From positions 1-38,268 of IMG/VR virus record IMGVR_UViG_3300025889_000337: a DNA stretch of 38,268 nt; one strand, given 5' to 3'. Shown one piece after another: positions 1 through 38,268 of the stretch. The notes below the pieces were generated by a model. That model searched no databases, was not told the DNA's origin, and saw only the letters and a program-made list of their open reading frames with translations. The translations under genes were made by a program, and so were the position numbers. The stretch is from a virus. The number at the start of each line of letters is the position of its first letter. Within the stretch, counting starts at the first letter, position 1.

Positions 1-3000
1 GCAGCAGATGGAAAGTATTTCAGTGGCAAGGATAGAATTCCAGCATATATCTCAAACGGAGAATATGTAGTAAATGCGGCGGCGGTCAAGAAATATGGAA
101 TACCATTCTTCGACAAACTCAATGCCAAGAAGATGTCTATGGGAGGAATTCCTAGACTTGCCTACGGAGACTCAATAGATCGTGTTCTTGGTCGTCAGGG
201 TAAGCACTCGGCTCCAGAAAAGGTTACGGAGGCATTGACTACACCAGAGATGAGACGACAGACAGCGGCTGGCGTAGAAAGACTTATTCAGATAGAAAAT
301 CGAAGAAGAAGAATGCTCGGTCTCCCTGAGATCAGAGTAACGCCGTCTCAGTTGAGATCTATGTCGCAACTAGACCTTGCACATATTGAACAAGAAGTTA
401 TTGGTGGTAGAAAGGTTTGGACTGGATCAAACCTGCTTCTAACTCCCGGCCTTGAAAATAATGCATGGGAACTGTTAACTGGTGAGAAAAGGCAGGCGAG
501 AGGAATAGTTGTCCCAGCCTTACAAAGTCATGCCAGAACAACTGGTCAACAATCGGTACTTGAATCATTGCTAGTTAGAGATGCAGACGGAAGAGTAATT
601 TCTGTTAGACAGCCTAGGACAGAAGCACAGATTCGCCTTGTATCTGGCGCTATGCCATCTATAGAGCAAGCCCTTCTGGACAATCCAAGAACAAGAAATT
701 CTAAAACAACCACAACGTGGGCTCCACTATTAAGTTCGCTTTTTAGAGATAGGCTTCGTGGTCAGGCATCAATTTTTGGACCAGCACCCATCAGAGCAGA
801 TGTTTTTGCGGCAGAAACGCGCGCAGCGACAGCAGCAGGAAGGCCGGTTCCATCAATGGTCAGAAGAGCAGGAATTCCAGCCCTTCTTCATCGTAATGAA
901 ACTATTGTTCCAACTACATTAGTTGCTGAAGAGGGCGCCCATATTGACAAGGACGGAAATGTAACTCCTCTAAAGAGGGGTTCAGAAGAGAAAATGATGC
1001 GTAGCCAGATGATGGGCGGAATGGCAATGAATGCTGCGTTCATGGTCCCAATGGCCATTCAGGGCCTTGCTTCGGTAGGAAAAGTTTCTCAAGAAACAGC
1101 AAGCAATCTAACCATTCTTTCAACCGCTGTTACTGGAGCGATAATGGCTATGCAGATGATGCAGGTCATGGGTGGGATGGGCGGTGTCGGTGGAATCAAG
1201 GGCAAGATGTCTGGGATGGCTGGAGCAGTAGGGATGGGACGAAATGCCAATTTCTTGGGCCTTAGATCTGCCGCCGCAAGACTACCATCTGCCGCTCCAT
1301 ATGCTACGAGTAGGGCTGGAATGACTGCTGCACTTGGTGCTGGAAGAATTGGTTCAGCCGCTGCAATAGGCGGAAGAGCAATTCTTGGGGTTCTTGGTGG
1401 CCCCGTTGGAATTGCTCTTGCTCTTGGAACAACAGCGGCAATAATTGGATATCAGAAATATCAGGAGGCGGCTGAGAACGCAAGAAAGGTTGCGGTGAGT
1501 GCATTTACAGAACCAGCAAAGTCTGCTGAATACTTTGGAATTCAAGTTGGAAATGTTGCCAAGACAATAGAAAGTGCCAACTTCGCAAGAATGTCAAAGG
1601 ATCTTGGTGGTATTGATCAAGCACTTAGAGATGCCGTAAAGGAGGACTACGCTGATCTCATCAAGAAGGTTTCTGAAGGATCTGTCACAAGTGGAGCGAG
1701 AAGTCTAGCCGATGCATTTAGGAACATGATAGCATCTGGAATGTCTGCCGAACAGGCAAAGGCGGCAGTGGAGGCGATATCTGTTGAGGCTGGTGTCACA
1801 GGTGGAGCAGCGTATGCTCAAGCAATCAAGGACAACCTGTTGAATGTCAACATGACTAGAGCAGAGGCAGTCAGGGAAATTCCAAAAGCGTTCGGAGTTG
1901 ATCAAACATATATTGACAACCTCCAAAAAGAGTTGGACAATAAAGAAAAACAATTGGCAGAGGCAAGAGGAAGATCAGCACCATCAGTACCTCAGGGTTC
2001 CTCTGCCGACTGGCACGGTGGCGGCACTCAAGCCACCTTTACCGCAGCCACCGCAGCCACAAAAGAGATTTCAGATCTTCAAAGGAAAATTGCAGCACTC
2101 AATGATGAGATTGAAAGGGCTAAACAGTTAGACCCAGACCTATTCGTTCCAGCCGCTGAGGGAATTCTATTGGCATACTCAGAGGTTCCAAAAGAGGCAA
2201 AGCAGTCAATGGACGAACTCCTAGCGTCTGCCGAAAATTTGAGCAAAGAGTCCACTGGTATATTTAAGAACACTCAGGCAGAGGATATGAAGGATTCTAT
2301 AGCCAAATGGATGGAAGCCAATAATCCAAATCAATGGGCTGCTGTGTCAAAAAGTATTGATACTGCTGATGAAGCGGCAATGGCCATGGCCCTATCGGTT
2401 GCTGGCATTCCACTGAGTGAGGCAGTGGTGGCTGGTGAGGGATTCAGCCTTGTGGTAGCAAGAGCATTGTATGAGGCAACGGCGGCGGCAGCCATTGCCG
2501 CTCAAGCAGTTCAAGATCTAATAGACAAGTTCAAAGAAGATTTGGGTGGAGACCTATCAGAAAAACTTGAAAAGGGTCAGGGCCGCTATGATCGTCTAGC
2601 AGAAGGTCTTTCTGGGTATCTTGAGAGAACATCAGAACGAAGAGATCAGATGGAGAAAGACTTCAAGACTGAACAAGAAGGAATACAAGAGTCAATAGAG
2701 GGTATGCAGGATCAGATAAAGGCCATAGACAAGGTTACAGAGGCTCGCCGCGAGCAGGCACAAGAAGTAATTGATGGTTTGGAAAAGGAAAGGGAGCAAA
2801 TAGGCAAGTCCACCGACAAGTATCTTGAATCAATACGCAAGCGCTCTCAGGCTGACAACTTCTATGCCAACCAGCGCAAGGGCAATCTGTCTGCTCTTGG
2901 GAAACTTGCCTCTGGAGACGTGTTCGGGTTCCTCGTTGACCGCCAGCAGATGCAGGGCGAGGCCACTCAGTATGCCTATGACGAAGAGATTCGTAAGATT

Positions 3001-4857
3001 GAGGAGAATCGTGACGCGCAGGTTGAGGCCATAGACGATGCCATAGAGAAGAAGAATGAAGAAGTTAAAGAGTTTGAGAAGGCTCAGAAGCGAAAGACCG
3101 ATGCAATTCAAGAAGAAATAGACAGGCAGCAAGACCTTATGGATGCAAATGCCAAAACTCATGACAAGCAGATGGAGGCATTCGATGAATTGGTTAAAAG
3201 AAGAGCAGAAGAAAAAAGAGAAGCAATACAGATTCAGAGAGACAAGAATACAGCACTCCAAGATCTTGTTGACAAAATAAGTAATGGTGAATTCGCATCG
3301 GCAGAAGATCTAAATAAAAGACTTGGCCCTGTATTGGCAGAGAAATATATCGAGGAAGAGAGGGCCATTCTCAGAAAGATGTATATGGCAAAGGTTGCCG
3401 ACCTTGAACTTGATAAGACACTGACACCAGCCCAGAGAGCGTCACAAGCATCAGAATACATAAGAACATTTTATGAACAGGTAACACAAGGTAGACCACA
3501 GCACTGGAGAGAGGGAACCACTACTGAAGATATGCTTAATGATCTTGGTATTACAACTGGAGGAGTTGGGCCTAGAGGCGCACCGGGTGCTGGTGGTAGA
3601 GCAATGGGCGGTTACATCTCTGGTCCCGGTGGTCCTACTGACGACAAGATTCCAGCCCGCCTCTCCAATGGAGAATATGTCATTCGTGCTTCCAGCGTCA
3701 ACAAGTATGGCAAGAACTTCCTAGATGCTGTGAACACTCAAAGGTTCGCTGATGGCGGAATGCCATTAGAGGGAGAGGCTGCAACAAAGGAGGCAATGGA
3801 AGCCTTAGGTCCATTTAGCAAGAATGGTGTTCAGTACTTCTCCGCTGGCGGCTGGGCCAAGCCCCTGACTGGGGCAACTAGAGTGAAGAATGGAACACGC
3901 TATGCAGATCAGTATGAAGGTCATTATATTCATGCTGAAGGATGGATTAATAGAGGCGATGGATCTCCAAAATATGCAAATACTGGTGTAAATGATATAG
4001 ATAACAATGAGCCACCAAAAGCACTAAGGGACGGAGTTGTCTCTGACTCATCAGCAAATTCTTATCTTCCCGGTGGATATGTAGTAATCACACATGATGA
4101 TGGATCACAAACCAGATATGCACACATTCATGGATGGAAAGTGTCAAACGGGGTAAGAGTCGCTGCTGGTAAAGAACTGGCATCAAGATCGAGTCCACAC
4201 TTGCACTTTGCTTGGAGAGGCATACCACAACTGATACAAAGACAAGTAGGTGGACTTGTTCCATGGCTGAATGATTCTGGAGATTTGGTTTGGGAGGGCC
4301 TGCCAACTGGTACAGGAACTGGTACAGGAACTGGAACTGCTGGAACTGCTGGAACTGCTGCAACTCCACCATCTGTGACGTATGCAGAAAGAATTAGAAA
4401 TGTTCAAGACTATCTTTCAAATAAAACTGGCAGAAGAACAGCCCTTGCATCATTTATATCATCTCCAATGATAGGAAAGATTACGAGGCGTGCAGGCGGC
4501 GGCTCCATCTATGGCGCTGGCGGTCCAACAGACGACATGATTCCAGCGATGCTGTCAAATGGAGAATATGTGATACAGGCTTCCAGTGTCAAGAGATACG
4601 GCAAGGGCATGATGGACCAGATCAATGCTGGAATGTTTGGAATGGGTGGAATGGCAAAGAAGTTCAACATGCCACGATACGCGGTCGGTGGACCAGTGGG
4701 ACAGGTTCCAAGCATGAGCAAGGGAATGGGAAGCGACATGAACATAACAATTCATGCCAACGGCATCACCGACCCAGAGGTGTTCGCCAAGAAGGTTGTC
4801 ACCGTCATCGAGAGGAAGCAGTCTCAGAGAGAACATGCTAGAATGGTGAGATCATGA
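1..4857 (+). CDS. Tail tape measure protein, 5' end outside the window
   Basis: The frame is open from base 1, so the gene starts upstream; ATG 133 is internal. At least 1618 residues are visible. Tape measure proteins set tail length and fill the tail tube. Two hydrophobic Gly/Ala/Met stretches lie near 996-1080 and 1378-1455, and a long charged coiled-coil region spans about 2520-3270. A short motif around SNGEYV recurs three times (about 16-129, 3622-3738, 4513-4626). Between the last two copies, about 3904-4230, is a region like an M23 peptidase with YAHIHG and PHLHFAW, but the usual first zinc histidine is not obvious. A Thr/Gly linker encoded by simple repeats lies at 4309-4367. The stop overlaps the next ATG as ATGA. 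Size, composition and position before the tail-tip genes support the call. Confidence 0.92.
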   Translation, partial: AADGKYFSGKDRIPAYISNGEYVVNAAAVKKYGIPFFDKLNAKKMSMGGIPRLAYGDSIDRVLGRQGKHSAPEKVTEALTTPEMRRQTAAGVERLIQIENRRRRMLGLPEIRVTPSQLRSMSQLDLAHIEQEVIGGRKVWTGSNLLLTPGLENNAWELLTGEKRQARGIVVPALQSHARTTGQQSVLESLLVRDADGRVISVRQPRTEAQIRLVSGAMPSIEQALLDNPRTRNSKTTTTWAPLLSSLFRDRLRGQASIFGPAPIRADVFAAETRAATAAGRPVPSMVRRAGIPALLHRNETIVPTTLVAEEGAHIDKDGNVTPLKRGSEEKMMRSQMMGGMAMNAAFMVPMAIQGLASVGKVSQETASNLTILSTAVTGAIMAMQMMQVMGGMGGVGGIKGKMSGMAGAVGMGRNANFLGLRSAAARLPSAAPYATSRAGMTAALGAGRIGSAAAIGGRAILGVLGGPVGIALALGTTAAIIGYQKYQEAAENARKVAVSAFTEPAKSAEYFGIQVGNVAKTIESANFARMSKDLGGIDQALRDAVKEDYADLIKKVSEGSVTSGARSLADAFRNMIASGMSAEQAKAAVEAISVEAGVTGGAAYAQAIKDNLLNVNMTRAEAVREIPKAFGVDQTYIDNLQKELDNKEKQLAEARGRSAPSVPQGSSADWHGGGTQATFTAATAATKEISDLQRKIAALNDEIERAKQLDPDLFVPAAEGILLAYSEVPKEAKQSMDELLASAENLSKESTGIFKNTQAEDMKDSIAKWMEANNPNQWAAVSKSIDTADEAAMAMALSVAGIPLSEAVVAGEGFSLVVARALYEATAAAAIAAQAVQDLIDKFKEDLGGDLSEKLEKGQGRYDRLAEGLSGYLERTSERRDQMEKDFKTEQEGIQESIEGMQDQIKAIDKVTEARREQAQEVIDGLEKEREQIGKSTDKYLESIRKRSQADNFYANQRKGNLSALGKLASGDVFGFLVDRQQMQGEATQYAYDEEIRKIEENRDAQVEAIDDAIEKKNEEVKEFEKAQKRKTDAIQEEIDRQQDLMDANAKTHDKQMEAFDELVKRRAEEKREAIQIQRDKNTALQDLVDKISNGEFASAEDLNKRLGPVLAEKYIEEERAILRKMYMAKVADLELDKTLTPAQRASQASEYIRTFYEQVTQGRPQHWREGTTTEDMLNDLGITTGGVGPRGAPGAGGRAMGGYISGPGGPTDDKIPARLSNGEYVIRASSVNKYGKNFLDAVNTQRFADGGMPLEGEAATKEAMEALGPFSKNGVQYFSAGGWAKPLTGATRVKNGTRYADQYEGHYIHAEGWINRGDGSPKYANTGVNDIDNNEPPKALRDGVVSDSSANSYLPGGYVVITHDDGSQTRYAHIHGWKVSNGVRVAAGKELASRSSPHLHFAWRGIPQLIQRQVGGLVPWLNDSGDLVWEGLPTGTGTGTGTGTAGTAGTAATPPSVTYAERIRNVQDYLSNKTGRRTALASFISSPMIGKITRRAGGGSIYGAGGPTDDMIPAMLSNGEYVIQASSVKRYGKGMMDQINAGMFGMGGMAKKFNMPRYAVGGPVGQVPSMSKGMGSDMNITIHANGITDPEVFAKKVVTVIERKQSQREHARMVRS

Positions 4858-5378
4858 CACTAGACAAAGTTTGGTATCGCCCGTCGCTGGTTGTGCTCAC
4901 CGATAACGAACCAGTTGATGGCGGATCGCCGGGAACCTACACAATAGGAAGCCCATACACAGACTACATAGTCCTGACAGACGACAACAGGTCAGAACTC
5001 TCTGTCACCATTGAGAGAATAGAGTACAAGAAGAGAATGATAAATGGCAGAATGAGGGCATACCACGTCACTGACAAGAAGTCCTTTAATATCTCATGGA
5101 ATGAGATTCCGTCAGCCAGCGCCATTGTGTCAGAGGCACGTCAGCCTGTCGGTGGCATCGCCGCTGGGAAGGAGATGCTTCAATGGCATCAGAGCCATCC
5201 AGACTCATTCTGGATGATGCTCGTCTACGACACTCCAAATCCAGAGAGGCTGGGAGATCCCTTGCAGTACAGAGTTGAGTGGTACAACGTGTTCTTCGAA
5301 GACTTTGACTACACTGTGGTGAAGCGGGGAAGTGCATACGACCACTGGAACGTCTCTATGTCGCTGGTGGAGGTATAA
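4854..5378 (+). CDS. Tail-tip protein, possibly distal tail type
   Basis: This 174-residue protein starts in an ATGA overlap with the tape measure gene and ends in a TAATG overlap with the next gene, so translation is probably coupled. The sequence is rich in beta-forming and aromatic residues, with no signal peptide or membrane segment. Siphophages usually place a distal tail protein directly after the tape measure gene and before the tail-associated protein, and that position is the main reason for the call. I do not recognise a specific family, so a generic minor tail protein is the safer reading. Confidence 0.6.
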   Translation: MTLDKVWYRPSLVVLTDNEPVDGGSPGTYTIGSPYTDYIVLTDDNRSELSVTIERIEYKKRMINGRMRAYHVTDKKSFNISWNEIPSASAIVSEARQPVGGIAAGKEMLQWHQSHPDSFWMMLVYDTPNPERLGDPLQYRVEWYNVFFEDFDYTVVKRGSAYDHWNVSMSLVEV

Positions 5379-8300
5379 TGCTTGACACTGGATCACTGAG
5401 AGACCTTCTGGCAAGAACAGACAAGGTTAAGTCTGAGCACTTGGTCATCGCTGAGTGGAATATGAACAGGTACCAGAAGATAGACAACTTCGGCCTATAC
5501 CTTGGTGTTGCAACCCAGTTCACCTATTCCGCCTCAGACACAACGATAGTTGATGGCAGCAACTACATCATCTATGACGATGACTATGTTGAGGAGGACA
5601 TAGAGGAGAAGATATTCTCAAACCTTGGTTCGGCGTTTGAGCCAGACCGACCAGACCCCGGAATAGTCCTGCTGCTGAATGGCAAGAACTCAATGGTGTC
5701 AAGGAGCCCTCGCACAGAGATGTCCTCCACAGCGCTGAGTTCTGGCAGCGCGAGGTTCTACCCCTTTATGGAGAACAGGCCATATGACTACTTCAACTCT
5801 GCGAAGAATCTGGCAGCAAGTTCAACGTTCACTGGTGGCGTGTCCGACCTGAATGGACTCATTGAGTCTGCCAACCCGTTCGTGGTATATGAGAGCGTCT
5901 TCCCATGCAACAAGATTGTCATAAAGGTTCAGAACCATCTCTCAATTCCGACCCACTTCAACATTGACGTGCTGAGAAGCAGCGCCCCCACCACATGGAC
6001 CACAGTATTCTCCGAGGCAGATGACAACAGCACCTTATTTGCTACAGGGAAACTTGAACTCTACTACAGCAGCAACGCTTGGTCCACAACAGTCTCAAGA
6101 GTGTCCGACTTGACGCAGATATATCAGGGCGGCAGCAACGATCAGGTCGATGAGATCATAGGAATAAGGCTAAGGGTCACGAAGATGACAATTCCAACGA
6201 GAACGTCTGGAAGGAAGTACAACTCTAGCCTAGAACTCATAGAGATGTCTCCTAGGCTAGAGGTTGACATGTCGGACTACACGGAGTCATTCTCATACAA
6301 CTCATCAATTGGCGAGTCTGAGTTCGGCCTTCCAGTCGGGAGCCTTGTGACGAGCACAGGAGACATATCTCTATCAAATGAGACAAATGCATTCATATCT
6401 GCCTCCGCACTGCCAAAGTTTGGGATGCTGAACCCGAATGTTGAGTTCAGGTTCTATCAGAAGATAACGGCATCGGTGTCGGGTGACGATGCCTCCACGT
6501 CACTGTACACCGTTCCACTAAAGACGATGTATGCGGAGTCATGGACCAACTCCGACAACTACTCAACAGCCGTCTCCCTGTCAGACAGGTTCAGGCTGTT
6601 CCAAGAGAAGAATGTGCCAGATCTCGCATTCATGACCAAGAGGGGAATACCGTTCTCAAGCATAATCCTGATGATCCTTGACAATTGCGGTGTCACTGGG
6701 TATGAGTTCAAGAAGACCAACAATGACACTGACGCAGACAGCAAGGAAGACACAAGAATAACGAACTTCTTCTGCGACAAGGATCAGACCCTGATGGAAG
6801 TGCTTGAGAGCATAGCAATTGCCACACAATCTTGCATGTACATAGACTCAAGCAACAACTTGAGCGTAATGACCAAGGAAAGGGTCGCTGGCCTGAGAGA
6901 CCTGTCCTACTCATCCTCTGCCCTCAACACAACAGGCACAGACTTCTGGTTCGTTGGAGATGAAGACTTCTCTGGAACTGGGGTGCAGTCTGGAACCACC
7001 GCCTCCTATGTGTCCTCATCGTATGTCGCAAACATAGTCTCATTCAATGAGTCGAAGTTGTTGCCTGTGACAGATGGAGACATAAACTATCATGTGTATG
7101 GATTCAGAAAGGTTTCCGGTGGAACAAATCTGCTCACAGAGACCATTCCAAACCAGTACCTTGAGGATGTCCCTGCAATATCTGTTGTTCTTGGATCTGG
7201 ATACTCCTATCAGGGAACGCAGTTGTGGTCACCGGGAAGTGATAGCACTGGTGTCCTTGGAGCGGCCAACCTGATAGCCTCAATGAACACGAACAGGCTG
7301 AAGAACGTCTACGCCAACCCAATAGTTGCAACCTCAAAGGAGAATGCGATAAGGGGGATGTATGCCTCTGCCACCGTCGCATCGGCCCTGAATGCCTTGG
7401 TGATATCTCTGGACAGAAATGAGATATACACAATCCCAGACTATCAGGGATATGTGCTCGTTGATGGGGAGTTCATAGAGTACTATGGAAAGGCATTCCT
7501 CGCTGGCAACAGCAGAGGATACTTCAAGAAGGTGTTCTTCAGCGATGAGGACATGTCAAACTACATAAATGCCAGCGCCAACATGAGATCGGCATTGGTT
7601 CCGGTGGGGCTGATAGTGAAGCCAGAGTTCTCTGTCACAGAGAAGTCAAACGGCTCGTACTCCTATCGGGTCATAGATGATGGCAGGGGTGCGCTTGGCA
7701 GCAGAATCGTTGGCCATGATAGAGTCCTGAACAACGAGGACTCAGACATCACTGCATCAAACAGGTTCTCAATCGCAATTGGCAATACGAGGAGCGACAA
7801 CCGCAAGGTGAAGCCACAACTCAGCGCAACACTCAAATATGACTTCTCCCAGATACGAGGATTCAGCAACCTGAAGAAGCGACTCAACGTTCCAACACAG
7901 AACTATCAGACATACTTGGGACATCTCAAGATAAGCGGTCCAAAAGCATTGCCAAGGGACAGCAAGGCCTTCAGTGCGTCCACGGCATCTGTTCAGATCG
8001 GAATGCTCAACCAGAACAACATCAAGGTTGACAAACTTGTTCCCGGCAGCGGCTCATTGAGTTTCGATGACTTCGTGTTCTTCCTAGGAGAGAGATTCAT
8101 CCATGGACAAAAGATACCGCTGAGATTTCCGCCGAACATAGTGTCTACCAGAATGAGGCTGTTCTCTGGAAGACGAACCATCAATGGTCAGAACAACGTG
8201 GCATCAACGCTGTCATCCATCGCTGGACTAGCGTTTGATGTCACATCAGATGGATCAGGATACTACCTTGAGGTGGAATCAATAGCGTCTGGGAAGGACT

Positions 8301-9472
8301 CAGTTTCTCCCCGCGCCGTCAATAGGAATCTTAGATTCTACAAACTCTTCTATCGCAATGGACGGATGAACGTTGAGATACTTTTCACAGGAGCGGTGAA
8401 CGTCCAGAGCGTCATAAACAGGGACATCCAATTGACGACAGACAGAAATGTTCCAACAGATCCAGTGTTCGAACTCACTGTGATGATAAACAGAAAGGAC
8501 GGCGCGGCACAGTATGACATATACTATGGCGACAAGAAGGTGAACTCAACACCAATAGTCGATGTCAGGTACAATAGTGCTGGAAAGAGGGTCATTGACC
8601 AGAACCAACGAATAGAGAAGAATGTCGTCCTGTTCGTGAGAAATGACTCTCAGGCAATATATGAGTATGTCGCTGCCGTTGGGCTTCCGCATGGGAAGAG
8701 CACAAAGCCAAACCAAGAGCAGAACTACGGCGCGTTTGACTCTGAGTTGAACACCGCTCTCAGTGGTACAATAGCGATCAACAAGTGGAACCAGTTCTCT
8801 ACAGGAGAGAAGGACACTAGGAAGATATACTACTTCAACGACTTTGCAAAGGTTGTAAGACAGGTAAAGAAATATGACATCAGATACATCAATGGTCCAG
8901 CAAGATTGGCCAGACTGATAGACGTGTCTAGGGTGAATCCACAATATGCAATTAAGTCTCAGAAGTACACACCGTTCGGAGCAGAGATTGTGGTTATGAA
9001 CACATCTCCCGGTGCCATAGCGCTGTCTGAGGAGGTTGGGCTGCCACTATACATATATGGAATATGCCTTGAAGAACTGAGCAATGGGTCAATCTCAATG
9101 GACAGCCTATACGACAAGACAATTGACTACAAGAAGAAGACGGTAGACATCAGTTTCAACAGGTCTAGGAGCGGCGAGAAGTCATTCTCACTCGACAGCG
9201 TATTCATCCAGTCGCCAGACACCGCCAGAAGTCTCATGAGATGGGTGGTTGACAACTGTAGCCATGAGAGGGCCATGGTTGAGATGGAGGTGTTCCCCAA
9301 CCCAATAATAGAACTTGGAGACAAGGTTAAGATACTGGCGAAGGACAGGGGATACTACCCAAGCAACGAGAGCCATGGAGACAAGACGTTCATTGTCTCA
9401 GACATATCATATTCGGTATCATCGGAGGGACCGTCAATGACGATAAAGGCCATAGAGGTTGGTGAGATCTGA
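5378..9472 (+). CDS. Large minor tail / tail-tip hub protein
   Basis: The protein has 1364 residues, is Ser/Asn/Asp rich and shows no transmembrane segments. It starts at ATG 5378 in a TAATG overlap, with GGAGG at 5368-5372 as ribosome site. Very large proteins in the second place after the tape measure are usually tail-associated or receptor-proximal hub proteins. A stretch around 8200-8600 resembles a lectin-like beta sandwich (VIDxNQRI and nearby strands), but this is only a pattern impression. The C-terminal part after about 9000 again looks like a compact tail-hub domain. No peptidase motif was seen. The role is inferred mainly from size and order. Confidence 0.72.
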   Translation: MLDTGSLRDLLARTDKVKSEHLVIAEWNMNRYQKIDNFGLYLGVATQFTYSASDTTIVDGSNYIIYDDDYVEEDIEEKIFSNLGSAFEPDRPDPGIVLLLNGKNSMVSRSPRTEMSSTALSSGSARFYPFMENRPYDYFNSAKNLAASSTFTGGVSDLNGLIESANPFVVYESVFPCNKIVIKVQNHLSIPTHFNIDVLRSSAPTTWTTVFSEADDNSTLFATGKLELYYSSNAWSTTVSRVSDLTQIYQGGSNDQVDEIIGIRLRVTKMTIPTRTSGRKYNSSLELIEMSPRLEVDMSDYTESFSYNSSIGESEFGLPVGSLVTSTGDISLSNETNAFISASALPKFGMLNPNVEFRFYQKITASVSGDDASTSLYTVPLKTMYAESWTNSDNYSTAVSLSDRFRLFQEKNVPDLAFMTKRGIPFSSIILMILDNCGVTGYEFKKTNNDTDADSKEDTRITNFFCDKDQTLMEVLESIAIATQSCMYIDSSNNLSVMTKERVAGLRDLSYSSSALNTTGTDFWFVGDEDFSGTGVQSGTTASYVSSSYVANIVSFNESKLLPVTDGDINYHVYGFRKVSGGTNLLTETIPNQYLEDVPAISVVLGSGYSYQGTQLWSPGSDSTGVLGAANLIASMNTNRLKNVYANPIVATSKENAIRGMYASATVASALNALVISLDRNEIYTIPDYQGYVLVDGEFIEYYGKAFLAGNSRGYFKKVFFSDEDMSNYINASANMRSALVPVGLIVKPEFSVTEKSNGSYSYRVIDDGRGALGSRIVGHDRVLNNEDSDITASNRFSIAIGNTRSDNRKVKPQLSATLKYDFSQIRGFSNLKKRLNVPTQNYQTYLGHLKISGPKALPRDSKAFSASTASVQIGMLNQNNIKVDKLVPGSGSLSFDDFVFFLGERFIHGQKIPLRFPPNIVSTRMRLFSGRRTINGQNNVASTLSSIAGLAFDVTSDGSGYYLEVESIASGKDSVSPRAVNRNLRFYKLFYRNGRMNVEILFTGAVNVQSVINRDIQLTTDRNVPTDPVFELTVMINRKDGAAQYDIYYGDKKVNSTPIVDVRYNSAGKRVIDQNQRIEKNVVLFVRNDSQAIYEYVAAVGLPHGKSTKPNQEQNYGAFDSELNTALSGTIAINKWNQFSTGEKDTRKIYYFNDFAKVVRQVKKYDIRYINGPARLARLIDVSRVNPQYAIKSQKYTPFGAEIVVMNTSPGAIALSEEVGLPLYIYGICLEELSNGSISMDSLYDKTIDYKKKTVDISFNRSRSGEKSFSLDSVFIQSPDTARSLMRWVVDNCSHERAMVEMEVFPNPIIELGDKVKILAKDRGYYPSNESHGDKTFIVSDISYSVSSEGPSMTIKAIEVGEI

Positions 9473-9939
9473 TGCCACCAACAAGGTCGAACTCAACCAA
9501 CATTCCCCTGACCTATCAACAGAACCCAAAGGTCATAGACATGCCCAACGTGGTCGCTACGGCATCAGCCGAGGCCATTAGGCTACAGATGCTGATAATC
9601 AAAGATGTCACAAATCTGATAGAATTTGATTATGAGAATTTTGCAAGCATAGACTATATGCCAGATGCATCAAATTCTAATGAACTGATACCGGGAAATC
9701 CAGTATACAAAGAGCACTTCAACAATATAGTGAAAGAGATTGACACAAAGTTGGGATACGGGAAGACAACATCTAGCGCCTATCTGTCACACTATAGGGG
9801 ATACTTCAGTTTGTTGTATGGCAATGACGGAATTCCAATAATAAAGTTCTCGTTGCCGATCAGCGACAACATGATAGATGACTTCTCAATAGTGCAGAAC
9901 AGAATAGGCTTCCCAGAGGAGAGCGGTACCGATGTTTGA
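9472..9939 (+). CDS. Tail-region structural protein, unknown
   Basis: A 155-residue protein starting at a TGATG junction with the large tail protein and overlapping the next gene by 8 bases. It begins with a Pro/Asn/Thr-rich segment, followed by a mixed helical and aromatic region. No recognised motif, signal peptide or membrane segment is visible. Bases 9590-9760 have more A/T-ending codons than the neighbouring genes. Its place inside the tail operon suggests a small tail-tip or fibre-connector component. Confidence 0.5.
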   Translation: MPPTRSNSTNIPLTYQQNPKVIDMPNVVATASAEAIRLQMLIIKDVTNLIEFDYENFASIDYMPDASNSNELIPGNPVYKEHFNNIVKEIDTKLGYGKTTSSAYLSHYRGYFSLLYGNDGIPIIKFSLPISDNMIDDFSIVQNRIGFPEESGTDV

Positions 9940-10900
9940 TGATATGGAGATCGTTGGAGTCTACAGTTTCTATGTGGACGATGTTCTTGTTGGGGAGCAC
10001 AGGAATGCCCTAACGTCGGCAGGAAGAGCCTTGGCCATAAAGTCGCTATTGGGATACAGGTCTGGAATAGCAGACTCCATCGCGGTCGGAATAGGAAACA
10101 CCGCCAACACACTGAACTCCGCATCCACCCTGATAACGAACAACAGCCTTGAGTTTGAGATTGCCAGAGTCCCAATATCATCAACAAGCACAGAGATATC
10201 AAGCAATCAGACGGCGCTGGTCTTCTATGCGAAGATAGAGAGCCCCGATCAGTACCAGATAAGAGAGATAGCACTGTTTCCATCCATGACGCTTGACCAG
10301 TCGATATCGGTTGACGGCTCTGTCATATTCAACTTCGACCAAGTTGACACATTCGTCAAATATGGAACGGCATCATATGTTTCGCTGGAGGACTCTGCCA
10401 GCGCCAGAATAGGAACCCAGATGCTCCTGATGAATCAGGGCAACGGCACAACGAACTACATAGAGAAGATAATGGAGACCAGCGCCCTCTCCGTGCTGAA
10501 CAGATACTCATCAGAGGACTACTTCAAGGTCTCAATGTACAACACGGCTGCCACCGTCGCAAGCGTGAACATAAGATTCTTCACAGACTCATCAAACTAC
10601 TACACCGTGACCTTCACATCATCAGCAGTCGCAGGATATCAGGTGGTCAAGGCCACAAAATCGTCTGCCACAAAGGTTGGATCTCCAGATTGGGGCGACA
10701 TCTACTCTGTGAGAATATGGAACTCCTCCTCGCACGATATCTACCTAGACGCCCTACGGATGGATGTCGGAGACTACTTCCTTGACACAAACTTCGGAAT
10801 GGTGTCTCGCGCGGTGCTGCCGTCACCGATCCTCAAGAGGGCATCAATCCCAATGACCGTACAGTACTCCTTGCTGACGAACTTCTCTGGAGGAGTATAG
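9932..10900 (+). CDS. Putative tail fibre or tail-appendage protein
   Basis: A 322-residue protein starting at ATG 9932, 7 bases after a GAGGAGAG ribosome site. The first 140 residues include an ALTSAGR segment followed by an AVGIGNT stretch, a pattern common in N-terminal domains of phage tail fibres and collar-like proteins. Residues about 145-300 look like a beta-sandwich carbohydrate-binding module, with alternating aromatic and polar strands. No catalytic motif is seen. Probably a virion appendage that contacts the cell surface; the binding role is inferred from composition and context. Confidence 0.58.
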   Translation: MFDDMEIVGVYSFYVDDVLVGEHRNALTSAGRALAIKSLLGYRSGIADSIAVGIGNTANTLNSASTLITNNSLEFEIARVPISSTSTEISSNQTALVFYAKIESPDQYQIREIALFPSMTLDQSISVDGSVIFNFDQVDTFVKYGTASYVSLEDSASARIGTQMLLMNQGNGTTNYIEKIMETSALSVLNRYSSEDYFKVSMYNTAATVASVNIRFFTDSSNYYTVTFTSSAVAGYQVVKATKSSATKVGSPDWGDIYSVRIWNSSSHDIYLDALRMDVGDYFLDTNFGMVSRAVLPSPILKRASIPMTVQYSLLTNFSGGV

Positions 10901-10902
10901 GG

Positions 10903-11829
10903 ATGGAGAGAATAGCCATCGAGCAAGCGCTTCCATCTGGCTCAGAGGTCGGCTTCGTCGTCTCAGGGTACATGATCGAGCCAAACGAGTCCAAGAGGTT
11001 CGTCATGACTGTTCCCAAGTATCCAAGGAGAATAGACAAGGCAACTATCACATACACTGGTGGAGCCACGGTGTGGCAATGGCCTACACAGTCTGCGTCA
11101 ACTGGTAGTTACACCGCGTCGGCATACTGGTTTCTGGATAGGACTGGTGACTCAGACTACCTAGACCTCCAGATCAAGTTGACCCCATCATCCTCAGTCC
11201 AATTCGTTGTTGTTGGAGACAACCTCACATTTCAGTTCGCTGATCCCGGCATATCACATCTCAATGGCTTGGAGCGGCAAGTATCATTCACACATATGGC
11301 CAATCGAAATATCAAATTCATAATTCCGAAGTCAACGGCATCTCCCCGCGTCGGTGGCGACTATGATACCACCCTGACTGGCGTCAACAAGGTGATAGAG
11401 GGAAGACAGTTCGTCATTGGCAAGGAGTACAAGGTTGACATAGTTGACAAAGCGGTCACCGAAAACTTGGAGTATGGTGAATTTATCAGACAGATTCCGA
11501 TATTCGCCTTCACCCAGAGCGCCAGCATAAACAAGCCAGCGCCAGACACAAAGTATGTGATGGCACCGGGAACAATTGCCAAGGGGAATGGCAACGCCGT
11601 AGCCATAAGCGACACCTCAACACCGAATATGTCAACCGCCCTGCTGTTCGCCAAGAAGTCATCGAACACGTCGGTGATAACTCAGATGAACGACAATGGA
11701 GGATATGTCAGGTTCTATGTGGCAATAGCAGAGTACACAAGGAAAACTGAGAACAGTTCTTGGACTGGCAAGTGGTTGCAAGTTTTGGACGGCAAGCCAA
11801 TCTGGAAGGAGGTGCCGCGAGCGAAATGA
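10903..11829 (+). CDS. Tail-region structural protein, unknown
   Basis: A 308-residue protein starting two bases after the previous stop, with GGAGGAG at 10889-10895 as ribosome site. It is beta-rich with many Ser/Thr residues and no membrane segment. The C-terminal 40 residues form a Trp-containing strand pattern (TGKWLQVL, PIWKEV) of the kind found at fibre-subunit junctions. Its stop overlaps the start of the giant fibre gene as ATGA, so the two may be made in a fixed ratio. No family is recognised; a baseplate or fibre-attachment role is inferred from order. Confidence 0.5.
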   Translation: MERIAIEQALPSGSEVGFVVSGYMIEPNESKRFVMTVPKYPRRIDKATITYTGGATVWQWPTQSASTGSYTASAYWFLDRTGDSDYLDLQIKLTPSSSVQFVVVGDNLTFQFADPGISHLNGLERQVSFTHMANRNIKFIIPKSTASPRVGGDYDTTLTGVNKVIEGRQFVIGKEYKVDIVDKAVTENLEYGEFIRQIPIFAFTQSASINKPAPDTKYVMAPGTIAKGNGNAVAISDTSTPNMSTALLFAKKSSNTSVITQMNDNGGYVRFYVAIAEYTRKTENSSWTGKWLQVLDGKPIWKEVPRAK

Positions 11830-14800
11830 CCGACTACACATTTGACTATGAGGACTACTATGACAATGCTCAAGAGCGGTACCTCTCCATCCTGATCACG
11901 GAGGACTCAGGGAACAAGTTCTCAAGTCCAATAATGGCATCGCCCAACTTTGATGGCTACATACCAATTACAACGGCAAGCCTCGCCGTGAGAGATGTTC
12001 AGCCGGGATACTACATAGAGGTGGAGAGCAGCGAAGGCATCAAGGAGTTCTACCCAGTCATGTATGTGCTCAGGTCTGAGCCACTTGTGGGTGAGGACGA
12101 CCAGTGTGACATAAAGTATCTTCGTGATAACTCATTGGAGACTCTTACCTATGCTCCGACCACATCCTCTGTCGTCGTCAGGTACGAGGACTGGAACTCA
12201 AAGGCCCTTGGCTCCAGCGGCTGGACCATCAGCCCGCAGGGCAATGCCATATTCACGAACATCGCCGCAAGAGGAAGGATTGAGGCTCTTTCTGGATATA
12301 TCGGAAACTCGATCAATGGCTGGGAGATTGGTGCGAACCTTCTCAGCAATGCCAGCGTCGGATTCTATGCTCCAAGTGTCATAACTGGTGAGGTGGCAAT
12401 ATTCGCTGGTGCCCCATATGCATCAAGAGCATCTGCCGCCTTCAGGGTCGGCTACGATGGAAGCCTGAACGCCTCAAGTGCGACGATAACTGGAAACCTG
12501 ACCGCCACGACCCTTGATGTGGGCGGTCCCAATGGAATAGTGTACAATGGCTCAACAGTGACAATTGGCTCATCTGTCACAATCAACGCACCTGTCACAG
12601 TCAACTCATTGCAAGTCGGTGCGAGCCCGACCCTGTTGAAGATATCAGATGATGTCAATGGCACCAACGATGGGATATATGTCAATGACAACAACTACTG
12701 GTACTCAGATGGTCAGTTCAGCGTCGGTGGGTCAGCGAACAATGCTGTCTGGTCTGGCTCCATTCTGACCATCACTGGAACCATCAATGCCACAAACATA
12801 ACATCTTCAGTTGGCAACATTGCCGGATTCGAACTTGCAAAGAGTCAACTCTCAACCGCTAGCGTAGTGGTCTCGTCATCGGGCGGCTTCAGACTTGGCA
12901 ATCCAACGGTCTTCAGTGTAGACCAATATGGAAACCTTGTTGCTCAGAATGCCTCAGTCACTGGAAGGATAAATGCAACCTCTGGATCATTCTCTGGAGA
13001 CATAACGGCGGCGGCTGGGAGATTCACTGGCAGTGTCTCCATTGACTCAAGTGGGCTTCTCTATGTTGGAAACTTGGCATCTCAGAGAGTGGTGATGACA
13101 AGCAGTGGAATATTCGCATTCCACCAGAATGGACTTGAAGCCTTCGCCCTGCCAGTCTCTGGATCTCCAAGGATTGGCGCATTCAAGATAATTCCAACAG
13201 GAATAGTAACACAGTCGGCGTCCAATGCGAATATGATACTTGGAGATGTCGGCGGTGACGGATCAGCGTCCTCTGGAATAGTGCTACGAGGATATAGGTC
13301 TGATAGCGCATCGATAGCCATATACACAATTCAGAATGGAACACCAACAACCTACGACTCTGGAGACGGATTCTATGTAGATGAGAACGCCAGACTGAAA
13401 CTTAAGGGTGCTACTGGGTCTCTCGCTTTTGATGGCAATGATCTATATATCAGTGGGAATATCAATGCAAGATCTGGACAGTTTACTGGATCTATAAGTG
13501 CCCAATACATAGTTGCATCTGCTGGTTCAGTTGGTGGATGGTCCTTATCAGCAAGCATGCTTACTGGCACAAATGCGAGTGTTGTGAACACTGGAGATAT
13601 AATTCTTGGAACTGGACAATCCGTAGCAAGACTTTCATCATCAGAGGCTAACTTCAGGATATGGACAGGGAGCGCAACAGCATCCGTTGCACCATTCAGA
13701 GTTACAACAACGGGAGGACTAGTAGCAACTACTGCCTCCATAACTGGTAATATCACTGCCAATTCTGGACAGTTCACAGGTTCTGTATCTGCCCAACATA
13801 TCACTGCATCTGTTGGAAATGTCGGTGGCTTCGTTCTAACAGCAAGTTCTATCGTTGATACTGCAAATACTGCATCAACTGTTGGAATAACAACTGGAAA
13901 CACATCATTCTTTGCTGGAGCAGATGATCAACTTGGAACAAATGCCAAATTCTATGTAACCCAGACTGGATCTGTCTATGCACAGGCAGCATCTATAACT
14001 GGAGATATAACTGCTACAACAATAAGGGCAACTAGTGCATCACTAAATGGAAATCTGTTAATATTTGGATCTGGTACCCTGTATGCATCAGACACTGCTG
14101 ATGTGTCTGGTCAAAGAGTCATAGTTGATAAAACTGGAGTCACTGGATATTCACCAGTTGGAGAGCAGTCATTCTACTTGGCATCTGGGTCTGCGTCACT
14201 GATAACTGATGGTGGGTTTGAACTACAGGGAGCAGCAGGAACTGCTCTTGGTGGAATATGGTCAACATTCTGGGGCAACGCAAGTGTTGTTGTTGAAGGA
14301 ACTACTGTTATTGGTGGGTCAAAGGCTGCAAGGGTTGCTGCAAGAACTGCTGGAGCAGACTTTCTACAAGCCCTTAATACAAGTTATGGAACAACACCGG
14401 GAACAAAATATAACATTAGTGCATATGTGTATTCAGCATCTACACTATCCGCCAATGATGGACTAGTTGAGATATGGGTGCTTGAGAGTTATGCTTCATC
14501 ATATCCATCATACTTTAGTTCATCAGCAGCACTTAGGGTCGTAACACCAGCAACATATCTTCCGGCTAGAACATGGACAAAAATCAGTGGAACGTATGTG
14601 TCAGCATCACCATACACAACAGTATCTCTTAGAACATATTCAAAAACGTCGTCAGCCTTTGTCATATGGGACAGTGTTGAAATAAGCACTGGACAGAATA
14701 TATCAAATATAGCAGGATTCTCTTTCAATGAAGACTCAATGTTCTCAAATTATGTTTCTATTGGAAATCAAGGTCGTGCTATATTTGGAGCACCAGTATC

Positions 14801-15995
14801 ATCAACATCATCAAGCATTTCATCATCGGTTTCCAATACTTCAGACTTTCTAACGATTGATGGTGTAGACAATACATATCGAATGTGGATTGGCAACAGC
14901 AATCCCTCGACAGCATACTTCTCTGTCAAGAAGGACGGCACTGTAAACCTCAACAGCGGTGGAGACTTGGCTCTCTATTCAGCCTCACAGGCCGCAATAG
15001 GTGGAGCCGCATCAGTTATATCAAAGATAAACTTCTATAGACAGAACACAACGTCTCCAGCAGGGCAGGTTGCCTTCTTCCCATCATCGTCCGCAATGAA
15101 GATAGGTTCCTATACCAGTGGTGCTGGCGCTGCCATAGGAAGAGTTCTCGTAGACACCATCGTTGGTGGGGTGGCATACTCTGGGTCGGTGGAACTGGGT
15201 GGAACTGTCTACGGAAATGGAACCTCTGGCACATTTGTCACAGGATATGACCTAGATGTGAATGGTTCTGGAGTGATCGACAGCAGGCTGGACGTAAATG
15301 GTATTGGTATAACTGGCGGCGGTCTAATAAGGGCATCAAGTACTGGTTCAGTAACTTATGGGATGAGTAGCACATCAACACACTCTTCATATGCAGGAGA
15401 GTCTTTTACCGCCAGAGTTAATAGGGCTGCTAACATTGCTTACACATTTTTTACCGGATATTCTAGTGCTGCATCTGCCGCCCCCGACCTTGAGGTTACT
15501 CTTCGTGGGAATGGAACAGTTCTTGCAGACGGTGCCTATTCTAGCCCCGCCGCCGACTACGCGGAATATTTTGAGTGGGCAGATGGAAATGTGAACAATG
15601 AGAATAGGGTTGGATATCCAGTAGTGCTTTCTCAGGATGCCAAAATAGAGATTGCCACAGAAAATTCAGAGTCTATAATTGGGATTGTCTCTGCAAGGCC
15701 AACGGTTGTTGGTGACAATGCATGGTCAAGATGGAAGTACAAGTACTTGACAAATGATTTTGGAGAGTACATAATGGAAGAGTATGTGACTGAGGATGGT
15801 GTTGTTCAGGAGAGGAGGAAGTTGAACCCTGAATATGATCCATCCAGAGAATATATTCCAAGAGAGAATAGGCCAGAGTGGTCGGCTATTGGTATGATGG
15901 GCAAACTCTCTTTGAGAAAGGGCCAGCCCGTTCACCCAAGGTGGCTGAAGATGCGTGATATCTCTGACGAGGTAGAGGAATGGCTTGTAAGATAG
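11826..15995 (+). CDS. Giant tail fibre with C-terminal peptidase G2 domain
   Basis: ATG 11826 overlaps the previous stop as ATGA and follows AAGGAGGTG at 11806-11814; the frame is open further upstream to TTG 11760, but that part lies inside the previous gene. The 1389-residue product has a short acidic N-terminus and then many Gly/Ser/Ala-rich modules with the pattern ITGNITA-SGxFTGS and VGGxxL, typical of trimeric beta-helical fibre shafts. Residues about 1239-1389 start at DYAEYFEWADGN and include GIVSARP, YDPSREYIPR and a RPEWSAIGMMGKL segment. This matches the peptidase G2 / intramolecular chaperone family, in which the C-terminal domain helps fold the fibre trimer and is then cleaved off. 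Probably the main receptor-binding fibre. Confidence 0.87.
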   Translation: MTDYTFDYEDYYDNAQERYLSILITEDSGNKFSSPIMASPNFDGYIPITTASLAVRDVQPGYYIEVESSEGIKEFYPVMYVLRSEPLVGEDDQCDIKYLRDNSLETLTYAPTTSSVVVRYEDWNSKALGSSGWTISPQGNAIFTNIAARGRIEALSGYIGNSINGWEIGANLLSNASVGFYAPSVITGEVAIFAGAPYASRASAAFRVGYDGSLNASSATITGNLTATTLDVGGPNGIVYNGSTVTIGSSVTINAPVTVNSLQVGASPTLLKISDDVNGTNDGIYVNDNNYWYSDGQFSVGGSANNAVWSGSILTITGTINATNITSSVGNIAGFELAKSQLSTASVVVSSSGGFRLGNPTVFSVDQYGNLVAQNASVTGRINATSGSFSGDITAAAGRFTGSVSIDSSGLLYVGNLASQRVVMTSSGIFAFHQNGLEAFALPVSGSPRIGAFKIIPTGIVTQSASNANMILGDVGGDGSASSGIVLRGYRSDSASIAIYTIQNGTPTTYDSGDGFYVDENARLKLKGATGSLAFDGNDLYISGNINARSGQFTGSISAQYIVASAGSVGGWSLSASMLTGTNASVVNTGDIILGTGQSVARLSSSEANFRIWTGSATASVAPFRVTTTGGLVATTASITGNITANSGQFTGSVSAQHITASVGNVGGFVLTASSIVDTANTASTVGITTGNTSFFAGADDQLGTNAKFYVTQTGSVYAQAASITGDITATTIRATSASLNGNLLIFGSGTLYASDTADVSGQRVIVDKTGVTGYSPVGEQSFYLASGSASLITDGGFELQGAAGTALGGIWSTFWGNASVVVEGTTVIGGSKAARVAARTAGADFLQALNTSYGTTPGTKYNISAYVYSASTLSANDGLVEIWVLESYASSYPSYFSSSAALRVVTPATYLPARTWTKISGTYVSASPYTTVSLRTYSKTSSAFVIWDSVEISTGQNISNIAGFSFNEDSMFSNYVSIGNQGRAIFGAPVSSTSSSISSSVSNTSDFLTIDGVDNTYRMWIGNSNPSTAYFSVKKDGTVNLNSGGDLALYSASQAAIGGAASVISKINFYRQNTTSPAGQVAFFPSSSAMKIGSYTSGAGAAIGRVLVDTIVGGVAYSGSVELGGTVYGNGTSGTFVTGYDLDVNGSGVIDSRLDVNGIGITGGGLIRASSTGSVTYGMSSTSTHSSYAGESFTARVNRAANIAYTFFTGYSSAASAAPDLEVTLRGNGTVLADGAYSSPAADYAEYFEWADGNVNNENRVGYPVVLSQDAKIEIATENSESIIGIVSARPTVVGDNAWSRWKYKYLTNDFGEYIMEEYVTEDGVVQERRKLNPEYDPSREYIPRENRPEWSAIGMMGKLSLRKGQPVHPRWLKMRDISDEVEEWLVR
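12470..14060 (+). repeat. Tandem-like fibre-shaft modules within the fibre gene
   Basis: Diverged protein-level repeats of the form ASITGNITAxSGQFTGSVSA followed by ASVGNVGGF occur near 12478, 12780, 12960, 13450-13560, 13735-13850 and 13990. Nucleotide identity between copies is moderate, so the repeats are old or under selection at the protein level. Repeats of this kind let fibres change length and specificity by recombination. Confidence 0.7.
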
Positions 15996-16013
15996 AAATC
16001 GCTCTGGTACAAT
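15985..16013 (+). promoter_or_regulatory. Promoter before the coiled-coil/lectin-like pair
   Basis: TTGTAA (15985-15990) and TACAAT (16008-16013) are separated by 17 bases, and TGG lies directly before the -10 box as an extended -10. The predicted start near 16020 leaves a short leader carrying a GAGGAG ribosome site before ATG 16048. It lies in the only sizeable intergenic gap of the tail region. Confidence 0.6.
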
Positions 16014-16047
16014 TGCTATCAGCACAACACAACAACGAGGAGAATAA

Positions 16048-16212
16048 ATGTCAAACACACTAGAACTGGTAGTGCAGGAACTACAGCAGAGAATCGGCCA
16101 GTTGACCAGCGAGTACGAGACCAAGTTGGCGGTGCTTAAGGCACAGGCCACTGAGCAGATTCAGGCCAGAGACAAGAGAATCATCGAACTTGAGGCTGAG
16201 GCAGATGGCTGA
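16048..16212 (+). CDS. Small coiled-coil protein
   Basis: A 54-residue ORF starting at ATG 16048 after GAGGAG. Leu, Val and Ile recur at heptad spacing through a Gln/Glu/Lys/Arg-rich sequence with no Pro, so it is almost surely one amphipathic coiled coil. It overlaps the next gene by 8 bases. It may be a fibre-assembly chaperone or a small structural oligomerisation helix; function is not known from sequence. The good ribosome site, the upstream promoter and the overlap are the reasons to accept it. Confidence 0.7.
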   Translation: MSNTLELVVQELQQRIGQLTSEYETKLAVLKAQATEQIQARDKRIIELEAEADG

Positions 16213-16693
16213 TAGGCTCGTTCAGGGTCAGCCCTTAACATACGAGTATCTTGCTGACATCGAGAAGCAGGTTGATACGCTCTCTGGAAGAATAGCGACC
16301 CTGTTCAGGAACATAAACCTTGGGACAGCCATACAGGACATCACCGTCCTTGTGGACAACCTTCGGCCCGGCGCTAGAAATGCAAGAGAGCCAAACAACG
16401 TTCAGGTGCTTGCTGGAGCCTACAAGATAGCATTCACGGGAAACCCAAGACCAGTGGTGTTTCAAACGATCAGGTTCGACAGGGCGTTCAAGAGCGAGCC
16501 AATCGTGGTTGCCACCGTCGCTGATCAGGGTGCCACTGGTGCTAGAGGTGCCAACGTGGCATTTGCGACAGTCACCATTGGCGAGGTCTCAGCAACACAG
16601 TTCAACTTCAAGGTTGAGATGATCCGGCAGGGTGCCAATATCACAGGAGGGGATCTTCAACTGAACTACATTGCGATCGGTGCGGGAGCCTAG
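16205..16693 (+). CDS. Coiled coil plus H-type-lectin-like domain protein
   Basis: ATG 16205 is preferred over TTG 16190 because it overlaps the previous stop by 8 bases, the spacing used throughout this genome. The product has 162 residues. The first 50 are helical and probably oligomerising. Residues about 80-162 form a beta domain with an F-x-R-AF-S-P-V start, a TVTIGEVSATQFNF strand pair and a C-terminal LNYIAIGAG strand, an arrangement like H-type lectins that bind sugars at the tip of a trimer. A host-surface binding role as a small tail appendage is inferred. Family assignment by eye only. Confidence 0.55.
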   Translation: MADRLVQGQPLTYEYLADIEKQVDTLSGRIATLFRNINLGTAIQDITVLVDNLRPGARNAREPNNVQVLAGAYKIAFTGNPRPVVFQTIRFDRAFKSEPIVVATVADQGATGARGANVAFATVTIGEVSATQFNFKVEMIRQGANITGGDLQLNYIAIGAGA

Positions 16694-17132
16694 ATACGTC
16701 ATTGTTTGGGAAGGCGGCGCTCAGAAGTACGAGCACATCGCCATTATGGAGCGTCACATTGGCAGACCACTAGGGAAGAATGAGACTGTTCATCATATCA
16801 ATGGCAACAAGACCGACAACAGAATAAAAAACTTGTTCCTATGCTCAAGAGAGCAGCATGACAAGGCTCATGGAATGAAGACGGTATCTCTGTACCGTCT
16901 TCATCCACACTGGGTATCCAAGAAATGTGTCCGCTGTGGAAAGAACTTCTATGGAAGCCCCAAGACGATGAGGGACAGGAAGAGATGTAGTGTATCATGC
17001 AAGTCAATAAGAGTTGACAAAACATGTGGATCTTGTGGTACGATCTATACTATCCCTGTCCAACACACAGGACAGTGGAACTATTGCTCACGAAAGTGCA
17101 GACGAAAGGGTAGCAGTGACAGAGACCAATAA
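16680..17132 (+). CDS. HNH endonuclease, homing type
   Basis: About 150 residues with a GKNETVHHINGNKTDNR core followed by NLFLCSREQHDKAH, the HNH_3 pattern of phage free-standing homing endonucleases. Two further Cys pairs (KKCVRCGK and KTCGSCG, then YCSRKCR) suggest zinc-binding DNA-recognition fingers. The start is uncertain: GTG 16680 is chosen, with TTG 16671 nine bases upstream as an alternative; the AGGAGG at 16645-16650 is too far from either. The gene overlaps both neighbours, consistent with a mobile gene that has been knit into the operon. Confidence 0.82.
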   Translation: MREPRYVIVWEGGAQKYEHIAIMERHIGRPLGKNETVHHINGNKTDNRIKNLFLCSREQHDKAHGMKTVSLYRLHPHWVSKKCVRCGKNFYGSPKTMRDRKRCSVSCKSIRVDKTCGSCGTIYTIPVQHTGQWNYCSRKCRRKGSSDRDQ

Positions 17133-17880
17133 TGATCTCAAATGGATGATGGTGTCGGATGTTCATTTCCCTCGCCACGATCCTCGCAAGGTTGAACTAT
17201 GGATGAAGGTTCTGAAGTGGTTCAAGCCAGACGCAGTTGATTTGTTAGGAGACATAGATGATGCAGATTCGACAAGTCGTTGGGCGGCTGATAAGCCGCT
17301 TGAAATGTCCATCTCTATCAATGACGGCGGGGTTGATGGTACCAGATACTTCCTGTCCGAGATTAATCGAATTGCTCCAAGAGCAGACAAGCACTTCCAC
17401 GACGGAAACCACGGGTGGACAAGGCACGGAGACTACCTATCTAAGAAGGCCCCACAGTTCCTTGAACTGTTGAGCCCCGACACATTGTATGAGTACAAGA
17501 AGCACGGCTTTGAGTGGCATCACTACAATGAGCCGCCAGTGAAGAGGTTTGGTGACATCTATGGTCACCACGGCGAGTCCATATCGAAGCACGCTGGAGA
17601 GTCCGTCCGCAATGATGTGAACAACTGGGGCGTCTCACTGGTTCGCGGCCACTCCCACAGGATGGGTGCCTACTTCCAGACATATAACCTGAGTGGACAG
17701 GAACTACGCGGATTTGAGATCGGCCATCTCTGTGACGAGGATCAGATGGACTACTCAATCCAGAAGAATTGGCAGGCAGGATTCGCTGTTGCACATGTGG
17801 TCAACGACTACCCATTCATACAACTGATTCAGATTCACGACTATACCTGTGTTGTCGATGGGAAGAAATTTACGGCATGA
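17116..17880 (+). CDS. Calcineurin-like metallophosphoesterase
   Basis: The product has about 254 residues with the full metallophosphoesterase motif series: D15-x-H17 (SDVHF), GD46 in LLGDIDD, DGNHGW, a GHHGE segment and GHSHRMG. These bind two metal ions and hydrolyse phosphoesters. GTG 17116 is chosen because AAAGGG at 17105-17110 is well placed; ATG 17146 is the other candidate and keeps all motifs. The frame is open upstream to 17014 but that part lies in the HNH gene. Phage members of this family may act on DNA, nucleotides or phosphoproteins; the substrate here cannot be read from sequence. Confidence 0.85.
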   Translation: MTETNNDLKWMMVSDVHFPRHDPRKVELWMKVLKWFKPDAVDLLGDIDDADSTSRWAADKPLEMSISINDGGVDGTRYFLSEINRIAPRADKHFHDGNHGWTRHGDYLSKKAPQFLELLSPDTLYEYKKHGFEWHHYNEPPVKRFGDIYGHHGESISKHAGESVRNDVNNWGVSLVRGHSHRMGAYFQTYNLSGQELRGFEIGHLCDEDQMDYSIQKNWQAGFAVAHVVNDYPFIQLIQIHDYTCVVDGKKFTA

Positions 17881-18068
17881 TCTGCAAACGGTGCGGTGGC
17901 AAAGTGCTTCTTGACAGATCTCTCTGTGAGGATGTCCACGTTGAACTGTACTGTATCATATGCGGTAAGAGATGGAGCCTTAGGCACCCGAAAAATCATG
18001 GAGCGTTCGCAATATGGATTCAAAAAACAGAGAGTCGATTTCAGGTTCTGAGGAATTTGGGGTACTGA
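17877..18068 (+). CDS. Small zinc-ribbon protein
   Basis: A 63-residue ORF starting in an ATGA overlap with the phosphoesterase gene. Cys3, Cys6 and Cys26, Cys29 form two CxxC knuckles of a zinc ribbon, with an extra Cys17. The remainder is basic. Such small ribbons often act as adaptors on RNA polymerase, DNA or the ribosome, but no target can be deduced. It overlaps the next gene by 55 bases. Confidence 0.68.
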   Translation: MICKRCGGKVLLDRSLCEDVHVELYCIICGKRWSLRHPKNHGAFAIWIQKTESRFQVLRNLGY

Positions 18069-18547
18069 GAGGCCCACGGAGAAGCCGAAAGGCTTTCATA
18101 AACAAGGAACTCCATCACATCATACACATAAATATTCCAGCAGATGTTGTTACTGCCTATAACTATGCTCAGGACAAGATTTTCAAATATCCTTGGAAGG
18201 CAACGAAGAGGGCAATGGAGCGAGCCTACAGCATAGGTGAAGTCGCCAAGATTGTTCGTCGCCACCCAGACAGGATACGACATGGGATATCGAGCGGTGA
18301 CATATCTGAGCCACAGAGGTCTGGCCCATCTGGGAAGAGATACTTTTTGCCAGAACAGATATTAGACATACAAGATTATTTTGCCAATGTGCATTTTGGC
18401 AGGCCAAGAAATGATGGAGCGATAACCCCCAAAAGAAACACGGTTACCAAAGAAGAGGTAGATGCTAGACTTGGCCGTAGAGAAGTTCTCTATGTCAAGA
18501 ACGATGATGGAGACTTCATCCCGATCTGGAGGACAATAGAGTTCTAA
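18014..18547 (+). CDS. MerR-like helix-turn-helix DNA-binding protein
   Basis: A 177-residue protein from ATG 18014. After a basic N-terminus, residues about 72-120 read YSIGEVAKIVRRHPDRIRH and later a KRYFLPEQILDIQDYF helix, which is the winged helix-turn-helix layout of MerR and excisionase-like proteins. The C-terminal 60 residues contain no effector domain that I recognise. It may be a transcriptional regulator or a replication-origin binding protein, since the replication genes follow directly. The stop overlaps the next ATG as TAATG. Confidence 0.66.
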   Translation: MDSKNRESISGSEEFGVLRGPRRSRKAFINKELHHIIHINIPADVVTAYNYAQDKIFKYPWKATKRAMERAYSIGEVAKIVRRHPDRIRHGISSGDISEPQRSGPSGKRYFLPEQILDIQDYFANVHFGRPRNDGAITPKRNTVTKEEVDARLGRREVLYVKNDDGDFIPIWRTIEF

Positions 18548-18831
18548 TGGCGAAGAAAAAGAAAAAGAAGCAGCCTCAGGTCAAGTTGACAAAGTATATT
18601 GGTAGCAACGTGCTTGACGGAGAGAGATGTCTTCTTTCTGCTGCCATGAACCTAGTTGAGTCAGGCGAGATGTACAAGAAGAATAATGATCCAGATGGCT
18701 TGCTAAAGGTCTCTGCGATATGGTACGATCTGGGTAGAACACTTCTTGGCATAGATGACCAAGAAGAACCTGTTAGGCCATTCGGATTTGGAGTGGTGGA
18801 AGGAGATATTCATGGAGCCGACAAGGATTAA
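18547..18831 (+). CDS. Small protein with poly-lysine N-terminus, unknown
   Basis: A 94-residue product. The N-terminus has six lysines in a row encoded by an A-rich run, a possible slippage site, followed by a helical Leu/Met-rich body and an acidic C-terminus. No motif is recognised. It lies between the MerR-like gene and the helicase group, suggesting an accessory replication role. Confidence 0.55.
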   Translation: MAKKKKKKQPQVKLTKYIGSNVLDGERCLLSAAMNLVESGEMYKKNNDPDGLLKVSAIWYDLGRTLLGIDDQEEPVRPFGFGVVEGDIHGADKD

Positions 18832-19015
18832 GTGGGGACTCAAGTTCGTAAAGAATCTTGGGAACTACGAGAGCATCCACATTGACTTCGGCGTTGAGGA
18901 TAGCGTTCGCTCAGGAGAGTCAGTGGATGAGGCGTCAGAGCGCGTATATACATTCGTTGAGAAGAAGTTGATCGACAAGGTGAGAGAGATCGAGGAAGAA
19001 CTCAATGGCAAGTAA
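18812..19015 (+). CDS. Small acidic protein, unknown
   Basis: ATG 18812 is preferred because AAGGAG lies at 18800-18805, six bases upstream; the longer frame from 18755 would start inside the previous gene without a ribosome site. The 67-residue product has a short beta strand pair followed by two charged helices (EKKLIDKVREIEEEL). It resembles small conserved phage proteins of unknown role. It overlaps the previous gene by 20 bases and the next by 11. Confidence 0.62.
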   Translation: MEPTRIKWGLKFVKNLGNYESIHIDFGVEDSVRSGESVDEASERVYTFVEKKLIDKVREIEEELNGK

Positions 19016-19337
19016 GTCATTCAAGGCAGAGTACGCCCTGATTGAGAAGTACAAGAAGTTATACTCAGAAAAGTATGGCTCCGTGCCAAACATAAACAAG
19101 TACAAGGAGAAGTGGGCCGCATCCTCACTCATAGAGGACTACGGTCAAGAGCACGTCTTTGACTGCCTTGAGTTCTACTTCAGAACAGCAAAGATTGAGC
19201 ATCCGATATCATGGTTTTTCTTCAATTTCGATCAATTGAGCGATAGTATGTTGTCACAGCGTCGTGATGAGCAATTGAGGGCAGAACGGCAGAAGCGTAC
19301 ACGCATTATTGCTAAGGAGTATTTGAATGGCATATAA
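19005..19337 (+). CDS. Putative helicase loader or replication accessory protein
   Basis: A 110-residue, highly charged and aromatic helical protein. The first ATG overlaps the previous stop, and its own stop overlaps the helicase ATG by 11 bases. Small helical proteins directly before a DnaB-like helicase are often loaders or primase partners; this is the only basis for the role. No Walker motif is present, so it is not a DnaC-type ATPase. Confidence 0.5.
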   Translation: MASKSFKAEYALIEKYKKLYSEKYGSVPNINKYKEKWAASSLIEDYGQEHVFDCLEFYFRTAKIEHPISWFFFNFDQLSDSMLSQRRDEQLRAERQKRTRIIAKEYLNGI

Positions 19338-20544
19338 GCAAGAGGTTGAGGTGATCTCAGCACTGTGCAAGAACAAGGACATCCATACCATGTTCGACAG
19401 TGGTGCGGATAATCTGATCAAGGACTGTGCAGACATATGGGGATTCATCAAGGACTACTACTCGCAGACCAAGCAGATCCCAGACGCTGATCTGGTAGCC
19501 ACAAGATTCAGGGACTTCGACCCAGTTGATGCGGGGCCAACGGCATATCACATCGAATCATTGCGCTCAGCCTATCTCGATGAATCGCTCAGGGGCGCGG
19601 TTCGCCGCGCGGCAACCCTATTGCAGAGCAACGAGTCGGGCGCGGCATTGAAGGAGTTGTCGTCAGAACTGTCATCGATATCAACGATAACATCAAGGGC
19701 GAGGGATATCGATGTCACAGACATTGACGATGCCATGTCGTACTTCGACAAGTTGCGCGAGTCCGCTGCCGATGGCTCCGTTGGAATCAAGACCAACATT
19801 GTTGCATTCGACGCCTGCCTGCCAATGGGAATATCAAAGGGTCAACTTGGGATCATCCTAGCGTATCCTGCCATTGGGAAGTCGTGGCTGTCACTCTTCT
19901 TCGCCGTTCAGGCGTGGAGGGTGGGCAAGGTTCCAATGATCATCAGTCTTGAGATGACTGAGCATGAGGTTAGGAATCGAATCTTCACTATTCTTGGAAA
20001 TGGAAAGTTCTCTCATAGGGCAATGAGCGCGGGGCGTCTGGATCAGGATGACTTCAGGCGCTGGGCAGACCAAGAGTTGAAGGGTCGTCAGCCGTTCAAG
20101 ATCATCTCAAATGAGATCGGCGCGGAGATGAGCCCTAATCTCATTCAGTCTAAGATCGAGCAGTACAAGCCAGACATCGTGTTCATCGACTATCTCCAAC
20201 TGATGTCTGACAATTCTAGCACCAGCAACAATGAGACTGTCAAGATCAAGAATCTATCAAGAGAACTCAAGATGCTTGCAATCACGCAGCAGATTCCGGT
20301 GGTGGCCATCGCGTCAGCCACCCCAGACGACGCATCCGACCTTGAGTCGGTTCCACAACTTGGGCAGGTCTCATGGTCACGACAGATAGCATATGATGCA
20401 GACTTTGTTGTTGCCCTTGGAAGAAAGCAGAACAGCGATGCCATAGAGGTCGTGTTCAGGAAGAATCGAAACGGATATCTGGGTGACTTCATCCTAGTGG
20501 CAGACTTCGACTCTGGACGCTTTCAAGAATATAACGATCTGTAA
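19327..20544 (+). CDS. DnaB-like replicative helicase
   Basis: The 405-residue product has a helical N-terminal part and a RecA-type ATPase core. Walker A is AYPAIGKS at residues 179-186; the first Gly of the usual GxxxxGKS is replaced by Ala. Walker B is FIDYLQLM, and a RKNRNG segment near the C-terminus fits the arginine finger and DNA-contact loop of DnaB/gp4-type helicases. It would unwind the fork ahead of the polymerase and stimulate the primase encoded two genes downstream. Shorter than bacterial DnaB (about 450-470 residues), with a reduced N-terminal domain. Confidence 0.9.
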   Translation: MAYKQEVEVISALCKNKDIHTMFDSGADNLIKDCADIWGFIKDYYSQTKQIPDADLVATRFRDFDPVDAGPTAYHIESLRSAYLDESLRGAVRRAATLLQSNESGAALKELSSELSSISTITSRARDIDVTDIDDAMSYFDKLRESAADGSVGIKTNIVAFDACLPMGISKGQLGIILAYPAIGKSWLSLFFAVQAWRVGKVPMIISLEMTEHEVRNRIFTILGNGKFSHRAMSAGRLDQDDFRRWADQELKGRQPFKIISNEIGAEMSPNLIQSKIEQYKPDIVFIDYLQLMSDNSSTSNNETVKIKNLSRELKMLAITQQIPVVAIASATPDDASDLESVPQLGQVSWSRQIAYDADFVVALGRKQNSDAIEVVFRKNRNGYLGDFILVADFDSGRFQEYNDL

Positions 20545-20550
20545 CTAGGG

Positions 20551-20556
20551 TACAAT
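20551..20556 (+). promoter_or_regulatory. Candidate -10 box for a leaderless transcript
   Basis: GGTACAATTG is identical to the -10 region at 16007-16016. No convincing -35 box is seen. The box ends 6 bases before GTG 20563, the spacing expected if that GTG is the first base of the mRNA. Confidence 0.4.
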
Positions 20557-20562
20557 TGTTGT

Positions 20563-20874
20563 GTGCATTTCGAATTTGTTGGTCACAAAAGAATAAAGAT
20601 GTTTCAAGTCGATGGTCAGATCGACAGTGACAACAACATTCCAAAAACAAGAATAAAGTATGAGTCCATGATGGTAGACATGATGAGGTCTAAGGGATAC
20701 GTCCCCCACCTTGACTTGGAGCCAGCGTTTAGTCTAAAATACAATGAGGAAAAGAAATATGAGTTTCTGCTATCTATGTACGGAGTATATGTTGGAAGGT
20801 CAAGGGCAAGATGTCATCATGGCGTAGTGGCAAACAGACTAATACCAGTAAGTTCTACACAGAAGGACAAATAG
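20563..20874 (+). CDS. Replication-region protein, unknown
   Basis: A 103-residue product from GTG 20563; ATG 20599 is an internal alternative. It contains a Met-rich helix around YESMMVDMMRSKGY and an aromatic C-terminal half. No family is recognised. It overlaps the primase gene by 64 bases, longer than the usual overlap here, so either the end of this gene or the start of the primase may be misplaced. Confidence 0.5.
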   Translation: MHFEFVGHKRIKMFQVDGQIDSDNNIPKTRIKYESMMVDMMRSKGYVPHLDLEPAFSLKYNEEKKYEFLLSMYGVYVGRSRARCHHGVVANRLIPVSSTQKDK

Positions 20875-21758
20875 CGAGCATACTCAAGAAGTGCTCTGTG
20901 TCTGTTGGTGGAGAGATTGACAGCCACTACTTGATATTCTGTCCATTTCACTACAATACCAACACCCCCGCGTGCGAGATAGACAAGCAAAGCGGCCTGT
21001 TCATCTGCTTCTCATGTGGAGAGAATGGTAATCTTGAAGATCTTGTCATGAGGACCACGAACAGAAACTACTTTGAAGCAACCCGTCTCATAAAGTCATC
21101 TGAGGATACGACTGATATATCAGATATAGTTAACACCACGCTTGACACACAACTGGAGATGGTCGAGTTTGACGAGTTCACCATAAAGCGTCTGCACAAC
21201 AACCTGATGTCCTCCGACAGGGCAATGAGATACTTTGAGTATCGTGGAATACGGGAGGCGGCGATGTCTGACATGATGCTTGGATATTCAGACAAGCAGG
21301 ACATGGTTACGGTGCCAGTTCATGATCCGTTTGGAATGTGTGTCGGATTTGTTGGTAGGTCAATAGAGGGCAAGGCGTTCAAAAACTCAGTGAACTTACC
21401 GAAGAAGCACATACTGTTCAACCTTCACAGGGTCAAGTTCTCAAACCTAACAGTGGTTGAGTCATCGTTCGATGCCATTAGACTTTGGCAGTGTGGAATT
21501 CCCGCAGTGGCAACACTTGGAGCGATCCCAAGCAAGGCACAGACTGAACTGCTGAACAGGTATGCCACAAAAATTCTGTTGTGCCCAGATCGAGATGAGG
21601 CTGGCAAAAAGATGGTTGAAAGAGTCTCATCAAACTGCACAAAGTCAGACATCTCCATTGTTGAGATAGGAGACGTAAAGGATGTGGGGGATCTGTCCGA
21701 CGAACAGATCAAAGATATATGGAAGAATTCCTTGAATAGCAACATTGTTGCGATATAA
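20811..21758 (+). CDS. DnaG-like DNA primase
   Basis: The 315-residue product has an N-terminal CHC2-type zinc finger (C44-P-F-H47 ... C66-F-S-C69) that recognises the priming site. The TOPRIM fold follows, with the conserved Glu in VVESSFDAIRL and the DxD motif in LLCPDRDEAGKKM. It makes RNA primers for the polymerase III alpha subunit encoded nearby. Smaller than bacterial DnaG (about 580-640 residues), lacking the C-terminal helicase-binding domain, as is usual in phages. Confidence 0.9.
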   Translation: MSSWRSGKQTNTSKFYTEGQIASILKKCSVSVGGEIDSHYLIFCPFHYNTNTPACEIDKQSGLFICFSCGENGNLEDLVMRTTNRNYFEATRLIKSSEDTTDISDIVNTTLDTQLEMVEFDEFTIKRLHNNLMSSDRAMRYFEYRGIREAAMSDMMLGYSDKQDMVTVPVHDPFGMCVGFVGRSIEGKAFKNSVNLPKKHILFNLHRVKFSNLTVVESSFDAIRLWQCGIPAVATLGAIPSKAQTELLNRYATKILLCPDRDEAGKKMVERVSSNCTKSDISIVEIGDVKDVGDLSDEQIKDIWKNSLNSNIVAI

Positions 21759-21759
21759 T
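21732..21759 (+). promoter_or_regulatory. Promoter before the SSB gene
   Basis: TTGAAT (21732-21737) and TATAAT (21754-21759) are separated by 16 bases, inside the last codons of the primase gene. The predicted mRNA would start near 21766, immediately before a GGCCC/GGGCC hairpin at 21769-21785. Confidence 0.62.
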
Positions 21760-21768
21760 TGATTCATA

Positions 21769-21785
21769 GGCCCACCTACAGGGCC
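21769..21785 (+). promoter_or_regulatory. 5' leader hairpin of the SSB mRNA
   Basis: GGCCC, a 7-base loop and GGGCC form a 5-bp GC stem at the predicted 5' end of the SSB transcript, 8 bases before the AGGAGG ribosome site. A stem at an mRNA 5' end usually protects against decay. Confidence 0.45.
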
Positions 21786-21805
21786 AAATACTAGGAGGAA
21801 ATATA

Positions 21806-22459
21806 ATGTCAGTTATCACAGGTCTAGCAGGAATTAGAAAGAAGATGGAGTCACCGAAGGTTGAGGACGGCCCACGCGCTCGCTGGCTCAAGGTCGAGGA
21901 TGGCCAGAGCGTGAAGTTGAGATTCGTCAACGAGATCGACCCAGACTCACCAAGTTATGACAAGGATCGCGGCTTGGCAATTGTGGTCGCAGAGCACACA
22001 AACCCCAAAGACTATCGCCGCAAGGCAGTTTGTACCCTAGAGGATGAGGGCCGCTGCTTCGGCTGCGAGATGCATCGTCGTGACCCAAAGGCTGGGTGGA
22101 AGGCAAGATTGCGCTTCTACATCAATGCTCTGGTGGACGACGGGAGCGACAAGTATGTGGCGGTCTGGTCACAGGGCGTTAGCAGCAAGTCTCCGACTAC
22201 CACAATGCTTATCGAATATGCTGGTGACACTCAGTCGATCACCAATTTGCAGTGGCGTCTCAAGCGCTCTGGCACAGGCACTCAGACAAGTTATGCGCTG
22301 ATCCCCTTGGCCACAGACGCAGACCCATTCGACTGGTCAGAGATTGAGCCATATGACTTGGAGAAGGTTGCCATTCGCAATATCTCATACCCAGAGCAGG
22401 AGTCGTTCTACATGGGCGTGGATGTTGACACCTCAACATCTTCGGCAGTTGACTGGTAA
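21806..22459 (+). CDS. Putative single-stranded DNA-binding protein
   Basis: A 217-residue product with a near-perfect AGGAGG site 7 bases upstream and its own promoter and leader, suggesting high expression. A CTLEDEGRCFGCEMH segment gives Cys and His residues for a small zinc site, followed by RLRFYINALV, a beta-barrel-like stretch as in T4 gp32-type binding folds. The C-terminus is acidic and ends in Asp-Trp, as is common for SSB tails that contact partner proteins. Location between primase and polymerase fits. The family assignment is by layout rather than a decisive motif. Confidence 0.66.
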   Translation: MSVITGLAGIRKKMESPKVEDGPRARWLKVEDGQSVKLRFVNEIDPDSPSYDKDRGLAIVVAEHTNPKDYRRKAVCTLEDEGRCFGCEMHRRDPKAGWKARLRFYINALVDDGSDKYVAVWSQGVSSKSPTTTMLIEYAGDTQSITNLQWRLKRSGTGTQTSYALIPLATDADPFDWSEIEPYDLEKVAIRNISYPEQESFYMGVDVDTSTSSAVDW

Positions 22460-22462
22460 GTA

Positions 22463-22492
22463 TTGACCTTGTGGTGGGCGGTAGGATATACT
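22463..22492 (+). promoter_or_regulatory. Promoter before the DNA polymerase gene
   Basis: TTGACC (22463-22468) and TATACT (22487-22492) are separated by 18 bases. The -10 box lies in the loop and last stem bases of the hairpin at 22474-22504, so the same DNA carries a promoter and a stem-loop. Confidence 0.6.
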
Positions 22493-22512
22493 CTTACCGC
22501 CCACTACTTTTT
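22474..22512 (+). terminator. Rho-independent-type hairpin between SSB and polymerase
   Basis: GTGGGCGGTAGGA (22474-22486) pairs with TCTTACCGCCCAC (22492-22504): 13 base pairs with one G-U, a 5-base loop, followed by TACTTTTT. The layout fits termination or attenuation of the SSB transcript ahead of the polymerase gene. Confidence 0.72.
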
Positions 22513-22520
22513 GGAGAAGA

Positions 22521-25500
22521 ATGTTTCACAATCATCACTCACACTCGTACTACTCGCTGCTTGACGGCTTCTCGTCCCCTCTGGAACTGATGAAGCGCGC
22601 AGCAGAACTTGACATGGGTGCCATGTCTATAACTGACCACGGCAGCCTCAGTTCGCACAGGGAACTGCTGAAGGCCGGAACAGAGACTGGCGTCAAGCCA
22701 ATTCTTGGCCTTGAGGCATACTTCACCCCAGATCGCATGGACAAGAGGTCCAAGAAGGACAGAACTCCAGATGATCAGATCTACAACCACCTGATCATCC
22801 TGTCAAAGAATGACAGGGGCTTGAGAAATCTCAGCAGACTGTCAGAACTCGCTTGGCAGGAAGGCTTCTTTATGAAGCCAAGAATGGACTTCGATCTTCT
22901 TGAGAACCACAATGATGGCCTTGTTGTGCTGTCTGGTTGCATGAACAGCATAATCGCAAAGGCAATTGAGAATGGCAACATGGGCATTGCGAAGCAGCAC
23001 TCATTGTGGTTCAAGGAGGTGTTCGGTGACGACTTCTACATGGAGTTGCAGCCACACAACCCTGCCAGCCTCAACCTAGCGTTGCTGGAACTTGCAGACT
23101 CCTTGGGCATAAAGTCAACAGTCACTCTGGACTGTCACTTTGCCTCACCGAATGATCGGGTGGCAGAAGAGATCATGCTTATCCTTGGTACTCATCCAAA
23201 GATTCAGAAGGATTCCACGTTTGAGGCCAGTAAGAAGATGAATGACATCATTGAGAGACTTGACTATCTCTATGGTGAGCGGCAGATGTCATTCAAGGAT
23301 CTTGACATCTGGCTCATGGGGTACGAGGATGTCAGGACACGGCTGGAGTCACAGGGCATCTATCGTGACGACCTGTATGAGAACAGTGTTGAGATATCTG
23401 AGAAGATCGAGGGCTATGACCAGAAGGACGGGCTTGACCTACTGCCTGTCAATCACGATAACCCCAATGATGAACTTGAGAGAAAGGCCGTAGACGGTCT
23501 TGTGTCTCGCAAACTGTACGACAAGCCAGAGTATCGTGAGAGACTTTTTGAGGAACTTGACATCATCAAGTCAAAGAACTTCTCGCCATACTTCTTGGTA
23601 GTGGAGAATATCATCAACTGGGCCAAGAGTGAGAACATTTTGGTTGGACCGGGAAGAGGCTCTGCTGCTGGATCACTGGTCTGCTACGCGCTTGGCATCA
23701 CAGAGGTTGACCCTCTAGAGCATGGTCTACTGTTCTTCAGGTTCATCAATCCTGAGAGAAATGACTTCCCAGATATTGACACAGATTTTGAAGATCGTCG
23801 TCGCGGTGAGGTAAAGCAGCACCTGATTGACGAATACACCAATGTCGCATCCATTGCCACGTTCCTGACATTCAAGGACAAGGGTGTTGTTCGTGACGTT
23901 GCAAGGGCATTCAACGTTCCACTGTCAGACGTTAACAAGGCTTTGAAGAATGTTGAGACTTGGGATGAGTTCATAGGCTCTGAGAACACCAGAGAATTTC
24001 GCATCAAGTATCCAGAGGTCATGGAATATGCAGACAAACTCCGTGGCCGTGTGCGTGGAACAGGTGTTCATGCTGCTGGTATCGTGACATCGAACAGGAG
24101 TCTCAGCGAGATTGCCCCAATTGAGACACGCAAGGACACACAGGGTGATGGCAGAATCCCTGTTGTGGCGGTTGACATGGAGCAGGCGGCAGAGATTGGA
24201 CTAATCAAGATCGACGCCCTTGGTCTGAAGACCCTGACTGTCATCAAGGACACGCTTGACATGATTGAGTCACGGCATGGCAAGCGAATTGATCTTCGAT
24301 CAATAACAACAGATGACAAGGAAGTGTTTGCAGAACTTTCTGCTGGCTACACAAAGGGTGTGTTTCAGGCAGAGGCTGCCCCATACACCAATCTGATAGT
24401 CAAGATGGGCATCGCCAACTTTGATGAACTGGTTGCCTCTAACGCATTGGTTCGTCCCGGTGCCATGAACACCATCGGCGTGGACTATATCAAGCGCAAG
24501 AAGGGGCGGCAAGCAGTTAAGTATGCTCACCCGATGCTTGAGGAGTTTACTAAGGACACATATGGCTGTATCCTATATCAGGAGCAGGTCATGCAGACAT
24601 GTGTCGCCCTTGGCGGAATGACGATGGCTGAAGCCGACAAGGTTAGGAAGATCATTGGAAAGAAGAAGGATGCAAAAGAATTCGATCAATTCAAAGATAA
24701 GTTTGTTCAAAATGCTTCGCGCCACGTCAACCCCGAACTCGCTGCAAAACTCTGGCACGATTTCGAAGCGCACGCTGGGTATTCGTTCAATAAGTCTCAT
24801 GCTGTTGCGTATTCTCTTGTCAGTTATTGGACGGCTTGGCTCAAGAAGTACTACGCGCTAGAGTTCATGTACTCACTACTCAAGAACGAGTCTGATAAGG
24901 ACACTCGCACAGAGTATCTGATTGAGGCCAAGAGAATGGGAATCAGGATTCTTCTGCCACACATCAATGAGTCCGACGTTGACTTTACACTGACTGGAAA
25001 CTCTATCAGATTCGGTCTTGGAAATGTGAAGTACGTGTCTGAGAATATCGCAAACAAGATAATCGACAACAGGCCGTTCTCTTCGTACAGGGAGTTCGTT
25101 GATCTGGCATCTGCAAAGGGATCTGGAATCAACAGCCGCGCAGTAGCAGTTCTCAATAGGATTGGCGCAGCAGCCTTCGATGACAACCCAAGAAATGGCG
25201 AGGAGAAGAACTACCTGTATGAATATCTAAACGTCCCAGAGTTCACCACAGACCTTCCTAGATATCTTGACGCATACATCAAGCCACTGGAGGAGTACGA
25301 TGAGCGTGGAGCATTCATAATCCTTGCCATGGTGAAGTCAATCAAGCGCGGTCAGGGCTGGTCAAGGATCGAGGTTGTTGACAAAACTGGTACTGCCGGA
25401 ATATTCCATGACGAGGACACCACCATTGAGTCTGGAAAGATGTACTTGCTTTTGGTCAGCAACAACAGGATTGCAGAGTTTATCCTTCCAGAAGAACTCA

Positions 25501-25796
25501 AGAAGACTGACACTGGATTCTCTCGCTATATTATGTCAACAAACTTGCCATTGGTGAGCGATGAGTACTTTGTTGTGTCGTTCTCAAGCAGGAAGACGAA
25601 GAAGGGCGACAAGATGGCAAATATAGTACTTGCTGAAGAGGATAAAACCTTGATTTCTGTTGTCGCTTTTCCTAAAATATATACACAGGCCCGCATGTCC
25701 TTGAAGGAGGGCACAGCGGCTAAAATCGTTATGAACGAACTTGAAGACGGAACACTATCTATTAGGAGCGTGGAATGGAAGAAAACCCAACACTAG
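22521..25796 (+). CDS. dnaE: DNA polymerase III alpha subunit
   Basis: The 1091-residue product starts at ATG 22521 after GGAG. The N-terminal PHP domain is present (HNHHSHSYYSLLDG, then SITDHGS). The polymerase active-site aspartates are at D418 and D420 in PDIDTD, with the third at D565 in IKIDALGL; all three are intact. Finger and thumb regions follow, and the C-terminal region has an OB-like pattern. A C-family polymerase in place of the commoner phage A- or B-family type is notable. It is a replicase working with the helicase, primase and SSB encoded upstream. The end overlaps the MazG-like gene by 22 bases. Confidence 0.95.
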   Translation: MFHNHHSHSYYSLLDGFSSPLELMKRAAELDMGAMSITDHGSLSSHRELLKAGTETGVKPILGLEAYFTPDRMDKRSKKDRTPDDQIYNHLIILSKNDRGLRNLSRLSELAWQEGFFMKPRMDFDLLENHNDGLVVLSGCMNSIIAKAIENGNMGIAKQHSLWFKEVFGDDFYMELQPHNPASLNLALLELADSLGIKSTVTLDCHFASPNDRVAEEIMLILGTHPKIQKDSTFEASKKMNDIIERLDYLYGERQMSFKDLDIWLMGYEDVRTRLESQGIYRDDLYENSVEISEKIEGYDQKDGLDLLPVNHDNPNDELERKAVDGLVSRKLYDKPEYRERLFEELDIIKSKNFSPYFLVVENIINWAKSENILVGPGRGSAAGSLVCYALGITEVDPLEHGLLFFRFINPERNDFPDIDTDFEDRRRGEVKQHLIDEYTNVASIATFLTFKDKGVVRDVARAFNVPLSDVNKALKNVETWDEFIGSENTREFRIKYPEVMEYADKLRGRVRGTGVHAAGIVTSNRSLSEIAPIETRKDTQGDGRIPVVAVDMEQAAEIGLIKIDALGLKTLTVIKDTLDMIESRHGKRIDLRSITTDDKEVFAELSAGYTKGVFQAEAAPYTNLIVKMGIANFDELVASNALVRPGAMNTIGVDYIKRKKGRQAVKYAHPMLEEFTKDTYGCILYQEQVMQTCVALGGMTMAEADKVRKIIGKKKDAKEFDQFKDKFVQNASRHVNPELAAKLWHDFEAHAGYSFNKSHAVAYSLVSYWTAWLKKYYALEFMYSLLKNESDKDTRTEYLIEAKRMGIRILLPHINESDVDFTLTGNSIRFGLGNVKYVSENIANKIIDNRPFSSYREFVDLASAKGSGINSRAVAVLNRIGAAAFDDNPRNGEEKNYLYEYLNVPEFTTDLPRYLDAYIKPLEEYDERGAFIILAMVKSIKRGQGWSRIEVVDKTGTAGIFHDEDTTIESGKMYLLLVSNNRIAEFILPEELKKTDTGFSRYIMSTNLPLVSDEYFVVSFSSRKTKKGDKMANIVLAEEDKTLISVVAFPKIYTQARMSLKEGTAAKIVMNELEDGTLSIRSVEWKKTQH

Positions 25797-26125
25797 ACGA
25801 ACTTGCCAAAGATATACATGAAATGGCGATGGCCAAGGGCTTTTGGCAGCCAATGACAAGAATGAACAATGAGGATAGTTTTGTCTTCTACTGCAAGCAA
25901 TTGGCAATGATACACTCTGAGGCAACAGAGGTTCTTGAGGCATTGAGGAAGAACAAGGGTGGTGATGTCGTGACAGAGGAACTAGCAGATATCATCATCA
26001 GGGTGCTCGATCTATATCAGGGTCTTCTCGCAAATGGTGAGGCAACAGGATCACTGCACGACAGTCTTATTATAAAGATGGAGACCAACGCATTGCGGCC
26101 AGAACTGCACGGCGTGCGTGGGTGA
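25775..26125 (+). CDS. MazG-like nucleotide pyrophosphohydrolase
   Basis: A 116-residue helical protein from ATG 25775. Glu49, Glu52 and Glu55 in SEATEVLEAL and Glu69 with Asp72 in EELADIIIRVLDL form the ExxE...ExxD metal site of the MazG/all-alpha NTP pyrophosphatase family, which hydrolyses (d)NTPs to monophosphates and pyrophosphate. In phages it may clean the nucleotide pool or lower alarmone levels to keep host metabolism active. Single-domain length, as in other phage members. Confidence 0.82.
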   Translation: MEENPTLDELAKDIHEMAMAKGFWQPMTRMNNEDSFVFYCKQLAMIHSEATEVLEALRKNKGGDVVTEELADIIIRVLDLYQGLLANGEATGSLHDSLIIKMETNALRPELHGVRG

Positions 26126-26131
26126 TATACT

Positions 26132-26422
26132 ATGTCATTAAGCGGATACTTCCTCTATGGAACAGAGGATGAGATGCTTATGGTCATCAGAGGCGATGAT
26201 GCAGATGTCATGTTTGGCATCATCTCAAGACTGAAGAAGTCGCGTGACAACTCGATACGAGAACTAGCAGAGACACTGGAGAATCATTTTTATGACACAG
26301 ATAGCAATGGAAGAGGTTCTGGCAAAACTGGACCCACGAATAAGAAAACTAGTGGGGTCAGCGTCGGACGTAGAGATAAAGAAGCAGAGGACACCAAGCC
26401 TGTCACTAAACGTCGCCCTTAA
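26132..26422 (+). CDS. Small protein overlapping the recA-like gene, unknown
   Basis: A 96-residue ORF from ATG 26132. The first 53 residues have a normal mixed composition; the last 43, read over the start of the RecA-like gene in another frame, are disordered, basic and Gly/Lys/Arg-rich. The overlap of 131 bases is the longest in the window. No ribosome site is convincing, and a TATACT directly before ATG 26132 is of unclear meaning. Function unknown. Confidence 0.5.
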   Translation: MSLSGYFLYGTEDEMLMVIRGDDADVMFGIISRLKKSRDNSIRELAETLENHFYDTDSNGRGSGKTGPTNKKTSGVSVGRRDKEAEDTKPVTKRRP

Positions 26423-27299
26423 GGGAGGACTTGCCTACGGTAGGCAGGTTCTGATATGGGGCAACAAGAGTGCTGGCAAGTCATCCTTCTGCCTTCAGAT
26501 CATAGCGGAGGCACAGAAGGAAGGAAAACTGTGCGCTTGGATAGACTCTGAGCAGTCATATTCGCCAGAATGGGCAGAGGCTCTGGGCGTTGACTCTGAG
26601 AAGTTGCTCTATTCGCCAGCCAAGACAATCAATGACATGGTTGACATTGGAACACAGTTGATCCACTCTGGTGTTGACATCCTAGTAGTTGACTCAATAT
26701 CAGCGCTGCTGCCTGCGATCTACTTTGAGAAGGATGGCGATGAGTTGAAGCAGTTGCAGGACACCAAGCAGATCGGTGCAGAGGCTAAGGATATGACTCA
26801 TGCCGTCAAGATGCTCAACTACGTCAATGACAAGACCCTCCTGATCCTGATCTCGCAGCAGAGAAATCAGTTTGGCTCTATGCATGCATCACACATTCCT
26901 ACTGGTGGTATGGCTGTCAAGTTCTTCTCTAGCACCATAATCAAACTCTGGTCAAGCGAGGCAGAGGCTTCATCAATCAAGGGCAGGATATCTGTTGGCG
27001 ACAAGTTGATCGATCAGAAGATCGGTCGCCCCGTTAACTGGACAATTGACTATAACAAGACTGGACCACAGTTCATCACTGGCTCATATGACTTCTATTT
27101 CCAAGGAGACCATGTTGGAGTCGATACTGTAGCAGACCTAGTTGACTCCGCTGAGATGATGGGCGTCATCGAGCGCGGCGGGGCTTGGTATACTGTGTAT
27201 GACAAGAGAATACAGGGCCGCGCCAATGTTGTAGAGGCTGTTCGACAGGATGAGGAACTGTTCAATAAGTTGTCAGAAGAGGTGTATTCAAAGATATGA
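26292..27299 (+). CDS. RecA-like recombinase
   Basis: A 335-residue product. Walker A is GNKSAGKS at residues 57-64, Walker B ends at D134 in ILVVDSISAL, and the QQRNQFG segment matches the loop of RecA that contacts DNA. The start ATG 26292 follows GGAG at 26278-26281; ATG 26307 is a close alternative. It promotes strand exchange for recombination-dependent replication and repair. Slightly shorter than bacterial RecA at the C-terminus. Its stop overlaps the next ATG as ATGA. Confidence 0.92.
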   Translation: MTQIAMEEVLAKLDPRIRKLVGSASDVEIKKQRTPSLSLNVALKGGLAYGRQVLIWGNKSAGKSSFCLQIIAEAQKEGKLCAWIDSEQSYSPEWAEALGVDSEKLLYSPAKTINDMVDIGTQLIHSGVDILVVDSISALLPAIYFEKDGDELKQLQDTKQIGAEAKDMTHAVKMLNYVNDKTLLILISQQRNQFGSMHASHIPTGGMAVKFFSSTIIKLWSSEAEASSIKGRISVGDKLIDQKIGRPVNWTIDYNKTGPQFITGSYDFYFQGDHVGVDTVADLVDSAEMMGVIERGGAWYTVYDKRIQGRANVVEAVRQDEELFNKLSEEVYSKI

Positions 27300-27487
27300 T
27301 AGATCCAAAGGACTTTTTGTCTAGTGACACTGCTACTGTCACAGATGACATAATTGAGATTGATGGAACCTTCTCATGCCCAGAAAGGGGCTGCTACGAA
27401 AGGGCTCGTCATGGACTTCTAAACCCAAACACAAGAGTGGTTACATGGATTTGCTCAAACGGTCATCATGGCAAGGCAACAATTTGA
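27296..27487 (+). CDS. Small zinc-ribbon protein
   Basis: A 63-residue product starting in an ATGA overlap with the recA-like gene. Cys28 and Cys33 (CPERGC) and Cys53 with His57/His58 (CSNGHH) form a probable single zinc site. The first 25 residues are acidic. Possibly an adaptor for the recombination proteins on either side; function unknown. Confidence 0.6.
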   Translation: MIDPKDFLSSDTATVTDDIIEIDGTFSCPERGCYERARHGLLNPNTRVVTWICSNGHHGKATI

Positions 27488-27777
27488 GCGAGAGATCTGA
27501 GATAAAGAGAATTGGTGGCAAGCAACATAAGAATTCTGGCCGTGGACAGTATGCCAAGTCAGATGCCACATGGGAGAACTTCATCATTGATGTCAAGGAA
27601 TACTCAAAATCATTCTCCCTTAGTCAAGATGTCTGGTCCAAGATAGTCACAGACACCATGAGGACAGACAGGACAAAAGACCCTGCACTGCTTGTGGTGC
27701 TGGGAGGAAAAACTAGACTTGCTGTTATAGAGTGGTCAAAACTAGAGGAATTGGTGGAAAATGGAAAACACGATTGA
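27484..27777 (+). CDS. Small PD-(D/E)xK protein, possible junction resolvase
   Basis: TTG 27484 overlaps the previous stop as TTGA and has AAGG 7 bases upstream, so it is preferred over the internal ATG 27376, which would run through the zinc-ribbon gene. The 97-residue product has Asp27, then Asp36-x-Lys38 in IIDVKEY, followed by Ser-Phe-Ser-Leu and a VWSKIV helix, then beta strand LLVVLGG. This is the layout of small Holliday-junction-resolvase-like nucleases found in many phages. Family by motif pattern, not proof. Confidence 0.55.
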   Translation: MSERSEIKRIGGKQHKNSGRGQYAKSDATWENFIIDVKEYSKSFSLSQDVWSKIVTDTMRTDRTKDPALLVVLGGKTRLAVIEWSKLEELVENGKHD

Positions 27778-28096
27778 CCTGATAAATCAAGTCGCTGAGT
27801 TCAGTGACATACATGATTTTCTAGATGACCCAGAGGTTGATGAGGCACTTGCTCTGGTTGTGAAGATATTTACCAAGCCAGACATCCCTGCAACTCAGGC
27901 CGTCGTCCTGATAGCAAAACTACAGGCATTGTCTGCAAAATTTGGCATACTTGCCACCTATTACTCAACAATAGCCAAGGGGCCAGCGGGGTCGGTCAAC
28001 AGCAAGAAGAAGAATGTGTACTATACGCTCAAGGATTCAATAGACAAACTAGTTGACTCCCTAAAATATGTGGCAAGGATGAATGTATATGGCTAA
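27761..28096 (+). CDS. Conserved phage protein next to Cas4-like gene, unknown
   Basis: A 111-residue helical protein from ATG 27761, with a hydrophobic QAVVLIAKLQALSAKFGIL helix followed by a KKKNVYYTLKDSID segment. Small proteins of this type often precede a Cas4-like nuclease in actinophage genomes, and may be partners. It overlaps both neighbours. No enzyme motif is visible. Confidence 0.58.
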   Translation: MENTIDLINQVAEFSDIHDFLDDPEVDEALALVVKIFTKPDIPATQAVVLIAKLQALSAKFGILATYYSTIAKGPAGSVNSKKKNVYYTLKDSIDKLVDSLKYVARMNVYG

Positions 28097-28868
28097 GAAT
28101 CTGATATCTCAAATAAGAAACAGGCCTAGGGACACAACCCTTGACCCAAAGAAACTTGTCAAGATGCTGTATTCAGCATACGAGGGTGAGAGGTCTGAGA
28201 CAGACTTCAAGAGGAAGATGTCGTTCGCTCCAAGCACTCTTGGGTATGGTCACGGCACATGCGCCAGATATTGGACGATAGCATTCAGCGGAGCGGACTT
28301 CTCACAGAGCAACAGCGCCCAGAATATCGCATCAATGGATAGCGGAACAGATGCACACTCAAGAATTCAGAAGATCTTTGAGAAGACTGGCATTCTGAAA
28401 GAGGTTGAGCGTGAGATTAAGAACAACAATCCTCCAGTCAGAGGATTTGCAGATGTTATTCTTGTTGTGGATGACAAAGAGATCGTTGGTGAGATAAAGA
28501 CAATCAAGGACTCCTACTACTTGCAAAGAGAGCGGGAGGGGCAGCCGTCGAACAGCCATCTACTTCAGATATTGATATATATGAAGGTAGAAGGTATCGA
28601 TGAAGGGTTCGTTCTGTACGAAAACAAGAACACGAACGAACTTCTGGCGATACCCGTAGTCATGTCTGAGACAAACAAGAATTATATAGACTATGTGTTT
28701 GACTGGATGAAAGAAGTTCACATGGCTTGGAGGAACAAGGAGCACATCAAGCGTGGCTACACCAAGTCAACATGGCAGTGCAAGGGGTGTCCAGTGCTGG
28801 AGATGTGCAATTCAATGGACCCGAAGGGCACGAAGATAGACAACCTCAAGGTTGGTGTCGATGAGTAG
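28083..28868 (+). CDS. Cas4-like RecB-family exonuclease with Fe-S cysteines
   Basis: A 261-residue product from ATG 28083; ATG 28089 is equally possible. The PD-(D/E)xK nuclease motif is Asp124 in GFADVIL and Glu137-x-Lys139 in GEIKT, with a following QILIYMK helix. Cys60 in GTCARYW and Cys233, Cys236, Cys242 in CKGCPVLEMC form the four-cysteine set that holds an iron-sulfur cluster in Cas4 and AddB-type nucleases. It probably resects DNA ends for RecA-mediated recombination. No CRISPR array or other cas gene is in the window. Confidence 0.88.
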   Translation: MYMAKNLISQIRNRPRDTTLDPKKLVKMLYSAYEGERSETDFKRKMSFAPSTLGYGHGTCARYWTIAFSGADFSQSNSAQNIASMDSGTDAHSRIQKIFEKTGILKEVEREIKNNNPPVRGFADVILVVDDKEIVGEIKTIKDSYYLQREREGQPSNSHLLQILIYMKVEGIDEGFVLYENKNTNELLAIPVVMSETNKNYIDYVFDWMKEVHMAWRNKEHIKRGYTKSTWQCKGCPVLEMCNSMDPKGTKIDNLKVGVDE

Positions 28869-29190
28869 CCTGCCATTCAAGATATGTGGCTTCTGCGGAA
28901 CAGAATTTCAGACAAAGAAGAAGAATCAGAAGTACTGTGACCCAATCTGCTGTCGCGGTGCCACCAACAAGAGAATAATGCAAAGATACTATGAGAACAA
29001 GGCAAGGCTGTCTGGAATAATAAGAGTATGCAAATGTGGCATAGTTTTGAGCAGGTACAATCCATCAACGATATGCAATACTTGTGAGATAAATGCTCAT
29101 GTAGAGAATGACAAGAAGATAGAGGAGGTTCTTGGTGTCATCAATAGCAAAATTAATAAGGCCAGAGGCAACAAGGGTTCTAGGTCTTGA
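28861..29190 (+). CDS. Double zinc-finger protein
   Basis: ATG 28861 is preferred over TTG 28852, with AAGG at 28848-28851. The 109-residue product has Cys9, Cys12, Cys26, Cys30/31 as one finger (KICGFCG...KYCDPICC), and Cys57, Cys59, Cys72, Cys75 as another (VCKCG...CNTC). The C-terminal 30 residues are helical and charged. Such fingers are common in phage operons near nuclease genes. It probably binds DNA or protein; target unknown. It overlaps the RuvC-like gene by 56 bases. Confidence 0.66.
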   Translation: MSSLPFKICGFCGTEFQTKKKNQKYCDPICCRGATNKRIMQRYYENKARLSGIIRVCKCGIVLSRYNPSTICNTCEINAHVENDKKIEEVLGVINSKINKARGNKGSRS

Positions 29191-29704
29191 CACCTCTACC
29201 AACTCACTAGCATTCTGTGTCTTTGACAACGGCCCCGTTCAATGGGGAAAGATAGAGTTCTCAGGACAGTCCATACATGACAAGATAGTTGATGCCCACA
29301 GAAAGTCGTCAGCACTCAAGTCAATGATAGACGTTGACTATGTTTGTGTTGAGTCGGCCATCATGGTAAGATCTCAGGATGTGGCCATAAAGATGGCAAT
29401 GATAGTTGGATCTGTCATATCAGCACTTGCTGAAAGAAAGGACATGATTGTAACAGTCAAGCCATCTGAGTGGCAGAATTACATAAATAACAAGAATCTA
29501 ACCAAGGCTGAGAAGGAGCAGATAAAGAAAGATTTTCCCAACAAGTCTGATTCTTGGTACAGGTCATATTCTCGTCAGTTTAGAAAGCAGAGAACCATGG
29601 ATTTCATAAACAACAAGTATGGAACCAATGTGGATGACAATGACGTTGGAGACTCAATGGCAATAGCATACTACGCCTACAATAGGCTGGTGTCTCATGG
29701 CTAA
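29135..29704 (+). CDS. RuvC-like Holliday junction resolvase
   Basis: GTG 29135 is chosen because AGAGGAGG ends six bases upstream; TTG 29132 is too close. The 189-residue product has the RuvC acid set: Asp19 in GLDTSTNS, Glu73 in CVESAI, and Asp170/Asp173 in DNDVGDSMAIAYYAY. These hold the two metal ions that cut four-way DNA junctions. It likely resolves branched replication intermediates before packaging, alongside the smaller nuclease at 27484. Confidence 0.88.
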   Translation: MSSIAKLIRPEATRVLGLDTSTNSLAFCVFDNGPVQWGKIEFSGQSIHDKIVDAHRKSSALKSMIDVDYVCVESAIMVRSQDVAIKMAMIVGSVISALAERKDMIVTVKPSEWQNYINNKNLTKAEKEQIKKDFPNKSDSWYRSYSRQFRKQRTMDFINNKYGTNVDDNDVGDSMAIAYYAYNRLVSHG

Positions 29705-29861
29705 ACTCTATCAGAACAGGGCTTGGCTTACCAAAAGATACCTAGTTGACAAGAAGACCATAAATGAGATTGCCAAGGAGTGCAACACCAGTCATCAAAC
29801 CATATACAGGTATCTAGTACAATTTAGTCTAATCAGAGATCAGAGGAAGTGGAGCAGATGA
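29697..29861 (+). CDS. Tiny helix-turn-helix protein
   Basis: A 54-residue ORF at ATG 29697, overlapping the RuvC-like stop by 8 bases and the next ATG as ATGA. The segment KTINEIAKECNTSHQTIYRYL is a helix-turn-helix close to those of resolvases and sigma-70 region 4, and the product is strongly basic. A small regulator or a DNA-binding partner of the resolvase is likely. The overlaps on both sides support it being real. Confidence 0.72.
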   Translation: MAKLYQNRAWLTKRYLVDKKTINEIAKECNTSHQTIYRYLVQFSLIRDQRKWSR

Positions 29862-30172
29862 AAGAGATAGCACATGACGACATGTACCCAGCCGCGCTGA
29901 TCCCTCAAAATGCTACTGAGGTGGCCATAAGAGAAGAGTGCGACAGGCTGTTCAGGCTGCTGGCCACAAAGAATAGGGCCTATGGGAACTCCGCTCTCGA
30001 TCCAGTGAGAGTCTTCTCCAAGTCTGACAATGTTGAGCAGTTGCGTGTCAGGATAGATGACAAACTGAGCAGATTTGTCAGGGGTCATGAGTACATGGGC
30101 GACAATGACATAGATGACCTGATGGGCTACCTCGTCTTGCTGAAGATTGCCATGAATGGGAGTTGGAAATAG
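29858..30172 (+). CDS. Nmad1-like nucleotide-modification-associated protein
   Basis: ATG 29858 overlaps the previous stop as ATGA and follows AGAGGAAG. The 104-residue product has the pattern AYGNSALDPVRVFSK, then VRIDDKLSRF and DDLMGYLVLLKI, which matches the family once called DUF1599 and now nucleotide modification associated domain 1. Members occur in phages with modified DNA bases but their reaction is unknown. No dedicated base-modifying enzyme is seen in this window. Confidence 0.72.
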   Translation: MKEIAHDDMYPAALIPQNATEVAIREECDRLFRLLATKNRAYGNSALDPVRVFSKSDNVEQLRVRIDDKLSRFVRGHEYMGDNDIDDLMGYLVLLKIAMNGSWK

Positions 30173-30345
30173 TGCCAATATACAGTTATTCTTGCATTGA
30201 GTGCGACAGAAGTGTAGAATTGATAACATCAGTCAACGACAGGGACTCACAGCACTGCATAAAGTGTGGATATAAACTGGTAAGATCAATAGACTTACCG
30301 GGAATGGTGTGGTCACCGACAAGAAATGGCGGGCACTCGTTCTGA
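30172..30345 (+). CDS. FmdB-like zinc-ribbon protein
   Basis: GTG 30172 overlaps the previous stop as TAGTG; TTG 30163 is an alternative. The 57-residue product starts MPIYSYSC and has Cys8, Cys11, Cys29 and Cys32, the arrangement of the FmdB/CxxC regulatory-ribbon family. The C-terminus ends in Ser-Phe after a Gly-rich segment. Function is not established for the family. Confidence 0.72.
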   Translation: MPIYSYSCIECDRSVELITSVNDRDSQHCIKCGYKLVRSIDLPGMVWSPTRNGGHSF

Positions 30346-30346
30346 G

Positions 30347-30355
30347 TGGTATAAT
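30347..30355 (+). promoter_or_regulatory. Extended -10 promoter candidate
   Basis: TGGTATAAT lies directly before the GGAGG ribosome site of the gene at 30367. No -35 box is seen. A start at the usual distance would leave only about five bases of leader and delete the ribosome site, so use is uncertain. Confidence 0.4.
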
Positions 30356-30366
30356 GGAGGTGCTTG

Positions 30367-30663
30367 ATGATAAATAGAAAAACAAAGAAGTACACCATGA
30401 GACCATACCCATGGAATATGAGCATAGAGGTATTCTATGAGATGAAGCATGGCAAGGACGACATTGTTGTTGGCACACCGCTGAGGTTCAAGTATCAGAG
30501 GGGCACCTTCAAGTTTGTCAAGATGGTACACAACAGTGAGACCAATATGACATGGATCGACTGCCTTGATGTCAAGAATGGTGTGTTCAGGTCTTTCTAC
30601 ACCGATCAATTGCGTGGCGTCATCAAGCCGAAGAGACCAAGGAAGAGAGCCAATGCCGTCTGA
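30367..30663 (+). CDS. Small beta-rich basic protein, unknown
   Basis: ATG 30367 follows GGAGG at 30356-30360; TTG 30364 is one codon upstream. The 98-residue product has a RFKYQRGTFKFVKMV strand pair, a second beta hairpin and a strongly basic tail (KPKRPRKR). Similar small beta-barrel proteins lie near terminase genes of actinophages. It may bind nucleic acid; function unknown. Its stop overlaps the next gene by 11 bases. Confidence 0.58.
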   Translation: MINRKTKKYTMRPYPWNMSIEVFYEMKHGKDDIVVGTPLRFKYQRGTFKFVKMVHNSETNMTWIDCLDVKNGVFRSFYTDQLRGVIKPKRPRKRANAV

Positions 30664-31177
30664 ACTTGAACTTGCCGACAGGTGGGAACGAATAAACAAG
30701 GTCGTTGAGGTGTTCCTAAAGGGAAACACGAACGCATCTTCCATAGCCAGAGAGACTGGATTCAAGCGCACTGAGGTTCAGGAATACCTGAATGAGTGGA
30801 GATCTGTCATTCATAGCGACCAGATGATTCAGACACGGGCGAGAGAGGCTTTGGCGGGAGCGGACCAGCACTACTCAATGCTCATACAAGAGGCTTGGGA
30901 CGTGGTTCGTCAGGCCGACCAGACACAGCAGTTGTCACAGAAGACCGCTGGGCTCAAACTGATCGCAGACGTTCAGCAGAAACAGATAGACATGTTGCAG
31001 AAGGCTGGCCTCATAGAGAACAATGAGATGGCCGATCAGATTCTTGAGACAGAGAGAAAGCAGGAGATTCTGATGAAGATACTGAAAGAGGTTGTTGCCA
31101 ACTGTGACCACTGCAAGAAAGAAGTGTTCTCCAGACTCAGCGATGTGACTGGAAGGTCGGAAGGCTACAGTGTTTGA
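30653..31177 (+). CDS. Putative terminase small subunit
   Basis: ATG 30653 is chosen for its AAGGAAG site seven bases upstream; the frame is open to 30566, but that part lies in the previous gene. The 174-residue product has a helix-turn-helix near residues 28-50 (SIARETGFKRTEVQEYL), then long amphipathic helices suited to oligomerisation, and a CDHCKK pair near the C-terminus. It overlaps the large terminase gene by 8 bases. Small terminases recognise the packaging site; assignment rests on fold pattern and position. Confidence 0.7.
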   Translation: MPSELELADRWERINKVVEVFLKGNTNASSIARETGFKRTEVQEYLNEWRSVIHSDQMIQTRAREALAGADQHYSMLIQEAWDVVRQADQTQQLSQKTAGLKLIADVQQKQIDMLQKAGLIENNEMADQILETERKQEILMKILKEVVANCDHCKKEVFSRLSDVTGRSEGYSV

Positions 31178-32963
31178 TGACTTCCTGAACGCACTCGATG
31201 GTGACGAATTTGATGAGACACCAGTGACCATCGAAGAGTTCACCACAAGCGATCAGTATCTCAGACTGCCACCATTGTCAGAGTACCAGTACCAGTGCAT
31301 CAAGGCGATGACTCAGGTGTACAAGAAGGATACTCTTGTCAGGGTCTTCGGTGAGGAAGAGGGAACCAAGAGATACAAGCAGACCTGCAACGAGGTAATA
31401 CTGCAACTTGGCAAGGGCTCTGGAAAAGACTACATGTCAACTGTCGCTGTCTCATATTTGGTATATTTACTCCTGTGCTTGAAAGACCCAGCAAGATATT
31501 TTGGCAAGCCGTCTGGCGATGCAATCGACATCATCAACATTGCCATCAACGCTGATCAGGCGAGGAATGTGTTCTTCAAGGGCTTCAGGCAGCGAATCGA
31601 GAACTCTCCATGGTTTGTTGGGAAGTATAATATTACAGCACAGGCAGTGACATTTGACAAGTCAATAACTTGTCACTCTGGTCACTCAGAAAGAGAGTCT
31701 TGGGAGGGGTACAATGTTATCTGTGTCATCCTTGATGAGATCTCTGGCTTCAGTATGGAGTCTACCAGCGGAAGTGATCAGTCAAAGACTGCTCAAGCCA
31801 TCTATGACATGTATAGAGCATCTGTTGACTCCAGATTTCCTGACTACGGCAAAGTCATCCTGCTATCATTTCCCCGCTTCAAGGGAGACTTCATCCAGCA
31901 GAGATACGACTCAGTAATCGCTGATAAGGAAGTCGTCGTTAAGTCCTACCAATTCAAGATAGATGACGAACTTGATGACTCAATCGAAGAGAACAAGTTC
32001 TTGGTTGAATGGGAAGAGGACCAGATCAATGCCTACAGATTCCCAAGAGTATTCGCGCTGAAGAGAACAACTTGGGATGTCAATCCAACTAGAACAATTG
32101 AGGACTTCAAGAGAACATTCTTCTCAAATCCAGTAGACGCACTGTCAAGATTCGCCTGCATGCCGCCAGAGGCAGTCGATGCATTCTTCAAGTCGCGTGA
32201 CAAGGTTGAGACCTGCTTCAGCCAACCGTACAACGGGGTGGATGATCTAGGAAGATTCTACGACTGGTTCCTACCAGTTGAGGATAAGGAATATTTCATC
32301 CACGTTGACTTGGCTCAGAAGCACGACCATTGTGCTGTTGCAATGTCACACGTTGACAGATGGGTTCACATAAAGACATTCATGGACCATGAGGTTGTCA
32401 GCCCTATGGTGTTTGTAGACTGTGTTCGTTGGTGGACCCCAACAGCGGACAAGTCGGTTGACTTCTCAGAGGTTAAGCAATTCATCATAGATCTGCGCTC
32501 TCGCGGCTTCAACATAAGGAAAGTAACCTTCGACCGTTGGCAGTCACATGATATCCAGACTGAGTTGAGGATGATTGGAATAAATACAGAGACGCTATCA
32601 GTGGCCAAGAAGCACTATGACGATATGGCCATGCTTATTGGCGAGGAGAGAATTGTTGGTCCAAGGATACCTTTGCTCATAGATGAACTCTTGCAACTAA
32701 GAATCATCCGTGATAAAGTTGATCACCCTAGGAAGGGATCTAAAGACCTTTCCGATGCTGTATGTGGAGCACTCTACAACTCAATATCTGGAACGAAGAG
32801 GGAGAGTGCTGAGAGAGAGGTTGAGTTTCACACATACAAGCAGTTCGTAAAGGATCATAGAAGAGAAGAACTTGAGAAAGAGGCAAAGAAGAACAACGTC
32901 ATTGTGCCACCAAGAAGGCAGGATGATATAGATTACCACATTGGACAAATTGGGATGATATAG
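31170..32963 (+). CDS. Terminase large subunit
   Basis: The 597-residue product starts at GTG 31170 after GGAAGG. Walker A is GKGSGKD at residues 81-87, with Asp where Ser or Thr is usual; Walker B is VILDE with D189 and E190. The C-terminal nuclease acids are D380 in HVDLAQ, D455 in VTFDRWQ and D529 in LSDAV. It drives DNA into the capsid with ATP and cuts the concatemer. Both ATPase and nuclease domains are intact and length is usual for the family. Confidence 0.95.
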   Translation: MFDDFLNALDGDEFDETPVTIEEFTTSDQYLRLPPLSEYQYQCIKAMTQVYKKDTLVRVFGEEEGTKRYKQTCNEVILQLGKGSGKDYMSTVAVSYLVYLLLCLKDPARYFGKPSGDAIDIINIAINADQARNVFFKGFRQRIENSPWFVGKYNITAQAVTFDKSITCHSGHSERESWEGYNVICVILDEISGFSMESTSGSDQSKTAQAIYDMYRASVDSRFPDYGKVILLSFPRFKGDFIQQRYDSVIADKEVVVKSYQFKIDDELDDSIEENKFLVEWEEDQINAYRFPRVFALKRTTWDVNPTRTIEDFKRTFFSNPVDALSRFACMPPEAVDAFFKSRDKVETCFSQPYNGVDDLGRFYDWFLPVEDKEYFIHVDLAQKHDHCAVAMSHVDRWVHIKTFMDHEVVSPMVFVDCVRWWTPTADKSVDFSEVKQFIIDLRSRGFNIRKVTFDRWQSHDIQTELRMIGINTETLSVAKKHYDDMAMLIGEERIVGPRIPLLIDELLQLRIIRDKVDHPRKGSKDLSDAVCGALYNSISGTKRESAEREVEFHTYKQFVKDHRREELEKEAKKNNVIVPPRRQDDIDYHIGQIGMI

Positions 32964-32964
32964 C

Positions 32965-33447
32965 ATGGGAGATGTTGACTGGCAGACGAAGCAAGAGGCC
33001 ATCGATCTCATAAAAAAGCGTGATGGGGAAAATTGTTTCATATGCAAAGAGCCTTTCGGAAAGAAAGAGAGAGTCACCATTGACCACTGGATTCCGCTGT
33101 CAAAGGGTGGTACTTGGAAGTTGTCAAATCTCAGGATCGCCCACAAGTCCTGTAATATATGGAAGGGTGACAGGGTTCCTCTAGAGGATGGAACAATTCC
33201 AGAGAAGCCAGCGGTCAGGGTCAAGAAGAGCAGGGTGAAGAAGCAGGGTAGGCCAAAGATATGCAAGGCATGCTCTTCTGGTAGAATTTTAAGCAATGGA
33301 CAGACATGTAGTGTGTGCAATTCTGGCCCCCAGCCATCAGATTTTCCCGGTTGGGCGAAAAGAACAACGAGAGAGTGTGACCACAGAGTGTTTCACTGTT
33401 TCGCCTGCATACTCGGATTCGTGAAAAGGATACCCAATGGAATTTGA
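32965..33447 (+). CDS. HNH endonuclease beside the terminase
   Basis: A 160-residue product from ATG 32965, one base after the terminase stop. CFICKEPFG provides one Cys pair, and DHWIPLSKGGTWKLSNLRIAHKSC is a classical HNH core with Asp-His, Asn and a final His. The C-terminus has a second set of zinc-finger-like cysteines (KACSSGR, CSVCNSG, CFAC). HNH proteins next to TerL assist end cleavage in cos-type packaging systems, so that role is likely here. Confidence 0.85.
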   Translation: MGDVDWQTKQEAIDLIKKRDGENCFICKEPFGKKERVTIDHWIPLSKGGTWKLSNLRIAHKSCNIWKGDRVPLEDGTIPEKPAVRVKKSRVKKQGRPKICKACSSGRILSNGQTCSVCNSGPQPSDFPGWAKRTTRECDHRVFHCFACILGFVKRIPNGI

Positions 33448-33775
33448 TGATGACATTATAGACGAACTGCTAAGAGATGAGTACATCGAACAAGCGGGGT
33501 ATAACAAACTTGGTGAGCCGCTTTATAGGCTCACGCAGAAGTTCTATGATGAGAACAAGGATTTCGTGGACAGGTTAAAGTTAGTTGAATCCGATCTCCT
33601 ATCTTCACTTTGGTTCAAGAACTACATTGACATAAGGATGAATGAGGATGGCACCTCGTACATTTACTTGACAGAAAAGTCGGATGAGTGGTATCGTTCA
33701 GATGAACTAACAAAAGAAGAGAAGTCCATGATGTACCTACTATATACGACTGGATACTACGAGGATGACGACTGA
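33437..33775 (+). CDS. Acidic protein, unknown
   Basis: A 112-residue product from ATG 33437, overlapping the HNH gene and the methyltransferase gene by 11 bases each. It is very acidic at both ends (EFDDDIIDELL; YYEDDD) and rich in Tyr and Leu. Acidic proteins of this size can mimic DNA or bind basic proteins, but no family is recognised. Confidence 0.55.
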   Translation: MEFDDDIIDELLRDEYIEQAGYNKLGEPLYRLTQKFYDENKDFVDRLKLVESDLLSSLWFKNYIDIRMNEDGTSYIYLTEKSDEWYRSDELTKEEKSMMYLLYTTGYYEDDD

Positions 33776-34289
33776 TACAAGAAACATCTCAGACTTCTAC
33801 AAGTACTGGGAGCATGATGCAATCGTGGCAGACTTGCAATCGAAGAGGAACAAATTTGTCACTGTTGTGGAGAGGATCAATGGCGACTTCAACTTCGCAA
33901 CTGTCGTCAGGAACAATAACTGCTTTCTTGGAGAGAGGGTGATTCGTTGTGGAATCAAGAGGTGGGACAAAAGGGGTGCTGTTGGAACACATCACTACGA
34001 GCGCGTGGAGCACTCTGACTCGTTGGTCCGTACCATTGCAGATTATTCTAGTCGTGGCTATCGCATTGTTGCCATTGACAATGTGGATGGTGCGGTAGCA
34101 ATTGATGATTATCAGTGGGTTCCAAAGTCGGTCATGCTGTTTGGTGAAGAGGGGCGTGGTCTATCGCAGGAAGCACTTGCTCTGGCAGATGATATCGTAT
34201 ACATCAGGCAGTTCGGATCAGTCAGATCGCTGAATGTTGGAACGGCATCTGGAATTGTGATGTTCGACTACTGCTCCAAGATGGTATAA
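33765..34289 (+). CDS. SpoU/TrmH-type RNA 2'-O-methyltransferase
   Basis: A 174-residue product from ATG 33765. It carries the three SPOUT motifs: an early NFATVVRNNNCFLG with the conserved Arg, VMLFGEEGRGLS, and RSLNVGTASGIVMFDY near the C-terminus, which form the knotted S-adenosylmethionine site. It methylates ribose in tRNA or rRNA. Presence near the tRNA and tmRNA genes suggests it maintains phage or host RNAs during infection. The length fits a single-domain TrmL/TrmH-like enzyme. Confidence 0.88.
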   Translation: MTTDTRNISDFYKYWEHDAIVADLQSKRNKFVTVVERINGDFNFATVVRNNNCFLGERVIRCGIKRWDKRGAVGTHHYERVEHSDSLVRTIADYSSRGYRIVAIDNVDGAVAIDDYQWVPKSVMLFGEEGRGLSQEALALADDIVYIRQFGSVRSLNVGTASGIVMFDYCSKMV

Positions 34290-34290
34290 T
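34282..34290 (+). promoter_or_regulatory. Extended -10 promoter placed for a leaderless mRNA
   Basis: TGGTATAAT ends seven bases before ATG 34298, so transcription would begin at or next to that ATG. It overlaps the last codons of the methyltransferase gene. There is no clear -35 box. Confidence 0.5.
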
Positions 34291-34297
34291 TGACCAT

Positions 34298-34453
34298 ATG
34301 GCAACATGTGATCTATGCACCAAGCAGTCTTTTGGTAGGTGTAGATATGGAGACCAATATCTGTATCTTTGCACAGATCATTATGTATCAAATCAGATAG
34401 ACTCGTTCAGATGGGAGTTCACAAACTTTGGCAGAGACATACAAGCCGACTGA
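34298..34453 (+). CDS. Tiny cysteine-rich protein
   Basis: A 51-residue ORF at ATG 34298. Cys4, Cys7, Cys15, Cys25 and His28 suggest one zinc site. There is no ribosome site, but the TGGTATAAT box seven bases upstream fits leaderless translation. It overlaps the next gene by 26 bases. Function unknown; it is one of several mini zinc proteins in this phage. Confidence 0.6.
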   Translation: MATCDLCTKQSFGRCRYGDQYLYLCTDHYVSNQIDSFRWEFTNFGRDIQAD

Positions 34454-34784
34454 TGCTATGGCAGCCGCCGCCAGAAGAGCATTGAAGTGGCGAGAAGAGG
34501 GAAAAGCAAAGGGCGCTGGAACACCTGTCGGTTGGACCAGAGCAAATCAACTTGTAAACAAAGAAAACTTGACACTTGACACCGTGAAGAGGATGTATTC
34601 ATTCTTCTCACGCCATGAGGTTGACAAGCAGGCAACTGGCTTCAACTCTGGTGAAGAGGGATTTCCATCCAATGGAAGAATCATGTGGGATGCGTGGGGT
34701 GGAGACGCAGGATTCTCATGGTCACGCGCAATAGTGAACAGAGTCAACAAGATGTGGGAAGGGTCACCCTTCTCACTCCAATAG
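34428..34784 (+). CDS. Conserved phage protein with RHE / WGGD motifs
   Basis: The 118-residue product starts at TTG 34428, 10 bases after GGGAG; ATG 34458 is a shorter alternative. It has a TVKRMYSFFSRHEVDK segment and, further on, MWDAWGGDAGFSWSRAIV. This arrangement is a small conserved domain found in many phages, often fused to or near head proteins; no reaction is known. Here it stands alone after the packaging genes. Confidence 0.62.
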   Translation: MAETYKPTDAMAAAARRALKWREEGKAKGAGTPVGWTRANQLVNKENLTLDTVKRMYSFFSRHEVDKQATGFNSGEEGFPSNGRIMWDAWGGDAGFSWSRAIVNRVNKMWEGSPFSLQ

Positions 34785-34787
34785 GCC

Positions 34788-34871
34788 CCCATATGCCAAC
34801 GATCAATTGAAGTCCAGTACGCTATAGTGCAGATTTCCTTAGGATGGTGTGGTTACCAGTTGGCATATGGG
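34788..34871. repeat. Perfect 13-bp inverted repeat with 58-base spacer
   Basis: CCCATATGCCAAC (34788-34800) and GTTGGCATATGGG (34859-34871) are exact reverse complements, separated by 58 bases. They lie in the intergenic region after the 34428 gene and before the gene at 34896. Transcribed, they would close an 84-base stem-loop; as DNA, they could be a two-site operator. Confidence 0.7.
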
Positions 34872-34895
34872 ACAAACTTAGTAGTTGGGAATAGC

Positions 34896-35066
34896 ATGGA
34901 AGGTCATGACGAGAACTGTGAGAGATTCTGGAGAAATGTCATAGCAGATCTGCTTGACAGAGAGACAGAGCGTGACTTTGCCGACTCTGGAGACACGCAG
35001 AAGTGGTTCAAAGAGGGAATCCGTTACGCCATTATGATGATTCGCTGGGACGTGCTTGACCTTTAG
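34896..35066 (+). CDS. Small charged protein, unknown
   Basis: The frame is open from GTG 34827, but ATG 34896 is preferred because it follows GGGA at 34887-34890 and avoids a 23-residue N-terminus encoded across the inverted repeat. The 56-residue product has two helices with alternating charges (ENCERFWRNVIADLLDRETERDF; FKEGIRYAIMMIRWDVL). No family is recognised. GTG 34827 would give 79 residues. Confidence 0.5.
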   Translation: MEGHDENCERFWRNVIADLLDRETERDFADSGDTQKWFKEGIRYAIMMIRWDVLDL

Positions 35067-35084
35067 GGCAATCCTTGGTATATT
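35056..35084 (+). promoter_or_regulatory. Promoter placed for a leaderless lysin mRNA
   Basis: TTGACC (35056-35061) and TATATT (35079-35084) are separated by 17 bases, with TGG directly before the -10 box. The -10 ends six bases before ATG 35091, so the mRNA would start at the initiation codon. This is the best-matching promoter in the window. Confidence 0.72.
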
Positions 35085-35090
35085 TGAATA

Positions 35091-35585
35091 ATGGTTATCC
35101 TGAAAAGGATTGCTCCCGTGGTTGCGCTTCTTGCCGCACTTGTTGTGGTACAGCCACCAGCCGCCCAGAGCATGACTATTCAAGAAGCACCAGCAACTTT
35201 GGTGAAGAAAGTAAGATATTCAGCAACTCCGCTGAGCACAAACACAAGACCATCAACAATTAGGTCCAAGGTCTATCGTGCTTGGAAGAACAGGGAGTTT
35301 CGGTGGAGCAGTGAGACACAGTGGCGCTGCTTCGACAACATAATCAAGAAGGAATCAGCATGGAGTCCATGGTCTACCAATGGTATTGGATGGGAGGAGA
35401 CTGGTGGAATTCCACAGGCTCACCCATCTAGAAAGATGAGAACCGCTGGAAGAGACTATCGAACAAATGCTTGGACTCAGGTCCGTTGGGGTCTGGGATA
35501 TATCTATAGCGTATATGGTACTCCATGCAGAGCATGGTCGAAGTGGCAGTATCGTGCCGCAACACAAAGATACGGCTGGTACTAG
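35091..35585 (+). CDS. Secreted lytic transglycosylase-like lysin
   Basis: The 164-residue product begins with a clear signal peptide: a positive start, a hydrophobic core of about 15 residues and an Ala-Gln-Ser cleavage region near residue 27. The mature part has the goose-lysozyme/SLT pattern with catalytic Glu88 in KKESAW, then GGIPQAHPSRKM, the TNAWTQVRWGLGYI helix and a terminal YGWY. It resembles actinobacterial SLT proteins that cut peptidoglycan between MurNAc and GlcNAc. Export by the host Sec pathway would remove the need for a holin to reach the wall; no holin is seen here. Confidence 0.88.
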   Translation: MVILKRIAPVVALLAALVVVQPPAAQSMTIQEAPATLVKKVRYSATPLSTNTRPSTIRSKVYRAWKNREFRWSSETQWRCFDNIIKKESAWSPWSTNGIGWEETGGIPQAHPSRKMRTAGRDYRTNAWTQVRWGLGYIYSVYGTPCRAWSKWQYRAATQRYGWY

Positions 35586-35592
35586 ACAGCCA

Positions 35593-35664
35593 ACCTCCTT
35601 GGTATAATGGTTATCACGCTGCTCTCATAAGGCAGAGAAGATGGTTCAATTCCATCAGGAGGTA
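35593..35664 (+). tRNA. tRNA with CAT anticodon (Met or Ile2)
   Basis: Acceptor ACCTCCT pairs perfectly with AGGAGGT; the T arm is GATGG-TTCAATT-CCATC; the anticodon stem CTGCT/GGCAG holds loop CTCATAA with CAT. The D stem is weak. The CCA is not encoded. A CAT anticodon can be elongator Met or, after lysidine modification, Ile for AUA; heavy AUA use in the tail genes favours the latter. Confidence 0.82.
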
Positions 35665-35667
35665 CTT

Positions 35668-35740
35668 GCCACCTTAACTCAGAGGCCAGAGTTCCCGCCT
35701 TGTAAGCGGGCAGTCGTCGGTTCGATTCCGACAGGTGGCT
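35668..35740 (+). tRNA. tRNA-Thr (TGT)
   Basis: Acceptor GCCACCT/AGGTGGC, D stem ACTC/GAGT, anticodon stem CCCGC/GCGGG with loop CTTGTAA (TGT, reads ACA), T arm GTCGG/CCGAC. All stems are complete. No CCA encoded. Discriminator base T. Confidence 0.93.
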
Positions 35741-35746
35741 CGCAGA

Positions 35747-35817
35747 TGCGGGATGGTGTAATGGCAGCACGAATGACTTTGGATCATTCTGTCAAGGTTC
35801 GAATCCTTGTCCCGCAG
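35747..35817 (+). tRNA. tRNA-Gln (TTG)
   Basis: Acceptor TGCGGGA/TCCCGCA, anticodon stem AATGA/TCATT with loop CTTTGGA (TTG, reads CAA), T arm CAAGG/CCTTG with TTCGAAT loop. The U1-A72 pair is usual for glutamine tRNAs. No CCA encoded. Confidence 0.93.
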
Positions 35818-35823
35818 CGATCA

Positions 35824-35895
35824 CCACAGGTAGTGAAACGGTCATCACGCGATTCTGATACAGTCGTATTGGAAGTTCGATTCTTCCCCTGTGGA
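35824..35895 (+). tRNA. tRNA-Ile (GAT)
   Basis: Acceptor CCACAGG/CCTGTGG, D stem GTGA/TCAC, anticodon stem CGATT/AGTCG with loop CTGATAC (GAT), T arm GGAAG/CTTCC. Reads AUC and AUU. C at position 38 is unusual but the cloverleaf is complete. No CCA encoded. Confidence 0.85.
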
Positions 35896-35906
35896 CGCAA
35901 CAACAT

Positions 35907-35977
35907 GCGGCTGTTGCATAATGGTAGTGCCTCTGCCTTCCAAGCAGACGGTGCCAGTTCGATTCTGGTCAGCCGCT
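35907..35977 (+). tRNA. tRNA-Gly (TCC)
   Basis: Acceptor GCGGCTG/CAGCCGC, anticodon stem TCTGC/GCAGA with loop CTTCCAA (TCC, reads GGA), T arm GCCAG/CTGGT with TTCGATT loop. Complete cloverleaf, discriminator T. GGA is among the commonest glycine codons of the tail genes. Confidence 0.92.
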
Positions 35978-35989
35978 CAAGGAGATGAA

Positions 35990-36115
35990 ATGACAAACAG
36001 ATCACTTATGACGTTCTACTGCATGGTCAAAGATGGTGACTCATATGTCATCAAGCCATATGTAAATCTATATGATGGCATGGTTGAGATATTGTTGCCC
36101 AGAAGGTATTCATAA
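35990..36115 (+). CDS. Small protein after the tRNA cluster, unknown
   Basis: A 41-residue ORF from ATG 35990 with AAGGAG at 35979-35984. The product has a beta-like composition (FYCMVKDGDSYVIKPYV, then MVEILLP). No family is recognised. The ribosome site and the reading frame placed directly after tRNA-Gly are the reasons to keep it; it could also be part of a tRNA-processing leader. Confidence 0.52.
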   Translation: MTNRSLMTFYCMVKDGDSYVIKPYVNLYDGMVEILLPRRYS

Positions 36116-36124
36116 TGCTACAAT
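36095..36124 (+). promoter_or_regulatory. Promoter before the glycosyltransferase and tmRNA
   Basis: TTGCCC (36095-36100) and TACAAT (36119-36124) are separated by 18 bases, with TGC directly before the -10 as an extended -10. The leader of about 16 bases carries GAGAGG before ATG 36147. Confidence 0.55.
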
Positions 36125-36146
36125 ATAGCCGACAGAGAGGCTTGGA

Positions 36147-37352
36147 ATGAGAATAGGATTTGGCTCCACAGACTGGGGCGACCACATGGAGGCCCAGCCC
36201 GGTGGCTGCACAAACATGCGAGCAGTAATACCAACAATTGGTTTGTCTCAGATAGGACATGAAGTCAATGTTGGTGAGATTGGATGGAAGAATGGTGAGG
36301 GGTTCGTAATAGTTCCACCGTCATACCGTCTCACTCATGCCAAGGATCGCGGTCCAATCAAGAACTATTCTCAGTGCTTCGACAAACTAGACGTGGTAGT
36401 CCTAAAATTGTTCATGTGGAAAGATGCGTCTGAATATATCAAGAAGGCTCAGTCCTATGGCCAGACTGTCATCATTGACACTGACGACCACTTTGAGCAA
36501 CTTCCTATCGACAACATGGCCTACCACACCACTGACCCAAAGAACAATCCAGACAACAATCGCAAGTTCATGATTGAGACGTACAGGATTGTTGATGGGA
36601 TAACGGCCAGCACCAAGTTCCTTGAGGACAAGGCCAGAAAACACAATGAGACTGTCTACAAGGTTCCAAACTCACTAGATCCATCAGACTTCATAAGAAA
36701 GATTGATGGCGCTGGATGGAAGCCAACCATTGGCTGGGTGGGAATCATGCTCTGGCGTGTAGAAGACATAAAGGAAGTCTCTGCTCCGCTGAGAACGGTA
36801 CTTGAGGAGCACGATCTTCGATTCCATCACTCAGGCATCGTCCTTGACAAGCCTCATTGGTTTGCAGAGGCGGCAGGATTTGGTCCAGAAAGAATGTCTG
36901 GATATGTCGGGGCTAGGCCAAAATTCTACCCCAACATTCTTATGCCAATAGACATAGGCATAGTCCCTTTGACCAACAACCCTTTCAACGAGGCAAAGAG
37001 TTCTCTCAAGGGCCTTGAGTATGCCATGTCAATGATCCCATTCGTGGCATCAGACACATACGAATATCGTGAACTGGCTGAGATGGGGTGTGGTAGAATA
37101 GCAAAGAGACCAAAGGACTGGATTCGCCATCTTGAGGAACTGCTAGATCCAGAAGTCAGGATCGCTGAGGCTCATAAGAACTATGAGGTTGCGGTTAACA
37201 ACTTCAGCACCTTCAAGATGAAGTATCGGTGGTCGGAGGCCATTGAACTGATTCACATGAAGGCTCAGGATAGGCGAAGAAAGGCTGCTAGGTCTCAAAG
37301 CACGGGGCAGAAAGGTTTCGACCCTTCAAAGTTCTTGGCCGCAAAAACCTAA
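36147..37352 (+). CDS. GT4-like glycosyltransferase
   Basis: The 401-residue product has a GT-B layout: an N-terminal Rossmann-like half (VVVLKLFMW, VIIDTDDHFEQL) and a C-terminal half with IGWVGIMLW, IDIGIVPLTNNPFNEAKSSLKGLEYAM and a VASDTYEYREL segment, the nucleotide-sugar site pattern of GT4 enzymes. It may glycosylate host surface polymers, DNA bases or virion proteins; the acceptor cannot be told. Its last 49 bases are also the 5' end of the tmRNA, so the final residues (GQKGFDPSKF) are constrained by RNA. Confidence 0.82.
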   Translation: MRIGFGSTDWGDHMEAQPGGCTNMRAVIPTIGLSQIGHEVNVGEIGWKNGEGFVIVPPSYRLTHAKDRGPIKNYSQCFDKLDVVVLKLFMWKDASEYIKKAQSYGQTVIIDTDDHFEQLPIDNMAYHTTDPKNNPDNNRKFMIETYRIVDGITASTKFLEDKARKHNETVYKVPNSLDPSDFIRKIDGAGWKPTIGWVGIMLWRVEDIKEVSAPLRTVLEEHDLRFHHSGIVLDKPHWFAEAAGFGPERMSGYVGARPKFYPNILMPIDIGIVPLTNNPFNEAKSSLKGLEYAMSMIPFVASDTYEYRELAEMGCGRIAKRPKDWIRHLEELLDPEVRIAEAHKNYEVAVNNFSTFKMKYRWSEAIELIHMKAQDRRRKAARSQSTGQKGFDPSKFLAAKT

Positions 37353-37530
37353 CAAAATATAACAAACGGCACAAATAGACAATCATTCGCCCTAGCCGCA
37401 TAGTTAGGGCCGCGCCACGTCTGCGTTGGAACAGAAAGACGTTCTTGTAGTATAATCTAATTAAGCAATACAGTATGTTAGGGTCAATGAGTGAAGAAGT
37501 GGGACGCGAGTTCGATTCTCGCCTGCTCCA
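37304..37530 (+). ncRNA. ssrA: Compact transfer-messenger RNA (tmRNA)
   Basis: 5' GGGGCAG (37304-37310) pairs with CTGCTCC (37523-37529) as the acceptor stem, with one G-U pair and A as discriminator. The 5' element GGTTTCGAC and the 3' element GGACGCGAGTTCGATTCTCGC are the tRNA-like-domain signatures of bacterial tmRNA. The tag frame 37368-37403 reads GTNRQSFALAA then TAG, and its end is in a GCCCTA/TAGGGC stem, as in other tmRNAs. A CCCTTC/GAAGtGGG helix fits the closing stem. At 227 bases it is much shorter than bacterial tmRNAs of about 350. tmRNA with the host SmpB protein releases stalled ribosomes and tags the chain for degradation. Its promoter is probably that of the glycosyltransferase. 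Confidence 0.93.
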
Positions 37531-37570
37531 CCTAACGCTGGAAGGCAAATAAAAATAAGAGGTGTATTAG

Positions 37571-38268
37571 ATGGCAAAAAGGTTTTTAGTTGACCTAGAC
37601 CTTAATACCAATCAACTACAGAACGCTGTCATTCAGACAGCATCAGTAGACCCTTCTGGCGTTACAGGTCGAATCTATTTCAACAATGTGTCAAACTTTC
37701 TTAAGGTTTATGACGGCTCTTCTTGGCAGAATCTGACAACCGGAACCAGTGGCGCAGCGGCAGTCTCTCTAACTGGAGACGTTACAGGAAATGCCTCTGT
37801 TGTTGCTGGGGTAATAACAGTAAACACAACAATAGGTGCCAATTCGGTAGCACTTGGAACCGACACTACAGGAAACTATGTTGCCAGTGTTGATGCTGGT
37901 AACTATATCAACATCACCGGAACTGCTGGCGAAGGCTGGGCTCCAGTGTTCGCTGTTGACGCAACCACTGCAAGCACAGCATCAAAAGTAGTCGCAAGAG
38001 ATGCATCTGGTGATGTGTATGCAAGAACATTCATTGGTAATCTAACTGGAACTGCTACAAGCGCTAACCATGCAGATACTGCTAGTGCAGTTGATTGGTC
38101 AGGGGTGACAAGCAAACCAGATCCAGTTGTTACAGTAGTGCTTTCTGGAGATGTCACTGGAAATGCAAACGCCACACTGACAGATCTTGGAAATGCATCA
38201 GTATCCATAACAACATCAATTGCAGCAAACTCCGTTGCTCTTGGCACAGACACAACTGGCGACTATGT
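37571..38268 (+). CDS. Repetitive fibre-like protein, 3' end outside the window
   Basis: ATG 37571 follows AAGAGGTG. The visible 232 residues begin with a short MAKRFLVDLDLNTNQLQNA segment, like N-termini of phage fibres that attach to the tail, followed by an RIYFNN beta unit and then Gly/Thr/Ser-rich repeats. LTGDVTGNA and NSVALGTDTTG each occur twice, 124 and 129 codons apart, and the second copy runs off the edge. A second fibre or virion appendage is likely. Confidence 0.75.
   Translation, partial: MAKRFLVDLDLNTNQLQNAVIQTASVDPSGVTGRIYFNNVSNFLKVYDGSSWQNLTTGTSGAAAVSLTGDVTGNASVVAGVITVNTTIGANSVALGTDTTGNYVASVDAGNYINITGTAGEGWAPVFAVDATTASTASKVVARDASGDVYARTFIGNLTGTATSANHADTASAVDWSGVTSKPDPVVTVVLSGDVTGNANATLTDLGNASVSITTSIAANSVALGTDTTGDY

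Follow-up and report, generated by a model that had tools for sequence, protein, structure and literature searches.

The window, i.e., the whole stretch of 38,268 nucleotides taken from an IMG/VR virus record, carries what we take to be a functional phage-encoded tmRNA in one piece, made of a tRNA-like domain (TLD), helix 2, a tag hairpin and one pseudoknot; we give this reading, including the mechanistic steps set out below, a probability of about 0.86. tmRNA is a bacterial RNA that frees stuck ribosomes, and its usual form has four pseudoknots. The strong support for the gene is comparative and does not come from single-sequence folding.

Gene call and comparative support for the fold

A first-pass annotation had proposed a compact tmRNA at this place, with tRNA-like ends, a tag frame closed by TAG and ending in ALAA, and its first 49 bases within the coding sequence of an upstream glycosyltransferase, and all of these elements were recovered (Table 1). 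ARAGORN calls the gene with its coding part at 65–100, and the Rfam model RF00023 matches 37304–37533 over its full span (1–374 of 374) with an E-value of 4.6e-18 and 52.6 bits, a modest score above the cut-off of 47 bits, below which several relatives fall. The end previously set at 37530 is the discriminator base, up to which the acceptor stem pairs; the CCA is partly encoded, CCT following A37530 and the final A being absent. The TLD is of the alanine type (G3-U acceptor pair, T arm and no anticodon arm), the internal tag frame has a stop and an ALAA-like hydrophobic end, and helix 2 and helix 5 are both found. One pseudoknot was found instead of the typical four. This number is not strict, since other accepted tmRNAs have fewer (PMC3968760, PMC1168896).

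Covariation was scored over the seven distinct sequences of the window clade (8 contigs). The proposed structure of 47 pairs, including the pseudoknot, has 97.6% of its cells paired, a figure favored by the fact that the structure was drawn from L006, itself a member of the scored set, so that the 17 pairs changed on both sides are the stronger evidence. None of 500 shuffled controls reached the observed pairing and covariation, and slid versions of the structure were ~40% paired. At least one compensatory change was found in each of the acceptor stem, the T arm, two of the three helix 2 segments, helix 5 and both pseudoknot stems; helix 2 has 6 pairs with changes on both sides, while its innermost 5 pairs are invariant and hence without covariation support. 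The G3-U pair, a mark of alanine acceptors, is present in 7/7 of these sequences, with one compensatory change from GC to AU in the same stem, and also occurs in the clade with a 46-aa ORF described below. In the related phages, the 5′ and 3′ halves come together in a tRNA-like domain with covarying pairs, in keeping with the earlier proposal. Folding of the window RNA as a single sequence was not convincing alone (z = −1.75), and its minimum free energy structure differs from the covarying fold.

Table 1. Positions of the tmRNA, its parts and the neighboring genes in the window.
Feature	Position	Strand	Basis or remark
tRNA cluster upstream, five genes (Met, Thr, Gln, Ile, Gly)	35593..35978	+	ARAGORN
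Glycosyltransferase, 401 aa, PHROG 7162	36147..37352	+	last 16 codons and stop inside tmRNA
tmRNA gene, 229 nt up to encoded CC	37304..37532	+	ARAGORN, RF00023
Acceptor stem, 5′ strand GGGGCAG	37304..37310	+	100% paired; G3 pairs with U of CUGCUCC
Helix 2, 5′ strands (37324–37327, 37332–37340, 37349–37353)	37324..37353	+	
A-rich linker, 14 nt, helix 2 to resume codon (usual site of PK1)	37354..37367	+	
Tag frame GTNRQSFALAA and TAG	37368..37403	+	ARAGORN
Helix 5 hairpin, stop codon within loop	37390..37409	+	covarying structure
Sole remaining pseudoknot, post-tag	37410..37442	+	covariation; scoring across phage tmRNAs
Pseudoknot S1, CCGCGC/GCGT[T]GG	37410–37415 / 37423–37429	+	
Pseudoknot S2, ACGTCT/AGACGT	37417–37422 / 37437–37442	+	
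Pseudoknot L3, AACAGAA	37430–37436	+	
Helix 2, 3′ strands (37477–37481, 37482–37491, 37496–37499)	37477..37499	+	
T arm, 5 bp and 7-nt loop	37506..37522	+	3 pairs changed on both sides; 100% paired
Acceptor 3′ strand CTGCTCC (37523–37529), discriminator A37530, then CC	37523..37532	+	

Relatives, tags and pseudoknots

The compact form (225–240 nt) occurs in 14 phage contigs, the window included. A search with the glycosyltransferase gave seven IMG/VR contigs (70–77% identity), all with a tmRNA of ~225–227 nt and the same overlap, and a profile search added more distant glycosyltransferases (48–52%). In six of the contigs with such distant glycosyltransferases (L045, L047–L050 and L052), the enzyme has 375 aa and does not overlap the tmRNA of 231–240 nt; between them lies a 46-aa ORF (2625–2765) that forms an ATGA junction with the glycosyltransferase and whose stop codon ends on the last base ahead of the tmRNA. 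This ORF is conserved, lysine-rich and ends in CTKCxKIK, and the T loop in this clade has the sequence TGCAAAT or TGCAATT rather than TTCGATT. In L043, L044 and L046, a tmRNA of ~295–298 nt lies ~520–575 nt after the glycosyltransferase. All three clades keep the order of glycosyltransferase followed by tmRNA, but only that of the window has the overlap. Note that several members fail ARAGORN and score under the Rfam cut-off (L004/L005 45.4, L045 36.4, L049 43 and L050 44.8 bits), so the class is under-counted. Second weak tmRNA matches in L002–L007 (77–85 nt) were mostly tRNA-Ile according to ARAGORN and were rejected as tRNAs. A tRNA-like element at 560–644 of L004/L005 (weak RF00023 match of 25 bits, missed by ARAGORN) sits about where relatives have tRNA-Ile(tat) and is probably an odd tRNA. 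An unrelated viral contig, L009, has a tmRNA of 237 nt on the minus strand (5112–5348) with the tag ANDVALPMAA.

All phage tmRNAs compared have an open tag frame. Within the compact form, the tags vary up to an invariant [F/L]ALAA end, the ALAA codons change only synonymously, and all relatives keep a full frame that closes with ALAA and places its stop codon in the loop of helix 5; it is plausible that the window tag would act with host proteases. Immediately before the resume codon, in a stretch that determines the tag frame in E. coli, the window has ACAA and its relatives have AUAA. By alignment, L004/L005 resume at AAC instead of GGC/GCA. Outside the compact form, ARAGORN gives Streptomyces phage BillNye (L015, 748–1043) the tag ADNIDAEYEALCAEYALVTV, which ends in LVTV and not in ALAA, and proteins tagged in this way might escape the usual proteases. 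The tags of L043, L044 and L046/L022 are longer than usual and end in VAA, with a 23-aa core, GT[F/L]ITESALRNK[I/L]..F[V/I]R[V/I][P/S]VAA, conserved in these three phage contigs.

All 23 of the different phage tmRNAs that were scored, among them annotated genes of cultured Streptomyces phages, have the H-type pseudoknot after the tag. Its design (S1 CCGCGC/GCGU[N]GG, S2 of six variable pairs, L3 AACAGAA) has a constant geometry with differing stem sequences, and 18 of the 23 have no mismatched pair and 5 have one. For the window pseudoknot taken by itself, equally good scores came from 7 of 2000 shuffled flanks, and the claim is therefore carried by the conservation across phages. The pseudoknot pattern gave zero matches among the 84,980 genomes searched, and a search with the pattern of the TLD 5′ end matched other phyla only and provided no host tag for comparison; L020 and L027 were rejected as chance pattern matches.

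Between helix 2 and the tag, PK1 was not recovered in the window, L002 or L008, and the alignment has a gap of 24 columns at this site in the window clade. A PK1 candidate with variable stem sequences lies at one constant place in 5/6 cultured phages as well as in L043 and L046; such candidates individually score just modestly above shuffles, and the constant place is their main support. In L044, PK1 is visible by eye, the script having chosen another match, and in Annadreamy it is less clear. A PK1-like alternative (CUAG/CUAG with AGUUU/AAACU) in L003, L004, L006 and L007 was rejected, as it is absent in the window, L002 and L008 and incompatible with the covarying helix 2. The linkers of the 46-aa-ORF clade are as short as those of the window clade, so the loss of PK1 is probably common to both compact clades. 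Work in E. coli rated PK1 above the other pseudoknots in importance. There, PK1 was called required, yet a hairpin can replace it, and PK2–4 are largely dispensable for tagging (PMC3968760); single-stranded RNA in place of pk1 was reported to tag efficiently (PMC4236655). The 14-nt A-rich linker of the window clade would fit these replacement results, and the literature searched yielded no paper on PK1-less phage tmRNAs. At the expected site of PK3/PK4, the window tmRNA has 34 A-rich nt. The first-pass statement that most of the pseudoknot region is lost can be made more specific, as PK1 is gone and the post-tag pseudoknot is kept; phage tmRNAs are indeed known, but they are less rare in this lineage than had been stated, being annotated in cultured Stanwilliamsviridae.

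These phages (BE cluster) are the closest cultured ones to the polymerase and terminase of the window (54–60% identity); they infect Streptomyces, with one tmRNA reported for each (PMC5764925), and the host of the window phage is probably an actinobacterium. When the window gene was searched as DNA against cultured phages, only short TLD pieces and a helix 5/pseudoknot match to StarPlatinum came up. In Streptomyces phage TunaTartare (L017 959–1737, NC_070784), where the gene has no tmRNA annotation, an inserted 498-nt endonuclease VII/HNH ORF interrupts the tmRNA directly after the pseudoknot, and the joined halves score 50.5 bits with RF00023.

Glycosyltransferase overlap and proposed function

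The overlap measures exactly 49 nt (37304–37352), and the glycosyltransferase stop (37350–37352) lies inside the mature tmRNA in the window and in all near relatives, i.e., in 8/8 window-clade contigs down to 70% protein identity. Third-codon divergence in the last 16 codons is 0.142 versus ~0.50–0.51 elsewhere in the gene, lower than in all 387 other 16-codon stretches (mean 0.504), and 7% of comparisons at four-fold sites differ in the overlap versus 58% outside. Because divergence drops there, RNA constraint dominates the sequence of the overlap. A published survey of 115,660 t(m)RNA genes counted only 250 valid cases in which a same-strand upstream CDS runs into the gene (PMC4131195).

An active tmRNA using the SmpB of the host is by far the likeliest reading of these sequences; the host protein would be needed since none was found on these contigs (seven searched, all partial genomes). 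The steps from transcription to tagging, and what they may do to the glycosyltransferase, are inferred to be the following. The tmRNA would be cut from a transcript common with the glycosyltransferase, receive CCA, be charged with alanine via the G3-U identity element, bind host SmpB and EF-Tu, and, in infected cells, rescue ribosomes that have stalled on broken mRNAs, whereby GTNRQSFALAA would be added to the product and its ALAA end would direct this product to host proteases. According to PMC3985003, tmRNA 5′ ends are cut by RNase P; if this enzyme cuts the tmRNA from the shared transcript, the cut at 37303/37304 would separate the glycosyltransferase message from its stop codon, and each mature tmRNA would therefore leave one non-stop glycosyltransferase mRNA. 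The presence of the same gene at the same place in 7/7 near relatives, and also downstream of distant glycosyltransferases, supports an active tmRNA, while the requirement for PK1 described in E. coli (PMC3968760), ACAA for AUAA in the window, the missing SmpB and the modest RNA model scores count against it.

Only the last of these steps is contested by an account that we consider somewhat favored, in which the tmRNA is real and active and the overlap neutral: the glycosyltransferase frame would just reach the first in-frame stop of the RNA, and the non-stop message would have no regulatory consequence or would be avoided through a separate promoter. Neutrality agrees with the related clade, in which the 375-aa glycosyltransferase does without overlap and the 46-aa ORF ends at the tmRNA 5′ end, with added C-terminal residues that are dictated by the RNA, and with cultured-phage glycosyltransferases that align only to residue 379–393; the conservation of the overlap in all eight contigs speaks against it, although the demands of the RNA may be sufficient to account for that conservation. 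The message would stay intact if the tmRNA had its own promoter within the glycosyltransferase gene, where promoter-like matches did not exceed chance. We are doubtful about, and advance only tentatively, the joint reading that maturation is a switch on the glycosyltransferase and that PK1 is naturally dispensable. Each processing event would then destroy one message and the same tmRNA would tag the non-stop product, coupling glycosyltransferase output to the supply of ribosome rescue, and a tmRNA with the post-tag pseudoknot only would be fully active.

A decoy has no need of a tag, and the retention by all compact relatives of the full ALAA frame, the stop in the helix 5 loop and synonymous ALAA changes makes it improbable that the RNA instead inhibits host trans-translation by binding SmpB or AlaRS without tagging, the role suggested for the DS6A molecule with only a TLD, even if the missing PK1, the lack of SmpB on the contigs and the reports that a TLD-like molecule inhibits tmRNA (cited in PMC4131195 and PMC11915505) would suit such a role. 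A decaying relic of a fuller tmRNA, to which the short length and the Rfam score near the cut-off might point, is highly improbable and already contradicted by the comparative data (strong covariation, RNA-driven constraint in the overlap and retention in 14 contigs).

Comparison with known systems

The canonical one-piece bacterial tmRNA (E. coli type, RF00023) and the window tmRNA have in common the TLD with G3-U, helix 2, the tag with its stop in helix 5 and the ALAA end, whereas the latter has one pseudoknot versus four, no PK1 and 229 nt versus ~350 typical. A review gives 230–400 nt as the size range of tmRNAs (PMC3968760); natural tmRNAs of 225–240 nt with one pseudoknot and without PK1 sit at its bottom or under it, and the compact phage tmRNAs could serve structural studies as a minimal version that needs no engineering. 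The Stanwilliamsviridae tmRNAs (Gilson, Comrade, Annadreamy, BillNye, StarPlatinum and Muntaha), from the same polymerase/terminase lineage, are likewise shorter than bacterial tmRNA and display the post-tag pseudoknot with its bulged base and invariant AACAGAA loop; in contrast to the window gene, they measure 268–298 nt, have the PK1 candidate at its constant place in 5/6 and are stand-alone genes among tRNAs, without overlap with an upstream CDS. Since the pseudoknot is common to all scored tmRNAs and PK1 is found in most cultured phages, the compact form is a further reduction of this known lineage, which suggests a stepwise trimming with one post-tag pseudoknot kept.

The tmRNAs of Oenococcus oeni and the Pavlova lutheri plastid also have no PK1 pseudoknot, but helix 4 of PK1 was reported missing there, whereas the entire PK1 segment is gone in the window (PMC1168896). 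Mycobacteriophage DS6A encodes a reduced tmRNA as well, with little beyond the TLD and no tag frame (PMC4131195, PMC11915505); the window tmRNA has a tag frame. Finally, in Carsonella smpB/ssrA, the upstream CDS enters the tmRNA and maturation should give a non-stop mRNA (PMC4131195), the overlapping gene being smpB in an endosymbiont and a glycosyltransferase in the present phages. The conserved overlap offers, like that of Carsonella, a natural case in which tmRNA production should break the message of its neighbor.
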